A stretch of DNA of 64,000 nucleotides from Mycobacterium sp. 3519A. GTDB taxonomy: Bacteria > Actinomycetota > Actinomycetes > Mycobacteriales > Mycobacteriaceae. Location: the NCBI RefSeq assembly GCF_900240945.1, contig NZ_OESG01000013.1, positions 62,001 through 126,000 of the forward strand, written 5' to 3'. Positions 1 to 64,000 of the stretch are shown here, one piece after another. The position numbers were made by a program, and so were the translations under genes. Positions within the stretch are counted from its first letter, which is position 1; every line of letters begins with the position of its first letter. The notes below the pieces were generated by a model that saw only the letters and a program-made list of their open reading frames with translations, was not told where the DNA came from and did no database searches.

Positions 1-189
1 TTCGTGTAGCTGGGCCGCGATGCCCATCTTCTCTGCGATGCGATAGCCCAGTCCCCAGAAGTCGATGACGTAGCCGCCGGTGCGGAAGGTCGGTGCGGAC
101 TCGATCAAGGTGACGTGGTGGCCGGCGCGGCGCATCCAGTACGCGAACGCCGGTCCGGCGACGCCAGCGCCGCTGATGGCGATTCTCAT
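1..189 (-). CDS. FAD-dependent oxidoreductase/monooxygenase, N-terminal part (cut by window edge)
   Basis: Only the first 63 residues are present; the gene continues past the left edge. The protein opens with MRIAISGAGVAGPAFAYWM, a Rossmann dinucleotide fold with a GAGVAG loop, followed by the acidic end of the second strand (LIES). This is the usual N-terminus of PHBH-type FAD monooxygenases and related oxidoreductases. The ATG at 189 is divergent from the lipoprotein gene starting at 213, so both promoters must lie in a very short spacer or inside the genes. The substrate cannot be inferred from this fragment. Confidence 0.75.
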   Translation of the reverse strand, partial: MRIAISGAGVAGPAFAYWMRRAGHHVTLIESAPTFRTGGYVIDFWGLGYRIAEKMGIAAQLHE

Positions 190-212
190 GATTCGGACGC
201 TACTCTGAGTTC

Positions 213-659
213 GTGCGTATTGCACGATGTGCAGAATCGATGATTTGGGTCGGGGTGCTGGCGATCGCCCTGTGCGGCTGCAGCAGCGCGACCGCTGGTC
301 AGGCGTCAGCCTCGTCGGACGCCCCGACCCGAGCCGCCACGGCCCTGGCGTCGCCGATGACCGACCAGACGCAGCCGACGGCGTGGACCGTGGTGCGTGG
401 GCTGTCGCGCGCCGGCTTGGCCGCCACCAACCCGCTGGACACGACGGCTGGCGAATGCCCGGCGGCCGGTTGTCTGCAGTCGGTCGTGACCGATCAGCTC
501 CGGGTGAAATCCTTTGCGACGCCTGTGCAGGCGACGCGCTACGCCACCGCCCGCGGGCTGCAGCACGCCGGAACGATCGCGGTGGCATTCGCCCCGCCGC
601 TGTCACACACACAGCGCGAGCGCTACTGGGCCGCGATCGAGCGGCTGGCCGCGATTTGA
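213..659 (+). CDS. Putative secreted lipoprotein, function unknown
   Basis: 148 aa from a GTG start. The N-terminus has basic residues, a hydrophobic segment (about residues 11-22) and a cysteine at 23 in the context LCGC-SS, which fits an imperfect lipobox, so the mature protein is probably lipid-anchored outside the membrane. After the signal come a Ser/Ala/Thr-rich linker and a compact domain with two further cysteines (context ECPAAGCLQ) that may form a disulfide. No enzymatic motif is visible. It reads the same way as the downstream bpoC-like/menD genes, 64 bp ahead of them. The family is not recognised. Confidence 0.7.
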   Translation: MRIARCAESMIWVGVLAIALCGCSSATAGQASASSDAPTRAATALASPMTDQTQPTAWTVVRGLSRAGLAATNPLDTTAGECPAAGCLQSVVTDQLRVKSFATPVQATRYATARGLQHAGTIAVAFAPPLSHTQRERYWAAIERLAAI

Positions 660-723
660 GTGCGGAAATGCGCGCTCACCGCTCTCAGATGCACACAAAT
701 CGCCGTGAAGTAGCGTCGTCGGG

Positions 724-1506
724 GTGAACCTGGCCTACGACGACCGCGGTAGAGGCGACCCGGTGCTGTTCATCGCGGGGCGCGGCGGCGCGGGACGCAC
801 CTGGCACCTGCATCAGGTGCCGGAGTTCCTGCGGGCGGGTTATCGCTGCGTCACCTTCGACAACCGCGGTATCGGCGCGACGGAGAACGCCGAGGGTTTC
901 ACCACCGAGACCATGGTCGGCGACACCGCCGCGCTGATCGAGAAACTCGACCTCGCGCCGGTGCACATCGTGGCGGTGTCGATGGGCGCCTACATCGCGC
1001 AGGAACTGATGGTGGCCCGCCCCGAGCTGGTCCGCTCGGCGGTGCTGATGGCCACCCGCGGCCGGCACGACCGCACCCGCGACTTCTTCCGCACCGCCGA
1101 GCTGGACCTGGTGCGCTCCGGCGTGTCGCTGCCGCCGTCCTACGACGCGAAAGTGCGCCTGCTGGAGAACTTTTCACCCAAGACGCTGAACGACGACGCC
1201 GCCGTGCGCGACTGGATCGACATGTTCACCATGTGGCCGACCAAGCCGACGCCGGGCGTGATGACCCAGGTGTCGATCGCGCCGGAGGGCAACCGGCTCG
1301 CCGCGTACCGGAGCATCAAGACGCCGGTGCTCGTCATCGGCTTCGCGGACGACGTGGTGCTGCCCGCGCATCTCGGCAAAGAGGTCGCCGACGCCATCCC
1401 CAACGGCCGTTACCTGGAGATACCGCACACCGGCCACCTCGGATTCATCGAACGGCCGCAGGTCGTCAACGCCGCGGCCCTGAAATTCATCGCCGATAGT
1501 CTGTAG
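724..1506 (+). CDS. bpoC: Alpha/beta hydrolase, BpoC/MenH-like
   Basis: 260 aa, alpha/beta-hydrolase fold. The nucleophile elbow reads VAVSMGA (Ser86, with Ala replacing the first Gly of GxSxG). A candidate acid lies in GFADD (Asp209/210) and the catalytic His is in PHTGH (His238). M. tuberculosis Rv0554 (bpoC) occupies the same place just before menD. It was named a non-heme bromoperoxidase, but the pairing with menD also suggests a MenH-like (SHCHC synthase) role; that part is inference. The GTG start at 724 gives the family length. The TAG stop overlaps the menD start by one base, implying translational coupling. Confidence 0.8.
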
Positions 1507-3137
1507 TGGTGAACCCATCGACTGCGCAGGCCCGCGTGGTCGTCGACGAATTGATTCGCGGCGGCGTCCGGGACGTGGTGCTGTGCCCGGGTTCGCGGAA
1601 CGCGCCGCTGGCCTTCGCGCTGCACGACGCCGACCGGGCAGGTCGCATCCGCCTGCACGTCCGCATCGACGAGCGCACCGCTGGCTATCTGGCGATCGGG
1701 CTTGCGGTGGCCGAACGCGCCCCGGTGTGCGTGGCGATGACGTCGGGCACCGCGGTCGCCAACCTCGGGCCCGCGGTGGTGGAGGCCAATTACGCCCGTG
1801 TCCCGCTGATCGTGCTGAGCGCCAACCGGCCCTACGAACTGCTCGGCACCGGCGCCAACCAAACCTTCGAGCAGATGGGCTACTTCGGCACCCAGGTGCG
1901 CGCCAACATCAGCCTCGGCCTCGCCGAAGAAGGCCCCGAGCGGGTCGACGCGCTCAACGCGCAATGGCGCTCCGCGACATGCCGAGTCCTGGTGGCCGCC
2001 ACCGGATCTCGCACCGCCAACGCGGGCCCGGTGCAATTCGACATCCCGCTGCGCGAGCCGCTGGTGCCCGACGCCGACGACCCGGCCGAGCGCTACGCGC
2101 CCGAGGGCAGGCCCGACGGCAGGCCGTGGACCTACACCCCGCCGGTCACGTTCGATCAGCCGCTCGACATCGACCTGACCCCGGACACCGTCGTGATCGC
2201 GGGGCACGGCGCTGGCGCGCATCCGAACCTCGCCATGCTGCCAACGGTCGCCGAGCCGACCGCGCCGCCCGCGCAGAATCCGCTGCATCCGTTCGCGCTG
2301 CGACTGGTCCGCCCGCAGCAGGTGATCATGCTGGGCCGCCCGACGCTGCACCGGCCGGTGTCGACGCTGCTGGCCGATCCGTCGGTGCCGGTGTATGCGC
2401 TGACCACCGGGCCGCGCTGGCCGGACGTGTCGGGGAACTCGCAGGCCACCGGCACGCGGGCGGTGACCACCGGCGAGCCGAATCCGGCCTGGTTGCACCG
2501 CTGCGCCGAAGTCAACCGGCATGCGGTCGAGGCGGTGCGCAGCCAACTCGCGGCGCACCCGCTGACCACCGGACTGCACGTCGCCGCCGCCGTCGCCGAC
2601 GCGGTGCGGCCCGGCGACCAGTTGGTGCTGGGCGCCTCCAACCCGGTGCGCGACGCCGCGCTGGTCGGCCTCGACCCGCAGGGCATCAAGGTGCGGTCCA
2701 ACCGCGGCGTCGCGGGTATCGATGGCACGGTGTCGACGGCGATCGGCGCGGCGCTCGCGCATGACGGCAGGACCATCGCGTTGATCGGTGACCTGACGTT
2801 CGTGCATGACAGTTCCGGGCTGTTGATCGGGCCGACGGAGCCGACGCCGCGCAACCTGACCATCGTGGTGTCCAACGACAACGGCGGCGGCATCTTCGAA
2901 CTGCTCGAGCAGGGCGACCCGCGGTTCTCCGACGTGTCGTCGCGGATCTTCGGCACCCCGCACGACGTCGACGTCGGCGCGCTGTGCCGGGCCTACCACG
3001 TCGAGAGCAGGCAGATCGAGGTCGACCAGTTGATCGGCGCGCTCGGTGAGCGGTTCGAGGGGATGCGCGTGCTGGAGGTGAAGGCCGACCGGTCGTCGCT
3101 GCGGGCGTTGCACGCATCGATCAAGGCTGCCCTGTGA
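1506..3137 (+). CDS. menD: MenD, SEPHCHC synthase
   Basis: 543 aa. This thiamine-diphosphate enzyme joins isochorismate and 2-oxoglutarate (losing CO2) in menaquinone biosynthesis. The N-terminal PYR domain contains [13 protein letters not shown] and the candidate catalytic Glu56 (RIDERTAGY), followed by [15 protein letters not shown] and LSANRP. The C-terminal PP domain has the ThDP/Mg motif GDLTFVHD at 428-435. Length and motif order fit mycobacterial MenD. The GTG at 1506 overlaps the previous stop; a second GTG at 1509 is an equally good start. It sits in a run with the bpoC-like hydrolase upstream and a DUF3592 protein overlapping by 4 bp downstream. Confidence 0.95.
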
Positions 3138-3643
3138 GGCATCTGAATGCGTTGCGGCGCTTCCTGATTCCCCGGCTGACCAAGGATCCCGGCGAAACTC
3201 TGTCCCAACGCGTGTTCCGCCGGATCCGGATCGGGATCATCGTCGTCGCATGTCTGGTGACGCTGCAGTCGGTGCTGCTGGTGCTGGGCGCGTGGCGCAA
3301 CGACCGGCAGATCGAGCGCCACATGGGTGTGGCCGAAGCCAACGTGCTCAACGCCGGACCGCGGCGGTCCACCATCGAGTTCGTCACCCCGGACCGCGTC
3401 ACCTACCGTCCCGAACTGGGCGTGTTGTACCCGTCGGAACTGGAGAACGGGATGCGGATCTACGTGGAGTACGACACCAACAACCCCGATCTGGTTCGGG
3501 TGCAAGACCGTAACGCGTCGCTGGCCATCATCCCGGCAGGCTCGATCGCGGTGGTCGGCTGGCTGATCGCGGGCGCCCTGCTGGCCGGCGTCACGCTGGT
3601 CGAGAAGCGAATGACCAGAACACCTGCCGCCGTTCAGGATTGA
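3134..3643 (+). CDS. DUF3592-type membrane protein (Rv0556-like)
   Basis: 169 aa with two clear transmembrane segments, about residues 34-57 ([20 protein letters not shown]) and 127-155. Between them lies an extracytoplasmic region of about 70 residues with beta-rich character ([31 protein letters not shown]), the usual arrangement of DUF3592 proteins. The GTG start overlaps the menD stop by 4 bp (GTGA), so it is co-translated with menD. The same gene follows menD in M. tuberculosis (Rv0556). Its role is unknown. The last 10 bp overlap the convergent DsbA-like gene. Confidence 0.8.
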
Positions 3644-4323
3644 ACGAGCTTGTTCAGCCAGTCGTTGTCGTAGATGTCGAGCTTCTCGCCCTTGTCCAGG
3701 TCGTAGACGGTGGGGGTACCCATCTCGGTCGAGTCGATTTCGTAGAGGAACTCGAAGTTGGCGTCGTCCATGTCCTTGATGTTGACCGCTGACCCGCCGC
3801 CCTTGATGTTCTGCGCGACGGCGTCGGGCATGCCCGCCTTCTTGGCGTACTCCGCGAGTTCGTCCCCGGTGGGTGGCGTGCCGCCGGGACGCTGGTTGGC
3901 CCAGACGTTTTCGACGAAGCGCTGGAACTCGGTGCCGGTCGCCGTCACCGCGGGTGAGCCGGCCTTGTCGGCGGCCAGAAACAGCGCGTTGCTGACCTGA
4001 CCCGAATAGCCGTCGGTCTTGTCGTCCATGAAGATCATCGGCCGGTAGGTCACCTCGAGTTCGCCGACAGCGATGTAGTAGGCGAGTTCGTCGCCGAAAT
4101 CGTGCTGCAGATCCGCGCAGTGGTTGCACTGCGGTTCGGTGTAGATCTCGATCTTCTTGGGCGCGTTGGCGAATCCGGCGACGACTCCGAAGCCGTCCTT
4201 GCTGACCGACAGCGGCGGCTTGTCCGGATCGGGTGCCGCGGTGCCCGCGACCTGCTTGGTGCAACCGACGGCGGTGATTGTCAACGCCGTCGCGATCAGC
4301 GCCAAGACCCGGGATATCCGCAT
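3634..4323 (-). CDS. DsbA-like thioredoxin-fold lipoprotein
   Basis: 229 aa. A signal peptide ([21 protein letters not shown]) ends in a lipobox cysteine, followed by a [12 protein letters not shown] linker. The mature domain starts [20 protein letters not shown]; the CNHC motif marks a thioredoxin-fold thiol oxidase/isomerase of the DsbA/Thioredoxin_4 group. It is probably anchored on the outer face of the membrane and involved in disulfide formation or transfer; its client proteins are unknown. The ATG at 4323 was chosen because it begins the signal peptide; the frame stays open further upstream without any recognisable protein. It is convergent with the DUF3592 gene and divergent from mgtA. 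Confidence 0.82.
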
Positions 4324-4426
4324 GTCAACCGCCCTTCTTTGTGCGCACGATACTCGGCACGAGGTTTTTGCGTGTCGTATGCCCCCAGGCAACCTTTGCG
4401 ACAGCCGTCGATGCGACATTCGTGGC

Positions 4427-5554
4427 GTGCGCGTTGCAATCGTCGCAGAATCGTTCCTTCCGAATGTCAACGGCGTTTCGAATTCGGTGCTCCGGGTGAT
4501 CGAGCATCTGCGCCGCACCGGGCACGAGGCCCTGATCATCGCCCCGGACAACCCGCGCGGTGAACCCGCTGCCGACAAGGTGTACGACGGCATCCGTGTG
4601 CACCGGGTGCCGTCGCGGATGTTCCCGAAGATCACCTCGCTGCCGCTAGGCGTGCCGCGACCGCGGCTGGTGAACGTGTTACGCGGTTTCGACCCCGACG
4701 TGGTGCATCTGGCGTCGCCGGCACTGCTCGGCTACGGCGGCCTGCACGCGGCGCGTCTCCTCGGGGTGCCGACCGTCGCCGTATTCCAAACCGACATCGC
4801 GGGTTTCGCGCAGAGCTACGGCATCGGCTTCGCAGCCCGCACCGCCTGGGCGTGGACGCGGCACCTGCACAGCCGCGCCGACCGCACCCTGGCGCCGTCG
4901 ACCGCCGCGATGGAAGACCTGACAGCACACCGCATTCCGCGGGTGCACAAGTGGGCCCGCGGGGTCGACATCACCGGCTTCGCTCCGTCGACGCGTGACG
5001 ACGTCCTGCGGCGCCGCTGGTCGCCGCAGGGTAGCCCGATCGTCGGTTTCGTCGGGCGACTCGCACCGGAGAAGCATGTCGAACGGCTGGCGCCGCTGGC
5101 CGGACGCGACGATCTTCAGCTCGTAATCGTCGGCGACGGGGTCGACCGCGGAAAACTCGAAAAGGCGCTTCCGTCAGCGATTTTCACCGGTGCACTGTAC
5201 GGGACCGAGCTCGCGACGGCCTACGCCAGCATGGATGTCTTCGTCCACCCCGGCGAGCACGAGACGTTCTGCCAAGCAGTCCAGGAGGCGATGGCGTCGG
5301 GTCTGCCCGTCGTCGCCCCGAACGCAGGCGGGCCGCGCGACCTGGTCGCGCCGTACCGCACCGGATTGCTGTTGAACGTCGACGAGTTCGAAGCCAGGCT
5401 GGCCGACTCTGTCGACCATCTGATCGCCGAACGCCAACGCTATTCGCTGGCCGCTCGCCGCAGCGTGCTCGGCCGCACGTGGCCCGCGATCTGCGAGGAG
5501 TTGCTCGGCCACTACGAGGACGTCATCGGCATGCGCCGCGCCAAAGCCGCGTGA
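4427..5554 (+). CDS. mgtA: GT4 alpha-mannosyltransferase MgtA (PimB)
   Basis: 375 aa, GT-B fold, glycosyltransferase family 4. It begins [20 protein letters not shown], almost as I remember Rv0557, which fixes the GTG start at 4427 although the frame is open upstream. The EX7E donor-binding motif is at E279-E287 ([11 protein letters not shown]), followed by [18 protein letters not shown]. In M. tuberculosis MgtA (formerly PimB) transfers mannose from GDP-mannose to a glucuronosyl-diacylglycerol acceptor, and a role in lipomannan synthesis has been debated. It is expected at the inner face of the membrane. Confidence 0.92.
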
Positions 5555-5570
5555 GTCTCGCGCTGGAAAC

Positions 5571-6395
5571 TCAGCCCTGCGCCTCGACCGCGACCAGCTG
5601 CCACTCTTCCCAAGTCTTGAGCCGGTTCTCGTAGTCGGCCTTGGCCAGTGACAGCGGCAGCTCACCGAAGAACACGCGCAGCGGCGGCTCTGCAGCATCG
5701 ACGATCTTGAGCACCGCGCGCGCCGACGCCTGCGGATCGCCCGGCTTGGACGTGCGCTGGCTGCGCGCCCGCTCGGCTGCCTCGTGCACCTCTTTGTAAT
5801 CGGGCAGCGGCGCGGAGCGCTTGGCCGACGACCCCGCCCAGTCCGTCGCGAACCCGCCCGGTTCGATCAGCGTCACGTGGATTCCGAACGGCGCGACCTC
5901 CTGCGCCAGGCTCTGCGAGAAACCCTCCAGCGCCCACTTCGACGCGTGGTAGATGCCGACGTTCTGAAACGCGGTGATGCCGCCGATCGACGACACCTGC
6001 AGGATGTGGCCGCTGCGTTGCGCACGCAGGTACGGCAGCGCGGCCTGCGTCACCCACAGCGCGCCGAACACGTTGGTCTCGATCTGCGCCCGCGCCTCGG
6101 CCTCGGTCAGTTCCTCGATGAAGCCGAAGTGGCCGTAGCCGGCGTTGTTGACGACGATGTCCAACCGGCCGAAGTGGTCGTGAGCCTGTTTGACCGCGGC
6201 GAAGTCCGCGTCGCGGTCGGTGACGTCGAGTTGCAGAGGCAGCAGCGCGTCGCCGTACTTCTCGACCAGGTCGGCCAGCGTCGCGGTGTCGCGCGCGGTG
6301 GCGGCGACCTTGTCGCCCCGCTCCAGCGCCGCGATCGCCCACTCCCTGCCGAACCCGCGTGATGTCCCGGTGATGAACCAAACCTTGTTACTCAT
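5571..6395 (-). CDS. Short-chain dehydrogenase/reductase
   Basis: 274 aa classical SDR. The cofactor loop is TGTSRGFG (residues 9-16), with NNAGYG, a serine in SSIGG, and YHASK as the Tyr-x3-Lys catalytic pair. An arginine after the second strand (ATARD) suggests a preference for NADP(H). This type (MSNKVWFITGTSRGFG) is common as an oxidoreductase of unknown substrate in mycobacteria. The ATG at 6395 directly precedes the beta-1 strand. The gene is convergent with mgtA, with 16 bp between the stops, and has no obvious operon partner. Confidence 0.85.
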   Translation of the reverse strand: MSNKVWFITGTSRGFGREWAIAALERGDKVAATARDTATLADLVEKYGDALLPLQLDVTDRDADFAAVKQAHDHFGRLDIVVNNAGYGHFGFIEELTEAEARAQIETNVFGALWVTQAALPYLRAQRSGHILQVSSIGGITAFQNVGIYHASKWALEGFSQSLAQEVAPFGIHVTLIEPGGFATDWAGSSAKRSAPLPDYKEVHEAAERARSQRTSKPGDPQASARAVLKIVDAAEPPLRVFFGELPLSLAKADYENRLKTWEEWQLVAVEAQG

Positions 6396-6475
6396 GGTGG
6401 TGGTAATGCCCGCTGTGGCCCGCCTCATTCCCGAATTCGCGAATCAGAAGGCTGTGAGTTCGCTGAGGCCACGCC

Positions 6476-6925
6476 TCAGTCAGGCCGGTTGTAGATGACA
6501 CGCGTGCGAAAGACGATGTCCTGCAATGATCTTCGATTCCGGTCAACGGCGACCCAGAGCAGGCCCACCGGAAACAGCACGTACGCGACCGCCCGAAGCA
6601 ACGCGACCGCCGGTGCGACACGTCCTGAGCGGCGGCCGGTGACGCGCAGACCCATCGTCACCGCGCCGGCCGTGCATCCTGACACCACCCAACAGGAGGT
6701 CAGGTAGAGGACGGCAACCGCGAACGTGATCAGGGTGGAGAACACGGCATTGAGCGAAGGCAAGCTGAACGCGGCGGGTGAGAACACCAATCGGGTCAGC
6801 ACCAAGCCCGCGTACAGCGCGCCCATGATCAGCAGAACGACGACCAAGTCGATCACGGCGGCGATACCCCGGCTCACGATTCCGGCAGCGCGCGCTTGCC
6901 CGGCGGCAGGCGTCGGTTGGGTCAC
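6476..6925 (-). CDS. RDD-family membrane protein
   Basis: 149 aa with several hydrophobic segments. The first reads IVSRGIAAVIDLVVVLLIMG, the RDD signature with an Arg and an Asp in the first helix. Later segments include ITFAVAVLYLTSCWVVSG and LLRAVAYVLFPVGLLWVAV, with WVAVDRNRRSLQDIVFRT matching the conserved RDD C-terminus. RDD proteins are integral membrane proteins of mostly unknown function, some linked to transport. It overlaps the upstream 182-aa gene by 4 bp, so the two are probably one transcription unit. Confidence 0.8.
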   Translation of the reverse strand: MTQPTPAAGQARAAGIVSRGIAAVIDLVVVLLIMGALYAGLVLTRLVFSPAAFSLPSLNAVFSTLITFAVAVLYLTSCWVVSGCTAGAVTMGLRVTGRRSGRVAPAVALLRAVAYVLFPVGLLWVAVDRNRRSLQDIVFRTRVIYNRPD

Positions 6926-7470
6926 TGCGGCGCTCGGGTCCGCCCAAGGACGCGATCGACGATCCCGGCGACCACGTCGTCGGCGCGTTCACCCTGAGTG
7001 CGGACGTCGGTCATCACCTCGGCGGTCACCGAGTTCGTCGACTCGCGGATGATCGCCGGGAGATCGACGCCGTCGATCACCTTGTTGGCCAAGTCGATCA
7101 GGTCCATCCGGTCCACGATCGCGTCGATATCGAATTCGGCGGCAATCGCGTTGATGTCGACGTGTTCGCGGACCAGCGTGGTGAGATCCAGCTCGGCCAG
7201 GATCTGCTCGACCATGTTCACCGCGACGGTGGTGACGAGAGTTCTGACCGGGTCGACGGCGTGCGTGAGCACCTGTTCGCCCTGAGCGGTAAGGGCGGCC
7301 ACCCCTTTTCTGACCGCCGGTCCGACCACCGGCAATCTGGTTATCACGCCGTAGGTCGCCGCGGCCCCGCCGACGGCCAGCGTCGCCGCGCCCGCGGCGG
7401 CAGACACCACCGGGTTCTTCGGCACGTCGACGTCATCGGTCACCTCGGCATCGTAATTGCGTATTGCCAC
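6922..7470 (-). CDS. Conserved hypothetical protein, operon partner of RDD protein
   Basis: 182 aa from a GTG start. A short acidic N-terminus ([15 protein letters not shown]) leads to a hydrophobic Gly/Ala/Val segment ([20 protein letters not shown]) that could span or associate with the membrane. The rest is amphipathic and rich in Ile/Asp/Val, with repeated [24 protein letters not shown] patterns. No catalytic motif is visible. The stop overlaps the RDD gene by 4 bp. It is divergent from menG with about 38 bp between starts. I know similar proteins as mycobacterial hypotheticals only. Confidence 0.65.
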
Positions 7471-7508
7471 GGACGAGGCGGTCTGAGCAACCAGGTAGCG
7501 TCGCGTGC

Positions 7509-8195
7509 GTGAACCGCGCGACGCTGGACAAAGACCCGCATGAAGTGGCGTCGATGTTCGACGCCGTCGCGCGCCGCTACGACCTGACCAACACGGTGCT
7601 GTCGCTCGGGCAGGACCGGTTCTGGCGACGGGCCACCCGCTCGGCGCTGCGCATCGGGCCTGGCGACAAGGTGCTGGACCTGGCGGCGGGCACGGCGGTG
7701 TCGACGGTCGAACTGGCGGCTTCCGGCGCCTGGTGTGTGGCCGCGGACTTCTCGGTCGGCATGTTGGCAGCCGGTGCGCAGCGTGACGTGCCCAAGGTCG
7801 GGGCCGACGCGACGCGGCTACCGTTCGCCGACGGCGTGTTCGATGCGGTGACCATCAGCTTCGGGCTGCGCAACGTCGTCGACCACGCGGCGGGGCTGCG
7901 CGAGATGGCCCGCGTGACACGGCCCGGCGGCCGGCTGGTGGTGTGCGAGTTCTCGACGCCGACGAACGGCGCGTTCGCCACCGCCTACAAGGAGTACCTG
8001 ATGCAGGCGTTGCCGCGGATCGCCCGCGCGGTGTCGTCGAATCCGGACGCCTACGTCTATCTCGCCGAATCGATTCGGGCGTGGCCCGATCAAGCGGAAC
8101 TGGCGCGCCGCATCGCCGGCGCAGGCTGGTCAGCCGTGCGGTGGCGCAACCTCACCGGCGGCATCGTCGCGCTGCACGCCGCCGTCAAGCCCTAG
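7509..8195 (+). CDS. menG: MenG (UbiE-family) demethylmenaquinone methyltransferase
   Basis: 228 aa. The SAM-dependent enzyme performs the last methylation of menaquinone. The N-terminus [17 protein letters not shown] and the following [17 protein letters not shown] match my memory of Rv0558 and set the GTG start at 7509. SAM motif I is [10 protein letters not shown] (55-64); ISFGLRN and [16 protein letters not shown] are UbiE/MenG signatures. Some internal spacing is a few residues shorter than in Rv0558, but no motif is lost. It belongs functionally with menD and menJ in this segment. Confidence 0.94.
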
Positions 8196-8227
8196 CGGCG
8201 GCGCTGAGTCGCCGGTAGTTTCGGCTC

Positions 8228-9286
8228 ATGGCTCACGGTCGTCTCGCAGATCCCGAATGCTCTCTCGGTACCGATCCCCGTTCCGACCCGCGAATGGTCA
8301 AGGCGCTGGCGCAGTTTGGTCTCGACGGTCTACTGGCCCCACTCCCGGTGACCGTCGATTCGCCGCTTCAGGAGCGGATCGAGTTCAGCAAGCTCGGTGA
8401 GGACGGCATGGCTGCGGTGTTCGCTGCGCTGGCGCAGGAGAGCCCTGCTGTGGAGGGCGTGACCACCACGACGACGACGATCGCGGGCGGTGACGGCAAC
8501 GACGTGACGCTGTACATCAGTCGCCCGGACGGTGTGTCCGGCGCGTTGCCGGGTGTGGTGCACCTACACGGTGGTGGCATGGCGATCAGTCGCGCCGATG
8601 ACCCGGGCTACCTGAAGTTGCGCGAATACCTCGCCAGCACAGGCGTAATCGTGATCGGTGTGGAGTTCCGCAACTCCGGCGGCAAGTTCGGTCCGCATCC
8701 GTTCCCGGCGGGACTCAACGACTGCGCGGCGGCGACGCAGTGGGTATCGGCGAACCGCGCTGAGTTGGGCATCAGCCATCTGATCGTGTCGGGGGAGTCC
8801 GGCGGCGGCAACTTGACACTGACCGTCGCGCACAAGGCGAAACGCGAAGGCTGGCTGCATGAGGTCGCCGGGTTCTACGCGCAGTGCCCCTACATCTCGA
8901 ATCGTTGGTCGGAGGACTGCGAGGACCTGCCGTCGATGAAGGAGAACGACGGGTACTTCATCAGCCTGCAGCAACTCGCAGTGCTCGCCTCGCTTTACGA
9001 TCCCACCAATTCGCATGGCGGCGACGCCACCTGCTGGGCCTACGTGGCCAGCGACGCGGAGCTGAGCGGTCTTCCGCCGCACGTTATTTCGGTCAACGAA
9101 CTCGATCCGCTACGCGACGAAGGACTCGCCTACTACCGTCGGCTACTGCGTGCGGGGGTGCCCACTGTCGGCCGGATGGTCCTCGGCACCTGTCACGGCG
9201 GCGACCTGATGTTCCCTGGCGCCATGCCGGAGGTGTTCGAAGCGAGCATGCGTGACGTCAGCGCATTCGCGAAATCGCTGACCTAA
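8228..9286 (+). CDS. Alpha/beta hydrolase, HSL-family esterase
   Basis: 352 aa. The oxyanion motif HGGG is at 114-117 (VHLHGGGMAIS), the nucleophile is Ser191 in GESGGGN, and an Asp in NELDPLRDEG plus a His in TCHGGD complete a plausible triad. This is the hormone-sensitive-lipase (family IV) esterase arrangement, with a longer cap of about 90 residues before the HGGG. Likely substrates are short- or medium-chain esters; none can be named. The stop overlaps the convergent 150-aa gene by 4 bp. It follows menG by 32 bp and could be read through from it. Confidence 0.83.
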   Translation: MAHGRLADPECSLGTDPRSDPRMVKALAQFGLDGLLAPLPVTVDSPLQERIEFSKLGEDGMAAVFAALAQESPAVEGVTTTTTTIAGGDGNDVTLYISRPDGVSGALPGVVHLHGGGMAISRADDPGYLKLREYLASTGVIVIGVEFRNSGGKFGPHPFPAGLNDCAAATQWVSANRAELGISHLIVSGESGGGNLTLTVAHKAKREGWLHEVAGFYAQCPYISNRWSEDCEDLPSMKENDGYFISLQQLAVLASLYDPTNSHGGDATCWAYVASDAELSGLPPHVISVNELDPLRDEGLAYYRRLLRAGVPTVGRMVLGTCHGGDLMFPGAMPEVFEASMRDVSAFAKSLT

Positions 9287-9735
9287 TCGGCGAACTCCCG
9301 CCACAGCCGGGCGGTTTCGCGGCCGACGTCGGCGTCGTGGGTCTGCTGGAAGTTGCGGCCACCGCGGGCGAACGTCGCCAGCACGGCCGCAGGAACGTCC
9401 TCCTCGCCGACCGGTTCGGCCAGCCACCGGCACGGTCGGACATGCACGAGGTCGACGGCCACCGCGGCGGCGTCGTCGTCGTAGAAGTACGGCCCGTCGA
9501 TCCGGCCCAGCCAGTAGCGGCCGGCGTCGTCGCGGGTCCAGACGAACGCGCCGTCGGGGATCGCCATGAACCGCTCGACCCGACGGCCGAGCCGCTCCTG
9601 CTCGCCGCGGTCCATGACCCGCCTGCCGAACCCGCACACACCGAGCCTGCGGGCACGCTCGACCGCAGCCCGGCTGTCCACGTCGTCGCTGCGCGACCGC
9701 ATCGGTGCGCGATAAACCTCGGGCATAGCGCTCAT
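9283..9735 (-). CDS. Small soluble protein, function unknown
   Basis: About 150 aa from the ATG at 9735 (a second ATG at 9726 is possible). The core reads GAFVWTRDDAGRYWLGRIDGPYFYD, followed by VDLVHVRPCRWL and FARGGRNFQQTHD. This pattern (W-x-GxI-x-GPY-x-Y, then a W-rich strand) resembles the small beta-barrel modules found at the N-terminus of Mrr/McrB-type restriction proteins, but no nuclease part follows. The resemblance is a reading by eye, so the gene is left as hypothetical. It is divergent from the 94-aa membrane protein and convergent with the esterase. Confidence 0.6.
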   Translation of the reverse strand: MSAMPEVYRAPMRSRSDDVDSRAAVERARRLGVCGFGRRVMDRGEQERLGRRVERFMAIPDGAFVWTRDDAGRYWLGRIDGPYFYDDDAAAVAVDLVHVRPCRWLAEPVGEEDVPAAVLATFARGGRNFQQTHDADVGRETARLWREFAD

Positions 9736-9745
9736 CCTGCGCGAT

Positions 9746-10030
9746 ATGCTCCCGCGCGTGGCCACGTTCTGGCGCTACGTCAAGATTCAGCTGATGATGT
9801 TCGTCTTCGGCATCGTCGGACCGATCTTCTTGATCATCTTCTTTGCGACGCAACCCGATCCGACGATGAAGTGGGCGTACTGGGCCGGATTGTTCATCAC
9901 CGCAGCCGACGTGTTGATCGCGATCGCGCTGACCAAGGCCAGCGACCCGGACAAGACGCCCGCCGATCTCCGGCTCGCGCTCAAAGTCGCACAGCGCCTG
10001 CAGGGCGGCAACGGGCCTACGGGCGACTAG
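9746..10030 (+). CDS. Small two-helix membrane protein
   Basis: 94 aa with two hydrophobic helices, about residues 16-34 (LMMFVFGIVGPIFLIIFFA) and 43-63 (AYWAGLFITAADVLIAIAL), and a charged C-terminal tail. No family is recognised. The ATG at 9746 is used; GTG at 9758 would shorten it by four residues. It is convergent with the next esterase gene with a 4-bp overlap of stops. Conserved small membrane proteins of this shape are common in mycobacteria. Confidence 0.62.
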   Translation: MLPRVATFWRYVKIQLMMFVFGIVGPIFLIIFFATQPDPTMKWAYWAGLFITAADVLIAIALTKASDPDKTPADLRLALKVAQRLQGGNGPTGD

Positions 10031-10929
10031 CTGATGCGCCGCGTGACGTGGCCTGCGATCAAGTCGTACATCCGGCGGGTGACTTCGGTCGCGTCGCTCA
10101 TGATGTTGTAGCCGTGGTCCACGCCGCTGACTTCGACGTACTCCACCAGCGAGCCGACCGCGTCCAGCTTGTCGGCGTACCGTTTGGCTTCTTCCCGGAG
10201 TCGGTCGAACTCGGCCGTGACGACCAGTGCAGGCGCGATGCCTGCGATGCCGTCCCCGTTCGTTCCCCATGCGGGCGAGGCAAACCGGTGGCCGCGTTGC
10301 GCGCGGTCGGGAATGTAGGCGGTGTCGAAGACGTCACCCATCCACGGTTGCAGCACCGCCTTCGAGCCCAGCGGCGACGTCTTGTCGGCGGTCGGCGTCA
10401 CGAGGTCGAGCGGGGGGTAGTGCAGCATCTGCAACGCGATCGCGGGGCCGCCGTTCTCCAGCGCCATCCGGGAAGCGGCCGCCGCCAGACTGCCTCCCGC
10501 GCTTTGGCCTCCCACACACAACCGGGAGCCGTCCCAGTCGCGTTCGGGTGCCGACGCCCATTGCAGGACGTCGTAGATCTGTTCGACGGGCGCGGGAAAT
10601 CGTTTATGCGGCGCCAACACGTAATCCGTATTGAGCACATGGACATTGGCGTTGGCGGCGAGATATCGGCACCACGGGTCGTCTTGTTCGCGATGTCCTA
10701 CGACGAAACCGCCGCCATGAACGTTCACGTACACCCCGGCATTGCCTGTTGATGTCGGCGGACGATAGATCGTCGCGGCGACAGCTCCATGGCGGGTTTC
10801 GATGCTGATTTCGGCGGTGTCGCCGAGGATTTCGGGAAAGCGGACTCCGGGTTTAGGAGTGGGGTTGATTGCCGCAGCGAATATGCGCGCGATTACGTCG
10901 GCCACTGGCCGTTTTGACAATATCGACAC
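10027..10929 (-). CDS. Alpha/beta hydrolase-3 (HSL-like) esterase
   Basis: About 300 aa from GTG 10929, which has AGAGG at proper spacing; ATG 10962 would add 11 residues but lacks a ribosome site. The oxyanion motif is VHGGGFVVGH, the nucleophile GGQSAGGS, the acid in VTAEFDRLREE and the His in GVDHGYN. The N-terminus (SILSKRPVADVIARIFAAAIN) is a short cap helix. This is a typical intracellular esterase/lipase of the HSL family, one of many in mycobacteria. It lies 53 bp after the menJ stop on the same strand and may be co-transcribed. The substrate is unknown. Confidence 0.83.
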   Translation of the reverse strand: MSILSKRPVADVIARIFAAAINPTPKPGVRFPEILGDTAEISIETRHGAVAATIYRPPTSTGNAGVYVNVHGGGFVVGHREQDDPWCRYLAANANVHVLNTDYVLAPHKRFPAPVEQIYDVLQWASAPERDWDGSRLCVGGQSAGGSLAAAASRMALENGGPAIALQMLHYPPLDLVTPTADKTSPLGSKAVLQPWMGDVFDTAYIPDRAQRGHRFASPAWGTNGDGIAGIAPALVVTAEFDRLREEAKRYADKLDAVGSLVEYVEVSGVDHGYNIMSDATEVTRRMYDLIAGHVTRRIS

Positions 10930-10982
10930 GAAGCCTCTCAACGCCGGACAGCCCGAATGCATTACCGCACGGTTGCGACGGG

Positions 10983-12197
10983 TCAGCTGAAGGGCGGCCG
11001 CCGGTCGATTCGCCGGGACGCCAATCCCGCCGAGCGCCACACCCGCGCGATCCAATCGACGTCCTCGTCGGTGACCAGATTGCCCATCACCCGCACCGCG
11101 ATGTTCATCAACATCGTCGAACGCATGGCCAGCGGTCCCGTCGACGGCAGGAACCGCGGAATCGTCAGGAGCAGCCCAAGCCGCCGCGCGGCCGAGAACG
11201 CGCGCGCGTAGTGCGCCGTGAGCACCGCGGGCCATGCCGACGTCAGGTCTCCGGTGCCCAGCATCTCGGCGGCCAGCCTGCCGGTCTCCAGCCCGTAGTC
11301 GATGCCTTCACCGTTGAGTGGGTTCACGCAGGCCGCGGCGTCGCCGATCAACATCCAGTTCGGCCCGGCCACCCCGGACACCGCGCCACCCATCGGCAAC
11401 AGCGCCGACAACGGCGCGCGCGGTTCACCGGTGAAGCCCCATTCCTCGCGGCGCAGCGACGCGTAATACGACATCAGCGGCCGCAGCGCGGCGTCGGCGG
11501 GACGTTTCGACGTCGCCAGGGCCCCGACGCCGATGTTCACGTCGCCGTTGCCCAGCGGGAAGATCCAGCCGTAGCCGGGCAGCACGCGGCCCTCCGGTGA
11601 GCGCAGTTCCAGATGCGACGTGATCCACGGCTCGTCGCTGCGCGGCGTGGAAAGGTAGCCGCGGATCGCCACGCCGTAGACGGTCTGCTGGTGCCATCCC
11701 CTGCCGAGCATCCGGCCCAACGGCGAACGGGCACCGTCGGCGACGATCAGCGACGTGCAACCGATCTCGGCACCGGAGCCCAACACCAACGAGGACACCC
11801 GCCCACTCGAATCATGGCGGACGTCAGCGACTTTCGATCCCAGCAGCATCTTGGCGCCGTCGTCGGCGGCCACCATCCGGATGCGGTCGTCGAGTTCGGT
11901 GCGGGGGACCGCGCTGCTGACGGCCGGGAACGACGGACCCGGCCACTCGACTTCGACGTCGCCGCCGAAGCCGATCAGCCGCAGCCCGCGGTGCTGCACG
12001 CGGCCTTCCAGCCAAGGGCCGAGGCCCAGCCGCTGCAGTTCCAGCACCGCGCGCGGGGTCAGCCCGTCGCCGCACGCCTTGTCGCGGGGGAACTGCGCCG
12101 AGTCGATGACAAGCACGTCCCGACCGGCGCGACAGGCCCACGCGGCGGCCGCCGAACCCGCCGGACCGGCCCCGACGACCACCACGTCGGCTCGCAT
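10983..12197 (-). CDS. menJ: MenJ, menaquinone beta-isoprene reductase (geranylgeranyl-reductase family)
   Basis: 404 aa FAD enzyme. The N-terminus RADVVVVGAGPAGSAAAAW contains the GAGPAG dinucleotide loop (9-14), and PRDKACGDGLTP holds the conserved CGDG of geranylgeranyl reductases (Cys42). LIGDAAACVNPLNGEGI is the C-terminal FAD motif. Rv0561c (MenJ, 406 aa) saturates one double bond of the menaquinone side chain to make MK-9(II-H2). The ATG at 12197 has GGGAGG seven bases upstream and is preferred to GTG 12203. It is divergent from the polyprenyl synthase with under 30 bp between starts, as in M. tuberculosis. Confidence 0.93.
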   Translation of the reverse strand: MRADVVVVGAGPAGSAAAAWACRAGRDVLVIDSAQFPRDKACGDGLTPRAVLELQRLGLGPWLEGRVQHRGLRLIGFGGDVEVEWPGPSFPAVSSAVPRTELDDRIRMVAADDGAKMLLGSKVADVRHDSSGRVSSLVLGSGAEIGCTSLIVADGARSPLGRMLGRGWHQQTVYGVAIRGYLSTPRSDEPWITSHLELRSPEGRVLPGYGWIFPLGNGDVNIGVGALATSKRPADAALRPLMSYYASLRREEWGFTGEPRAPLSALLPMGGAVSGVAGPNWMLIGDAAACVNPLNGEGIDYGLETGRLAAEMLGTGDLTSAWPAVLTAHYARAFSAARRLGLLLTIPRFLPSTGPLAMRSTMLMNIAVRVMGNLVTDEDVDWIARVWRSAGLASRRIDRRPPFS

Positions 12198-12224
12198 ACT
12201 CACGCCTCCCAGTATGTTGGCAGG

Positions 12225-13232
12225 GTGAGGACACCAGCGAGTGTGGTGGCGGGGGTTGATTTCGGAGACCCCGTGTTCGCGCATGACGTGCGCGACGGAG
12301 TGGCCCGCATCGAGGACCTGATGGCCACTGAGCTGGGTAAAGCCGATGAACTGATGTCGGAGGCCGTCCAGCATCTGTTCCAGGCAGGCGGCAAGCGGTT
12401 CCGCCCGCTGTTCACCGTCCTCTCGGCCCGGCTGGGGCCAGAGGCCGACGCGTGGCAGGTCACCGTCGCAGGCGCGGTCATCGAACTGGTGCACCTGGCG
12501 ACGCTGTACCACGACGACGTGATGGACGAGGCTCAGGTGCGTCGCGGCGCACCGAGCGCCAACGCCCGGTGGAGCAACAACATCGCGATCCTGGCGGGGG
12601 ACTACCTGTTCGCGACCGCCTCGCGGCTGGTCAGCAGGTTGGGCCCGGAAGCCGTGCGGGTTATCGCCGATACGTTCGCGCAGCTGGTCACCGGGCAGAT
12701 GCGCGAGACCAGGGGAGCGGCCGACGGCGTCGACGAGGTCGAGCACTACCTGAAGGTGGTGTACGAGAAGACCGCCTGCCTGATCGCGGCCTCCGGCCGG
12801 TTCGGTGCGACGTTCTCGGGTGCCGACGAGGAGCAGATCGAACGGCTCAGCAGGCTCGGCGGCATCGTCGGCACGGCGTTCCAGATCTCCGACGACATCA
12901 TCGACATCGACAGCGACCCCGATGAATCGGGCAAGGTGCCGGGCACCGACCTGCGCGAGGGCGTGCACACCCTGCCGGTGCTGTACGCGCTGCGCGACAC
13001 CGGGCCGGACGCCGACCGGCTGCGGCAACTGCTGAAGGGACCGGTCGAGAACGATGACGACCTGGCCGAGGCGCTGCAGCTGCTGCGCCGGTCGCCGGGG
13101 ATGGCGCAGGCCAAGGACACCGTGGCGCGCTACGCCGCCCAGGCCCGCGACGAGTTGGCCTTCCTGCCGGACGGGCCTGGTCGCCAGGCGCTGGCAACTC
13201 TGGTGGACTACACGGTGAACCGGCACGGCTGA
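12225..13232 (+). CDS. grcC1: Polyprenyl diphosphate synthase, GrcC1-like
   Basis: 335 aa, trans-isoprenyl diphosphate synthase. The two aspartate-rich motifs are DDVMD (97-101) and DDIID (223-227). GGKRFRPLF binds the pyrophosphate, and YEKTACLIAASGRFGA follows the first half. It elongates allylic diphosphates with IPP, most likely making the menaquinone tail. The start VRTPASVVAGVDFGD agrees with my memory of Rv0562, so GTG 12225 is chosen although the frame is open far upstream over menJ. It shares a short divergent promoter region with menJ. Confidence 0.93.
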   Translation: MRTPASVVAGVDFGDPVFAHDVRDGVARIEDLMATELGKADELMSEAVQHLFQAGGKRFRPLFTVLSARLGPEADAWQVTVAGAVIELVHLATLYHDDVMDEAQVRRGAPSANARWSNNIAILAGDYLFATASRLVSRLGPEAVRVIADTFAQLVTGQMRETRGAADGVDEVEHYLKVVYEKTACLIAASGRFGATFSGADEEQIERLSRLGGIVGTAFQISDDIIDIDSDPDESGKVPGTDLREGVHTLPVLYALRDTGPDADRLRQLLKGPVENDDDLAEALQLLRRSPGMAQAKDTVARYAAQARDELAFLPDGPGRQALATLVDYTVNRHG

Positions 13233-13295
13233 CCCAGGAACTCCCACAGCGGGGCCGGGCGTTGAATCAGCGGTTAGTTCGTAGGAGGAAGCGCA

Positions 13296-14174
13296 ATGAC
13301 CTGGCATCCGCACGCCAACACCGCGAAGACCTTTTTGCTGCTGGCGGGCTTCTCGGCGCTGATCGTGTTCGTTGGGGCGCTGTTCGGCCGCAACATCATG
13401 TTCCTGGCCGTGCTGTTCGCCGTCGGCATGAACGTCTACGTCTACTTCAACAGCGACAAGCTGGCGCTGCGGGCGATGCACGCCGTCCCGGTCAACGAGA
13501 TGCAGGCGCCGGTGATGTACAAGATCGTGCGCGAGCTGGCCACCACGGCGCGCCAGCCGATGCCGCGGCTCTACATCAGCGACACCTCCGCGCCGAACGC
13601 GTTCGCCACGGGTCGCAATCCGCGCAACGCCGCGGTGTGCTGCACCACCGGCATTCTGCAGATCCTCAACGAGCGCGAACTGCGCGCCGTGCTGGGCCAC
13701 GAGCTGTCGCACGTCTACAACCGCGACATCCTGATCTCGTGCGTCGCAGGCGCGATGGCCGCGGTGATCACGGCGCTGGCCAACCTCGCGTTCTTCGCGA
13801 GCATGTTCGGCGGTAACCGCGAAGGTGGCACCAATCCGCTTGCGATTCTGTTGGTTTCGCTGCTCGGCCCGATCGCCGCGACGGTGATCCGGTTGGCGGT
13901 GTCCCGGTCGCGGGAGTACCAGGCCGACCAGTCGGGCGCCGAGTTGACCGGTGACCCGCTGGCGTTGGCTTCGGCGTTGCGGAAGATCAGCGCGGGCGTG
14001 CAGCAGGCGCCGCTGCCGCCGGAGCCGCAGTTGGCCGACCAGGCGCACCTGATGATCGCCAACCCGTTCCGGTCCGGCGAGCGCATCGGCAAGCTGTTCT
14101 CGACGCACCCGCCGATCGAGGACCGCATCCGCAGGCTGGAAGCGATGGCAGGCCGGGGTCCCGGCCTCTACTAG
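13296..14174 (+). CDS. htpX: HtpX membrane zinc metalloprotease
   Basis: 292 aa M48 protease. Two N-terminal membrane segments ([19 protein letters not shown] and [19 protein letters not shown]) precede the zinc motif HELSH at 135-139; the third ligand is Glu207 in SREYQAD. Two more hydrophobic stretches lie between them. HtpX degrades damaged membrane proteins. A strong ribosome site (AGGAGGAAG) precedes ATG 13296. Here it is followed by an 8-kb accessory segment before gpsA, whereas in M. tuberculosis gpsA comes directly after it. Confidence 0.95.
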
Positions 14175-14177
14175 GCG

Positions 14178-15686
14178 CTACTTCTTCCGGGGCCGGGCCG
14201 TGGCCTTGGGCATCGGACGCCAGATCGCAACCGAGGTCTTGTACGACAGCTTCTTGGCCCAGTGCACGCTCACCTTGACCGCGCCGACCGGGTGACCGTC
14301 ATCGATCGCCGCCTTGATCTGCTTGGCGATCTCGACCACCGAATCCGGGACCTTCTTGTAGTGGCCTTCGCGGTCGATGACCCGCTGCAGCCGACTCTTG
14401 ACGAAGCCGTGCGGATCACGCTGTGCGTCGGAAAACTTGCCGGGATAGTCCTTTTCGGAACTCTTGACCTCGAAGAAGTAGATCCATGCGACGTCACCCT
14501 TGACCTTGATCGCGACGAGGTCGACGCCGTGACCGCTGGGGTTCTGCAACTCGACGACCGAGTAGCCCCTCAGTTTGAGCGTCAACTTGAAACTGGCCTC
14601 GCCCATCTCACCGGTGCGCAGATCGCGGCCGTAGTTCTTGCTGGCTTCGGCCTCGATCCGCCTGCGCAGGTCCGCCAGGGAGGCATCCGTGAGCTGAGCC
14701 ATCTCGGCCTCCAGCTCCTTGTCGCCTGGCGTCAGCAGACCCTCGAGCCCCTCCCACGGCTTGGTGGCCGCGGTCAGCGCCACATTCACCGCTTCCACGG
14801 GGTCGATCTTCTTCACAACGCTGCCACCGAGCTCCTTTTCGGTCTGTCGCACCAGACCGCGCTCGGTGTTCGAGATCGTCGGGCTGAACGCGGCCTCGGT
14901 GAGATCGGCACGCCTGCCGAGCGACGGCGCGCTCGTCAAGGCGATCGCGAACGCCGCCAGCATGGTGCGGTTGATCTCGTCCCACCGCTTGCAGAACTTG
15001 TCAGCGGCTTGGTTCAGCGAATCGCCTTCGTGCAGAACGTAATAGACGACTTCCTTCCAGAACTGCGGGTTGTCGTTGCCCAGCACGTACAGCTCGAGAC
15101 GGTCGACCCCCCGCCACGCAAACCAGCCGCCGCGCACCGCGTACCACTTGATCCATTCGACGTCCGGCCAGCCCTTCCACTCCTTGCTGGGAGGTACTGG
15201 AGGCACAGGAACGATGCCGTAAGGAAAGGCCGCGACATACAGCCCTGGCTTGAGCGCGGTGAGCGCCTGCCCGCCGGTCATGCCGAGCGCGGGCACGTAG
15301 GTGTTGTTGTGCGCGCGGTTGGCTTCGCGGGCCCTCTCCTCGGCCGCCTCACGCGCCCACCGGTCTTCGGCGAACTCATCGCCGCCCTGTATCACGCGGT
15401 ACCACAACCGTTCGCCGTACGACGACAGCAGCGTCAGGTCGAACGCGCCTGCCTCCCATTTCAGCAGCCAACGCATCGCCGGGTTCCCGCCGCGCTGCGG
15501 TTCGAGCGTGTAGCGGGGCGGTAGTTCGCCGCTACGGAACACCAGCTTGGCGATTTCGTGCGCGAACACCCAGGTGTCGAAGTCCAGCGTCATCGACCGT
15601 GCCAGGGTCTGTTGCACCCGGGCCTGCGGCACGTTCGCGGTGCCCCGCTTGTCTGTGCCCCGCTGTTTGGCCGTCGGCGATGACAT
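14178..15686 (-). CDS. Protein with C-terminal PD-(D/E)XK-like nuclease domain, function unknown
   Basis: 502 aa, not recognised as a full-length family. The C-terminal part from about residue 350 reads as a restriction-endonuclease-like fold: Glu363 (GEMGEASFKL), then GHGVDLVA with Asp389, then FFEVKSSEK with Glu406 and Lys408, followed by helices. That is the E-D-ExK order of PD-(D/E)XK nucleases seen in many polymorphic toxins. The first 350 residues are rich in Trp/Tyr and end in acidic helices; they contain a Pro-rich turn (IVPVPPVPPSKEWKGW). There is no signal peptide. It starts 3 bp after the stop of the 1160-aa gene, so they form one operon. No immunity gene is obvious next to it. Confidence 0.7.
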   Translation of the reverse strand: MSSPTAKQRGTDKRGTANVPQARVQQTLARSMTLDFDTWVFAHEIAKLVFRSGELPPRYTLEPQRGGNPAMRWLLKWEAGAFDLTLLSSYGERLWYRVIQGGDEFAEDRWAREAAEERAREANRAHNNTYVPALGMTGGQALTALKPGLYVAAFPYGIVPVPPVPPSKEWKGWPDVEWIKWYAVRGGWFAWRGVDRLELYVLGNDNPQFWKEVVYYVLHEGDSLNQAADKFCKRWDEINRTMLAAFAIALTSAPSLGRRADLTEAAFSPTISNTERGLVRQTEKELGGSVVKKIDPVEAVNVALTAATKPWEGLEGLLTPGDKELEAEMAQLTDASLADLRRRIEAEASKNYGRDLRTGEMGEASFKLTLKLRGYSVVELQNPSGHGVDLVAIKVKGDVAWIYFFEVKSSEKDYPGKFSDAQRDPHGFVKSRLQRVIDREGHYKKVPDSVVEIAKQIKAAIDDGHPVGAVKVSVHWAKKLSYKTSVAIWRPMPKATARPRKK

Positions 15687-15689
15687 GCG

Positions 15690-18600
15690 CTACGCCTCAG
15701 GCGGCACGACCACCGAGCCGTTACCGTCGATGAGGATCTGCTTGTCGATATCGGGATCGCCGCGCTCGGCGACCAACAGGCGACCGGCGTAGCGCAGGTT
15801 CTCCAACTCGAGCTTGCGCACCTCGGCGCGCGCCTTGGAGACGTCGACGGCGCGGTGCCGTAGCTTGAAGTCCTCGAGGTTGGGATGCTTGCCAGGCAGC
15901 GCGTCGATGTACAGCGACCGGCTGGGCACCACGATCTCCTCGCCGGGCCTGCGGGGCGCGCTGAGGATGCGACGGTATTGCTCCTCCAGAATCGGCAACA
16001 ACTGGTCGAAGTCGGCCTCCGACAACGTGTTTCGGAGAGCCTTGACGTGTTTGACAAAATCTTCTGGGGTCCACGCGCCCAGTTCGTCGGGGTCGTGCAC
16101 GCCGAGCTCGGTGTCGATGTATGGCGTCATCATGAAGTCCGTCAGCGCGTTAGAACGCTTCAGCGGGAAGATCATGTAGTTGCCCTTGAATCCGAGCGGG
16201 CTGTCCAGATCGGCGATCTCTGCCAACGTGCGGTCCTCGGCCGGGTCTACGGGATCAACGGGATCCGCCGGCGTACTGAAAACCTTCTCCGAAGTGACCT
16301 TGAATACCACGTGATCGGGCTTGGGGACGATGTGTGCCGGCGGCGCATCGAGACGTTCGACGGTGTACTGGACCGACGATGCGCGAAGCGTCGGCGCCTT
16401 GAGTTTGTGCACGGAGAAGTAGAGCTGATCGCGGAACGTGTGACTCCAGATGGCCTGCATGTAGTACAGCACGTTGGCCTTGAAATGCACCCGTAGCGCG
16501 GCGACTTGAAGGAGCCGGTTGGAGTGCTCGGCCAGCGCCTGGGCGTAGTCCGCGGTCGCTTTGTACAACGCCGCGGCTTCGCTGCGCAGCGACTCCCGCA
16601 GCTCCTGTTCGGCCCGAACGGCCTTCTCGTAGTAGGCGCGTGCGTTCTCTTCGCGAACGCGCACGGCTTCGAGGTCATCGCCTTCGCCCTCACCGGTCAC
16701 CCAGTCGGAGAGCGAACCCCACCAACCTTCCTGCGCCTCTTCGTCGATCTTGTCGGCTCGCAGATTCATCATCCGCTCGAGCTCGTTGTTGCGCTGCTTG
16801 ACCTCGGTCAGCAACTGTGCGTGATTCCGCTCGATGGTCTCGACGCTGGTGCGCAGCCGGTTCACGATGCTCTGCCGCTCGCGCAGGGCGAGTTCGTCTC
16901 CGACGATGGTCGTCGTCAGGTAGCGCAGAGCGTCTCGGTAGCGGTCGTCGAGCAAGACGCGGTTGATGATCCAGCTGTGCGTGATGAGAATGCGGTCGAT
17001 CGAGCGGCGACTCGGGTTGGGCACCTCCATGCCGACCAGTACCACCGGCGTCAACCGGTGTAGCTGTTCGCATACCCGGAAGCGCCGCTGCAATTCGTAG
17101 AACAAGTACGTCACCGTGAGTTCGTCGTTGGGATTGGTGATCTCGGTCGACTCCGTCGACTCGAACTCCGACGTCTCCTTGGTTTCGATCTCCAGCTTGT
17201 GGTTGTTCTTGTACTCGCGGGCGGCCTGAAGCACCGCCTCGCGCATCGACTTCTTGGTATCGGCCGAGTCGTCGGAAGCGTCCTTGGTGAACGATGTCTT
17301 GCTGTCGCCGTCGGCGATGCCGATGTCGTAGCTGCCCTCCGCGGTGAGCGAAAAGCTCGTCTTGCCTTGCGCTTTGCGCACGATCTCCGCCTCGTCGCGG
17401 CCCTGGTCCTTTGACTCGTCTTTGCGAACCTCGAGGCTGTCCTCCATCTCACGGACCATGCGTTCCTTGCGCTCCACCCGCTTGATGTTGATCTTGCGGG
17501 TTTCCCGAGGGGTGAGCGTGATCGTGCCGACGAGATCGCCGACCTGGTAGGTGAGCGGCTCCCACCGCTGCCGATACGTGACGTTGAGGCCGTAGTTGAC
17601 GCTGCCGGGGGCGAACACCTCGAAGCTGTACTGCTCGTGCAGCAAGGCCTCGAGCTGGTCGAGCAATTCATGCGGTTGCTTTGGCAGACCGTCGATTTGG
17701 GCGTCTTTGACTCCGCCGACCACCACGGGGCCGATCGGCGGCCAGTGTGGCGGCGTCGGCGGCGGCGGTGTTGGCGGAACCGGCGGGTAGCCCGGGTCAC
17801 CGGGGGCCAGCGTGGGGGGGGTCGGGTTCATCATGGGGTCGACCGGGCGACGGGCGAGCGCAGTTGGGATGGTCGGGGTTTCGGCGCGCATGACGTGGCC
17901 GAGTTCGGCCCGCAGCGCCTGCAACGGCTTGGCGCCTTCGTCGACGGCCGTCACCGGATCGCCGCCGGCGTCGCTGACCGCGCGGGCGAGCCGTGACGAG
18001 ATCTCGATGACCTCTTCGTCGACGGCGTGTGTCCAGACGTGGTCGAAGGCGATCTGCAGGTGGTGGAAGTCGTAGATCGCGGGCACGTCGGCGGGGCCGC
18101 CGCGCAGGGCGAAGGTGTCGGTGCCGCTTTGCACGGCGGCTTGGTCGGTTCGTGTTTCGGTCGGCGGTGCGTCGGGCGTGGCCATGGTGTCGACCAAACG
18201 GTGAATGTAGGCGGGCAAGTCGTCCTCGGTGGCAACAGGAGGTTGCCCGGATGGCGGCGTGGTGGGGTCCGGCGCCGGTGCAGGGTCGGCGAGCGCCTCG
18301 GTGAGCGACGGTGGTTGCGATGCCTGGTCCTCGGCAAGCGCCAGGGGATCCTCGCGGGTGCGGTCGGCGGTCCGGAACGCATCCTCGGCCGCGCCGAACA
18401 GCTCGCGTTCGACGATTGGGGCCGGCACATCAGTGGGCGTGCCTGCGGCCGTCGGGAATTCGGTTGGGACGTCGTCGCGCGGCAGTTGGATATAACCGAC
18501 CGTCGGCGGCTTGGACCGGTTGGCAGACCGCGCCAGCGCGTTCCAGCTGGCGGTGTGGACTTCGTCCTCCGTTGAACCCGGTGCGATGTAGCCGGTTTTA

Positions 18601-19172
18601 GCGCTCGCATGTCCGGTGAGTTGATCGAGAAGCCGCGGTTGGAACTTCTCGTCGATGGTGCGGGCGCGTTCGCGTTCCTTGTCGACTTCATCCTTCGCGA
18701 GCTGGCGTAGCTCGTCCTTGAGCACTGCGGTGCGAGCCAGTGTCGCTTTGGCGCCGTGCAGCGCGAAGGCGGGTTGTTCGAGGGTGGTGTCATCCGAGCC
18801 GGCCGGAGGTGTGAGGCCCGCGGCTTCGAGCGCGGCAGAGGTGAGGGTGATCAGGAATTCCTCGACCGGGCCTGCTTTCCGACGCGGCTCTGGTGTGGTG
18901 TACAGCTTCGCGCCCTCACGTTCGCCATCGGGCGCGCGCACGACGACGACGATGTCATGGCTCCTGGCCGGCTCGCAGGGGTAGACGACTTCGAAACCGC
19001 CGTCCTGTCCGGTGATGACAGCCCCCAGCCGCGAGACGTCGGCGGTCTCGGACGGCGGCGTCGTGGCGTCGTGGCGTGTCACGTCGAACGCCGTCACGAC
19101 GAGATTCGGGATGCCGACTCCGGACTCTGTGAGCACGATCCGGCCGCCGATGCGTTGAAATGTTGATGCCAC
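15690..19172 (-). CDS. Very large protein of unknown function: TTR-like N-domain, proline linkers, coiled coils
   Basis: 1160 aa. Residues 8-110 look like a transthyretin/carboxypeptidase-regulatory beta domain (GGRIVLTESGVGIPNLVVTAFD, DGGFEVVYP). A Pro/Ala/Asp-rich region with helices follows (120-440), then a proline stretch (450-482). From 510 a large conserved-looking region begins with NYGLNVTYRQRWEPLTYQVG and LTPRETRKINIKRVERKERM. Residues 565-680 and 755-890 are highly charged, probably coiled coils. The C-terminus holds VPSRSLYIDALPGKHP, then a charged helix. It has no signal peptide or membrane helix. GTG 19172 follows a strong AGGGGAGGA site. It is the first gene of an operon with the nuclease-like protein. 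The function is unknown. Confidence 0.72.
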   Translation of the reverse strand: MASTFQRIGGRIVLTESGVGIPNLVVTAFDVTRHDATTPPSETADVSRLGAVITGQDGGFEVVYPCEPARSHDIVVVVRAPDGEREGAKLYTTPEPRRKAGPVEEFLITLTSAALEAAGLTPPAGSDDTTLEQPAFALHGAKATLARTAVLKDELRQLAKDEVDKERERARTIDEKFQPRLLDQLTGHASAKTGYIAPGSTEDEVHTASWNALARSANRSKPPTVGYIQLPRDDVPTEFPTAAGTPTDVPAPIVERELFGAAEDAFRTADRTREDPLALAEDQASQPPSLTEALADPAPAPDPTTPPSGQPPVATEDDLPAYIHRLVDTMATPDAPPTETRTDQAAVQSGTDTFALRGGPADVPAIYDFHHLQIAFDHVWTHAVDEEVIEISSRLARAVSDAGGDPVTAVDEGAKPLQALRAELGHVMRAETPTIPTALARRPVDPMMNPTPPTLAPGDPGYPPVPPTPPPPTPPHWPPIGPVVVGGVKDAQIDGLPKQPHELLDQLEALLHEQYSFEVFAPGSVNYGLNVTYRQRWEPLTYQVGDLVGTITLTPRETRKINIKRVERKERMVREMEDSLEVRKDESKDQGRDEAEIVRKAQGKTSFSLTAEGSYDIGIADGDSKTSFTKDASDDSADTKKSMREAVLQAAREYKNNHKLEIETKETSEFESTESTEITNPNDELTVTYLFYELQRRFRVCEQLHRLTPVVLVGMEVPNPSRRSIDRILITHSWIINRVLLDDRYRDALRYLTTTIVGDELALRERQSIVNRLRTSVETIERNHAQLLTEVKQRNNELERMMNLRADKIDEEAQEGWWGSLSDWVTGEGEGDDLEAVRVREENARAYYEKAVRAEQELRESLRSEAAALYKATADYAQALAEHSNRLLQVAALRVHFKANVLYYMQAIWSHTFRDQLYFSVHKLKAPTLRASSVQYTVERLDAPPAHIVPKPDHVVFKVTSEKVFSTPADPVDPVDPAEDRTLAEIADLDSPLGFKGNYMIFPLKRSNALTDFMMTPYIDTELGVHDPDELGAWTPEDFVKHVKALRNTLSEADFDQLLPILEEQYRRILSAPRRPGEEIVVPSRSLYIDALPGKHPNLEDFKLRHRAVDVSKARAEVRKLELENLRYAGRLLVAERGDPDIDKQILIDGNGSVVVPPEA

Positions 19173-19232
19173 TGTCGTTCCTCCCCTGTGGCCAATAAGC
19201 GCTCAAGGTAGGCCTGACGGCAGCGTCAACAC

Positions 19233-19252
19233 ACGAGTAGTGCGCTACTCGT
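19233..19252. repeat. Perfect 8-bp inverted repeat, possible operator or hairpin
   Basis: ACGAGTAG-TGCG-CTACTCGT, a perfect 8-bp palindrome with a 4-base loop. It sits 61-80 bp upstream of the 1160-aa gene start, on the promoter side of that gene, and 63 bp past the stop of the upstream same-strand exported-protein gene. No T-run follows on the minus strand, which argues against an intrinsic terminator; an operator is the better guess. The inner TACTCG sequence recurs in the hairpin at 20384-20404. Confidence 0.5.
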
Positions 19253-19314
19253 ACTGAGCGACCTGTGCACATTCCGGAGCGCTGAGCGCGCGTCAACGCA
19301 CACAAACCGGACGG

Positions 19315-19698
19315 TCAGGGCCACTGGACCCCGATTTCGTCGCAGATCGGCGGGATGATGATCAGCGCCCCGCGCGGGCTGCAGAACGGCGTGCCGGGCG
19401 GCTTCGTCGGCAGGGGAGGCGGCATCGGGAATTCCGGCGCGGGAATGTCGGCGGAGATGAAGCTGTCCAGCGGATTGCCCTGCAAATCGACCATCCGCAC
19501 GTTGCCCTGGCCGAACGGCACCGTGTACCAGGTGTGGCACATCTTCATGTCCCACTGGATGTTGTTGAACGGCAAGGCTTCGCCTGGACACCAGCTGTGC
19601 GGCTGGGCCGAGAACGTGTCGGCCTGCGCGGCACCTGCGCCGAAGACCAGGGCGGCGCCGGCGGCCAGCACCGCGGCCGGAAGCGTGATTCGGTTCAT
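19315..19698 (-). CDS. Small exported mycobacterial protein
   Basis: 127 aa. A classical signal peptide (MNRITLPAAVLAAGAALVFGAGAAQA) with a probable AQA-D cleavage site precedes a cysteine-containing mature domain: SWCPGEALPFNN, WDMKMCHTWYTVPFGQGN, a Pro-rich stretch (PMPPPLPTKPPGTP), then FCSPRG and PPICDEIGVQWP. Four cysteines suggest two disulfides. I know this WCPG...WD...CHTWY pattern from many hypothetical exported mycobacterial proteins of unknown role. ATG 19698 is chosen because it begins the signal peptide. It is divergent from another exported-protein gene. Confidence 0.78.
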   Translation of the reverse strand: MNRITLPAAVLAAGAALVFGAGAAQADTFSAQPHSWCPGEALPFNNIQWDMKMCHTWYTVPFGQGNVRMVDLQGNPLDSFISADIPAPEFPMPPPLPTKPPGTPFCSPRGALIIIPPICDEIGVQWP

Positions 19699-19784
19699 TC
19701 GTCCAGTACAGAGGCCGGTCTGAGCTACCGATCCCAACATCGTCCTGCGGTAACGCGGGGCGATCGGGGGTCGATGTGCTCAGT

Positions 19785-20363
19785 ATGGTGCGAGCCAGAA
19801 GCGGGCGATTTAGGGTGTGGACCGTGCTGAGCAGAGTTTTCCTGGGCGTCCTTGGCGCGGCGGCCGTCGTCGGCGCGCCGGGTTTCGCGACCGCTGAACC
19901 GCCGCCCGACCCGCCGCCGCAGCCGCCGCCACCGCCGAACGTCAACGCGCTGGCGCCGGTCAAGCTGTCCGATTACGCGATGATGGACGGCAACTGGTTC
20001 GCGTTCACTACGCCGGAAGGGGTGATCTGCGCGCTGCAGAAGGGCAACGGCTACGGCTGCAGCGGCCCGATCCCCGCCGCGCCGGAGGGCGCGAACCTGG
20101 TCAGCGCCGGCTACGGCGGCCCGGCGGGCTTCTCGATCGCGCCGCGCAACGTCTTCGAGGCGGCCGCAGCGGCCAAACCGCTGCCGCCCGGTTCGCGGAT
20201 CAGCTATCAGACGGTCAGCTGCGGCAACGACGGCACGACCACGACCTGTGTCGACAGCCGCAGCCAATCGGGTTTCGTGCTGAGCCCGGCGGGCAGCTTC
20301 ATCATCAACTCGGAGAACCCGCTGCTGTATCGGCCCGACAACCGGGGTCCGTTCTCCAACTGA
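19785..20363 (+). CDS. Exported proline-rich-linker protein, function unknown
   Basis: About 192 aa. A basic N-terminus and hydrophobic core (VFLGVLGAAAVVGAPGFATA) form a signal peptide, followed by a proline linker (EPPPDPPPQPPPPPNVN). The mature domain has four cysteines in the contexts GVICALQ, GYGCSGP, TVSCGND and TTTCVDS, fitting two disulfides. The exact start is uncertain: ATG 19785, GTG 19776 and GTGs at 19815 and 19824 all keep a usable signal peptide. Mycobacteria carry many secreted proteins of this layout; none of the known functions can be assigned here. Confidence 0.75.
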   Translation: MVRARSGRFRVWTVLSRVFLGVLGAAAVVGAPGFATAEPPPDPPPQPPPPPNVNALAPVKLSDYAMMDGNWFAFTTPEGVICALQKGNGYGCSGPIPAAPEGANLVSAGYGGPAGFSIAPRNVFEAAAAAKPLPPGSRISYQTVSCGNDGTTTTCVDSRSQSGFVLSPAGSFIINSENPLLYRPDNRGPFSN

Positions 20364-20383
20364 GTGGTCGTGCCACCGACCGG

Positions 20384-20404
20384 GTACTCGAACGCATCGA
20401 GTAC
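20384..20404 (+). promoter_or_regulatory. Perfect 8-bp hairpin abutting the ribosome site of the 50-aa gene
   Basis: GTACTCGA-ACGCA-TCGAGTAC is an exact 8-bp inverted repeat with a 5-base loop. Its right arm ends one base before GAGGAGG (20405-20411), the Shine-Dalgarno sequence of the next gene. In RNA it would form a stem right beside the ribosome site; in DNA it is a good operator shape. It could also help end transcription of the preceding exported-protein gene, but no T-run follows. Confidence 0.5.
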
Positions 20405-20415
20405 GAGGAGGCACG

Positions 20416-20568
20416 ATGGCTAAGGATCATGGGTCCAGCGTGAAGAACGACAAGCAGTACGAGGGCCTGCGCAAGAAGGGCATGAGCAAGGAGCGGGCGG
20501 CCAAGATCGCCAACACGCCCAACGCGTCGAAAAAGGGCGGCAAGAACAGCCATAAGAAGTCGAGCTAG
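20416..20568 (+). CDS. 50-aa lysine-rich protein (DUF7218-like)
   Basis: 50 aa: MAKDHGSSVKNDKQYEGLRK, then KGMSKERAAKIANTPNASKK and a GGKNSHKKSS tail. A very strong ribosome site (GAGGAGG) lies 5 bases before the ATG. The YEGLRKKGMSKERAAKIANTP core is one I recall from a small actinobacterial and proteobacterial family (DUF7218), where copies occur near stress or Rho-terminator-like small genes. The charge suggests nucleic-acid binding, but this is not shown. The stop is 3 bp from the convergent AAA ATPase stop. It is easily missed because of its size. Confidence 0.75.
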   Translation: MAKDHGSSVKNDKQYEGLRKKGMSKERAAKIANTPNASKKGGKNSHKKSS

Positions 20569-20571
20569 CCC

Positions 20572-21885
20572 TTACAGGTAGTTCCCGACGGGCATCTGCG
20601 GCCGGAACCGGCCGGAAGTCACGGTGTTGACCAAGTCCGCAGTGCAGACGCGCCCGGATCCGGACAGCACGGTGCGGCGCACGATCTCGCGGATGTCGGC
20701 GCCGCTGGTGTCCGGGCTGAGGTGTGCGGCCACGGCGGCCAGATCGACGTCGTCGGCCCCTGGCACATCGCAGAGATAGGTCGCCAGGATGCGCGCCGCG
20801 GCTTCCCTTGTGGGATAACCGATTTCGATGATCGAGTCGAAGCGCGCCGACCGAACCGCCGCCGCGTCAAGGGTTTTGACGTCATTGGTGGACGCCACGG
20901 TGAGTAGCGGCGTCATCGGGTCGGCATCCATGACAGCCAGGAACTCGGACAGCACGGTGTCGGCGCCGTTGCCACTGCGATGGCCGACGATCAGGTCGAT
21001 GTCTTCGATGATGACAAGGGTCGGCCCGAAACTGCGGGCTTCCCGGTAGACCGCGGACAACGCGTGTCGACCCGCCCGGGCGTCGACCATCACCACGGTG
21101 AACTGGCCGAGGAGTTCGTGGGCAAGTACCCGGGACACCACGGACTTGCCGACGCCGGGTGGCCCGGCGAGCAGGATGCCGCGACGGAGGCCGAGCCCCA
21201 ACCGCTCCATTAGGTCCCGGTGGACGGTAACGGCGGCGACGTTCAGATCGATCTCGCTCCAGACTTCGTCGGGCACAATAACCTTGGCGCGGGTGATCTC
21301 CGGAAGTTCCACAGGTTCGAGGACCAGGCCCTGCTCCATGGATGCGGTCAAGGCGCGACCGCGAAAGAGGCTCATCGCGCCACGGGCGTCTTCCATGATG
21401 GCGTCCAGCACGCGCGCGGCGTGCGCACGGTCGGCGGGCACGGTGTAGACCTGAATGAGGCAGAACTCGCCGTAAGCGTTCGATTCGATCTGAACGACGA
21501 TCGGTACCGGCGCGAGTTGACCCGCATCGAAGAAGGCGGCCAGCGTCGCAGGAGGCGCGAACCGTTCGTCGCCGATCTCGACGGCACCCCACGTCGGGGG
21601 TTCATCGTTGTTGCCGGGCCCGATGGGCGGGTCGAACTTGTCGATCAGCGCCGCGAGCGCCAAACCGGCTGTGACATGGCCAATCGAGGACAGCGATCGC
21701 GACTCACACACCACGTCGGAGTCGAACCCGCCAAGGGAGGAGTGCAGAAACCCGTCGAACGTCGTTCGGACACATACGTTGTCGGTGAGAATCCGGCCGA
21801 GCAGCTCGAGGGCTCGTTGGACATGCTCGGACTCGCCGGCAAGCGCGGACGACAGCGACGAAGAACACTCCTCCTTTCTGGACAC
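20572..21885 (-). CDS. AAA ATPase with unassigned N-terminal domain
   Basis: About 437 aa. The C-terminal half is an AAA module: Walker A GPPGVGKS (241-248), Walker B TLVIIEDID (289-297), sensor-1 ASTND and an arginine pair in VRSARFDSIIEIGYPT, then a lid helix domain. This is the Cdc48/FtsH-type classic AAA layout. The N-terminal 200 residues have no recognisable domain. The only usable in-frame start upstream of conserved sequence is GTG 21885, but a perfect AAAGGAGGA lies just downstream of it (21868-21877) with no in-frame start at normal distance, so the N-terminus is doubtful. The gene separates htpX from gpsA together with the nuclease and giant genes. Confidence 0.78.
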   Translation of the reverse strand: MSRKEECSSSLSSALAGESEHVQRALELLGRILTDNVCVRTTFDGFLHSSLGGFDSDVVCESRSLSSIGHVTAGLALAALIDKFDPPIGPGNNDEPPTWGAVEIGDERFAPPATLAAFFDAGQLAPVPIVVQIESNAYGEFCLIQVYTVPADRAHAARVLDAIMEDARGAMSLFRGRALTASMEQGLVLEPVELPEITRAKVIVPDEVWSEIDLNVAAVTVHRDLMERLGLGLRRGILLAGPPGVGKSVVSRVLAHELLGQFTVVMVDARAGRHALSAVYREARSFGPTLVIIEDIDLIVGHRSGNGADTVLSEFLAVMDADPMTPLLTVASTNDVKTLDAAAVRSARFDSIIEIGYPTREAAARILATYLCDVPGADDVDLAAVAAHLSPDTSGADIREIVRRTVLSGSGRVCTADLVNTVTSGRFRPQMPVGNYL

Positions 21886-21941
21886 GGTGAACCAGTATGA
21901 ACCCGCCGACCGGCAAAGGCCAGCTAATTTTTCAGGCGGGC

Positions 21942-22964
21942 TCAGAAGCCGGAGCCGTGCACCTCGTGGCCGGGCGTCTCGGCCACCAGTCCGCGGTAGG
22001 CCTGCTCGACGGTGGAGCCGTGGTTGATGACGCCGTCGACCTCGCGGGCGATGGGCATGTTGATGCCGTACTTGTCGGCGAATTCCATGATCACGCTTGA
22101 GGCTTTGACACCCTCGGCGACCTGATTCATCGACGCGATGATCTCGTCGATCGGCTTGCCAGCGCCCAGTTGTTCGCCGACGTGGCGGTTGCGGCTGCGT
22201 TGACTGGTGCACGTGACGATCAGGTCGCCGGTGCCCGCCAGGCCGGCGAACGTGTCGCGGTGCCCGCCGACCGCCTCGCCCAGCTTGGACATCTCCCGCA
22301 CCGCGCGGGTGATCACCATGGCGCGGGTGTTCTCCCCGATGCCCAGCGAGTAGCCCATGCCGACCGCGATCGCGTAGACGTTCTTCAGCGCTCCCGCCAT
22401 CTCGACGCCGGTGACGTCGTCGGTGGTGTACGTCCGGAAACGCTTGGTGCGGAACAACTCCGCCAGCCGCGCGGCGAGATGCTGGTCGGGCATCGCGAGC
22501 ACCGCGGCGGCCGCGTAGCCGTCGGCCACCTCACGGGCGATGTTCGGCCCGGCGAGGATGCCTGCCGGATGGCCGGGCAGCACCTCGTCGACGATCTGGC
22601 TCATCCGGTAGTTGGTGCCCTGCTCGAGTCCCTTCACCAGCGACACCACCGGCACCCACGGCCGCAGTTCCTTGGCCAGCTCAGTCAGCACTGCGCGGAA
22701 GCCGTGCGACGGCACGCCCATGACGATGACGTCGGCGCACTGTGCGGCCTCGGCGAAGTCGGTGGTGGCCCTGAGACTCTCAGGCAGTTGCGTCTCGTCG
22801 CCGAGGTACTTCGAGTTGCGGTGGTTGTCGTTGATGTCGTCGGCGGTCTCCTGCGAGCGCACCCACTGCAGCGTCGGGCCGCGCCTGGCGCAGATGGACG
22901 CCACAGTGGTGCCCCAGGATCCTCCGCCGAGGACGACGACTTTCGGTTCGCGTTGCGCAGCCAT
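21942..22964 (-). CDS. gpsA: GpsA, glycerol-3-phosphate dehydrogenase [NAD(P)+]
   Basis: 340 aa. It reduces dihydroxyacetone phosphate to sn-glycerol-3-phosphate for phospholipid synthesis. The nucleotide loop is GGGSWG (13-18); VSLVKGLEQGTN and EMAGALKNVYAIAVGMGYS contain the conserved lysines; the substrate site TSQRSRNRHVGEQLG is typical. The length matches Rv0564c (GpdA1, 341 aa as I recall). The start MAAQREPKVVVLGGG at 22964 places the Rossmann fold as expected. It is the first conserved-synteny gene after the htpX insertion. Confidence 0.95.
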   Translation of the reverse strand: MAAQREPKVVVLGGGSWGTTVASICARRGPTLQWVRSQETADDINDNHRNSKYLGDETQLPESLRATTDFAEAAQCADVIVMGVPSHGFRAVLTELAKELRPWVPVVSLVKGLEQGTNYRMSQIVDEVLPGHPAGILAGPNIAREVADGYAAAAVLAMPDQHLAARLAELFRTKRFRTYTTDDVTGVEMAGALKNVYAIAVGMGYSLGIGENTRAMVITRAVREMSKLGEAVGGHRDTFAGLAGTGDLIVTCTSQRSRNRHVGEQLGAGKPIDEIIASMNQVAEGVKASSVIMEFADKYGINMPIAREVDGVINHGSTVEQAYRGLVAETPGHEVHGSGF

Positions 22965-22995
22965 GCCGCTCAGCGTATTGCCGAGAGCTGCCGTT

Positions 22996-23487
22996 TCACC
23001 GGTAGTTGACGAACTGCAGTGCGACGTCGAGGTCGGCACCCTTGAGCATCGAGATGACGGCCTGAAGGTCGTCGCGCTTCTTCGAGCTGACGCGGATCTC
23101 GTCGCCCTGGATCTGCGCCTTGACGCCCTTGGGGCCCTCGTCGCGGATCAGCTTGGTGATCTTCTTCGCGTTCTCGCTACTGATGCCCTGCTTGATGGTG
23201 CCGCTGACCTTGTAGGTCTTGCCGGAGGCCTGCGGCTCGCCCGCGTCGAACGCCTTCATCGAGATGTCGCGGCGGATGAGCTTCTCCTTGAAGACGTCGA
23301 CGGCCGCCTTGACGCGTTCCTCGGTCGAGCTGACGATCTCGATGACCTCCTCGCCCTTCCAGGCGATGGTGGTGTCGGTGCCGCGGAAGTCGAAGCGGGT
23401 GGCCAGCTCCTTGGCGGCCTGGTTCAGCGCATTGTCGACCTCCTGGCGGTCGACCTTGCTGACGACGTCGAACGATGAATCCGCCAT
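22996..23487 (-). CDS. YajQ-family nucleotide-binding protein (Rv0566c-like)
   Basis: 163 aa, same length as Rv0566c in memory. It starts [20 protein letters not shown] and contains [15 protein letters not shown] and [16 protein letters not shown], all YajQ (DUF520) hallmarks of a duplicated ferredoxin-like fold. Members bind nucleotides or RNA, and a Xanthomonas homologue binds cyclic-di-GMP; the role in mycobacteria is open. ATG 23487 has GAAGGA at good distance and is preferred over the longer frame. It is divergent from tRNA-Tyr with about 105 bp between. Confidence 0.92.
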
Positions 23488-23563
23488 GGATCCGTCCTTC
23501 CTGGACTCTATGGTGCGTTTTCGTCTTAGGCCCATCCTCGTTGTACCCTGCTAGTCGCACCAA

Positions 23564-23582
23564 ACCGGGGCACACCCCCGGT
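23564..23582 (+). repeat. 7-bp GC-rich stem-loop just upstream of tRNA-Tyr
   Basis: ACCGGGG-CACAC-CCCCGGT is a perfect 7-bp inverted repeat ending 10 bases before the first base of the tRNA. It may be a leader structure in the precursor transcript used in processing, or an operator. A TACCCT box at 23544-23549 is a possible -10 element for the tRNA; no convincing -35 box is seen. Confidence 0.4.
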
Positions 23583-23592
23583 GCAGCACCCA

Positions 23593-23675
23593 GGCAGGTT
23601 GCCCGAGCGGCCAATGGGAGCGGACTGTAAATCCGTCGGCTAACGCCTACGCAGGTTCGAATCCTGCACCTGCCA
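23593..23675 (+). tRNA. tRNA-Tyr (anticodon GTA)
   Basis: An 83-nt tRNA with a long variable arm, as expected for bacterial tRNA-Tyr. The acceptor arms GGCAGGT and ACCTGCC pair perfectly, with A as discriminator base. The anticodon GTA is at 23627-23629 in CTGTAAA. The T-arm GCAGG-TTCGAAT-CCTGC is intact. CCA is not fully encoded. It marks the edge between the conserved Rv0554-Rv0566c-like block and the accessory catabolic region. Confidence 0.96.
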
Positions 23676-24319
23676 CTCTGGTCAGACACTGTTTTGCGGG
23701 GGTCTGACTTGTTCGAAGGCTCCGAAATTATCGCAAGGTGCGGGTGGGCCGCGCCGATTTGAGGGTCGGTATCCCCGATTAGCGGAAGTACGCCTCGGTC
23801 GTGCGAGTACTCGGCGTCGACGCGTGATAAAACCGCTGCGTCGGCAGGGACCCGCGTGAAGTGCGAGCTGGATGGCAAACGGTCGAGTCGCTGCCCGACT
23901 CACCGCAGGTCGTTCGTCGCGGCCAGCCTCGTGCGATCTGGTACGAGGGCGCTAGTGCGAATACTGTCCGGCTCGCAGTTCGGCAAAGGCGGTGATCGCG
24001 GTTCTCCGCGACTCTTTCGGATCCGTCAGTCGACCGGACGTCAATGGGGTGTGAATCGCGGCTGACCACTTTCCGAACCGGGAGCCGCTGTAATGACCGC
24101 TTCGGGTTGCGAGTCGTCACGGTGAGCGCCTTCAACTCGTGCCCCGGCCATGCCGAGATCGAGGCGATTGGCACCTCCTGCAAATGCACGAGCGTGCGGT
24201 GAGTGCGGCAGGCTCAACGCCTCACCCGGGCTCGTTGACCACGACGGAGCGTTCCAACCTAAACCGACCACCTCGGCGCGGCGCATGCTCCACAGAGACA
24301 GCTGCCAACTGATCGCAAT
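23676..24319. other. 644-bp stretch after tRNA-Tyr with no convincing gene
   Basis: Open frames here are short, lack ribosome sites and resemble no family. A 7-bp inverted repeat (GTCAGAC at 23681-23687 and GTCTGAC at 23702-23708) directly follows the tRNA and could be a weak transcription end. A short in-frame stretch VRVLGVDA ending in a stop near 23800 recalls the start of some RNase-H-like proteins, but nothing supports it further. No integrase, transposase or direct repeat of the tRNA end was seen. Confidence 0.5.
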
Positions 24320-25177
24320 CTATACGCCCATCTTGAGACCGGCGCCCCCGTCTATGAACAGTTGCTGTCCGGTGACGTAGCGGGATTCGTCGGAGGCGAG
24401 ATAGACGACGGCGTGGGAGACGTCGTCGGTTTCGATGTACGGGATCGGCATCGCTTGCAGAATCGGGAAAACGAGTTCCGCGTCCTCACGCGTTGGATCG
24501 GTCAGATCAGGGCGGAAGGTGCGGTACATCGGCTGGTTGTGCAACATGGCGGTGTTGACGCTCGTGGGATGCACGGTGTTGATCCGTATGTTGTGCGGCG
24601 CCATCGTCAGCGCCAGCGCTTTGGTGTAGTCGCGGACCATCTTCTTGGCCATCCCGTAACCGGCTCCGCCAGGACCGGAAGGCCCGCCGCCGTTCGCAAG
24701 GTCCTTTTGCTCGACCAATCCAGCGATGGATCCCGTCACGATCACCGAGCCCCCTGCGGTCAGGTGTTCCAGCCCGAGATGGACCGTATTGACCACTCCG
24801 ACGAAGTCGACGTCGAACGCATCGATGAATCCGCGATACGGAATGTGGTTGCCTTGCGGGCAGATTCCCGCATTCGCGACTACCACGTGTAAGCCGCCGA
24901 GTTCTGCGACCGCATCGTCGAGCACCTTCTTCAAGGCGCCGCGGTCGCGGACGTCCACTACGCCGGTCACGACGCGCCGTCCGGACTTTTCGATTAGTTT
25001 GGCAGTTTCGTCCAGGTCGGCGGGCGTGGCCAGCGGGTACTCGTTGGACTCAATGTTCGCGCATATGTCGAGGGCGATGATGTCCGCTCCTTCGTCGGCC
25101 AGGTGCACAGCATGGCTGCGTCCCTGTCCGCGCGCTGCACCGGTGATGACGGCAACCTTGCCCGTGAGACGGCTCAT
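24320..25177 (-). CDS. Mycofactocin-linked short-chain dehydrogenase
   Basis: 285 aa. The glycine loop ITGAARGQGRSHAVHLADEGADII and the insertion after strand 2 (residues ANIESNEYPLATPADLDETA) are the marks of the mycofactocin-associated SDR group (carveol-dehydrogenase type), whose NAD stays bound and is re-oxidised through the redox peptide mycofactocin. ANAGI, SIAG and YGMAKK complete the SDR active site. Members oxidise secondary alcohols such as terpenoid alcohols. It is the outermost gene of the catabolic region and shares a compact divergent promoter with a P450. No mycofactocin biosynthesis gene is in this window. Confidence 0.85.
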   Translation of the reverse strand: MSRLTGKVAVITGAARGQGRSHAVHLADEGADIIALDICANIESNEYPLATPADLDETAKLIEKSGRRVVTGVVDVRDRGALKKVLDDAVAELGGLHVVVANAGICPQGNHIPYRGFIDAFDVDFVGVVNTVHLGLEHLTAGGSVIVTGSIAGLVEQKDLANGGGPSGPGGAGYGMAKKMVRDYTKALALTMAPHNIRINTVHPTSVNTAMLHNQPMYRTFRPDLTDPTREDAELVFPILQAMPIPYIETDDVSHAVVYLASDESRYVTGQQLFIDGGAGLKMGV

Positions 25178-25216
25178 CCAACCCTCCGTATGCGATGAAT
25201 TGAGTACCCACCGTCG

Positions 25217-25250
25217 TTGGATAATAGAACACTGAGTGTTAATCTGTCAC
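25217..25250. promoter_or_regulatory. Overlapping divergent promoters with central palindrome
   Basis: AACACT-G-AGTGTT (25228-25240) is a perfect palindrome. On the plus strand TTGGAT (25217) and TAATCT (25240) are spaced by 17 and point to the P450; on the minus strand GTGACA (25250-25245) and TATTAT (25226-25221) are spaced by 18 and point to the SDR. The palindrome lies between the boxes of both promoters, the usual place for a repressor such as a TetR protein. The promoter boxes are read by eye. Confidence 0.5.
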
Positions 25251-25294
25251 ATGCCCTGGTGTGCCCGCTGTGACGCTTGGAGGGTCTGCATTCG

Positions 25295-26515
25295 GTGACT
25301 GTGAATCAAGACAGCGCCAGCGTGGAGTTCTTCGCCGACGCCACGATTCAGGATCCCTACCCGGTCTACGAAAGAATGCGAGCAGAAGGGCCCGTGCACC
25401 GGATCGGGGACTCGGGTTTCTATGCGGTATGTGGCTGGGACGCCGTCCATGACGTGATCAACCGGCCCGAGACGTTCTCCTCGAACCTAACTGCCACGAT
25501 GACCTATAGCCCCGACTACGGTGTCGCGGCGTTTGAACTTGATGCACTTGGCGGTCCGACCCATGTTCTGGCGACGGCCGATGACCCGCTTCACGCGGTG
25601 CACCGCAAGCTCTTGATACCTCAACTGGCGGCTAAACGAATTCGCGCTGCTGAGCAGTTCGTATCTACGGTAGCCGACCGCCTGTGGAACGAGAATCTGC
25701 GCGATGGGCGAATCGAATGGATGAGCGCAATCGCGAACAAGCTCCCGATGATGGTGGTGGCCAGGATGATTGGCGTACCAGACGACGACGTCGACATGCT
25801 CATCGCAACGGGCTACGCGATGACGCAACTTCTCGACGGCTTGATCGATGACGATGGGCTTGCGGCGGCGGGCGCGGCGGCGATGGAGGTGAGTAACTAC
25901 ATCAGTGAGCATTTCGCTCGCGCGACCGCCAACCCGGGCGACGACCTCCTCGGCGCACTTGCGGCAGCGTGTGCTGCTGGAGAACTGGACGACACCACGG
26001 CGCGGATCATGATGCTGACTCTCTTCAGTGCCGGCGGAGAGTCCACGGCATCGCTTCTCGGCAGCGCCGTCTGGATCCTCACACGCTATCCCGACGTCCA
26101 GCGCCGACTGCGCAGCGAGCGGAACCTGATAGGCGCCTTCCTCGAAGAGGCTTTGCGGTACGAGCCCCCATTCCGGGGTCATTACAGGCACGTCGTTGCT
26201 GACACGGCCCTCGCCGGCGTCGCGTTGCCCGCGGGGTCACGCCTGCTTCTGCTCTGGGGTGCCGCCAATCGAGATCCTTCTCAATTCGTGTGTCCCAACG
26301 AATTTCGACTGGACCGACCGCATGGAAAAGGTCATCTCACCTTTGGCAAAGGTGCGCATTTCTGCGTCGGTGCAGCACTGGCCAGACTGGAAGGCCAGAT
26401 CGTGCTGGAAATGCTGCTCGACCGTACCCGATGGATTGATACGGCTGACACCGGACGATGGCTGCCCAGCATCCTCGTGCGGCGTCTCGAGCGACTGGAG
26501 CTGGCTGTCACGTGA
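25295..26515 (+). CDS. Cytochrome P450
   Basis: 406 aa bacterial class I P450. The heme-thiolate loop is FGKGAHFCVGAALARLE with Cys357; the I-helix reads FSAGGESTASL (threonine present); the ExxR is EEALRYEP. It needs a ferredoxin and reductase; only the tail of one ferredoxin is seen, at the far right edge. GTG 25295 is preferred because GGAGGG lies 10 bases before it. It is the first gene of a unit with a SnoaL-like protein overlapping by 4 bp, and is divergent from the mycofactocin-linked SDR, which could oxidise the alcohol it makes. The substrate and CYP family are not assigned. Confidence 0.9.
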   Translation: MTVNQDSASVEFFADATIQDPYPVYERMRAEGPVHRIGDSGFYAVCGWDAVHDVINRPETFSSNLTATMTYSPDYGVAAFELDALGGPTHVLATADDPLHAVHRKLLIPQLAAKRIRAAEQFVSTVADRLWNENLRDGRIEWMSAIANKLPMMVVARMIGVPDDDVDMLIATGYAMTQLLDGLIDDDGLAAAGAAAMEVSNYISEHFARATANPGDDLLGALAAACAAGELDDTTARIMMLTLFSAGGESTASLLGSAVWILTRYPDVQRRLRSERNLIGAFLEEALRYEPPFRGHYRHVVADTALAGVALPAGSRLLLLWGAANRDPSQFVCPNEFRLDRPHGKGHLTFGKGAHFCVGAALARLEGQIVLEMLLDRTRWIDTADTGRWLPSILVRRLERLELAVT

Positions 26516-26937
26516 GTGTTCCGACGAGCAACGATCTCGCTGCGCATTACGAACTGGCCCAGGCGAAGGCGCGCTACTGCCGGCTCCTCGACACCAAAGA
26601 CTGGGCGTCGCTGGCTGACTTGCTGACAGCTGACATGGAATTCGACCTGAGCGACGGCAGTTCCGACGTAGCGCCGATCGTCGGCCGGGAGAATGTGCTG
26701 GCGGCTGTTCAGTCGTCGGTCGCTGGAGCCAAGACTGTCCATCAGATCCACGCACCTGAAATCGATCTGAATGGTGATGAAGCGCATGCCATCTGGGCCG
26801 TGCAAGAACGGGTCGTTTGGGACAACGGCACGTCGCTGACAGCGTTCGGTCACTATCACGATCGTTGGGTGCGAATCGATGGCAAGTGGAAGATCGCAGC
26901 GCTGCGGCTCACTCATCTGGTGATGGACTTCGGATAG
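26512..26937 (+). CDS. SnoaL/NTF2-like protein
   Basis: 141 aa with the cone-shaped NTF2 fold pattern: an N-terminal helix pair (LAQAKARYCRLLDTKDWASLADLL), then TADMEFDLSDG, VGRENVLAAV, a central HQIHAPEIDLNGDEAHAIWAVQERV and the final strand WKIAALRLTHLVMDF. Such proteins act as dehydratases, isomerases or epoxide hydrolases, or serve as subunits. The start GTG overlaps the P450 stop (GTGA), so it probably acts on, or binds, the P450 product. It is one of four such proteins in the region. Confidence 0.8.
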   Translation: MSVPTSNDLAAHYELAQAKARYCRLLDTKDWASLADLLTADMEFDLSDGSSDVAPIVGRENVLAAVQSSVAGAKTVHQIHAPEIDLNGDEAHAIWAVQERVVWDNGTSLTAFGHYHDRWVRIDGKWKIAALRLTHLVMDFG

Positions 26938-26970
26938 CGACCATCACCCGCCGGCTTCGACCGCGTGGCG

Positions 26971-28251
26971 CTACATCGCTGTGCGGCTGTCATGCCCCAT
27001 CGATGCGGGATCTCGGTCGAATTCGCGGACCATCGCCTGAACGACATACGACGCGGCCAGTCGGCCACCGCGCGTGAATACCAGGCCGTCACCCTGTACC
27101 AACCCGCGACCCGACCAGAACGCCCGGTTTGCGTACAGTAGCCAGTCGGTGACATCGACCTCTTCATGAAATGCTATGGTGGCCTTCATGATTCCCGTCG
27201 ACAAGCTGCGGTGAGCGCGCGCTTCACCGAAGCCCCGATGCGGGAGCATCCCGGCGGCAATTGTCCAATGCGTTGTGGACTGAGCCAGCAACCCCGCATG
27301 GAGATAGGGCTCGTCGGGTGCGTCCCGGAACCGAACCCACGCGTTGATCTCCGGCGGCCCGACCCGATCTGGATTTGGATCGTAGGCGCCATCGACCACT
27401 CGGATTTCGCGGCCAGTCATCCCGAAGCCCGCGAAGGGCTCGGCGTCTTCAGGCGGGGGAGTGTCGGGCATTGCTACGGCGTGACCTATGACGTCAGAGG
27501 CCCCGGCATCACAGAGCAGGATGCCTGCGCTACGCAACGCTCCACCCTGAGTCGCCCGCACTTCGGCGGTCGAGAAGGTCCGTCCACTGCGCAACATCTC
27601 GACCGAAACATCCACTGGGGCGTCGAACGAGGCGGCCTTCATGAACACCATCGAGGCCGAGGTGACACGTTGCTGTGGAACGGTCTTCGACACCGCGACG
27701 ATGGCCTCAGCCAGCAGCTGACCTCCTTCGACGACATTGCGCCGGGTGGGCCCGTGTGCGGGCCCCGTGTAGCGCCCTTCGCTTGCAGGTTCCACGTCGA
27801 TCAAACGCAGCAGCTCACTGGCGTCACCCCAGAGCGGAAAGGTCGCAGGCACTGCCGTTCCGTCCGGCCAGCGCTCGACGACGACCACGCGCAAGTCGCG
27901 GTCGTAGAAGGACACGTAGCCCGCCAGTCCGGCCACCTCGGGCAGTGGTGTCGGGTACGCCCAGACGACGTTGGCGATCTCATGCCCGTGCCCAGCCAGG
28001 TTCCAATATGACGCACGGCCCTTGAAGGGGCACACGGTGGTGTGGTCGGTGGCGTTGAACACGCTCCAATCGACATCGCTTTCGGGGAAATACAGCCGGT
28101 CGACGTGGTCGGTCTCAGTGACGACCAGGCATCGATCGCTCTGGGCCAGCAGGTTGTCATCGAGCCAGACCTGGCCTGTGTAGGTGGCCGGCGTGAGCTC
28201 GATGCGGTAGTCAGGGTGGGTCGGCCATGCCGACTCGACTTGCGTCGTCAT
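26971..28251 (-). CDS. DUF427 domain fused to TesB-like acyl-CoA thioesterase
   Basis: 426 aa with two parts. Residues about 10-130 are a DUF427 domain (GQVWLDDNLLAQSDRCLVV, PESDVDWSVFNATDHTTVCPFKG, ASYWNL, ANVVWAYP). Residues about 175-420 are a TesB-type double hotdog (RNVVEGGQLLAEAIVAV, VTSASMVFMKAASFDAPVDV, and near the end SLSTGIMKATIAFHEEVDV, with DWLLYANRAFWSGRGLVQG). It likely hydrolyses a pathway acyl-CoA. ATG 28251 overlaps the stop of the 98-aa gene by one base. It is the last gene of the unit starting with the aldehyde dehydrogenase at 31236. Confidence 0.82.
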   Translation of the reverse strand: MTTQVESAWPTHPDYRIELTPATYTGQVWLDDNLLAQSDRCLVVTETDHVDRLYFPESDVDWSVFNATDHTTVCPFKGRASYWNLAGHGHEIANVVWAYPTPLPEVAGLAGYVSFYDRDLRVVVVERWPDGTAVPATFPLWGDASELLRLIDVEPASEGRYTGPAHGPTRRNVVEGGQLLAEAIVAVSKTVPQQRVTSASMVFMKAASFDAPVDVSVEMLRSGRTFSTAEVRATQGGALRSAGILLCDAGASDVIGHAVAMPDTPPPEDAEPFAGFGMTGREIRVVDGAYDPNPDRVGPPEINAWVRFRDAPDEPYLHAGLLAQSTTHWTIAAGMLPHRGFGEARAHRSLSTGIMKATIAFHEEVDVTDWLLYANRAFWSGRGLVQGDGLVFTRGGRLAASYVVQAMVREFDRDPASMGHDSRTAM

Positions 28252-28547
28252 CAGTCGCTCGCGGGAAGAGGCTTGGCTTCCTTCAGTGACAATGGTATTT
28301 CTCCGACGGTCAGACTTCCCGCCCCCGCTTTGGTCACCAACACCTCGGCGCCCTGTTCGTCGACGTAACGCTTTCCCATCACGGTGCCGCCCGAAAACTT
28401 CGGATCGAGTTCGCCTGAGCGTGCCGCGTCGAGTGGCACCATGGGAGCTCCGCCGCAACGGAGGTCATCGAGGCTGTCCGTGCTGCGGACGACGATGACT
28501 TGGGTGTCGTCGACTTGACTCTGTAACCGGGTGCCGTTCTTGATCAC
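28251..28547 (-). CDS. 98-aa conserved-looking hypothetical protein
   Basis: 98 aa from GTG 28547, with GAAGAGG at correct distance. The protein reads IKNGTRLQSQVDDTQVIVVR, then RCGGAPMVPL, FSGGTVMGKRYVDEQGAEVL and ends in a Pro/Lys tail. It looks like a small beta-rich domain; RCGGAPM recalls small proteins found in acyl-CoA operons, but I cannot name the family. It lies between a broken acyl-CoA ligase and the DUF427-thioesterase gene and is coupled to the latter by a one-base overlap. Confidence 0.6.
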   Translation of the reverse strand: MIKNGTRLQSQVDDTQVIVVRSTDSLDDLRCGGAPMVPLDAARSGELDPKFSGGTVMGKRYVDEQGAEVLVTKAGAGSLTVGEIPLSLKEAKPLPASD

Positions 28548-28566
28548 CGTTGTACCTCTTCCACTT

Positions 28567-28978
28567 TCATGCGACGGACACGTCGGCAATGATCTCGCGC
28601 CGAAGGATTTTGCCGGTTGCGTTGGTGGGCAGTTCGTCGCGGAACACGACGCGGTCAGGCGTTCGTGACCCGCGAAGGCTCTTCCGTACATGCTCACGCA
28701 GCTCGTCGGGATCGGGCGAGGCGCCAGGGGACGCCACCACGACGGCGACGATCGCCTGTCCCCAGTGCGCGTCCTCGACGCCGACCACCGCCACCTCGTG
28801 AACATCCGGGTGCTCGGCAAGCACGTCTTCGAGTTCGGCGGGGGCGATGTTTTCACCGCCGCGGATGATCGTGTCATCGGTGCGACCCGCGATGAAGCAA
28901 GCGGATTCCGTCGGACACCACGGCGGGTCGGTCTGGATTGTTCGAGACGGCCATCTCGAGCAGCAGGGAGATGCTCAT
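28567..28978 (-). pseudogene. Acyl-CoA ligase (FadD-type) remnant with large internal deletion
   Basis: The minus strand starts at ATG 28978 with MSISLLLEMAVSNNPDRPAV then VSDGIRL, a normal N-terminus of an AMP-forming ligase. After about 27 codons it jumps, in another frame, to the C-terminal domain of such a ligase: IAGRTDDTIIRGGENIAPAE, LAEHPDVHEVAVVGVEDAHW and DELPTNATGKILRREI with the catalytic Lys context, ending at 28567. The middle 350 or so residues (ATP loop and most of the acyl site) are missing and the junction near 28895-28900 is frameshifted. The ATG still overlaps the SDR stop (TGATG), a relic of the intact operon. Confidence 0.82.
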
Positions 28979-29733
28979 CAGCGCATCGGCGCCGAGGGTG
29001 ACTTGACGACGATGTGGTCGAGACCCACCCCCGGGGTGTCGGCCGCAGCGGCGAATATTCCGGCTAGCACATCGGCCACACCTTCCGGCGTCATCTGAGT
29101 ACCGGGAACGAGGCCACGCGAAATCCATTCGGCGGACGCTGAGCCGAGCAGTTCGGGATCGAATGCCGAAGTGAAGTCAGTCGGCACGGTCGCACCGACT
29201 TCCACGCAGCTGAAGCGATAACCGGGCTGTTCCAGCCGCCACGAGACCAGGCTGCGCTCCAGCGCCGCCTTACTCGACGAGTAGGCGCCGAGCGCGAGGT
29301 GCGGACAATGCACCGAGTCCGAAGACAACACGGCGACGATGGCCGACGGAGTGAGCACCGGAAGGCACGCCCGGATAGTCTGGTGAACACCGATCACGTT
29401 GATCTGCAACACATCCAGCAGATGTTGCTCGGTGGTGTCGGCCATCATCGCCAGAGGAGCGTAGCCCGCCGATATGAACAACATGTCTATCTGGGTCAGT
29501 GACTCCCTGGCGACATCGGCAATCCTGCCGCGATCGGCCGCGTCTCGGATGTCGCCCACGACTGCGGTTCCGCCGCCGGCTTCGGCGATGACGTCGGCGA
29601 GTCGATCTCCGCGGCGGGCAGCAAGCACTAGTCGCGCGCCTTCTTTGCCGGCGCGGACGGCGAAGGCGCGCCCGATGCCCGCAGAGGCGCCTACCACCAC
29701 GATTCGCTTATCTGCGAGGGATCGATCACCCAT
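28978..29733 (-). CDS. Short-chain dehydrogenase
   Basis: 251 aa SDR. The cofactor loop is VVVGASAGIGRAFAV, followed by AARRGDRL (Arg, suggesting NADP), FISAGYAP in place of NNAG, a serine in VLSSDS and YSSSKAA as the catalytic pair. The replacement of NNAG by ISAG is a mild departure from the classical family. It is in the same run as the aldehyde dehydrogenase (30 bp upstream) and overlaps the start of the ligase remnant. It probably oxidises an alcohol made in the pathway. Confidence 0.83.
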   Translation of the reverse strand: MGDRSLADKRIVVVGASAGIGRAFAVRAGKEGARLVLAARRGDRLADVIAEAGGGTAVVGDIRDAADRGRIADVARESLTQIDMLFISAGYAPLAMMADTTEQHLLDVLQINVIGVHQTIRACLPVLTPSAIVAVLSSDSVHCPHLALGAYSSSKAALERSLVSWRLEQPGYRFSCVEVGATVPTDFTSAFDPELLGSASAEWISRGLVPGTQMTPEGVADVLAGIFAAAADTPGVGLDHIVVKSPSAPMR

Positions 29734-29763
29734 GAGTGTGTCCCCATGCCTTCATGTGTCGCA

Positions 29764-31236
29764 TCATGACTTCACGCCTTGGGCAATGGATTTGATTTCC
29801 AGGTACTCCTCGAAACCTGCGACGCCCATCTCGCGCCCGACCCCGCTGTGGCGGTAGCCGCCGAACGGCACATCGACGCCGTAGAAGACGCCGCCGTTGA
29901 CGTTCACAGTGCCGGTGCGGATGCGGTTGGCGACCGCCAGAGCACGCTCGTCAGAAGAGCTGATCACTGCACCGGACAACCCGTACTTCGAGTTGTTGGC
30001 GATCGTGACGGCGTGGTCGTCGCCGTCGTGCGGGATGACGGCCAAGACCGGTCCGAAGATCTCTTCCTGGGCAACGGTCGCGTCGGGGTCAACGTCGATG
30101 AGCACTGTCGGTTCGACGAAGTATCCCCGCGTCAGGTGTTCGGGAATGCCGCCGCCGATCGCAACGGTGGCGCCTTCCGCTATGCCGGCGTTGATGTAAT
30201 GCAGTACGCGTTGTCGCTGCTCTTCGCGGATGAGCGGTCCCATGAGCATCGCCGGGTCGGTCGGATCGCCGGACGGCCAATCTGTCAAAGTCTCGACGAG
30301 CGCCTCGATTCCCTCGCGGTACTTGTTGCGCGGCAACACCAAACGGGTTGTGTTGGCGCAGCCCTGCCCGGCGTGCGTGGTCGCCGCGAATGCGGCGGAG
30401 GCAGCCACTGAGGCGATATCGGCATCCTCGAGAGCGACGAGTGCCGACTTACCGCCGAGTTCGAGGAACACCCGCTTGATGGTGGTTGCAGCCGCGGTCA
30501 TGACCCGCGTGCCCGTCGCGGTTGATCCGGTGAACGAAATCATGTCGACCCGGGGGTCTTCGCAGAGTTGCTGTCCGACGTCGTGGCCTGAGGAGGTCAC
30601 CACGTTGAACACCCCCGGAGGGATGTCGGTTTCTTCTGCGACGAGCTTTCCCAATAACGTGGCTGCCCACGGAGTATCCGGAGCGGGCTTGAGCACCACG
30701 GTGTTGCCTGCCGCCATCGCGGGGACGGCCTTGGCGAGATTGATCTGTACCGGATAGTTCCACGGCGTGATCGCGCCCACCACGCCCACGGGCTCGCGTC
30801 GTGTGTAGCGCCGTGTCTTCATCCCGAAGGGTTCCGCAATGCCGAGATCGCTTTCCCACGCGTAGGAATCGACCAGATCGGCCAACCATGGCAGACCTGC
30901 GATGGGGGCGTCGACCTGTGGCCCATAGGTCAGTGAGATGGGGCAGCCCACTTCGGCAACCGTCGTGGCGCGCAGCTCGTCGGCGTGCTTGGTGAGGGCG
31001 TCGTGCAATTGCCTGATGCACTCGACACGTCTGCTGTGGTCGAGTGCCCAGTCCGTCTCGTCGAAGGCTCGGCGGGCCGCGGCGATGGCGTCATCCATGT
31101 CGTCGGCATTGCCGTCAGCCGCGACGCCGACAACCTCCTCGGTGGCCGGATTGACATTGCCATAGGTCGCCCGGGATGCGGCAGGCACCAGACGCCCGTC
31201 GATCAGCATCCGCTCTTCGTGCCAGATCTCTGCCAT
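29764..31236 (-). CDS. NAD(P)+-dependent aldehyde dehydrogenase
   Basis: 490 aa. GAITPWNYPVQINLAK, ALAAG-like MAAGNTVVLKPAPDTPWA, FTGSTATG, LELGGKSALV (general-base Glu) and AGQGCANTTRLV (nucleophile Cys) are all in the expected order, ending with the PFGGYRHSGVGREMG motif. It converts an aldehyde to the carboxylate, which a FadD can then activate. ATG 31236 has AGGAG at good spacing. It is the first gene of the minus-strand unit that runs to 26971, with a candidate operator at 31291-31310. Confidence 0.92.
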   Translation of the reverse strand: MAEIWHEERMLIDGRLVPAASRATYGNVNPATEEVVGVAADGNADDMDDAIAAARRAFDETDWALDHSRRVECIRQLHDALTKHADELRATTVAEVGCPISLTYGPQVDAPIAGLPWLADLVDSYAWESDLGIAEPFGMKTRRYTRREPVGVVGAITPWNYPVQINLAKAVPAMAAGNTVVLKPAPDTPWAATLLGKLVAEETDIPPGVFNVVTSSGHDVGQQLCEDPRVDMISFTGSTATGTRVMTAAATTIKRVFLELGGKSALVALEDADIASVAASAAFAATTHAGQGCANTTRLVLPRNKYREGIEALVETLTDWPSGDPTDPAMLMGPLIREEQRQRVLHYINAGIAEGATVAIGGGIPEHLTRGYFVEPTVLIDVDPDATVAQEEIFGPVLAVIPHDGDDHAVTIANNSKYGLSGAVISSSDERALAVANRIRTGTVNVNGGVFYGVDVPFGGYRHSGVGREMGVAGFEEYLEIKSIAQGVKS

Positions 31237-31290
31237 GAATCTCCTGAACCGACCGAGCGGGCGCGTCGACCAGCTCACTCCGATGTCGGA

Positions 31291-31310
31291 GAACAATAAT
31301 ACAAGAACTG
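31291..31310. promoter_or_regulatory. Candidate operator/promoter element upstream of aldehyde dehydrogenase
   Basis: GAACAATAATACAAGAACTG lies 55-74 bp upstream of the dehydrogenase start, and GAAC-T-GTTC (31305-31313) forms a small palindrome at its end. The same element with 15 of 20 identical bases occurs upstream of the amidohydrolase at 61453-61472. On the minus strand it contains a TATTAT box. The TetR gene stops 45 bp away from it. Confidence 0.42.
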
Positions 31311-31335
31311 TTCAATTGATCCAGTACGGATTGAC

Positions 31336-31947
31336 TCAGCGCAGGCCGTTGATCGCAAACTTTTCTACATAGCGGCGGACGGTGTCGGGCTTGCTCATAT
31401 CGAACGTCTGGCCCGTGTTGACCGTGGAGAACGAATAGATGATGCGCGCGAGCCACTCGCTTGCTGCCGTCACATCGACGCTGGCACCGACCTCGCCGCG
31501 CTCCTGCGCTTCCCGCACGTATGGGGCTAGGAACGCCGTCGAGCGACGAATCGCGGTGTCACCGTCGGAGATCATGTGCCGCATCAATTCGGCGTCGTCG
31601 GCCATCAGGCGGTTTCTGGTGCGGTGGTCGATCAGGATCTTGGCGTGCGTCTCGGCCATAGCGCCGATCTTCTCGGCGAGCGTCGACTTCTTCGCCATGG
31701 CCGCGGCGACCTGCTCGTAAAACTTCTGCGCGCCGAACTCAATGGCCGCCTCGATCAACACGTTGCGGTCCTCGAAGTAGCGGTAGACCGTGCCTCGCGA
31801 CACGTTCGCCATTCGGGCGACATCCTGCACGCTGGTGCGATGAATGCCGAGCTGAGCGAAACACTCGTTCGCCGCTTCGAGTATCTGATCCCGGCGGTCG
31901 AATTCGTCTTGATCGTCGAGCGCGGCTGGGGCTCGCTCAGTCGACAT
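31336..31947 (-). CDS. TetR-family regulator
   Basis: 203 aa. The N-terminal helix-turn-helix reads ILEAANECFAQLGIHRTSVQ then DVARMANVSRGTVYRYFEDR, the standard TetR DNA-binding domain; the C-terminal ligand domain ends in TVRRYVEKFAINGLR. ATG 31947 is preceded by GAGGAG. It lies between the aldehyde dehydrogenase unit and the divergent SDR at 32147, and is the nearest candidate to bind sites at 31291-31313 and 32051-32063. A CoA thioester or pathway intermediate as inducer is likely but inferred. Confidence 0.88.
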   Translation of the reverse strand: MSTERAPAALDDQDEFDRRDQILEAANECFAQLGIHRTSVQDVARMANVSRGTVYRYFEDRNVLIEAAIEFGAQKFYEQVAAAMAKKSTLAEKIGAMAETHAKILIDHRTRNRLMADDAELMRHMISDGDTAIRRSTAFLAPYVREAQERGEVGASVDVTAASEWLARIIYSFSTVNTGQTFDMSKPDTVRRYVEKFAINGLR

Positions 31948-32050
31948 GTCGCTCCTCGTCCCCGAAATCCGGACCGTCCAGGCTGTTAATGCTACGCGAC
32001 ACACGGTGTCCAGGTGTTCTGTCGCTCGGCGTGTGACCTCCAGGTAAACA

Positions 32051-32063
32051 CAATGACACATTG
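32051..32063. promoter_or_regulatory. Palindrome in tetR-SDR divergent region
   Basis: CAATG-ACA-CATTG is a perfect 5-bp-arm palindrome in the 199-bp space between the TetR and SDR genes. It is followed by TTGCGT (32061) and, further on, TGTTCAGTATG, which shares TGTTCA with the element next to 31310. It could be the TetR autoregulatory site. Support is by eye only. Confidence 0.35.
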
Positions 32064-32146
32064 CGTTCTCTTGTTCAGTATGCGAGCTTATCTCGAAAGG
32101 CGGCGGTCCGCAGCGCTACCGCTGGTCTGCGAGAAGGGGGCGGTCG

Positions 32147-32956
32147 GTGGATCTGGGTGTCAGAGGACGCAATTTCGTCGTGGTCGGCGGTACCTCCGGC
32201 ATGGGCTTCGCCGCTGCACAGCAGCTTGCGGCGGACGGGGCCAACGTCGCTTTGTTGGCGCGCGACGGCGACCGCGCGGCCGACAAGGCGAAGCGACTCT
32301 CAGAGCAGCATCGCGTGCAAGCGGTCGGCATCAGTGTCGACGCCGCGGCATCCGGAGACGGCGTCGACCGCGCCGTCGACGAAGCGGCCGACGCCCTCGG
32401 ACCGTTGCGTGGCCTTGCGATCACTGCGGGTCCGATGAAGCAGCAAGGGCCGTTTCTCGAGCATGCAGACGAGTCGTGGGACTGGTACTACCAGATGATC
32501 CTGATGGCCACCGTGCGCTCATGCCGAGCGATCATTCCCCACCTACAACGCAACGGCGGAGGGACCGTGGTCACTACGGCCGCCTACTCCGTGCGCGCGC
32601 CGAAGATCCTCATTCCGCCCTACAACGCGCTCAAGGCCGCGGTGCTGACGATGTCGAAGATCCTTGCCAAAACCCATGGGCCGGACGGGATCCGGGTGAA
32701 CACGGTATGTCCCGGATTGTTTGATACCGAGGTCAACGACTTCATCCGGGCGCAGCGCGCGCAGCAGTACGACGTACCTCTCGAGGACGCGATCTATACA
32801 CACTTGTCGAGCAACCCGGCGTGGAACATGCGCGTCGCGTTGGACCGGGGTGGCCGACCGCACGAGGCAGGTGAACTGATCGCGTTCCTGCTGGGCGATC
32901 GGGCCGCTTACATGACGGGTGCGGTGATCAACATCGACGGGGGCACCGACTTCTAG
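32147..32956 (+). CDS. Short-chain dehydrogenase
   Basis: 269 aa from GTG 32147. The loop is VVVGGTSGMGFAAAQQLAADG; ITAGP replaces NNAG; TTAAYS carries the serine; YNALKAAVLTMSK is the Tyr-x3-Lys site (Y-N-A-L-K). NIDGGTDF closes the C-terminus. Length and pattern fit SDRs of steroid or aromatic catabolism, but the substrate is not known. It stands alone on the plus strand, and its stop overlaps the convergent acyl-CoA dehydrogenase by 4 bp. Confidence 0.84.
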   Translation: MDLGVRGRNFVVVGGTSGMGFAAAQQLAADGANVALLARDGDRAADKAKRLSEQHRVQAVGISVDAAASGDGVDRAVDEAADALGPLRGLAITAGPMKQQGPFLEHADESWDWYYQMILMATVRSCRAIIPHLQRNGGGTVVTTAAYSVRAPKILIPPYNALKAAVLTMSKILAKTHGPDGIRVNTVCPGLFDTEVNDFIRAQRAQQYDVPLEDAIYTHLSSNPAWNMRVALDRGGRPHEAGELIAFLLGDRAAYMTGAVINIDGGTDF

Positions 32957-34080
32957 ATACCGACGCGTTCGGCCAGTAGTCGGCGGTGATAGGAGGCATC
33001 GCCGAGCAGATCACCCGACGACTTCGCTCGCTTGAAGTACATATGAGCCGGGTGCTCCCAGGTGAATCCGATGCCACCGTGGATCTGGATGTTCGCCGCG
33101 GCGGCGTGCAAGTAGGCGTCTGAGCAGTACGCCTTGGCGAGAGACGCGGCGGCAGGCAGTTCCTCGGCCATGGTTGCTGCAGAGTGCGCCGCGTATTGTG
33201 CCGCACCACGGGCACATTCGATCTCCAGCATCAAGTCGGCGCACTTGTGCCGGATCGCTTGGAACGACCCGATTGGCTTGCCGAATTGCTTGCGTGCCTT
33301 CGCGTAATCGACCGCGAGGTCGAGACAGCGCTGCGCGCCGCCGACCTGTTCGGCGGCCAGGCCCGCCGCCGCGACATCCAACGCACGCGAAAGCCCGGCC
33401 CAGGCACTGCCATCAGCGCCGATCAGGGTGGCTCCAGTGTCGGCGAAGTCGATACGCGCTTGCCGTCTGGTCGGGTCGAGCGTGGACAGCGGCCGACGCG
33501 TCAATCGGTCGACGTCGTCTACGGCGAACAGTGAGATCCCGGCGTCGGTCCGGGCCGCGACCAGCACCACGTCGGCGATATGCCCGTCGAGGACGAAAGT
33601 CTTTGTGCCGTTGAGGAACCAGGAATCTCGCTTGCGCACGGCGCGGGTCTGGATTCCCTCGACGTCCCAGCGGCCGGATTGCTCCGCCAACCCCAGGGCC
33701 ACAATGCTCTCGCCCGACGCGATTCCTGGCAGATAGCGCTTCTTGGCCGTGTCGTCCGCACACAGCGCCAAGAGGCCACCTGCCAGTACCACGGATCCGA
33801 AGAAGGGGCTTGGCAACAACGCCCGGCCCATCTCCTCGAGCACCACGGCGAGTTCGGCGAAGCCGAAGCCGGATCCGCCGTACTCCTCGCCGATGGCAAG
33901 GCCTTGCAGCCCGAGTTGGTCGGCCATCTGTTTCCACACTGCGGGGTCGTAACCGTCGGCCGTCTCCATCACATGACGTACAGCGGCCTCGTCCGATTTG
34001 AGCTCGAGGAAGGAACGGACGGAACTACGCAACTGTTGTTGGTCATCGGTGAGGGCGAAACCGTCTGCGGGATTGTTCAT
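32953..34080 (-). CDS. Acyl-CoA dehydrogenase (FadE), short-subunit type
   Basis: 375 aa. EEYGGSGFGFAELAVVLEEMGR, LAEQSG, FLNGTKTFVLDG and the C-terminal QIHGGIGFTWEHPAHMYFKRAKSS are typical of the mycobacterial dehydrogenases that form alpha2beta2 complexes with a second FadE, as in steroid side-chain oxidation. The IHGGIGFTWE ending replaces the YEGT-QIQR of homotetrameric enzymes. The partner may be one of the FadEs at 49667, 61751 or 62895. It is the last gene of the unit ECH-FadD-SnoaL-FadE that begins at 37115. Confidence 0.88.
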   Translation of the reverse strand: MNNPADGFALTDDQQQLRSSVRSFLELKSDEAAVRHVMETADGYDPAVWKQMADQLGLQGLAIGEEYGGSGFGFAELAVVLEEMGRALLPSPFFGSVVLAGGLLALCADDTAKKRYLPGIASGESIVALGLAEQSGRWDVEGIQTRAVRKRDSWFLNGTKTFVLDGHIADVVLVAARTDAGISLFAVDDVDRLTRRPLSTLDPTRRQARIDFADTGATLIGADGSAWAGLSRALDVAAAGLAAEQVGGAQRCLDLAVDYAKARKQFGKPIGSFQAIRHKCADLMLEIECARGAAQYAAHSAATMAEELPAAASLAKAYCSDAYLHAAAANIQIHGGIGFTWEHPAHMYFKRAKSSGDLLGDASYHRRLLAERVGI

Positions 34081-34081
34081 C

Positions 34082-34741
34082 TCAACGGTCCCTTGAGGCG
34101 TTGACGGCGCGGCCGGTCGGGTTCACCCGTGGGCGGGCGGCGTCGCGGCGCAAACTGGTCAGCCACGCACCGACCGCCGCGGGCGCGCGCACCGGGGTGT
34201 CGAGCCGGCCGGGGTCGGCATCCCAGAACTCCTGCCACGACGGAAAAGCGTCGTGGAATCCGCCGTCGTGCCGTGGCGAGCCGGGCCAGCGCATTTTCGC
34301 CGACCCGATCGGCGGGTCGGTGACATCGGACTGGTACCAGAACAGCGGCGTGCGTTTTGCGAAATACCAGTGGCCGTCGCGGCGCTGATAGCTGTCGAGA
34401 TAGGCGAGCAGTTCGACCACCCAGATCGCTTCTGTCTCCAAGTCGTTGCGCGAGTAGACGAGACCAGTGGCGTGGCTGTCGTCATGGATGTCGATGACGT
34501 GGCCGAGCACACCGTGCGCGCTACCCAGTAGGTTGTGGCGCATCTCGGTGTCGTACCACGCTCGCAGGGCGGCCCGGCCGCTGCGCTTGCCGGGAACGCC
34601 GACGTCATCGACGAAGAGGTTGACCAATGCATCGAGGTCGCGCATGTCGAGGGCGACGGCGTATTTCGCGGCGAGCTGACGGATCTCGTCGAGCGCTTCG
34701 AGACGTTCGATGCGGGCTTGCAGATCCGCAAGAGATGTCAC
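34082..34741 (-). CDS. SnoaL/NTF2-like protein (long form)
   Basis: 219 aa from GTG 34741 (GTGA overlap with the FadD stop). A helical start (SLADLQARIERLEALDEIRQ) leads to KYAVALDMRDLDALVNLFVDD, a ring of strands (HVIDIHDDSHATGLVYSRNDLE) and WYFAKRTPLFWYQSDV. This is the SnoaL_4-type fold, with a C-terminal extension of about 50 residues rich in Pro/Trp/Arg. It may act as a dehydratase or isomerase on the CoA ester made by the neighbouring ligase; the reaction is unknown. Confidence 0.8.
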   Translation of the reverse strand: MTSLADLQARIERLEALDEIRQLAAKYAVALDMRDLDALVNLFVDDVGVPGKRSGRAALRAWYDTEMRHNLLGSAHGVLGHVIDIHDDSHATGLVYSRNDLETEAIWVVELLAYLDSYQRRDGHWYFAKRTPLFWYQSDVTDPPIGSAKMRWPGSPRHDGGFHDAFPSWQEFWDADPGRLDTPVRAPAAVGAWLTSLRRDAARPRVNPTGRAVNASRDR

Positions 34742-36363
34742 GACAGTTCTCCCGTCGCGAGCAGGTCGGTCAACCGCGCTTTGTCGATCTTGTTCGTGGT
34801 CGTATATGGCAACCCTGCGGGATCGGGCAGAATCACCCACTTCTTGGGGACCTTGTAGGCGGCCAACTCCTTGCGGCACGCGGTCACCAGATCGTCTGCG
34901 GCTGCCGTAGCGCCCTCGTTGAGCACCACGACCGCACTGACGACCGCACCTTTGTCCGGGTCGGGAATTCCCACCACGTACGCGATCCGTACCCCGTCGA
35001 ACCGGCCGATGGCCGCCTCCACCTCGACAGGAGCCACGTTGGCGCCCGATGTCTTGATCATGTCGTCGGTACGCCCCGCGAAGTAGAGGTGGCCGTCGTC
35101 ATCGCGACGGCCCGCGTCCTTCGTGTGATACCAGCCGTCGGCGTCGAACACCTCTGTGTGGTTCCTGCCGACGATGCCGCGCATCATCGCAAAGCCGCGA
35201 ACGCAGATCTCGCCGGAGACACCGTTGGGCACCTCGTTACCGTCGTCGTCGACGATCTTGTGCTCGTAACCGGGCGCGGACACACCTAGCGATCCGCGCT
35301 TGGACTGGGGTAGTTGTTCGTGCGGGGGCCACCAGGTGTGCGAACTGCACGTCTCGGTCATGCCGAGTTGAGCCACGCGCAGGGACGGATCGTCCGCGCG
35401 ACGTTGCGGGGCGAGCAGCACCTGCTGGTAGCCGTCGCGCAACGTCGACAGATCGGTGCTATCGAAATCGGGATGGTTGGTCAGCGCCGGGCCAACGTGG
35501 GGGAAACCCGTTGCGTAGGTGGCGCGTTCGGCTTCGAGTAGGCGCAGCACGTCACCCGCGTCGAACTTGTGCTCGGTCAAGATGGTCAGACCGATCTGCA
35601 TGGGGCCGAGCAGCCCGAACACCAACCCGCCCACCCAGAAAAAGGCCATCGGTATGTAAACGCGATCGCTCGCTGTCCACTCGTGTTGAGTCGCGATGAA
35701 CCGCGAGTGTGTGATGGCCGTCGCGTGGGTGTGGATGACACCCTTGGGTTCCGATGTGCTGCCCGACGTGTAGATGACAACCAGGTCATCGCTGGGGCGC
35801 ACCGTCGTTTCGACCGCGGCCAGAAACGACGCAGACACGGGGTCGGGCCATTCCGAGGCGTCTGCGTCAAGCGGAAAGATGTTGCGTAACTGGGGCAGTC
35901 CGTCGACGCGTAGCGAGACGCCGCGTTGTGCGATGCCCACTGCGCTGGCGACGCGGTCGCGAATGTCTTTCCCGAGGAGACGATCGACGGCCACCACGGT
36001 GTGAATATCGGCATCGCGCAGTAGCCAAGCGAGTTCGGGCGGCTGGAAGAACGTGTTGATGGGCACCGCGACGGCGCCGATGCGGGTGGCCGCCAGAAAC
36101 GCGACTGCGAAGGCGGGTCCGTTGGGGGCGAGGATTCCGACGCGGGTGCCCTTACCCACTCCGGCGGCGAGAAACTTGCGGGCCATCTCCGCAGACTGCA
36201 TTTCGGCTTCCGCGTAGGTGATTCGCTCGTCGGTGCCGTCGCCGATGGACGAAACGACGAAATCGTTGTCGCCGTGTGCGCCGACAATATCGGCCAGCAT
36301 CGCCGGAATCACCGGGCGATAGGGAAGTGGTTCGTAGCTGAAGGTCCTCAATCGACTACCCAT
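34738..36363 (-). CDS. Acyl-CoA ligase (FadD family)
   Basis: 541 aa AMP-forming ligase. The ATP loop is IYTSGSTSEPKGVIHTH, motif 2 is QLGMTETCSSH, then GWYHTKDAGRRDDDG, the hinge GRTDDMIKTSGANVAPVEVE and the C-terminal catalytic Lys in TTTNKIDKA. It forms a CoA ester from a pathway acid. The start overlaps the upstream ECH gene stop by 16 bp, so the two are coupled. The ligand pocket suggests nothing specific by eye. It is one of three intact ligases in the region. Confidence 0.9.
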   Translation of the reverse strand: MGSRLRTFSYEPLPYRPVIPAMLADIVGAHGDNDFVVSSIGDGTDERITYAEAEMQSAEMARKFLAAGVGKGTRVGILAPNGPAFAVAFLAATRIGAVAVPINTFFQPPELAWLLRDADIHTVVAVDRLLGKDIRDRVASAVGIAQRGVSLRVDGLPQLRNIFPLDADASEWPDPVSASFLAAVETTVRPSDDLVVIYTSGSTSEPKGVIHTHATAITHSRFIATQHEWTASDRVYIPMAFFWVGGLVFGLLGPMQIGLTILTEHKFDAGDVLRLLEAERATYATGFPHVGPALTNHPDFDSTDLSTLRDGYQQVLLAPQRRADDPSLRVAQLGMTETCSSHTWWPPHEQLPQSKRGSLGVSAPGYEHKIVDDDGNEVPNGVSGEICVRGFAMMRGIVGRNHTEVFDADGWYHTKDAGRRDDDGHLYFAGRTDDMIKTSGANVAPVEVEAAIGRFDGVRIAYVVGIPDPDKGAVVSAVVVLNEGATAAADDLVTACRKELAAYKVPKKWVILPDPAGLPYTTTNKIDKARLTDLLATGELS

Positions 36364-37115
36364 CGAGGTTCCCGCTTTTCGGCGAAGGCCACCATGCCCT
36401 CCCGGTAGTCAGGGTGAGTCATTTGGTGTTGCAGCACATAGCGATAAGCAACATCGTTGGCGGCGCGCAGGCCAACGTCCAGGCTCGTCCACATCGCCTT
36501 GATGGAAGCCTGAACGGTGGCGGGTGACAGTTGGGCGATCGAGAGTGCAATCTCGCGAGCGCGCTCCTGCAGGCGATCCGCAGGCACCACCTCGTTGATG
36601 AGGCCGATCTCGTAACCTCGCTGCGCGCTGATGCGACCCTCCTTGGTCATCAGCGCCAACTGCATCACCATCGACAACGGCATTCTGCGCAGCAGCACGG
36701 CCGGCTCGAGCGCGAACACGTTGCCGACCTTCAGATGCGTATCGATCAACTCGGCGTGTTCGGCTGCGATGATCAGATCGGAATCCGCGACCTGGTGCAG
36801 CGCGCCGCCGACAGCCATGCCGTTGAGTGCACAGATGACCGGCTTCCAGACCTCGTGATGCAGCCGCGATCCCGGTACCTTGTTGCGGATACCGCCCTCT
36901 GCGGTGGCCCGGATATCTTGACCCGCGCAGAACGCACGGTCACCAGCGCCGGTGATGATGGCGACACGGATGTCCGAGTCGTCGCGAACCCGCGCCCACG
37001 CCATGGCGAGTTCGGTTCTGGCCAAGTCGTCGGTGGCGTTGAGCCGCTCGGGGCGGTTGATCGTGATCGTCGCGACATGGTCGCTGACCTCAAACAGAAT
37101 TCGCTTCAGATCCAC
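36348..37115 (-). CDS. Crotonase-fold (enoyl-CoA hydratase-like) protein
   Basis: 255 aa. INRPERLNATDDL, GAGDRAFCAGQDI (oxyanion-forming backbone) and ALNGMAVGGALHQVADSDLIIAAEHA are crotonase motifs. Both catalytic glutamates of true hydratases appear changed: the usual GGGxE is GGALH and the PE pair is TH (IDTHLKVGN). An isomerase, hydrolase or other crotonase reaction is therefore as likely as hydration. It is the first gene of a minus-strand unit; the CTAAACA-N12-GTGT element lies 32 bp upstream of its ATG. Confidence 0.85.
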   Translation of the reverse strand: MDLKRILFEVSDHVATITINRPERLNATDDLARTELAMAWARVRDDSDIRVAIITGAGDRAFCAGQDIRATAEGGIRNKVPGSRLHHEVWKPVICALNGMAVGGALHQVADSDLIIAAEHAELIDTHLKVGNVFALEPAVLLRRMPLSMVMQLALMTKEGRISAQRGYEIGLINEVVPADRLQERAREIALSIAQLSPATVQASIKAMWTSLDVGLRAANDVAYRYVLQHQMTHPDYREGMVAFAEKREPRWVVD

Positions 37116-37146
37116 GACAATCCCCTGGCCTCGGCGCTTGATAGCG

Positions 37147-37169
37147 CTAAACAGATTAGCAGAGAGTGT
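37147..37169. promoter_or_regulatory. CTAAACA-N12-GTGT element, copy 1
   Basis: CTAAACA starts at 37147 and GTGT at 37166. The same arrangement with identical spacing is found at 51723 and 56989. It lies 32 bp upstream of the crotonase start at 37115 and about 23 bp from the convergent SDR stop (37191), so it can only serve the minus-strand unit here. AGAGTGT and CAT after it are also shared with the second copy. Confidence 0.5.
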
Positions 37170-37190
37170 TTCATCGTCATGTCCGGTCAG

Positions 37191-37940
37191 TCACGGCATC
37201 CACTGTCCGCCCGATACCGAGATGAGCTGACCGGTCAGATGTTTCGCGGCGGGCGAGCACAGAAAAGCGACTACCGCCGCGACGTCGTCAGGCGCGCCGA
37301 TCCGCCCGGTCAGGGTGGAAGCGCGCATCTGGTCGATCTCACTGTCAGTCTTGCGCGATAGCAGCCACGGGGTTGCCGTCGTCCCCACCACGACCGTGTT
37401 CACCCGTACGCCGAGTGGGCCGAGTTGCACCGCCATCAAGCGGCTCAGCCCCTCGACGCCTGACTTCGCCGCCGCGTACGCGGGCGGTCCGGTGCGCACA
37501 CCGTGTGCCGACACCGAGCTGATGTTCACGATCGAGCCCGCCTGCTCCTGGATCATCTGACGCGCGACCACTTGCCCCATCACGAATGTGCCCTTGAGGT
37601 TGACGTCGACGATTCGGTCCCAGTCCTCATCGGTCTGATCGAGGAATGTGGCAGGCAGCGTCATCCCGGCATTGTTGATCAGCGCGGCGATGGGGCCGTA
37701 TTCCGCGGCCAGTTGACTCATTGCGGCTTCCACCGCTTTCCGGTCGGTGATCGAGAGTTCAAGCGGGACAATGAGTCCGGCCCGGGCGACATCGCTATCC
37801 ATGCATCGCGCAATAGCCTTGGGGTTCACGTCGACTACCGCGGTCCGATAGCCCGCGCCGATCAATGCGGTGACGATGGCTTCGCCTATGCCGCGAGCTC
37901 CGCCGGTCACCACCGCGACGGGAAGCCTGTCATCCGACAC
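37191..37940 (-). CDS. Short-chain dehydrogenase
   Basis: 249 aa classical SDR: VVTGGARGIGEAIV, aspartate after strand 2 (VVDVN, favouring NAD), INNAGMT, NISSVSAHG, YAAAKSGVEGLSR and a C-terminal GQLISVSGGQWMP. It resembles FabG/3-hydroxyacyl-CoA dehydrogenases and could perform the third step of a beta-oxidation-type cycle. The start overlaps the TetR stop by 11 bp, forming a MaoC-TetR-SDR unit from 39395 leftward. Confidence 0.87.
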   Translation of the reverse strand: MSDDRLPVAVVTGGARGIGEAIVTALIGAGYRTAVVDVNPKAIARCMDSDVARAGLIVPLELSITDRKAVEAAMSQLAAEYGPIAALINNAGMTLPATFLDQTDEDWDRIVDVNLKGTFVMGQVVARQMIQEQAGSIVNISSVSAHGVRTGPPAYAAAKSGVEGLSRLMAVQLGPLGVRVNTVVVGTTATPWLLSRKTDSEIDQMRASTLTGRIGAPDDVAAVVAFLCSPAAKHLTGQLISVSGGQWMP

Positions 37941-38553
37941 GGCGGCTCCTGTTCTCTTTGACAGCGCGCTCGATCCGGTCGATGGACGGCCGCAGCAGGT
38001 CGACCGCGTCGGACATCATCGCCGCCAGGTCGCCGGTCCCGCCACCGGAAACCCACACGTCGATCGCGGCCCGGTTGGCGCCGTTGACGATCGTTGCGGC
38101 GAGTCGTGGCCGCACGTCGACGTGATCCCGGGTGTCCAACCAGCGGGCCACTTCTGCCGTCATCTGGTCGATCCAGTCCTCGTTGATCCGGAGCATCGTT
38201 GCGCGCAGGGACGGCAAACGGCGGTACATCTCCGCCCTGACCAGAAAGATTTCCGGCTGCTCGCTGATGGCCGACGCAACAGCCTCCGACGCTTCGGCGA
38301 GTGCCCCCCACAGCGAAGCTGATGCCGAGTCGCGGAATCGGCGCGTGGCCTCCTCGAGTCGGTCCGCGTAGCCATGGAAGAGGATGTCCTCCTTGGCGGC
38401 GAAGTGATGGAAGAACGTCCGCGGTGCGACGCCGGCCGCGGAGGAGATCTGTTCGACGGTGGTCTCCTCATAGCCGTTACTCGTGAACAGTTCGATGGCG
38501 GCTGCTATCAGGGCATCCCGATTTCGCCGGCCTCGCGCCCTGCGCTGGTCCAT
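37930..38553 (-). CDS. TetR-family regulator
   Basis: 207 aa from ATG 38553 (ATG 38562 is an alternative that adds three residues). The helix-turn-helix reads ALIAAAIELFTSNGYEETTV then EQISSAAGVAPRTFFHHFAA, standard TetR. The C-terminal domain carries a Trp/Arg-rich helix (RINEDWIDQMTAEVARWLD). It lies between the MaoC-type hydratase and an SDR, and is the nearest regulator to the 29-bp palindrome at 39446-39474, which it is likely to bind. Confidence 0.88.
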   Translation of the reverse strand: MDQRRARGRRNRDALIAAAIELFTSNGYEETTVEQISSAAGVAPRTFFHHFAAKEDILFHGYADRLEEATRRFRDSASASLWGALAEASEAVASAISEQPEIFLVRAEMYRRLPSLRATMLRINEDWIDQMTAEVARWLDTRDHVDVRPRLAATIVNGANRAAIDVWVSGGGTGDLAAMMSDAVDLLRPSIDRIERAVKENRSRRVG

Positions 38554-38555
38554 GG

Positions 38556-39395
38556 TCAGCATCCTGCCAACGTTGCGCTTCCCGAAGTGAGTGCGACGAC
38601 ATCGCCTTGCAGGGTTTGGAACCGCACAGAATCGCCGCTGCGCCATACCTCTGTGCACAGTTCGGAGTCGAGCATGACCGGTTTGGCGAATCGACAGCTG
38701 ATCGACGTAAGCGTTTGCGGGTCGCCGTCGCCGATCGTGTTGATCAACGCCCGCGCGGCGAAACCGAGAGTGCACAACCCGTGCAGGAACACGTCGTCGA
38801 ATCCGAACTTCCTGGCCGCGACGGGGTCGATGTGTAGTGGGTTGCGGTCACCGCTGAGCCGATAGATCGCGGCCTGCTCGGGGCGCACCACGTCGACGAA
38901 CACCGCGTCAGGCGCCCCGGTGGGATCCTCGGCAGGCCCTGGTCCGCGCGATCCCCCGAAGCCACCGCCCCCCAGCACCATCGTCTGAGCCGACGCGCTG
39001 AACAGTGGCCCCTGCGAGTCCACGCCCACCGATGTCACTTCGATGGCGGCGTGCCTGCCCTTGTCCCAGACCGCGGTCACCTCGGCGGTGATCGTGACCT
39101 CGCCGCTCGTGCCAAGGGGGCGTTCGAGCCGCAACGACTGCGCGGAATGCACGATCGGGTACGAACCGAGATTCAGCGCCGCGCGTAGATCCTTGACGGC
39201 CCACCAGTTGGCGATCAGCGCGAAAGTCGGCAGCACGGCCGGCCCGCAGTGCTCGTCGAGAAGCTGCAGTTCCTCCGGCGGGCGGGCACCCACGCCAAGC
39301 GCGTAGAGGATGGCGTCGGTGTCGGTCCACTGGAAGTGGGTCTCGGCAAGAGTGATGCCGACAAGGGCGTCGGAGAGGATCACGGGCGCGGTCAC
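38556..39395 (-). CDS. MaoC-type double-hotdog (R)-hydratase
   Basis: 279 aa from GTG 39395 with GGAGG at proper distance. The N-terminal hotdog (HFQWTDTDAILYALGVGA, VLPTFALI) and the C-terminal MaoC hotdog with the hydratase-2 motif RLSGDRNPLHIDPVAARKFGFD and FLHGLCTLGFAAR are complete, including the catalytic Asp and His. It hydrates a trans-2-enoyl-CoA to the (R)-3-hydroxy form, as multifunctional-enzyme-2-like hydratases do in steroid and branched-acid oxidation. It is divergent from the flavin monooxygenase, with the 29-bp palindrome between. Confidence 0.88.
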   Translation of the reverse strand: MTAPVILSDALVGITLAETHFQWTDTDAILYALGVGARPPEELQLLDEHCGPAVLPTFALIANWWAVKDLRAALNLGSYPIVHSAQSLRLERPLGTSGEVTITAEVTAVWDKGRHAAIEVTSVGVDSQGPLFSASAQTMVLGGGGFGGSRGPGPAEDPTGAPDAVFVDVVRPEQAAIYRLSGDRNPLHIDPVAARKFGFDDVFLHGLCTLGFAARALINTIGDGDPQTLTSISCRFAKPVMLDSELCTEVWRSGDSVRFQTLQGDVVALTSGSATLAGC

Positions 39396-39445
39396 GGGGC
39401 CTCCAGCACAATGGAACGGTTTGACGCTATTTGTTCGATCGTGCA

Positions 39446-39474
39446 ATATAGTCGCAGTAACTGCAACTATATTT
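39446..39474. promoter_or_regulatory. 29-bp near-perfect palindrome between divergent units
   Basis: The left arm AATATAGTCGCAGT pairs with the right arm ACTGCAACTATATT around a single central A; 13 of 14 positions match (the exception is C39454 against A39466). It lies in the 96-bp gap between the MaoC-type gene (minus) and the flavin monooxygenase gene (plus), ending 17 bp before the latter's ATG. The size and symmetry fit a TetR-type operator controlling both units. The adjacent TetR (37930-38553) is the obvious candidate. Confidence 0.68.
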
Positions 39475-39491
39475 GTGACGGAGGTGTCGAC

Positions 39492-40565
39492 ATGCGCTTC
39501 GGCGTGTTCATCCTCGGAGACAAGCCCAACCACCTCACGCACAAAGAGGTCCTCGCCAACGTGGTGGAAGAGGCGAGGTGGGCCGAAGAACTCGGCTACG
39601 ACGAGATCTGGCTGGCCGAGCACCACTTCTCGCCCTACGGCACCCTCGCCGACCTGCCACTCGTCGCCGCGGCGATCGCCGCGCAGACGGAGCGAGTCCG
39701 CATCGGCACCGCGTGCATGGTGGCGCCTTTCCACGATCCGATCCAGCTTGCCGAGCGGATCGCACTGGTCGACAACCTCTCTGGCGGCAGGTTCGACGCC
39801 GGCTTCGGGCGCGGGTACCAAGCACACGAATTCAAGGGGTTCGGCGTTCCGATGGATGAGGCGACCGCCCGCTACCAGGAGTGCGTCGAGATCGTGCACC
39901 TACTGCTGACCCAAGAGAACGTCACCTACGCCGGCAAGTATTGGCAACTGGATGACGTCACCATCCACCCGCGGCCGGTCCAGCACCCCATACCGGTATG
40001 GGGCACGGTCATGAAGACGCCCTCGAGCTTCGAGTGGCTAGCCGACAAGGGGTTCGGCGCGATCATCGGAAACCCCTATCAGGTCGATCCTGATCTCCAG
40101 GGTGCGCTCGACATCTATCTGGAGACTCAGGCCAAGAAGGGCCTGGCCGCCGCGACAGGAAACGTGTGGGCGCTGCTGAACGCGTTCTGCCACGACGACG
40201 ATGCTTTCGCGCGCACGTACCCACGCGAAAGCGTTGAGCTCTCGATCCGGACTCACCGTCAGTACTCGAATCCGTTCGAGCGGGGCGGCGAGATCCCAGC
40301 CGACTACAAGGCTTACTCGGACTGGTTCGAGAAGCACGACAAGCAGAGCTATGAACAGGTGCTCAACTCGCATCTGACGTTGATGGGTGATCCCGACCGA
40401 ATCATCGAGAAGATGCGGACAGTGATCGACATGGGGTGGCGCAACATCATGTTGCGGATGTCGCGCGGTGGCGCGATGGATCGGCGCAAGGTCTACGAGT
40501 CGATGAAACTGTTCGCCCAAGAGGTGATTCCGGCGGCGACCGAGCTGGCGGCAACACCGGCTTGA
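39492..40565 (+). CDS. Luciferase-like flavin monooxygenase (LLM family)
   Basis: 357 aa. The N-terminus MRFGVFILGDKPNHLTHKEV and WLAEHHFSPYG (the AEHH of bacterial-luciferase-type enzymes) are followed by VRIGTACMVAPFHDPIQLAE and LSGGRFDAGFGRGYQAHEF. Such TIM-barrel enzymes use FMNH2 or F420 to hydroxylate or perform Baeyer-Villiger-type oxidation. Here it opens an eleven-gene run with a ligase, an aldolase-like pair and an E1 enzyme. GGAGG precedes ATG 39492. A Baeyer-Villiger role would fit ring opening but is only inference. Confidence 0.88.
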   Translation: MRFGVFILGDKPNHLTHKEVLANVVEEARWAEELGYDEIWLAEHHFSPYGTLADLPLVAAAIAAQTERVRIGTACMVAPFHDPIQLAERIALVDNLSGGRFDAGFGRGYQAHEFKGFGVPMDEATARYQECVEIVHLLLTQENVTYAGKYWQLDDVTIHPRPVQHPIPVWGTVMKTPSSFEWLADKGFGAIIGNPYQVDPDLQGALDIYLETQAKKGLAAATGNVWALLNAFCHDDDAFARTYPRESVELSIRTHRQYSNPFERGGEIPADYKAYSDWFEKHDKQSYEQVLNSHLTLMGDPDRIIEKMRTVIDMGWRNIMLRMSRGGAMDRRKVYESMKLFAQEVIPAATELAATPA

Positions 40566-42055
40566 GCGGGCAGCTCGCCGATCGCATTCGCGCGATACTG
40601 GCAATCGATCCGGACGCGCCTGCGATCGAGTTTCAGGGCACCTGGACGAGCTGGCGGACGGTGTCGGATGTCGCGGGCAGAGTCGAACACAGCTTGCGGA
40701 CTTCAGGTTTGGACGAGGGGTGTCGTGTCGGCTTGGTGCTTCGCAACGATCCGGCGATGGTCGCGGCGATCCTGGGCGTCATATTCGCGCGCGGCTGCGT
40801 CGTCACGATCAACCCGTCCCATGGGGATGCCGGACTGGCCAATGACATCGAAGACCTGCGGCTCCCGGTCGTCCTCGCTGTCGGTGCCGACTGGCAGCGA
40901 CCTTTCGTCGCGTCCGCAGCCAGCGGTGCGCTCGGTTTCGAAGTCAGCACCGATCCCGCATCTGTCGCTGCGGTTGCCAGCCTGGAGCATCTCGGCTCTG
41001 GCCCGTTTCGTCCGGCGGCGGACGGTGTCGCCGTCGAGATGCTGACAAGTGGCACGACCGGTCCGCCGAAGCGAATTCCGCTGTCTTATAATGCGTTCGA
41101 ACGAACCGTGGCGGCTGCCGGCGCTCATTACGGGTCGGGTGACGCCGATGTTGCGCGCCTGCGTGGCGGGGTCGCCATCGTCAGCTCGCCACTGGTGCAC
41201 ATGTCGGGCCTGTTCCGCACGCTGCTCAACATCTGCGAGGGCCGCAAGGTCGCATTGTTGGAGAAGTTTCGGGTGCCCGACTTCGTCGATCTGCTCGAAC
41301 GCCACCGGCCGAAGGCGGTCAGCCTGGTTCCGTCCGCTCTCGCGATGATCCTCGACGCGCAGGTTGATCCGGAGGCGTTCTCGAGTGTCAAAGTCGTCAC
41401 GTCCGGCACCGCGCACCTGCCGGTGGCAGTCCAAGAAGAGTTCGAAGAGCGTTACGCCGTCGCGGTATTGCCGTCCTACGGGGCCACCGAGTTCGCGGGA
41501 GGGGTCGCGGGATGGAACTTAGACTTACATCGTGAGTGGTCAAAGTCAAAGCGCGGCAGTGTCGGTCGCCCCCAGGCAGATCGCGAAATCAGGATTGTCT
41601 CGACCGAGGACGGGCGCGGGCTGTCTGTCGGCAGCCAAGGGCAGATCGAGGTGCGAACGCGGGGTGGCGATTGGGTGCGCACGACGGACCTGGGGCGGAT
41701 TGACTCTGACGGCTTCCTTTTCGTCGACGGCCGCACCGACGACGTGATCGTTCGCGGCGGATTCAAGGTGACGCCTGCCGATATCGTGGGGGCGCTACGA
41801 AGCCATCCCGCCGTCCGCGATGTGGGAGTGACCGGTGTGCCCGACGACCGTCTCGGCGCCGTCCCGGTGGCCGCAGTCGAACTCGCGCGCGGCGCTCGGG
41901 CGGACACCGAAGAGCTCCTCGACTTCCTCCGGGAGCGGGTGACCCGCTACCAGATGCCCGCATTGCTCAAGATCGTCGACGAGCTACCACGGACCCCATC
42001 GCTCAAGATCAGCCAGCCACGGTTGCGCGAACTGTTCAAAGGAGAGCGGACGTGA
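40562..42055 (+). CDS. Acyl-CoA ligase (FadD family)
   Basis: 497 aa from a TTG start that overlaps the monooxygenase stop (TTGA). The ATP loop is MLTSGTTGPPKRIPLS (Arg where Gly is usual after PPK), followed by PSYGATEFAGG, VRTTDLGRIDSDGF, the hinge DGRTDDVIVRGGFKVTPADI and the C-terminal PRTPSLKISQ Lys. It is shorter than the 541-aa ligase at 34738. It probably activates the acid released by the preceding oxygenase. The TTG start follows from the 4-bp overlap and the normal N-terminal length. Confidence 0.87.
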   Translation: MSGQLADRIRAILAIDPDAPAIEFQGTWTSWRTVSDVAGRVEHSLRTSGLDEGCRVGLVLRNDPAMVAAILGVIFARGCVVTINPSHGDAGLANDIEDLRLPVVLAVGADWQRPFVASAASGALGFEVSTDPASVAAVASLEHLGSGPFRPAADGVAVEMLTSGTTGPPKRIPLSYNAFERTVAAAGAHYGSGDADVARLRGGVAIVSSPLVHMSGLFRTLLNICEGRKVALLEKFRVPDFVDLLERHRPKAVSLVPSALAMILDAQVDPEAFSSVKVVTSGTAHLPVAVQEEFEERYAVAVLPSYGATEFAGGVAGWNLDLHREWSKSKRGSVGRPQADREIRIVSTEDGRGLSVGSQGQIEVRTRGGDWVRTTDLGRIDSDGFLFVDGRTDDVIVRGGFKVTPADIVGALRSHPAVRDVGVTGVPDDRLGAVPVAAVELARGARADTEELLDFLRERVTRYQMPALLKIVDELPRTPSLKISQPRLRELFKGERT

Positions 42056-43224
42056 ACTCGACCATCAGGGGAGCCGCAGCCATCGTCGGCGTAGCAGACG
42101 AGGTTTCGCCGTCCGGAGTCATCGACGTTCCGTTGCGTGAGTTGGAGGCTCGCGTCGTCACAGCGGCGCTGGCGGATGCCGGACTGTCTCTGGCCGACGT
42201 CGACGGGTTGTGCGCATGCACGGGCGGCACGCTGATGCACTCGGTCGAACTGGCCGAATACCTCGGCATCACAGCACGATTCACGGATGCCACGCAGACC
42301 GGCGGCGCCAGCTATGGCCTGTACATCGAGCATGCCGCCGCGGCGATCGCGGCCGGCGAGGCTGAGACTGTCGTCATCGTCTATGCGTCGACGCCACGTG
42401 CCGCGCGCAAGCGCGGTGAAAAGGGGCTCGGTGTGTTCGCCACCCCGGAGCGCCTGGAATGGGAAACCCCGTTCGGGGTGATGCTGCCGATCAGCGCGTA
42501 TGCACTCGCCGCGAATCGGCACATGGCGACCTACGGGACCACTGCCGAGCAACTGGCACAGATCGCGGTCGACACCAGGGCATGGGCGGTCCGAAATCCG
42601 CGAGCGCATCTGCGTGATCCGATCACCGTCGACGACGTGTTGAATTCGGGTTTCCTGGCCGAACCGGTGCACAAGCTCGAATGCTGCCTTGTGACCGATG
42701 GCGCTGCCGCCGTCGTCGTCACCAGCGCCAAGCACGCGCGATCACTGAGCAAGCCGCCGGCCTATGTACTCGGTGCGGCCTCGGCTGCCTCGCACGCGAT
42801 GATCTCGCAGATGCCCGATCTGACCGTCACGCCGGGTGCGGTGTCGGGCCCGTCCGCGTTCGCGGCGGCAGGCATTTCCCCGTCGGACATCGACGTCGTT
42901 CAGCTCTACGACTCGTTCACGATCACTGTGCTACTCGCACTGGAGGACCTCGGCTTCTGCGCGAAAGGGGAGGGCGGTCCGTTCGTCGGCGACGGCGTCC
43001 TGGCACCGGGTGGCAAGCTGCCCGGCCAGACCACCGGCGGCGGCCTTGCCTACACACATCCAGGAGCGTTCGGAGCCTTCCTTCTCGTCGAGGCCGCACG
43101 GCAACTGCGAGGGGAATCCGGTGAACGCCAGGTCTCCGATGCACAGACTGCATTGGTCCACGGCACGGGCGGCGTGCTCTCCGCTACATCGACGGTGATC
43201 CTGGGAACGGAGGCCACCCTGTGA
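42052..43224 (+). CDS. Thiolase-fold protein of lipid-transfer/retro-aldolase type
   Basis: 390 aa thiolase fold. The loop where a thiolase has its nucleophilic cysteine reads QTGGASYGLYIEHAAAAI, with no Cys, as in SCP-x/Ltp-like proteins. NRHMATYGTTAEQLAQIAVD, VTDGAAAVVVT, the QLYDSFTITVLLALEDLGFC region and GGLAYTHPGAFG fit Ltp proteins. M. tuberculosis Ltp2 with a DUF35 partner performs retro-aldol cleavage in cholesterol side-chain breakdown, and here too a DUF35 gene follows (4-bp overlap). A retro-aldolase is therefore favoured over a beta-ketothiolase. Confidence 0.85.
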   Translation: MNSTIRGAAAIVGVADEVSPSGVIDVPLRELEARVVTAALADAGLSLADVDGLCACTGGTLMHSVELAEYLGITARFTDATQTGGASYGLYIEHAAAAIAAGEAETVVIVYASTPRAARKRGEKGLGVFATPERLEWETPFGVMLPISAYALAANRHMATYGTTAEQLAQIAVDTRAWAVRNPRAHLRDPITVDDVLNSGFLAEPVHKLECCLVTDGAAAVVVTSAKHARSLSKPPAYVLGAASAASHAMISQMPDLTVTPGAVSGPSAFAAAGISPSDIDVVQLYDSFTITVLLALEDLGFCAKGEGGPFVGDGVLAPGGKLPGQTTGGGLAYTHPGAFGAFLLVEAARQLRGESGERQVSDAQTALVHGTGGVLSATSTVILGTEATL

Positions 43225-43616
43225 ACGACGGATTTCCGGTGCCGGCGCCCAGCGCGGTGTCCGCGCCATTCTGGGCCGCCACTGAAAAGCACCAACTGAG
43301 CATGCAGCGCTGCGAATCCTGCCATCGGTTGGTCTGGTATCCGCGCGCGCTGTGTCCGCGGTGCGGCGATTTCTCGTTGCGCTGGGAACAGCTGTCGGGC
43401 CAGGGCGTGGTCTACGCGGTCAGCGTGCACCACCGCGCCGCCCATCCTGCCTTTGCCGACCGCGTGCCCTACTCAGTTGTGCTGGTGGATCTCGACGAGG
43501 GTGCGCGGATGATGTCAAACGTATTCGGCGCACCGCCAGCCGTCGGCGATGCGGTGTCGCTGGCGTGGATCGCACTGGACGACGGACGCAACCTTCCCAT
43601 CTTCGAGGCGCTATGA
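43221..43616 (+). CDS. DUF35 (zinc-ribbon/OB-fold) protein, partner of the thiolase-fold protein
   Basis: 131 aa. The rubredoxin-like zinc ribbon has four cysteines, C31ESC34 and C45PRC48, followed by an OB fold (GQGVVYAVSVHHRAAHPAF, YSVVLVDLDEGARMMSNV). DUF35 proteins bind acyl-CoA and form complexes with Ltp-type thiolase-fold proteins. The GTG start overlaps the stop of the thiolase-fold gene by 4 bp (GTGA), which supports one complex. It has no MaoC domain fused, unlike some steroid-pathway relatives. Confidence 0.88.
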   Translation: MNDGFPVPAPSAVSAPFWAATEKHQLSMQRCESCHRLVWYPRALCPRCGDFSLRWEQLSGQGVVYAVSVHHRAAHPAFADRVPYSVVLVDLDEGARMMSNVFGAPPAVGDAVSLAWIALDDGRNLPIFEAL

Positions 43617-44008
43617 GCGGCGGAGACGACCTGCGACGAATCCGTGAAGACATCGTGTTGCGGCATGTCGCGGGTGAGAACGACCGCGATCTAGAAGCGA
43701 TAATGGCGACCTTCACCCGCGCGCGATACGAAATCGTACCCACTGCAATGGTTTACGACGGTGACCAGTCAGTCCGCGAGATGATCCTGCGTCAGTGGGC
43801 CGAGCTTCCGCGGATGCACTACTCCGCCGAAGGCATCTTCCACGGCAACCTCGGCTTGATGGTGGAAACCCGGACAACCTGTCCCGGAACACCGATCGAC
43901 ATGCTCAGCGTGAACCTGTTCGGTTTCGACGGCGCGGGGCTGGTCCTCGAGCGCTGCTACTTCGACCGGACGCTGTTCGCGGCACAGCTGGAGCTATTGA
44001 ACGGTTAG
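43613..44008 (+). CDS. SnoaL/NTF2-like protein
   Basis: 131 aa from an ATG overlapping the DUF35 stop (ATGA). The pattern RREDIVLRHVAGENDRDLEA-like helix start (actual: RIREDIVLRHVAGENDRDLE), then TFTRARYEIVPTAMVYDGDQ, FHGNLGLMVE and GLVLERCYFDRTLF matches the NTF2 fold with a polyketide-cyclase-like cavity. A role as a dehydratase or cyclase for the intermediate handled by the aldolase pair is possible. No catalytic residue can be singled out with confidence. Confidence 0.78.
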   Translation: MSGGDDLRRIREDIVLRHVAGENDRDLEAIMATFTRARYEIVPTAMVYDGDQSVREMILRQWAELPRMHYSAEGIFHGNLGLMVETRTTCPGTPIDMLSVNLFGFDGAGLVLERCYFDRTLFAAQLELLNG

Positions 44009-44065
44009 ACAAAATTCGTCATGTTGTAGAATCGGACCGCCGAAGTGCACGGGCAAGGAGTGTGT

Positions 44066-46087
44066 ATGGCCACGCAGTTGGACGCCGAGGCGCAGTCACC
44101 GACCAGCGATCGCGCCATTGAGCTGTACCGCCTGATGAGCAAAGTCCATCTCGCCGATCAACGAGTGCGAAAAGGCTTGTCTTCAGGCGAGATAGCGATG
44201 AGTTACTGGCCAGTCGATGGTCAGGAGGCGATGTCCGCGGGCGCGATGCTCGCGCTTGCCGAGAGCGACCAGCTGGTCACCACATACCGCGGTCTTGGCG
44301 ACGTGGTCGCCAAGGGGATCGACCTGCCCCGGTACTTCAGCGAGATTCTCGGCAGATCGACGGGTCTTTCCCGAGGAAAGGCCGGCGCCATGGGAATCTA
44401 CGATCCCGATCACGGAGTCGCGTGGACCACCGGCATCGTCGGCGCGGGACCGCTCATTGCAAACGGCATCGCTCTGGCAGCGGCCCAGCGCAACACCGGG
44501 CAGGTGGTACTCGTCAGCTTCGGCGACGGCGCCACCAGCATCGGCTACGTCCACGAAGCCATGAACATGGCCGCACTGTGGTCACTGCCCGTCGTGTTCT
44601 TCTGCCAGAACAACGCGTGGGCCGAAGGAACCGCGATGGGTCGATACACCCGGTCGCAGCGACTGTCCGACCGTGCGGCCGGGTACGCCATGCCAGGCGA
44701 CACCGTCGACGGCACCGACCCACACGCTGTCTACACCGCCGTACGGGACGCGGTGGCCAACGCCAGGTCAGGACGCGGACCGAGCTTCATCGAGGCAGTC
44801 GGATATCGACTGCAGGGCCACTACTTCGGCGACGCGATGAGCTACGCCGACCAGGACGAACTCGCTGCCAAGCGAGCGGATCCACCTCTTTCACGTTATC
44901 GACGCCTGCTCATCGAGGAAGGCCTCGCCGACGAGTCGGGACTCGACAGCATCGATACCGAACTCGCCGACGAGATCGAGGACGCGTTCGCATCGGCTCG
45001 CGATGCAGCTGCGCCAGATGTCAGCGAGCTGACCCGCGATGTGTTCTGCGGCAACGGGTCCGAGCTGGCGGCGCGCGGTCAGGTGCGTGCAGTGTTGCCG
45101 TCGGGCGAGACCGAGGACCTCGGCCTGGTGCAGGCGATTCACCGAACCCTCGACAGGGCGATGGCTGCCGACGAGTCGATCGTGCTGTTGGGCGAGGACA
45201 TCGGCGACCCTTCGGGCGGCGGTATGTTCAAGGTCACCGCCGGATTGTCGGCGAAATACGGTGAGCATCGGGTGCGCGACACCCCGATCGCCGAATCATC
45301 GATCATCGGTGCGGCGGTCGGCGCTTCGTTGGGCGGTCTGCGGCCAGTTGCCGAACTGATGTTCATGGACTTCTTCGGGGTCGCGATGGATCAGATCGCC
45401 AACCACGCCGCCAAGGTTCGGTACATGTCCGGTGGCCGCAAAGGCGCACCGATGGTCATCCGCACGATGGTGGGAATGGCTGCGGGACCGCAGCATTCGC
45501 AGGCGTTCGAGGCATGGGCGATGCACACTCCCGGACTCAAGGTGGTTTGGCCAAGCACCGCCGCTGACGCCGCCGGGCTGCTCAATGGGTGCCTGCAGGA
45601 GAACGACCCTTGTGTCTTCATCGAATCGATGAAGCTCTACTACGGCGGCGGTAAAGGGCCGGTCCCTGTCGCTGACTATGTGATCCCGCTCGGTCAGGCT
45701 GATGTCAAGCGGCCGGGCCGAGACGTCACGATCTGCACGTACGGCGTCATGGTTCATGCCGCACTGGACGCTGCGAAACAGCTTGAAGCGGAGAGTATTT
45801 CCGTGGAGGTGCTTGACCTGCGCAGTCTGGTGCCGCTGGATATGGAGGCAGTACTCGAGTCGGTTCGCAAGACGAAGCGGTTGGTGGTGGCACACGAGTC
45901 GGTCGGCTTCTGCGGCCCTGGTGCGGAGATCGCGGCCGCTGTCGGCACAGAACTCTTCGGCGTGCTGGCCGCACCGATCCAACGAGTCGCAGGCACGTAC
46001 ACGCCCGTTCCGCGGGCGGCCACGCTCGAGGCGGCCTGCCGCCCGAACGCGAGCCAGCTCGCCGATGCCGTCAGGGAGATCATGTGA
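44066..46087 (+). CDS. Fused alpha-beta E1 component of a 2-oxoacid/acetoin-dehydrogenase-type complex
   Basis: 673 aa. Residues 1-about 330 are the alpha part with the ThDP motif GDG (153-155) ending in FCQNN; residues about 350-673 are the beta part (ILLGEDIGDPSGGGMFKVTAGL, TPIAESSIIGAAVGASLGG, PQHSQAFEAWAMHTPGLKVV, VVAHESVGFCGPG). The two are fused with a short linker. It cleaves a 2-oxoacid, or an acyloin as in acetoin dehydrogenase, and passes the acyl group to a lipoyl carrier. ATG 44066 has AAGGAG five bases upstream. A carrier follows directly, but no E2 catalytic domain or E3 is present here. Confidence 0.9.
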   Translation: MATQLDAEAQSPTSDRAIELYRLMSKVHLADQRVRKGLSSGEIAMSYWPVDGQEAMSAGAMLALAESDQLVTTYRGLGDVVAKGIDLPRYFSEILGRSTGLSRGKAGAMGIYDPDHGVAWTTGIVGAGPLIANGIALAAAQRNTGQVVLVSFGDGATSIGYVHEAMNMAALWSLPVVFFCQNNAWAEGTAMGRYTRSQRLSDRAAGYAMPGDTVDGTDPHAVYTAVRDAVANARSGRGPSFIEAVGYRLQGHYFGDAMSYADQDELAAKRADPPLSRYRRLLIEEGLADESGLDSIDTELADEIEDAFASARDAAAPDVSELTRDVFCGNGSELAARGQVRAVLPSGETEDLGLVQAIHRTLDRAMAADESIVLLGEDIGDPSGGGMFKVTAGLSAKYGEHRVRDTPIAESSIIGAAVGASLGGLRPVAELMFMDFFGVAMDQIANHAAKVRYMSGGRKGAPMVIRTMVGMAAGPQHSQAFEAWAMHTPGLKVVWPSTAADAAGLLNGCLQENDPCVFIESMKLYYGGGKGPVPVADYVIPLGQADVKRPGRDVTICTYGVMVHAALDAAKQLEAESISVEVLDLRSLVPLDMEAVLESVRKTKRLVVAHESVGFCGPGAEIAAAVGTELFGVLAAPIQRVAGTYTPVPRAATLEAACRPNASQLADAVREIM

Positions 46088-46307
46088 CAGAGGTTCGGAT
46101 GCCGAAGCCGGGCGACGCGATCACCGAAGCGGAGGTGACGAATTTGTATGTCGCCGATGGTGACTCGGTGAATGAGGGCGAACCGTTGTATGCGATCGCC
46201 ACCGACAAGGTCGAGATGGACATCGAAGCGCCCGCCTCCGGTGCTGTCACGTGGAAGGTGACGGTCGGCGACACATACGACGTCGGCGAACTCGTCGCCG
46301 TGATCTC

Positions 46308-46311
<4 letters not shown>
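46084..46311 (+). CDS. Stand-alone lipoyl-domain protein
   Basis: 75 aa, a single lipoyl hammerhead: MPKPGDAITEAEVTNLYVAD, GDSVNEGEPLYAIATDKVEM with the lipoylated Lys42 in TDKVEMDI, and GDTYDVGELVAVI. There is no peripheral-subunit-binding or acyltransferase domain, so it is a carrier only. The GTG start overlaps the E1 stop by 4 bp (GTGA), indicating partnership with E1. It would accept the acyl group and be discharged by an unidentified acyltransferase and E3 elsewhere in the genome. Confidence 0.9.
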
Positions 46312-48936
<2,625 letters not shown>

Positions 48937-48942
48937 GCCCTG

Positions 48943-49701
48943 ATGACAGACGCACCTCTCGTCACCGCGGAGGACCTCGGCAGCATCAGAGTGGTGCGTT
49001 TGAACCGGCCCGCACAGCGCAACGCTTTGCAGTACGAGTCGTGGACCGAGTTGGCGACCGTCCTTTCAGACGCGGTCACGGCGGGCGTCCAAGGCGTCGT
49101 TGTGGCGGGTGCCGGCGGATTCTTCAGTGCGGGAGGCGATCTGAAGAGTGGACCCGCCCACGGCTCGGGGCCGATGAGCCCTGCCGGGCGTGTCGAGCAT
49201 GCCCAGCAAGTGATCGAACAGCTCAAATCCGTCCCGATGCCGACTATCGCTGCTGTCGAGGGGGGCGCCGTCGGGCTCGGGTGGAGTTTGGCACTGTCGT
49301 GTGACCTGGTGGTAGCCGCCTCGGACGCCTTTTTCAGCGCGCCGTTCGTGGCCCGTGCGGTCGTTCCCGATGGCGGGCTGGCGTGGCGGCTCACCCAGCA
49401 GATTGGCCGGCATCGCGCGGCCTCGCTTCTGCTGCGGGGCGGGCGTCTTTCTGCGGTGGAGGCCGAACGACAGGGGTTGGTGACTGATGTCGTCGAACAG
49501 GGGAGTGCGGTTGACAGTGCCATCGCCATCGCTCGTGAATTGGCGGGCGCTGACGCTGGGGCGGTGGAAATGACCAAGAGGCTGATGAATTCAGCGGAAG
49601 CGGCACAGCTGGCTGCGTTTAACCCGGTGGAGTTGGCGATCGCGACTATCGCCCAGCAACGTTCTGCTAGCGGGGAAGCCCGAGGCCAGTGGTCGAGATG
49701 A
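48943..49701 (+). CDS. Crotonase-fold protein (PaaG-like isomerase subgroup)
   Basis: 252 aa. LNRPAQRNALQYESWTELAT, GAGGFFSAGGDLKSG and VEGGAVGLGWSLALSCDLVV lead to SAPFVARAVVPDGGLAWRLT; the VPDGG motif with Asp is characteristic of 1,2-epoxyphenylacetyl-CoA isomerase (PaaG) and delta3-delta2 isomerase-like members. It is the last gene of the eleven-gene plus-strand run from 39492. Its 3' end overlaps the convergent FadE gene by 35 bp, a large overlap that would give antisense pairing of the two mRNAs. Confidence 0.85.
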   Translation: MTDAPLVTAEDLGSIRVVRLNRPAQRNALQYESWTELATVLSDAVTAGVQGVVVAGAGGFFSAGGDLKSGPAHGSGPMSPAGRVEHAQQVIEQLKSVPMPTIAAVEGGAVGLGWSLALSCDLVVAASDAFFSAPFVARAVVPDGGLAWRLTQQIGRHRAASLLLRGGRLSAVEAERQGLVTDVVEQGSAVDSAIAIARELAGADAGAVEMTKRLMNSAEAAQLAAFNPVELAIATIAQQRSASGEARGQWSR

Positions 49702-50869
49702 GATCCCGCTGAATCTCGCTGGTGCCCCCACCGATCGTGTGAAGCAACGACAACAACAGGCCCTCCGAGAAATGCCCGTCAAGAAGGGCGTCAGGATCAT
49801 CAGGCAGCAATGCGCCGGCGGGCCCGAGTATTTGTGCACCCAACTGACGGAGCTCTGCCGTCAGTTCTGAGTGGTACAGCTTGGAAAGCGACGGCAGCGC
49901 GGGGTCCAGCGCACCGGTGGCTTGTAAATGCGCAACCCGATACGACAGCGCGCGGCCTACCTCGACCCGTTCTACCATGCGTGCCAACGCTGTTCGGTTC
50001 ATCGGGTCGCTGAGTGGATCATGCGTGGAGCCGAGTTGCGAATGGCACCAGTCGACGAGCTCGTCGAGGTAACGCTGTGCCTGCGCGGCACGTGTCACGT
50101 TCGACCGTTCGGCGTCAAGCAGCGCCTTGGCCACCTTCCACCCGTCGCCCTCGCCGCCCACCAGGTTGTGGGCGGGTACTCGGACCTCGTCGAAAAACTC
50201 CTCGGCGAATGTGGGATAACCCGTCATCGATCTGATCGGCCGGCGAGTGATTCCCGGCGTCGACAGGTCGACGAGGAAGAACGAGATTCCGGCCTGGCGC
50301 TTATCCGCCACGGGCGACGTTCGCGCCAACACGAACATCCAGTCGGCGAGTACGCCGTTGCTGGTCCACGTCTTCTGGCCGTCAAGAACGTAGTGGTCTC
50401 CGTCGCGGCGGGCCGTCATCCGCAATGCCGCGAGGTCCGAGCCCGCCTCAGGCTCGGAATAGCCCTGCGCCCACATCCGCTCCGAGCGCGCGATGGCGGG
50501 CAGGTGTTCGCGCTGCTGTTCGGGTGTGCCGAACCGAAAGAGCACGGGCGCAAGCATGTTCACACCGTTGGTGTTGACCAGCGGTGCGCCCGCATAGGCG
50601 AGTTCTTCCCGGATCACCACCTGGTCGACCACACCGCGGCCGCCACCCTCGAACTTCGCAGGCCAATGCGGTACGAACCAGCCCTGGGTATGCAGCGCCC
50701 GACAGAATGCCACCGCACGATCGTGTGCGTCGCGAGGCAGGTAATCGGGGTTGGCTGCGGTCCGCCTGAACTCGTCGGGCAGGTTGTCGTCAAGCCACTT
50801 GCGCACCTGGGTGCGCAGTAGGTCGACGGCCTCTCCGCCGCCGAACCGCACGATCGGCTTGAGCGGCAC
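49667..50869 (-). CDS. Acyl-CoA dehydrogenase (FadE), long-subunit type
   Basis: 400 aa. WPAKFEGGGRGVVDQVVIREEL, GYSEPEAGSDLAALRMTARRDG, LDGQKTWTSNGVLADWMFVL and the C-terminal HTIGGGTSEIQRDLISTTGLGLPR fit mycobacterial FadEs. Gly replaces the C-terminal Glu of medium-chain enzymes (YEGTS); a Glu in LLDAERSNVTR is the likely base, as in FadE26-like enzymes. It is probably the catalytic member of a heteromeric complex. It follows the crotonase at 51688 on the same strand with 6 bp between. Confidence 0.9.
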   Translation of the reverse strand: MPLKPIVRFGGGEAVDLLRTQVRKWLDDNLPDEFRRTAANPDYLPRDAHDRAVAFCRALHTQGWFVPHWPAKFEGGGRGVVDQVVIREELAYAGAPLVNTNGVNMLAPVLFRFGTPEQQREHLPAIARSERMWAQGYSEPEAGSDLAALRMTARRDGDHYVLDGQKTWTSNGVLADWMFVLARTSPVADKRQAGISFFLVDLSTPGITRRPIRSMTGYPTFAEEFFDEVRVPAHNLVGGEGDGWKVAKALLDAERSNVTRAAQAQRYLDELVDWCHSQLGSTHDPLSDPMNRTALARMVERVEVGRALSYRVAHLQATGALDPALPSLSKLYHSELTAELRQLGAQILGPAGALLPDDPDALLDGHFSEGLLLSLLHTIGGGTSEIQRDLISTTGLGLPR

Positions 50870-50875
50870 GACTGA

Positions 50876-51688
50876 TCACACCCGGTCAGTTGGTTTTGCG
50901 GCCTTCTTCATCAACTCCGCCATGTAGTCCCGAAACTCTTTGGATCCTGTGACGACGGCCTGCAGGTCGTTACTCGCCTGCTGGTGCGTGCGGAACCCCA
51001 TGTTCTCCCAGGCGCGCAGAATGCCTGCCTTCGTCGCCTGCAACGTGATCAACGGAGCTTTGGCAATCTTGGCGGCCAGCGCTTCGACGGTCGCTTCGAG
51101 TTGATCCGCTGGAACGACGTGATTGACCAGTCCGAATTCGAGCGCTTGCGCCGCGGTGATCTTCTGGGCGGTGTACAGATACTCGGCCGCTCGCTTGTAA
51201 TTCATGAAGACCCACGGCTCGAACATCGTTTCCGACCCGGGCAGCCCGAATCCGGGCACGAGTGGCATCTGGAACCACGCGTCATCGGAGCACACCGTGA
51301 TTTCGGGAATCAACGCCCAAGTGGTTCCGCCGCCGATCGCGTAGCCGTGAACCTGTGCGATGACGGGCTTCGGAAACTCCCATAGTTTCAACACCGGCCA
51401 CAGAAACAACTGGGCGGCGGAGCGCCACACCTTGCCCGAAGCGTCGAGTTCAGCCTTGAATTCGGGATAGCTGCCGTCAGGGACGTGTCCGGAGCAGAAC
51501 CCCTTGCCGTTGGCCTTGATGATGACGACCTTGACGTCGTAGTCGTATTGCGCATCGTCAAGTGCTTCGTTGACGCTGTGCACCATCTCTGACGTCTGCG
51601 CGTTGGCACGCTCCGGATTGTTGAGAATGATCCGGGCGATCGCACCGTCCTTCTCGTAGACGACGTGATCGAGCGTGCGTGATTCCAA
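50876..51688 (-). CDS. Crotonase-fold protein
   Basis: 270 aa from TTG 51688, which has AGAGGAGGG seven bases upstream and fits better than the TTG at 51715. LNNPERANAQTSEMVHSVNE, GKGFCSGHVPDGSYPEF and VHGYAIGGGTTWALIPEITV carry the fold, but the first glutamate is Thr (GGGTT) and the second region reads QMPLVPGFGLPGSE. The SCSGH variation of the oxyanion loop also departs from AGxD. It could be an atypical hydratase or C-C hydrolase. A CTAAACA-N12-GTGT element lies 35 bp upstream. Confidence 0.82.
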   Translation of the reverse strand: MESRTLDHVVYEKDGAIARIILNNPERANAQTSEMVHSVNEALDDAQYDYDVKVVIIKANGKGFCSGHVPDGSYPEFKAELDASGKVWRSAAQLFLWPVLKLWEFPKPVIAQVHGYAIGGGTTWALIPEITVCSDDAWFQMPLVPGFGLPGSETMFEPWVFMNYKRAAEYLYTAQKITAAQALEFGLVNHVVPADQLEATVEALAAKIAKAPLITLQATKAGILRAWENMGFRTHQQASNDLQAVVTGSKEFRDYMAELMKKAAKPTDRV

Positions 51689-51722
51689 CGGGGTCCCTCC
51701 TCTTCCAACGGCCAAGCCACTA

Positions 51723-51757
51723 CTAAACAGAATGACGCAGAGTGTACCATTGTTTAG
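51723..51757. promoter_or_regulatory. CTAAACA-N12-GTGT element, copy 2, with inverted repeat
   Basis: CTAAACA starts at 51723 and GTGT at 51742, the same 12-base spacing as in copies 1 and 3. Here CTAAACA (51723-51729) also pairs with TGTTTAG (51751-51757), a perfect 7-bp inverted repeat with a 21-base spacer. It lies between the crotonase (minus, start 51688) and the P450 (plus, start 51790), so it can control both. Confidence 0.55.
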
Positions 51758-51789
51758 CGGCCGGTCATCTGACGAAGGGAGCCTGCCTG

Positions 51790-52983
51790 ATGGTGACAGC
51801 GGACCTGCGATGGGATCCGTTTGACCGTGCTCTCCACCGAGAGCCCTATGCGGTGTGGAGGCGGTTACGTGACGAGGCTCCGGTCTACTACAACGAGGAG
51901 TACGACTTCTACGCGCTGAGCAGGTTCGACGATGTCATGACGGCGTCACTGGACACCGAGACCTTCTCGTCCGAGCATGGCGTGACATTGGACATGATCA
52001 CCTCGGAGCGCCTGGAGTCGAAGGCGATGATCATGATGGATCCGCCGGATCACACTGCTCTGCGAAAAATGGTGAACCGCAGCTTCTTCCGCAGCACCGT
52101 CGCCGAGCTGGAGGACCGGGTCAGGCAATTGTGCCGAAACTATCTCGAAAAATTCGATGGTGCAGACGGATTCGACTACGTCCGTGATTTCTCGATGAAG
52201 CTTCCCGTCATGGTCATCAGCTCTCTCCTCGGCTTTCCTGAGGAAGATCACGACAATTTGAGGGAATGGTCCGATCTGCAGATTCACCGCGACGAGGGTG
52301 CACCTGAGCTGAATGATGCCGGCAAGCAGGCCGCGGAGAAGCTCTTCGCCTACTACTTCGACCAGATCCGTCAGCGACGCGAGAATCCGAAGGACGACAT
52401 CGTCAGCCATCTGATGGCGTCTGATCTGGTCCAACCAGGTAAGCAAAGTCGTCGACTCGACGACGGTGAGGTCATGCTCTTCATCGCGTTGATCAACGTC
52501 GCAGGCAACGAGACGGTGGCGAGACTGCTCGGCTGGGCGGCCCTGACGTTGGCGCGAAACCCGGGCGAGCGGGCCAAACTCGTCGCCGAGCCGAGTCTTG
52601 TCGGAAACGCCGTCGAGGAGTTACTGCGCTACGACGCACCGTCGCCGGTGCAGGGTCGTTACTCACTTCGAGAGGCGGCCTATCACGACGTCGTCATCCC
52701 AGCGGGGTCGCGCATCGCGCTGCTCACCGGGTCGGCGGGCCGAGACGAGCGTCAGTATGCCAACGCCGACATGTTCGACGTCAATCGAACCGGCATCCGC
52801 CACATCAGCTTTGGGCACGGATCCCACTTCTGTCTCGGGGCTGCATTGGCCCGCCTCGAGGCTCGCGTGGCGCTGGAAGAGACATTGGCCAGATTTCCCG
52901 AATGGGATGTCGACGAGGACGCGGTGCACTTCGTTCACACCAATTCGGTGCGCGGACCGTCCAGCGTCCCGATCAGCCTGTGA
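51790..52983 (+). CDS. Cytochrome P450
   Basis: 397 aa. The heme loop is FGHGSHFCLGAALARLE with Cys348, the I-helix INVAGNETVARLLGW, and the ExxR is EELLRYDAP. The N-terminus (WDPFDRALHREPYAVWRRLR) is that of soluble actinobacterial P450s. ATG 51790 follows GAAGGGAG at 8 bases; a longer GTG start at 51742 would run through the operator and is unlikely. It overlaps the next crotonase by 4 bp, and a second P450 follows that, so this unit encodes two successive oxidations. Confidence 0.9.
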   Translation: MVTADLRWDPFDRALHREPYAVWRRLRDEAPVYYNEEYDFYALSRFDDVMTASLDTETFSSEHGVTLDMITSERLESKAMIMMDPPDHTALRKMVNRSFFRSTVAELEDRVRQLCRNYLEKFDGADGFDYVRDFSMKLPVMVISSLLGFPEEDHDNLREWSDLQIHRDEGAPELNDAGKQAAEKLFAYYFDQIRQRRENPKDDIVSHLMASDLVQPGKQSRRLDDGEVMLFIALINVAGNETVARLLGWAALTLARNPGERAKLVAEPSLVGNAVEELLRYDAPSPVQGRYSLREAAYHDVVIPAGSRIALLTGSAGRDERQYANADMFDVNRTGIRHISFGHGSHFCLGAALARLEARVALEETLARFPEWDVDEDAVHFVHTNSVRGPSSVPISL

Positions 52984-53780
52984 CCACCTCCGGCTTGACA
53001 GCGCGCACCGAGGGCAGTGTGCGATGGCTGATACTCGACCGTCCCGACGTCGGGAACTCAGTAACGCGGGCGATGCAGCGCGACATCATCGAGAACCTGA
53101 ACCGGGCGTCTGCTGATGTTGACATCCGCGCGGTCGTGCTAACCGCTGCCGGCGACAAACACTTCTGTACCGGACCGAACTTGCGTGACCCCGAGATGCG
53201 CCCGAGTCAGGATCGGGTGGCCGGTGACGCCGCCCGGATCCTGCGCAACGGATCACAGGCGGTGGTCACGGCGCTGTTGGATTGTGAAAAGCCGGTGATC
53301 TGCGCTCTCAACGGCGCGGCTGCCGGCGTCGGCGCCAGCATGGTGTTGGCGTGCGACCTCATCGTCGCAGCCGAAAGTGCAAGACTGATCGAGCTTTTCG
53401 TTCGGCGTGGGCTCGCGCCAGACGGGGGAGCGGCGTACCTGCTCGCCCGCAAGGTGCCATTCAACATCGCCAAACAACTCCTGTTCTTCGGTGCGGAGTT
53501 GTCCGCTCAGGACGCGCATCGAATCGGTCTCGTGAACAAGGTCGTCCCCGACGCCGACCTGCACGCGGAGGTAACCGCGTGGGCTCAGCGCCTCGCGAAC
53601 GGCGCCACCCGCGGGATTGCCGCTGCCAAGGCCATGCTGAACCAAGCGCTGGATGTTGACCGGGCCGCGGCGTTCCATGCCGAGGCTCTGCTTGTCGAGC
53701 AGGTGGCGGGGACCGACGACGTCGCTGAAGGCGTCGCGGCGTTCATGGAGAAGCGCGAACCACAGTTTCGGGGACGATAG
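52980..53780 (+). CDS. Crotonase-fold protein (PDGG-type)
   Basis: 266 aa from GTG 52980 (GTGA overlap with the P450). LDRPDVGNSVTRAMQRDIIE, AAGDKHFCTGPNLRDPEMRP (oxyanion loop with Thr-Gly-Pro instead of Ala-Gly-Gly) and LNGAAAGVGASMVLACDLIV precede RRGLAPDGGAAYLLARKVPF. The APDGG aspartate again places it near PaaG-type isomerases. It lies between two P450s, which suggests that it acts on an oxidised CoA ester or epoxide. Confidence 0.85.
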   Translation: MTTSGLTARTEGSVRWLILDRPDVGNSVTRAMQRDIIENLNRASADVDIRAVVLTAAGDKHFCTGPNLRDPEMRPSQDRVAGDAARILRNGSQAVVTALLDCEKPVICALNGAAAGVGASMVLACDLIVAAESARLIELFVRRGLAPDGGAAYLLARKVPFNIAKQLLFFGAELSAQDAHRIGLVNKVVPDADLHAEVTAWAQRLANGATRGIAAAKAMLNQALDVDRAAAFHAEALLVEQVAGTDDVAEGVAAFMEKREPQFRGR

Positions 53781-53797
53781 AGGCGGCGCAACAACTG

Positions 53798-55090
53798 ATG
53801 CGAATCATGGCTTCCGGCGCGGGGACGATCTTGCGTCCCTTCGTCACCGCCGTCCATCTGAATACGAGCTCAGCGATCAAGACGCGTCTGCGCGGATACG
53901 GCGCCTGGGCGGGTGCGGTCAACACTGACTACGACCCGCTGGATCGGGCAACGGCCGCCCAACCGTTCACGGCCTACCGTGCCCTGCACCGCGGTGGTCG
54001 GGTGCACTACAACCCGAAGCGGTCGACGTGGATACTCCACCGTCACGAGGATGTGCGCGACGCATTGCGCCACACCGACGCCGTCACCAGCACACAGGGG
54101 GTGACGCGGTTCAAGCTTTCCGCACCGGTGCTCGTGTTGTCCGATGACGAAGAACATGCGCGACTGCGTAAGCAGGTGCAACCCGGCTTCAGCAAGGGGG
54201 CGATGACCAGCTGGCAGGTCATGACCGACAAGCTGGCCGCCGAACTGGTCACCGACGTGCTGGTCAACCCGGGGTGTGATGTCGTACAGAAGCTGACCAT
54301 CCCGATGCCGATGCGGATGATCGCGCACATCTTGGGCATCCCCGACGCCGACGTTGCACAGTTCCGGCATTGGTCGGAGGCCGGAATGCACATCGTCGAT
54401 TTCGAGCCGACGCGACAAGGAATCGTCCGCTCGGCCAAGGCGATTGCATCGGTTGTCGCTTTGCAGCGGTACCTGATGCGCCAGTTTGCCGCAGGCGGGC
54501 TCAAGGGCTCCGACGGTGTGCTCGGTAGGCTGCTCGCACACAACGACGACGGTTCTCTGACCGACGGCCAGCTGTTCCTGATCACCATGCTCTTGTTGAT
54601 CGCGGGGAACGAGACGACGACGAACCTGCTCGGCGGCATGTTCGACACGCTTGCGCGCAACCCGGAGCAATATCAGCTGATCCGGTCCAACCCCGACCTC
54701 ATTCCGATGGCGGTCGAGGAGCAGTTGCGATTTTCGACGCCAATCCAGAATCTGTACCGGTATACCCGGGACGACTACCGGGTCGGTGACGTGACCATTC
54801 CCGCGGGATCGCGGATACTGCTCTCGTTCGGGGCGGCCAATCGAGACCCCTTGGTATTCGAGAATCCCGACGAGTACCGGGCAGACCGAAATCCGCGCAG
54901 CCACATCGCATTCGGATACGGCGCGCATATGTGCATCGGTGCGCCGTTGGCTCGGATGGAGGCGCAAGCAGTACTGCGCGAACTCGTCACCAAGGCATCA
55001 GCCATCGCGCCTGCCGGCGAAACGACGTGGTCGACCAATAGCTCGCTGCGCGGGCCTACCTCCTTGCCGGTCTACCTCACGCCGGCCTGA
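53798..55090 (+). CDS. Cytochrome P450
   Basis: 430 aa. The I-helix is LLLIAGNETTTNLLGG, the heme loop FGYGAHMCIGAPLARME with Cys379, and the Glu-x-x-Arg is EEQLRFSTP. The N-terminus is about 30 residues longer than in the other P450s (ASGAGTILRPFVTAVHLNTS). RDDYRVGDVTIPAGSRILLSF and the rest fit a soluble class I enzyme. It starts 17 bp after the crotonase. Its stop overlaps the convergent small membrane-protein gene by 19 bp. The substrate is not assigned. Confidence 0.9.
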   Translation: MRIMASGAGTILRPFVTAVHLNTSSAIKTRLRGYGAWAGAVNTDYDPLDRATAAQPFTAYRALHRGGRVHYNPKRSTWILHRHEDVRDALRHTDAVTSTQGVTRFKLSAPVLVLSDDEEHARLRKQVQPGFSKGAMTSWQVMTDKLAAELVTDVLVNPGCDVVQKLTIPMPMRMIAHILGIPDADVAQFRHWSEAGMHIVDFEPTRQGIVRSAKAIASVVALQRYLMRQFAAGGLKGSDGVLGRLLAHNDDGSLTDGQLFLITMLLLIAGNETTTNLLGGMFDTLARNPEQYQLIRSNPDLIPMAVEEQLRFSTPIQNLYRYTRDDYRVGDVTIPAGSRILLSFGAANRDPLVFENPDEYRADRNPRSHIAFGYGAHMCIGAPLARMEAQAVLRELVTKASAIAPAGETTWSTNSSLRGPTSLPVYLTPA

Positions 55091-55362
55091 CCGGCGCGCC
55101 GCGCGCGAATAGTGTTGGTTGCCAAGTAGATCGGGTACGCGACCGACAAGGTGGCGGTCAGTCTGTGTGTGGTGGGACTCAGCAGCGTAAGGCCGATTGC
55201 CGTCTCGATCGCGCCGTTGCAGTAGACATGTGTGCGGGTGTGATTCGTGAAACCCAGCCTTCTGTTGAGCGGCTCGAACTTTCGCGGCCAAATGAAGTGA
55301 GCCAATCCGCCCGCCGCGACATTGAGCCCGAGGATGATCTGAGTTTTCGATCCGGCGGTCAC
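55072..55362 (-). CDS. Small membrane protein
   Basis: 96 aa from GTG 55362, overlapping the FadD stop by 4 bp (GTGA). Hydrophobic segments include QIILGLNVAAGGLAHFIW, AIETAIGLTLLS and LTATLSVAYPIYLATNTI; the loop WPRKFEPLNRRLGFTNHTRT is polar. The layout recalls small DoxX-like or DUF4267-type proteins, with low certainty. It might help uptake or handling of a hydrophobic substrate, which is only inferred from its place next to the ligase. Confidence 0.6.
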   Translation of the reverse strand: MTAGSKTQIILGLNVAAGGLAHFIWPRKFEPLNRRLGFTNHTRTHVYCNGAIETAIGLTLLSPTTHRLTATLSVAYPIYLATNTIRARRAGQAGVR

Positions 55363-56936
55363 TGCTGCACCTCGCCCTCGAGCACGCCGTCGCGCAGTTG
55401 CGCGCGAAGCCGGACCTTCTGGACCTTCCCGGATGCGGTACGGGGAAATTCTTTGACGACCCTTACCGATTCGGGCCACTTCTGTCTGGCCAGCCCGGCC
55501 TCCGCCAGATGGTTGCGGACCTGGTCGAGATCGGGTCGTCCGGCTCCGTCGGCAAGGCGGATAAGGGCTATGCCGCGCTCCCCGAATCGTTCGTCGGGTT
55601 CGGGGACGACCGCAACTTCAGTGACGCCGGAAAGACCGAGAAGCAGTTCCTCGACTTCTCGCGCCGATATGTTCTCACCACCTCGGATGATGATGTCGGA
55701 CATCCTGTCAGTGATCGTGAGAAAGCCGTCTGAGTCGAGGACTCCCACATCCCCGGTTCGATACCATCCGTCGCTGTCGAAAGCCTCGTCGGTGAGAGCG
55801 GCGTCGGTGTAGCCGAGACACAGGTCCGGGCCGCGGCTCAAAATCTGGCCCTCCTGGTCGAGCCGAATCTCGACACCCGCCAGGGGATGGCCATCGGTGG
55901 TGATCCGCTTCGCTTCGTCCTCGCCGAAAGCGCACCCGGTGATTGTCGGATGTTCGGTGCTTCCGTAACAGCGAGTCACCTTGATCCCCAGTCCGGACAG
56001 GCGGCGGGTGAATCGCGTGGGAACCGCGGAGCCGCCAAGCCCGGCAGACGGGACGTACCGCAGATGCGCGCTGGTGAAATCGGGGTGGTCGAGCAGGCTG
56101 GTGAAGAAGTACGGCGCGCCGCCGGAGAGCCCGACCTGCTCGCCGAGCATCAACCTCAGCACTTCAGCCGCGTTCCATTCGTCGATCAAGTGGATTGGCA
56201 CGCCGCGGATGAGCGGCCCCAGCAGCGCACCGAGCATTCCCATGAAGTGTCCGACGGGGGCACCGACAAGAGGGGGTGGCCCGCCGGCCGGGGAGATCGC
56301 CGCGTTCTGGCGCGCCTCGAATCCGATGGTGCGATGCGAATGCACCACACCTTTGGGGCTCTGGGTGGTGCCGGAGGTGAACGCGATGACCGCGGGCTGG
56401 TCAGGATTTACCGATACGGGTCGATCGAGCGGCTCTGCGGTGGGCAGAGCCGATTCGCCTTCGCCTACCAGCACCCACGGAATGTCGCCGACGACCTCGA
56501 CCAGACTGTGGTCGTAGTCGATGCGTGCGAAGCGGTTTGGTGTGACGACAAGCGCGGGCGCAACATCTCGAAGGATGTGGCTGAGTTCCTTCGGCCCGTA
56601 AAAGTGCACGACCGGCACGATGACCGCTCCCGCAAACGCGGTGCCCCAAAAGGTGACTGCGGCTTCGACCCAGTTGGGAAGTTGCATGACAATGACATCT
56701 CCCGGTCCGATGCCTCGTTGATGCAGCCACCCCGCGAACTGGCGCGCGGCTGAGGCGACCTCGCCGATCGTGCCGCGCCAGGCGCGATCGGAGGAATGCA
56801 CGACGAACGGGAGATGGACGACGTCGATCAGCGACTCGTGGATAAGCGTTCCAAGGCTGCGCGAGTCCCACCAACCTTGCGCGACGTAGCGGGCGGTCAA
56901 CTCGGCGGGCACTTCACGCAGAGAATCCAAGCTCAA
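55359..56936 (-). CDS. Acyl-CoA ligase (FadD family)
   Basis: 525 aa from TTG 56936, with GAGG four bases upstream. The ATP loop is AFTSGTTQSPKGVVHSH, followed by CYGSTEHPTITGCAFGED, GWYRTGDVGVLDSDGFL, the hinge DRMSDIIIRGGENISAREVE and the C-terminal PRTASGKVQKVRL Lys. It belongs to the large group of medium- or branched-chain acid ligases (FadD/CaiC-like). It is the first gene of a two-gene unit with the small membrane protein and is divergent from SDR 57053 across copy 3 of the shared promoter element. Confidence 0.9.
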   Translation of the reverse strand: MSLDSLREVPAELTARYVAQGWWDSRSLGTLIHESLIDVVHLPFVVHSSDRAWRGTIGEVASAARQFAGWLHQRGIGPGDVIVMQLPNWVEAAVTFWGTAFAGAVIVPVVHFYGPKELSHILRDVAPALVVTPNRFARIDYDHSLVEVVGDIPWVLVGEGESALPTAEPLDRPVSVNPDQPAVIAFTSGTTQSPKGVVHSHRTIGFEARQNAAISPAGGPPPLVGAPVGHFMGMLGALLGPLIRGVPIHLIDEWNAAEVLRLMLGEQVGLSGGAPYFFTSLLDHPDFTSAHLRYVPSAGLGGSAVPTRFTRRLSGLGIKVTRCYGSTEHPTITGCAFGEDEAKRITTDGHPLAGVEIRLDQEGQILSRGPDLCLGYTDAALTDEAFDSDGWYRTGDVGVLDSDGFLTITDRMSDIIIRGGENISAREVEELLLGLSGVTEVAVVPEPDERFGERGIALIRLADGAGRPDLDQVRNHLAEAGLARQKWPESVRVVKEFPRTASGKVQKVRLRAQLRDGVLEGEVQQ

Positions 56937-56988
56937 TGCACCTCGGCAGCTAACCGGCGAGGTCGGTTAGTGCATGCAGCCGTCACGC

Positions 56989-57013
56989 CTAAACAATAGA
57001 ACATAATGTGTAC
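56989..57013. promoter_or_regulatory. CTAAACA-N12-GTGT element, copy 3
   Basis: CTAAACA starts at 56989 and GTGT at 57008, with the same spacing as at 37147 and 51723; GTGTAC and a following TTG are also shared with copy 2. It overlaps AATAGAACA-N4-GTGT (56995-57011), which has the same form as the palindrome site at 25223-25239. It is located between the FadD (minus) and SDR (plus) genes. Confidence 0.52.
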
Positions 57014-57052
57014 TCTTGTTGGAGTTGTCCAGTCATCCGACGGGAGATGGGC

Positions 57053-57874
57053 GTGAGCATGTTCGATGCTTTCTCGTACCGTGACAAACGTGTCCTCGTC
57101 GTCGGCGGCGCGACGGGAATGGGTGCGGCCGCTGCGCAACTGGCACTGGATGCCGGCGCCGAAGTGGTCGTGATGGACTACGCATCCATTGAGATCGACG
57201 GCGTCGGCACCATTCAGATGAATCTCGCCGAGGCGGCTAGCATCGAAGCCGCGGTCGATGCATGTGGCGGCCCGGTTCATGCCGTGTTCGCCTGCGCAGG
57301 CGTCGCCGACGGCCCGGGAATCGAGCGAATCAACTTCATCGGGCACCGCCACCTCATCGACCGGATGCGCAACCGTGCCATGCTGCCGCCAGGAAGCGCC
57401 ATCGGGTTCATCTCATCGGCCGCAGGATTGGCATGGAGATCGAACTACGCTCAGCTCAACGAGTTTCTTGACATAAGGGATTTCGATAGCGCGACCAAAT
57501 GGGTTCACGACCACGGTTGTGCGCACTACATGTGGACCAAACAAGTGGTCTGCGCTTACGTCGCCCGCGAGGCGATGAGTCTTCTCGAAGAAGGCATCCG
57601 AATCAACGCGATCTGTCCCGGGCCCACGGACACCCCACTCGCACAAGCGAATGCGGAGCTGTGGCTGGAATTCGGCGCTGACTACCGCCATAAAGTGGGC
57701 ATCAAGGCCGCAACACCGATGGAACAGGCCTACCCGCTGCTGTATCTCTGCAGCGACGCCGCCGCTGTCGTCAACGGCATCACGATGGTGACCGATTCCG
57801 GATATCTGAGCGCGGGCATCACCGGCGCATTTCCGGCCGGTGCGGACATGGCCGCCATGCTCTTGGACGGGTAG
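57053..57874 (+). CDS. Short-chain dehydrogenase (coenzyme-type variant)
   Basis: 273 aa from GTG 57053 (ACGGGAG upstream; ATG 57047 and 57059 are alternatives). The loop is VVGGATGMGAAAAQLALDAG, with Asp after strand 2 (VMDYAS), FACAGV, FISSAAGLAW and YMWTKQVVCAYVAREA as catalytic Tyr-x3-Lys. It resembles the 3-alpha-hydroxysteroid dehydrogenase/carbonyl-reductase SDRs that keep CAG instead of NAG and have a long loop before the Tyr. It heads a unit of SDR-SDR-SnoaL-SMP30 genes. Confidence 0.84.
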   Translation: MSMFDAFSYRDKRVLVVGGATGMGAAAAQLALDAGAEVVVMDYASIEIDGVGTIQMNLAEAASIEAAVDACGGPVHAVFACAGVADGPGIERINFIGHRHLIDRMRNRAMLPPGSAIGFISSAAGLAWRSNYAQLNEFLDIRDFDSATKWVHDHGCAHYMWTKQVVCAYVAREAMSLLEEGIRINAICPGPTDTPLAQANAELWLEFGADYRHKVGIKAATPMEQAYPLLYLCSDAAAVVNGITMVTDSGYLSAGITGAFPAGADMAAMLLDG

Positions 57875-57880
57875 CCGACA

Positions 57881-58654
57881 ATGAGTGATCTGTCAGGACG
57901 CGTCGCACTCATCACAGGCGCCAGTGGCGGTATCGGGCGTGTACTCGCGCGCCGATATGCGCGCTGCGGTGCCAGGGTTGCACTTGCCGCCCGTCGACCG
58001 GCCGAGTTGAATACGACGGCCGCGGTGATCGCCGAAGAGGGCGGCGAGGCCATGGCTGTGGTGGCGGATATCCGCGAAGAAGGCCAGTGCCGCGACGTCG
58101 TCAACGCGACGGTATCGCGCTGGGGGCGGCTCGATATCCTCATCAACAATGCCGCCGTGCCGGGTGCTGACGAAGCTGTTGCGGACGCGACTGTAGCCAA
58201 CTGGACGGACGTGCTGGCGACCAACCTGGTTGCGCCGATGGTGCTGTCGCGAGAGGCATTGCGACAGGCCATGATTCCCGCGGGCACGGGCAACATACAG
58301 TTCCTGTCCTCCGCCGCGGCACGCGAGGTGCAGCCACGCAAAGCGCACTATGCTGCGGCCAAGATCGGCCTGTCCGCGCTGGGGCAGACCCTCGCGCTCG
58401 AAGTCGGCCCCTGCGGGATCCGCGTCAACACCTTGGTCATCGGCAGCGTCGCGGGTGAACTGTTCGACAACTATGTCGGCAGGCGGGCCCGCGAGGAGGG
58501 GGTGAGTCCGGCCGACGTGCGGCGCAGGCTCGTCGGGCGCAACAAGCTGGGCCGGTTGGTCCAGCCTGATGAAGTCGCCGAGCTCTCGATTTGGCTGGCC
58601 TCCGATGCTTCCTCGGCGATCACCGGGCAGGACATCAACGTCACGGGAGGTTGA
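57881..58654 (+). CDS. Short-chain dehydrogenase
   Basis: 257 aa classical SDR: LITGASGGIGRVLARRYARC, AARRPAEL (Arg, NADP), INNAAVPG, FLSSAAAREV, HYAAAKIGLSALGQ and the C-terminal GQDINVTGG. Cys in the third helix region is not notable. It follows the preceding SDR by 6 bp, so the two could act in sequence on an alcohol and a ketone. It ends 4 bp before the next ATG. Confidence 0.86.
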   Translation: MSDLSGRVALITGASGGIGRVLARRYARCGARVALAARRPAELNTTAAVIAEEGGEAMAVVADIREEGQCRDVVNATVSRWGRLDILINNAAVPGADEAVADATVANWTDVLATNLVAPMVLSREALRQAMIPAGTGNIQFLSSAAAREVQPRKAHYAAAKIGLSALGQTLALEVGPCGIRVNTLVIGSVAGELFDNYVGRRAREEGVSPADVRRRLVGRNKLGRLVQPDEVAELSIWLASDASSAITGQDINVTGG

Positions 58655-58658
58655 CCGG

Positions 58659-59180
58659 ATGACTGAATCAGACACTGTCGCGGTGCTACTCGCCCGCGAC
58701 GACATTCGCCAGCTTCCCTATCTGTACGCCGCCGCCATCGAATCTCGAAACGTAGATGCGATGGCCGACCTGTATGCACCCCAGGCTCGGTTCGGTGAGT
58801 ACGGCGACGGGCCCGATGGGCTACGCAGGCTGATGACACAGAGCCTTGATGGCAGCGTATTCGCGGTGATCCTGGTCGCCAACCACATGATCGAAATCCA
58901 GGACGCCGTCCGGGCGCGCGGACAAGTGTGGGCACATTGCTTCGCTCAGACCCGGGCTGAGGGATTCGTCGAACAACTCATCAAGTACGAGGACGCTTAC
59001 ATAAAGCACGAAGATCGCTGGCTGTTCCTGCACCGCAGGCATCGATTGTGGTACGGCCAGGCTCGCAATCCGTCACCACTCGAACAAGACCCTGCCGGCT
59101 GGCCCGCCCGCCAGGTGGGCATCGGCGATCTGCCGCTATCGGATCCTGCCTTCGCTGCGTGGTGGGAACGACGTCCATGA
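58659..59180 (+). CDS. SnoaL/NTF2-like protein
   Basis: 173 aa from ATG 58659 with GGAGG upstream. The pattern VLLARDDIRQLPYLYAAAIE, SRNVDAMADLYAPQARFGEY, VAILVANHMIEIQDAVRARG-like central strands and KYEDAYIKHEDRWLFLHRRH is the SnoaL_4 fold (helix pair, then curved sheet). Residues after the domain (WYGQARNPSPLEQDPAGWP) form a tail like that of the 34082 protein, so the two are probably paralogues. The gene overlaps SMP-30 by 4 bp (ATGA). Confidence 0.8.
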   Translation: MTESDTVAVLLARDDIRQLPYLYAAAIESRNVDAMADLYAPQARFGEYGDGPDGLRRLMTQSLDGSVFAVILVANHMIEIQDAVRARGQVWAHCFAQTRAEGFVEQLIKYEDAYIKHEDRWLFLHRRHRLWYGQARNPSPLEQDPAGWPARQVGIGDLPLSDPAFAAWWERRP

Positions 59181-60115
59181 CCGCGACAACACGATGTCTC
59201 GCAAGCGGTCTAGCGTTCCCCGAGGGGCCGGTCGCTGCTACCGATGGTTCGGTTCTCGTGTCGGAAATGGCCGCCGGTCGCATCACGCGTGTCTGTGCCG
59301 ACGGCACAACGGAAGTGTTCGCCGAGACAGGGGGAGGACCGAACGGCGCCGCCCGCCTGCCCGACGGCCGCTTGATCGTGTGCCAGAACGGCGGATCGCG
59401 ATTCGGAATCGGGCCGTGGCCCTATGAGTTCGACGGTTGCGCGATGCTGTTTCGACCCGTCGCTCCACCAGAGCATCCGGTCACCCCGCAGATACAAATC
59501 GTTGACACGGCTGGCAGTGCATCGACTTTGACGACCGAGTTCACTTCGCGGAGCGGAAAGCGGCTTCCGCTGGTGCGGCCGAGTGACATTTGCGTCGACG
59601 CCCATGGCGGGTTCTATACCACTGACGGGGGGACCACCCGTGGACGCAACCGAGCGATGACCGGCCTGCTGTACGGGACCGTGGACGGCGAATTGACCGA
59701 GATCGTGTACCCACTCGAAATGCCCAATGGCACAGCACTTTCGCCCGACGAAAGCAAGCTCTATGTTGCCGAGACCCGAACACGTCGAATATGGGAATTC
59801 GAGCTCGGCGGACCGGGCCTCGTCCGGGGGGCCCGCGGATTCGCGACGGTTCCCAGCGGCGGACCACTCAACGTGGGCGGCGCCGACGGCTTGTGCGTGG
59901 ACCCCGAGGGCTGGGTCCTGGTCGCTACGCTGGGGCTAGGTGGCGTCACCGTATTCGCTCCGGACGGCAAGCTGCTCGGGATGATTTCGGCTGATGACCC
60001 GATGACGACCAACATGACGTTGAGCCCCGACGGTGAAACGCTTTACATCACCCTGGCCTCGTCGGGCAGGCTGGTGACGGTCAACGACTGGCGATCAGCT
60101 ATCGAAAGGCGTTGA
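59177..60115 (+). CDS. SMP-30/gluconolactonase-like beta-propeller lactonase
   Basis: 312 aa. The six-bladed propeller is shown by repeated blades: LAFPEGPVAATDGSVLVSEM, GGPNGAARLPDGRLIVCQNG, RPSDICVDAHGGFYTTDGGT, PNGTALSPDESKLYVAETRT, ADGLCVDPEGWVLVATLG and MTLSPDGETLYITLASSG. The metal ligands Glu (FPEGP), Asn (PNGA and PNGTAL) and Asp (PSD) are in place. It probably opens a lactone formed by a Baeyer-Villiger or P450 step. It is the last gene of its unit; its stop lies 4 bp before that of the amidohydrolase. Confidence 0.87.
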   Translation: MTATTRCLASGLAFPEGPVAATDGSVLVSEMAAGRITRVCADGTTEVFAETGGGPNGAARLPDGRLIVCQNGGSRFGIGPWPYEFDGCAMLFRPVAPPEHPVTPQIQIVDTAGSASTLTTEFTSRSGKRLPLVRPSDICVDAHGGFYTTDGGTTRGRNRAMTGLLYGTVDGELTEIVYPLEMPNGTALSPDESKLYVAETRTRRIWEFELGGPGLVRGARGFATVPSGGPLNVGGADGLCVDPEGWVLVATLGLGGVTVFAPDGKLLGMISADDPMTTNMTLSPDGETLYITLASSGRLVTVNDWRSAIERR

Positions 60116-60119
60116 CCGT

Positions 60120-61415
60120 CTATTCCTTGTTCGCCATCTGTTCGGCGAGGTTGTTGACGAAGGCGCCGTAGCCGACGCCGCCGTGGTCGGCCATCACAGC
60201 GTCGTAGTCGTAATCCGACGGCTGCCCGTTGTTGGGTCGCCAACCGGAGTCGGCGGTGCACGACTTGAAGCCCTCCTCGGGGAAGGCGTACCAGCGCCGG
60301 GTATTCAGCTCTACGATTTTGGCGGCGTCTTCATCTGGGACGTCAGCCAGCATCTCCTCAGCCCGGGCCCGACTCTTTGGCCAGAACGAATCCGAGTGTG
60401 GGTAGTCACACTCCCAGGTGATGTTGTCGATACCGATCTGGTCACGCAGTGCCACGCCGACCTCATCCTCGATGAAGCAGCCCGAGATGTTGCGGCGGAA
60501 CAACTCCGACGGTGCGACGGTCGGGTGAATGTTCTGGTAGTACTTGTGCTTTCGCCACACGTAATCCGCACGCTCGACGAGGTAGGGCAGCCAGCCGATG
60601 CCGCCCTCAGAGAACGCGACCTTCAGATTCGGGTGTTTGTGGAACACCGGTGAGAAGACCAGTTCGACTGCCGCGGCCATCGACGTGGTGCCCATCAGCG
60701 TGACCATGACGGCAAACGGCGCCTCGGCCGCGGTCGAGGGCGGCATTCCGCCGGAACCGAAGTGCATCACCGCAGTCAGGTTCGTCTCCTCCAGAGCCGA
60801 GAAGACAGGATCCCAGTGCGGCATGTGGAAGCTGGGGAGGCCGAGATTCATGGGATTGTCGGGCAACCCGATCGCACGCGCACCCTTGGCGGCCACGCGC
60901 TCGATTTCAGCGACCATGAGGTCGACGTCCCACAGCGGGGTGATCGCCATCGGGATGAACCGGGCCGGATCTGTGGCGCACCATTCGTCGATCGAGAAAT
61001 CGTTCCAGGCCCGTACCGAGAGCAACGCGAGTTCCTTGTCCTGGCCCTCCAGGAACACTGTGCCGCAGAACCGCGGAAACGACGGGAAACACAACATCGC
61101 GTGAACACCGTCGACGTCCATGTCGGTCAGTCGCGCCTTGGGGTCGTAGCAGCCAGGAATCATGTCGGAATAGCGCACCGGGTCTACACCGAACTCCTCA
61201 GGGGATTTTCCCGCGACCGCGTTGAGGCCGATGTTGGGGTACGCCCGGCCCTCGTAAACCCACTGCTGGACGGGCTCCGCGCCGTCACGGGGGAACTCCA
61301 CGATCCGTGGACCCGCCTGCAGGAATTTCTTCGGTAGGCGGTCAGACCACACGTGCGGTGGCTCGATGAGATGGTCGTCAACAGACAACAGCTTCATCGA
61401 CGGTTGCAGCGGCAT
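60120..61415 (-). CDS. Amidohydrolase-2 family metal-dependent hydrolase/decarboxylase
   Basis: 431 aa from ATG 61415. The first-strand motif is SVDDHLIEPPHVW (metal-binding D-x-H variant), and the barrel contains FPSFPRFCG, LPDNPMNLGLPSFHMPHWDP, MHFGSGGMP, VAFSEGGIGWLPYLVERADY and WECDYPHSDSFWPKS. This COG2159-type layout is shared by hydrolases and decarboxylases of ring-cleavage products. It stands alone on the minus strand, with its own element at 61453-61472. The substrate is unknown. Confidence 0.87.
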   Translation of the reverse strand: MPLQPSMKLLSVDDHLIEPPHVWSDRLPKKFLQAGPRIVEFPRDGAEPVQQWVYEGRAYPNIGLNAVAGKSPEEFGVDPVRYSDMIPGCYDPKARLTDMDVDGVHAMLCFPSFPRFCGTVFLEGQDKELALLSVRAWNDFSIDEWCATDPARFIPMAITPLWDVDLMVAEIERVAAKGARAIGLPDNPMNLGLPSFHMPHWDPVFSALEETNLTAVMHFGSGGMPPSTAAEAPFAVMVTLMGTTSMAAAVELVFSPVFHKHPNLKVAFSEGGIGWLPYLVERADYVWRKHKYYQNIHPTVAPSELFRRNISGCFIEDEVGVALRDQIGIDNITWECDYPHSDSFWPKSRARAEEMLADVPDEDAAKIVELNTRRWYAFPEEGFKSCTADSGWRPNNGQPSDYDYDAVMADHGGVGYGAFVNNLAEQMANKE

Positions 61416-61452
61416 TGCTCTATCCCCAGTTCTTCCGACTGTTACCCTGATG

Positions 61453-61472
61453 GAACAAATATACAAATTCTG
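61453..61472. promoter_or_regulatory. Candidate operator/promoter element upstream of amidohydrolase
   Basis: GAACAAATATACAAATTCTG has 15 of 20 bases identical to GAACAATAATACAAGAACTG at 31291-31310 (conserved: GAACAA at the start, ATACAA in the middle, CTG at the end). It lies 38-57 bp upstream of the amidohydrolase start. This suggests control by the same protein as the aldehyde-dehydrogenase unit. It is a by-eye alignment. Confidence 0.42.
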
Positions 61473-61543
61473 CTCAGTTGACTATACCGCCGTTGCGGGT
61501 TCGTTCTCAACTGAGGTGCAGGCGCTGGCGAAGGAGATACTCG

Positions 61544-61741
61544 ATGGATCCGAAGGACCGCATTCCGCACGACGACTGGGCTGACCAGGACCTATTGACC
61601 AAGAGTGAAGCTGCTGAACGGCTGGCGGCTGAAATCGAGGACGTCCAGACCAAGTTGGCGGCGGGCGCAGGGGACGAAATCATGGAACGACGCCTTGGTG
61701 CCCTGCGGGAATCACTGGCCCGGATCACGTCTGCCGACTGA
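61544..61741 (+). CDS. 65-aa conserved-looking acidic protein
   Basis: 65 aa from ATG 61544, with AAGGAG eight bases upstream. It reads MDPKDRIPHDDWADQDLLTK, SEAAERLAAEIEDVQTKLAA, then a GAGDEIMERRLGALRESLAR helix. The helices are amphipathic and could form a coiled coil. I recall similar small proteins in actinobacterial catabolic clusters but know no function. It starts 128 bp from the divergent amidohydrolase and is convergent with the FadE at 61751. Confidence 0.66.
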   Translation: MDPKDRIPHDDWADQDLLTKSEAAERLAAEIEDVQTKLAAGAGDEIMERRLGALRESLARITSAD

Positions 61742-61750
61742 ACAGCGGCG

Positions 61751-62890
61751 CTATTTGCGTGGCAGGCCAAGCACCCGCTGCGCGATGATGTTGCGCTGAA
61801 TCTGGGCGGTACCGCCATAGATTCCGGCGGCACGTGACCAGACGTAGATATCCCATTCGAGCCCTTCAGCGAGCAGCGGCTCGCTCCCGCGCACGTCCAT
61901 CATGGTGTGGCCGAAAATCTGGTCAGCGCGCGTCATCAGCAGCTTGTCGACCGACCCTTCAGGGCCCGGGAGGTGGCCGTGCTGGCGGTCGCTCAGCGAT
62001 CGTTGCACCTTGACCTGCAGTGCACGCAATTCGACGTATGCCCGGCCCAGCCGGGCGCGTGTGGCCGGAGTGTTCTGGAGACGGCCGACGCGAACGTCCT
62101 TCTCGAGATCCCGAAGTTGCCGGGAGAGCCGGCTGATCCAGTTGATGTCGCTGGGCCCTCGCTCGTAAGCAAGCAACTGGTTGGCGATCGACCAGCCCTG
62201 GCCCCGTTCGCCAAGCAGATTTTCGGCGGGGACCTCGACGTCGTCGAACGTCACTTCGGCGAACTCGCGGTTGCGGGCGGCGTTGACAATCGGGCGAACG
62301 TCGATACCGGGCGAGGACATCGGGACCAGCAAGACCGAGATACCGGCGTGTTTGGGAGCATCAAACTCGGTGCGGCACAGGAGGAAACACCAGTCAGCCA
62401 CCGCGGCGAAACTCGTCCAGATCTTACGGCCGGTGACACGGAAGAACTGCTTGCCGTCCGCCTCCGTGTATTCTGCCCGGGTTTTCAGTCCGGCCAGATC
62501 CGAGCCCGCTTCGGGCTCGCTGAAACCCTGGCACCATCGCACGGCCCCTGACAGCAAGCCGGGCAACAACTCAGCGCGTTGCTGATCGGATCCGAAGATT
62601 CTCAGCGCGTTGCTGAGATGACCTACCCCTTCGATCGGTGAAGCGCCGGCGCGGCCCAATTCGTCGTTGAGGATCGCCTCATAGATCGGCGGCAGCCCGT
62701 GACCCCCGTACTCGGTTGGGAAGGACAGCCCGATGTATCCGGCCTTGTATAACGTTTGGTGCCAAGCATTCTGGGCGTCGGCGCGCGCTGCCGGATCTTC
62801 GGGGATCGCGGCCTGCGCCGCGTGCTTGCGCAACCACTGTCGCAACTGGTGGCGGAACTCGCTCTCTTGTGGTGAGTCATTGAAGTCCAT
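61751..62890 (-). CDS. Acyl-CoA dehydrogenase (FadE), long-subunit type
   Basis: 379 aa. FPTEYGGHGLPPIYEAILND, GFSEPEAGSDLAGLKTRAEY, VTGRKIWTSFAAVADWCFLL and the C-terminus AAGIYGGTAQIQRNIIAQRV are canonical. The C-terminal Glu of medium-chain enzymes is Gly (YGGT); the catalytic base is probably the Glu of LLAYERGPSD. It is coupled to the short-subunit FadE 4 bp upstream, and the pair very likely makes an alpha2beta2 enzyme. ATG 62890 begins the usual FadE N-terminus. Confidence 0.9.
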   Translation of the reverse strand: MDFNDSPQESEFRHQLRQWLRKHAAQAAIPEDPAARADAQNAWHQTLYKAGYIGLSFPTEYGGHGLPPIYEAILNDELGRAGASPIEGVGHLSNALRIFGSDQQRAELLPGLLSGAVRWCQGFSEPEAGSDLAGLKTRAEYTEADGKQFFRVTGRKIWTSFAAVADWCFLLCRTEFDAPKHAGISVLLVPMSSPGIDVRPIVNAARNREFAEVTFDDVEVPAENLLGERGQGWSIANQLLAYERGPSDINWISRLSRQLRDLEKDVRVGRLQNTPATRARLGRAYVELRALQVKVQRSLSDRQHGHLPGPEGSVDKLLMTRADQIFGHTMMDVRGSEPLLAEGLEWDIYVWSRAAGIYGGTAQIQRNIIAQRVLGLPRK

Positions 62891-62894
62891 CGGC

Positions 62895-63938
62895 CTACCC
62901 AATTTCCTCATCGGCGAGTCGAAGCTGCGCGATGGCGTCGTACTGAACTGACTCATCTCCGAACAGTTGCCGGTCGAGCAGCATCCTGCGTACCCGGAAA
63001 TGCGCGATGTGTTCCCAGGTGATGGCGATGCCGCCGAAAACCTGAACCGCGGCTTCGACGACCTCGCGACCCGCATCGGCGGCGTATGCCTTCGCCGTCA
63101 TGGCCGCCAAGCGAGCCTCATCCGGGGGTAGGTGGTCGATCGCCCACGCGGCATGCCAAAGGCAGCTCCTGGCGCCTTCGACGCGGACCAGCGCGTCGGC
63201 GAGCAGGTGTTGGACCGCTTGGAATGATCCGATTTTCACGCCGAACTGCGCGCGCTCGCCGGCGTAGCGCACCGATTCGTCGAGTGCACCCTGCATGACA
63301 CCCATCAGGTCGGCCGCGATCGCCGTCAGCGCCAGCGACTCGACGCGTTGCCACCGCTCCGTGTCGATCGAGTCTCCGACGGCCATCGCCGACCCGTTTT
63401 GATCGGGCCGGATCCTCAGCAGTGTGCGGGTCAGGTCGAGGCCGTCGCCGCCACGGTCCTCGAGCGGCACGCAGACCACCCGTCTCACACCGTCGGTCTC
63501 TCCCACCAGCAGAGCGTGGGTGGCACCCTGCGCGTCGAATCCGATTCCGCCGCCGGCCGGGCTCCCGAAACCTCGCAAGTCACCTGTGAGGACCGGGGCG
63601 ACCCGGAGAGTCCCCTCGGCAATCAGCTCGAGCTCTTTCTCGGCGCCGGCCGCCTCCAGCAGTTCGGTGGCAAGTACCGCCTGCCCGACCACCGGGACCG
63701 CGCACAATGCACGTGCAAGCTGCTCGATGACGACGACGGTCTCCATGCCACTGGTGTCCATGCCGCACAGCGCCGGGGAGCGCAATGTCGGCACGCCCAG
63801 TTCGACGACCTGAAGCCACTGCTCTTCGGAGGTGGAACCGGCTTCGATGTTGCCCGGTCCGGTGGTTCCCAAGCGTGCGGCAAGCCCAGATGCGGTGTCC
63901 TGTAGCAGCTTCTGCTCGTCGGTCAGGCCAATGTCCAT
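62895..63938 (-). CDS. Acyl-CoA dehydrogenase (FadE), short-subunit type
   Basis: 347 aa. It starts MDIGLTDEQKLLQDTASGLA. AQFGVKIGSFQAVQHLLADA and VFGGIAITWEHIAHFRVRRM place it with the short, substrate-shaping subunits of heteromeric FadEs. It lacks the QIQR ending of the long type. It lies between a ferredoxin (end only, upstream) and the long subunit. The ferredoxin could carry electrons for the P450s in the region rather than for this enzyme, since FadEs pass electrons to ETF. Confidence 0.87.
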   Translation of the reverse strand: MDIGLTDEQKLLQDTASGLAARLGTTGPGNIEAGSTSEEQWLQVVELGVPTLRSPALCGMDTSGMETVVVIEQLARALCAVPVVGQAVLATELLEAAGAEKELELIAEGTLRVAPVLTGDLRGFGSPAGGGIGFDAQGATHALLVGETDGVRRVVCVPLEDRGGDGLDLTRTLLRIRPDQNGSAMAVGDSIDTERWQRVESLALTAIAADLMGVMQGALDESVRYAGERAQFGVKIGSFQAVQHLLADALVRVEGARSCLWHAAWAIDHLPPDEARLAAMTAKAYAADAGREVVEAAVQVFGGIAITWEHIAHFRVRRMLLDRQLFGDESVQYDAIAQLRLADEEIG

Positions 63939-63945
63939 TGGGCAA

Positions 63946-64000
63946 CTATCGATCCTGCAACAGTGTCAGCGCGATTTTCGGGCACATCGCCACCGCTTCG
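63946..64000 (-). CDS. Ferredoxin, C-terminal end (cut by window edge)
   Basis: Only the last 17 residues are inside the window: EAVAMCPKIALTLLQDR followed by TAG. A CP motif followed by a short hydrophobic strand (MCPKIALTL) is the end of the small 3Fe-4S/4Fe-4S ferredoxins that serve actinobacterial P450s (typical: A-x-x-x-CP-x-x-AL). It would supply electrons to the three P450s here. It is on the same strand as the two FadEs and ends 7 bp before them. Identification rests on a short stretch only. Confidence 0.6.
   Translation of the reverse strand, partial: EAVAMCPKIALTLLQDR

Follow-up and report, generated by a model that had tools for sequence, protein, structure and literature searches.

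A probable two-gene polymorphic toxin module with a constant carrier-like protein in Mycobacterium sp. 3519A

Two genes between htpX and gpsA

What is the role of the two large genes that lie between htpX and gpsA in Mycobacterium sp. 3519A? We analyzed a 64,000-nucleotide stretch of this genome (the window), in which htpX ends at 14174 on the forward strand and the stop codon of gpsA is at 21942 on the reverse strand. We take htpX and gpsA to be direct neighbors in M. tuberculosis. Here, the ORF coordinates put ~7.77 kb between them, in agreement with a sequence-only reading that had estimated about 7.8 kb. That reading had also described a two-gene operon, which the coordinates bear out. On the reverse strand, a 1160-aa protein with a GTG start (P0003; 15690..19172) is followed by a 502-aa protein with an ATG start (P0002; 14178..15686), and just 3 bp separate the stop of the first from the start of the second. 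We will refer to P0003 and its relatives as C, and to the gene that follows C as its partner.

Both frames are real genes under purifying selection. In the syntenic locus from Mycobacterium sp. ACS1612 (L002), which aligns over 11.5 kb, including the pair, at 90.5% DNA identity, C is 92.8% identical at the protein level and P0002 is 95.2% identical. Because dN/dS (NG86) between the two loci is 0.100 for C and 0.061 for P0002, we conclude that the frames behave as genes. At 65.1%, the pair has the same GC content as the window (64.8%). The AAA ATPase gene at 20572-22212 was not a conserved neighbor when we compared the neighborhoods of C across loci.

The constant protein and its relatives

Relatives of C turned up at 25 other loci, which belong to several bacterial phyla and to one haloarchaeon. 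Their distribution is sporadic and transfer-like, and some copies are plasmid-borne. We rejected a phage origin for C because no relatives were found in phages and none were confirmed in IMG/VR.

P0003 had no match in Pfam, NCBIfam, PHROG, or PADLOC, and a sequence search against solved structures in the PDB gave nothing useful (best E = 0.14). Its N terminus (approximately residues 8-125; 18798..19151, reverse strand) had been read as a transthyretin-like domain, which is a tentative assignment. Pfam's CarboxypepD_reg, which belongs to the same fold class as transthyretin, matches 3 of 21 members of the C family (best E = 0.0042) but not P0003 itself. This N-terminal domain also occurs as a stand-alone protein of 124 aa in one small Actinomycetota genome.

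In an alignment of the 21 members (A1), the motif GPADVPA-x-YDFH-x-LQIAFD-x-VW spans residues 357-380 (18033..18104, reverse strand). Most of the invariant columns lie in a conserved core at residues 503-1159 (15696..17666, reverse strand). This core contains the block LGFKGNYMIFPLK as well as a charged, helical stretch, and BLASTP identities over it are 31-47%. By eye, a variable loop that is rich in Gly, Ser, and Thr lies between two charged helical stretches.

The gene after C

Across the family, C is nearly always followed by another large gene. Of the 25 loci at which the sequence continues past C, 24 have an ORF of 295 aa or more on the same strand that begins 2-231 bp after C when ORFs are counted from the first start codon; in L025, the annotated gap is 173 bp. 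L006 does not conform to this count and so weighs against the pairing; we kept it as it stands, although its frame for C seems to be broken up in the assembly. A comparison of neighbors across loci found no third conserved gene beside C and its partner.

What recurs is C with a changing partner. The sequence-only reading had raised the recurrence of this particular pair, which we did not see: P0002 as a whole was found only in the window and beside the C of ACS1612. Partners range from 295 to 1148 aa. Five of the 23 partners that we scanned with Pfam had matches over the cut-off, and these were to toxin families only: WHH (L014), Ntox4 (L019), and PT-TG (L021, L024, and L025). Another partner, from L022, had a sub-threshold match to Ntox5. 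These families support the earlier suggestion of a conflict or effector role. Several observations count against a toxin reading, however: the other 18 scanned partners, including P0002, had no Pfam match over the cut-off, and the partners in L013 (295 aa) and L020 (349 aa, with a sub-threshold match to OmpA) do not look like toxins. NCBIfam, run on 10 partners, gave nothing over its cut-off.

The ends of the partners can vary on a common N-terminal part. Partners from L009, L015, L016, and L017 align over ~600 N-terminal residues, and the ends in L009 and L016 differ from those in L015 and L017. This is the pattern of polymorphic toxin systems, in which the C-terminal toxin domain varies behind a common N-terminal part; for P0002, just one near relative is known. 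The partners from L004, L006, and L007 likewise have a common body. Partners with related bodies accompany separate, distant clades of C.

Near its N terminus, P0002 has a double-RG motif, RGTDKRGT (residues 9-16; 15639..15662, reverse strand). A similar motif is found in 9 of 22 non-redundant partners vs. 2 of the 122 remaining large ORFs at these loci. Its post hoc definition and its absence from the other 13 partners count against the toxin module proposed below. Among the eCIS regions that we fetched, the only proteins with the motif were two eCIS_core proteins of ACS1612 that are related to each other (as RGSERGV), and it was absent from the eCIS_core proteins of Chitinophaga, Flavobacteriales, and Streptosporangiaceae that we examined.

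A 19-residue stretch with a mean hydropathy of at least 1.6 is present in 13 of the 22 non-redundant partners vs. 1 of the 21 C proteins, which counts in favor of the module. P0002 itself has no strongly hydrophobic stretch (maximum 1.22), which counts against it. None of the 23 partners had a trafficking domain (T5SS, T6SS, T7SS, or PVC) according to Pfam, with signal peptides judged by eye, and none of those scanned had the eCIS_core domain (DUF4157).

The predicted nuclease domain of P0002

P0002 is predicted from its sequence to end in a PD-(D/E)XK-like nuclease domain (approximately residues 359-490; 14217..14612, reverse strand), which would make it a nuclease effector. Homologs of this domain include a plasmid protein from Xanthomonas fragariae (E = 4e-7) and a protein from Rhizobium phaseoli that is encoded in a T6SS locus, between the VgrG and PAAR genes. 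The nuclease-like E-D-ExK end that had been noticed in P0002 is present, as E363, D389, E406, and K408, and it is kept in these independent homologs: all four residues are invariant across four aligned sequences, two of which are near-identical. The domain also has sub-threshold matches to MmcB-like and YraN. We found no relatives of the domain in phages or IMG/VR and no match in a sequence search of the PDB. The proteins encoded downstream of the Rhizobium and Xanthomonas homologs had no Pfam match.

Immunity and secretion genes

The window had been described as lacking both immunity and secretion genes near the pair. No secretion gene is conserved beside C and its partner, so the latter part holds across the family. 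For immunity genes, the claim stands for most loci but not all. An immunity-like gene (60-350 aa, on the same strand) lies within 100 bp at 1 of 22 loci and within 300 bp at 3 of 22. A search of two genomes (G000 and G061) for an immunity relative found none, which by itself does not show absence. Also, short ORFs that overlap the end of the partner in L016 (141 aa) and L011 (88 aa) are immunity candidates below the score cut, which counts against absence.

A proposed toxin module and its alternatives

We think that the operon is probably one instance of a polymorphic toxin module made up of two genes, in which C would be a dedicated carrier, adaptor, or translocator. The pairing looks like an undescribed toxin carrier system: we recognized no described system of this pair in the accessible parts of the open-licence literature. 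C would bind its partner, probably via the partner's N-terminal half (the double-RG motif and the body), and the partner's C-terminal domain would then enter a target cell and cut its DNA. As most loci have no immunity-like gene next to the pair, we favor a non-kin cell, perhaps a eukaryotic one, over a sister bacterium as the target. The pair might leave the producer via contractile injection particles in some hosts and by lysis or a route of its own in others.

We considered whether the pair is instead eCIS cargo, with C as the cargo adaptor or co-effector and the partner as a toxin that is encoded apart from the particle genes. We consider this rather unlikely, and we rejected eCIS as the sole route because the window's genome, which is 100% complete, has no match to the tube, and because both Nocardia genomes lack the sheath, the tube, and the core. 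Strong matches (E < 1e-10) to the eCIS tube (PF06841) or eCIS_core (PF13699) are found in 12 of 22 C-bearing genomes. Although the samples were unmatched for ecology or completeness, the tube is present in 6 of 7 C-bearing Bacteroidota vs. 75 of 295 sampled Bacteroidota (Fisher p = 0.0018), while in the Actinomycetota, with the same limitation, the figures are 2 of 6 vs. 39 of 391 (p = 0.12). The available part of Zhang et al. 2012 (PMC3482391) lists Ntox4 and Ntox5 under PVC delivery with no immunity, which fits the partners in L019 and, with its sub-threshold match, L022. But no eCIS gene is a conserved neighbor of C. In Flavihumibacter, the eCIS cluster is ~130 kb from C, apparently on the same contig, and the sheath near C in L007 is part of a Mu-like prophage. 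In the window's genome, the core match is at E = 9.6e-4, and the sheath match adjoins encapsulin and DyP-like genes (by eye), with no particle cluster within 38 kb.

That two genes suffice in all loci would also be expected of a binary AB-type toxin, with C as a self-sufficient pore or translocation subunit that brings the partner into the target and needs no other machine. C occurs in Actinobacteria, in Gram-negatives, and in an archaeon, which speaks against a single secretion machine tied to one type of envelope, and the Gly/Ser/Thr-rich loop between the charged helical stretches fits this idea as well. Nevertheless, it seems unlikely: 20 of 21 C proteins lack a hydrophobic segment of membrane-helix strength, and C had no sequence match to solved toxins. 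Still less probable is intracellular defense, in which C would sense a phage or other invader and release the partner nuclease to kill its own cell. Nuclease effectors without immunity genes fit abortive defense, as do the sporadic distribution and the plasmid copies, and in L007, C lies directly behind the tail module of the Mu-like prophage, along with a methyltransferase. In PADLOC, one of the 21 C proteins matched ZorA at 6.4e-5. There were three hits among the 21 in all, each in a single C protein, and coiled coil may explain the others. However, neither P0003 nor P0002 had a match to known defense families below E = 0.04 (the best for P0002 was 0.043), and the available part of PMC3482391 describes PT-TG, Ntox4, and Ntox5 as domains of exported toxins. 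Finally, C might be an unrelated accessory protein that lies beside toxins by chance. Most partners lack a recognized domain, but we find chance very hard to credit given the adjacency in 24 of 25 loci, across several phyla, with different toxins each time and no other common neighbor.

Toxin delivery systems are usually found via known machine parts or immunity genes. If the two-gene toxin module is correct, then C, which has no name, would serve as a marker of polymorphic toxins across several phyla and in an archaeon, and it would offer a new way to find effectors. We also speculate, with considerable doubt, that C could be the core of a self-contained, envelope-independent toxin delivery device that is common to bacteria and archaea. 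Exchangeable nuclease effectors would be loaded via an N-terminal tag and carried into foreign cells, perhaps those of eukaryotes, with no need for a contractile machine, an export apparatus, or an immunity gene. If C does translocate its partner by itself, it would represent a new class of delivery.

Comparison with known systems

Tc toxins combine a large constant delivery protein with a hypervariable toxin end, and C with its varying partners is similar in this respect. However, we found no RHS or TcA/TcB match here, and the module has two genes only, with partners of 295-1148 aa. The effectors of eCIS or PVC, as described in the available part of PMC3482391, share toxin families without immunity genes with our loci, and eCIS genes are common in C-bearing genomes; but the window's genome lacks the tube gene, the scanned partners lack DUF4157, and the pair lies outside the eCIS cluster. 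The RIX secreted T6SS adaptors (PMC10435454, available part) are likewise constant adaptors that work with polymorphic effectors. C is far larger, its hosts include Actinobacteria and an archaeon, and genes for VgrG, Hcp, or PAAR are not conserved beside it.

The nuclease domain of P0002 can be compared to the PoNe DNases, whose PD-(D/E)XK-type domain is, in the accessible text of PMC6688995, at the C terminus of toxins from several delivery systems. According to the same text, the PoNe motif is Kx3GE...GIDx2Y...Yx3ExK, and a DUF1911 gene follows 1389 of 1546 PoNe genes. P0002 has a GE...G[IV]D...ExK pattern and so matches this motif in part only, and no DUF1911 gene lies beside it.

Polymorphic toxin systems, as set out in the available part of Zhang et al. 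2012 (PMC3482391), consist of modular proteins whose C-terminal toxin domains, nucleases or others, can be swapped; PT-TG, WHH, and Ntox4 are among them. The partners of C are similar in having exchangeable C-terminal toxin domains, with these same three families among them. The differences are that the immunity gene is mostly missing and that a separate, constant protein of 1160 aa seems to replace the N-terminal trafficking domain.

A constant protein with a changing partner

The operon begins with the gene for P0003, hereafter C (15690-19172, minus strand; 1160 aa, GTG start). After 3 bp comes the gene for its partner, P0002 (14178-15686, minus strand; 502 aa), and the convergent htpX lies 3 bp past the end of that gene. 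Mycobacterium sp. ACS1612 keeps this arrangement: a single 11.5 kb alignment with 90.5% DNA identity runs across the pair, and the proteins are 92.8% (C) and 95.2% (P0002) identical. The NG86 dN/dS is 0.100 for C and 0.061 for P0002, with the strongest constraint in the last third of either gene (0.028 and 0.032, respectively). The GC content of the pair does not depart from its surroundings. A gene for a CDC48/PAN-like AAA ATPase (20572-22212) adjoins gpsA; a comparison of flanks showed no conservation of this gene beside the pair in other phyla.

Searches of Pfam, NCBIfam, PHROGs, and PADLOC gave no match to C at E up to 1, and its profile gave nothing convincing against the PDB (best E 0.14). 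We found relatives at 21 loci by scanning one genome per species, and in four plasmid-collection records, one of them from the haloarchaeon Salinirubellus, which makes 26 loci with the window. The hosts include Actinomycetota, Bacteroidota, Acidobacteriota, and Pseudomonadota, as well as a Brocadia, a Deltaproteobacterium, and a member of the Rhodothermaceae. Yet C is rare: it is present in 1 of 61 relatives searched. Some match appeared in 7 of 396 Actinomycetota genomes, near full-length in the window's own genome only; the other six are to the N-terminal 120 positions (four) or weak (two). There was no match in phages, and none of 11 candidates from IMG/VR was confirmed. The C tree, which has starred branches, cuts across phyla (at least four changes for Bacteroidota, three for Actinomycetota); this is consistent with transfer but is not proof of it.

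Invariant columns of the C alignment are densest across a GPADVPA...YDFH...VW motif and residues 503-1159. The N-terminal domain has a CarboxypepD_reg match in 3 of 21 members. This domain also has four stand-alone matches, all in one Actinomycetota family. It occurs as a 124-aa protein at L047:8298-8672, in an operon-like row where, judged by eye, recR-like genes precede it and 2-oxoacid oxidoreductase-like genes follow.

At 24 of 25 loci, C is followed after 2-231 bp by the start of a same-strand ORF of 295 aa or more (L010 was left out, as its DNA ends 295 bp past C). The sole exception is L006, where the frame of C looks split. Over its whole length, P0002 has a BLASTP match to the ACS1612 copy only. 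About 600 N-terminal residues align among the partners of L009, L015, L016, and L017; those of L015 and L017 align through to the end, and the other two do not. Another such group is made up of the L004, L006, and L007 partners. In the C tree, L009 and L016 group with L022, whose partner differs, and L015 and L017 with L013; L004 and L006 group with the window (L006 is a long branch of unsure position), and L007 with Sinorhizobium. Related partner bodies thus travel between distant C lineages.

Toxin domains and a shared motif in the partners

We compared 23 partners to Pfam, omitting the near-copies L012 and L027. Eighteen had no match above the curated cut-off. The other five did, all for toxin-type families: WHH nuclease at L014 (35.5 bits; cut-off 25.1), Ntox4 at L019 (49.3; cut-off 25), and PT-TG at L021, L024, and L025 (40.0, 51.3, and 36.9; cut-off 23.5). 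Matches below the cut-off were Colicin-DNase (L014), Ntox5 (L022), GIY-YIG (L004), OmpA (L020), and MmcB-like (P0002). NCBIfam gave nothing above cut-off for 10 partners.

The sequence-only reading had given P0002 an E-D-ExK nuclease-like end and named Glu406 and Lys408. Both are among the conserved residues: E363, D389, E406, and K408 are invariant across four aligned sequences, two of them near-identical. The MmcB-like match and a sub-threshold YraN match, both of which we take to be of the PD-(D/E)XK kind, cover the same stretch. A 619-aa hypothetical protein encoded on a Xanthomonas fragariae plasmid aligns with residues 359-462 of P0002 (34.6%, E 4e-7), and its domain has matches among Rhizobium proteins (33%, E 5e-7). 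The R. phaseoli homolog is encoded within a type VI secretion locus, with a PAAR gene on one side and, beyond one small gene, VgrG on the other. The genes after the Xanthomonas and Rhizobium homologs lack Pfam matches and are related to each other (29.8% over 121 aa, E 1.6e-6), as would be expected of an immunity family. A search of the window's own and ACS1612 genomes with one of the encoded proteins found nothing, which is weak evidence. The X. fragariae (L053:3849-6641) and R. phaseoli (L069:6981-9544) proteins have the nuclease domain in common, and with their downstream genes they are a candidate effector-immunity family without a Pfam match. P0002 has the PoNe motif, as published in PMC6688995, in part only.

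Near its N-terminus, P0002 contains a double-RG motif (RGTDKRGT). Of 22 non-redundant partners, 9 have the pattern [RK]G[TVILS].{0,4}[RK]G[TVILS] and 13 lack it; 500 shuffles gave a mean of 0.78 and a maximum of 4. Among the remaining ORFs of 300 aa or more at these loci, 2/122 have it (Fisher p 4e-7 versus partners, which is optimistic because the pattern was set after the sequences had been read). It lies within about the first 20 residues in P0002 and the partners of L003, L004, L011, and L022, at residue 61 in L025, and in the later part in L016, L017, and L018. The L004 partner (L004:7916-10933) has it at the start and again before its GIY-YIG-like end (sub-threshold).

Delivery

We read the module as a carrier, C, with an exchangeable toxin, the partner. 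C would bind the partner, perhaps with the double-RG motif as a tag, and the toxin would enter the target and cut DNA. A strongly hydrophobic stretch is present in 13 of 22 non-redundant partners versus 1 of 21 C proteins, which suits an effector needing assistance to cross a membrane; the stretch in P0002 is modest only.

Extracellular contractile injection systems (eCIS) may serve the pair in some hosts. We searched 24 genomes or records (the window's own, 21 others, and two of the four plasmid records) and 14 control genomes. The tube family (PF06841) was found in 11/24 and eCIS_core (PF13699) in 10/24, with 0/14 controls for each; sheath (PF04984) matches were found in 10/24 (8 above cut-off) and also in 3/14 controls. 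A strong tube or core match is present in 12 of 22 C-bearing genomes. G066 is among the 12 on a weaker tube match alone, and the sheath close to its C gene belongs to a Mu-like prophage (Baseplate_J, Gp48). Against a background of 76/296 Bacteroidota and 39/392 Actinomycetota, tube is found in 6/7 C-bearing Bacteroidota (Fisher p 0.0018) and 2/6 C-bearing Actinomycetota (p 0.12). Counting against an eCIS route, no tube match was found in the window's own genome, whose sheath match is isolated, next to DyP peroxidase- and encapsulin-like genes (by eye). Given these counts and the lack of a tube match in the own genome, some hosts may use an eCIS with the carrier and its toxin, yet it is not required.

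The own-genome sheath-like ORF (PF04984, E 1e-12, partial) is at about 1872876-1876983 of G000:C14 (L045:11877-15984), and no other particle genes were seen around it within 38 kb. ACS1612, unlike the window's genome without a tube match, has an eCIS-like cluster with two sheath, two tube, and two eCIS_core matches (G061:C35:186000-224000; L065, L066). At L007:1-10004, C comes immediately after the tail module of a Mu-like prophage (Baseplate_J, Gp48), a D12 methyltransferase, and a NUDIX gene.

Immunity genes and comparison with polymorphic toxins

Immunity-like ORFs were counted at the 22 loci that extend more than 4.8 kb past the partner; they had to be same-strand, 60-350 aa long, and positive in codon score. 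Such an ORF starts within 100 bp of the partner at one locus (L024) and within 300 bp at three (L024, L013, and L014). Short ORFs overlap the partner's end at L016 and L011 and are below the score cut; the two same-strand frames past P0002 are both antisense in htpX. An all-against-all comparison of flank ORFs found no third gene family common to many loci.

These loci combine a constant protein, a changing partner, toxin families, and mostly missing immunity genes. The predicted toxin ends are of already known kinds. For the constant companion protein, its distribution, and the scarcity of immunity genes, we found no description in a search of open-licence literature. Among PoNe genes, 1389/1546 precede their immunity gene, according to PMC6688995. 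Compared to classical polymorphic toxins, the scarcity of an adjacent immunity gene is the feature that sets this module most apart.
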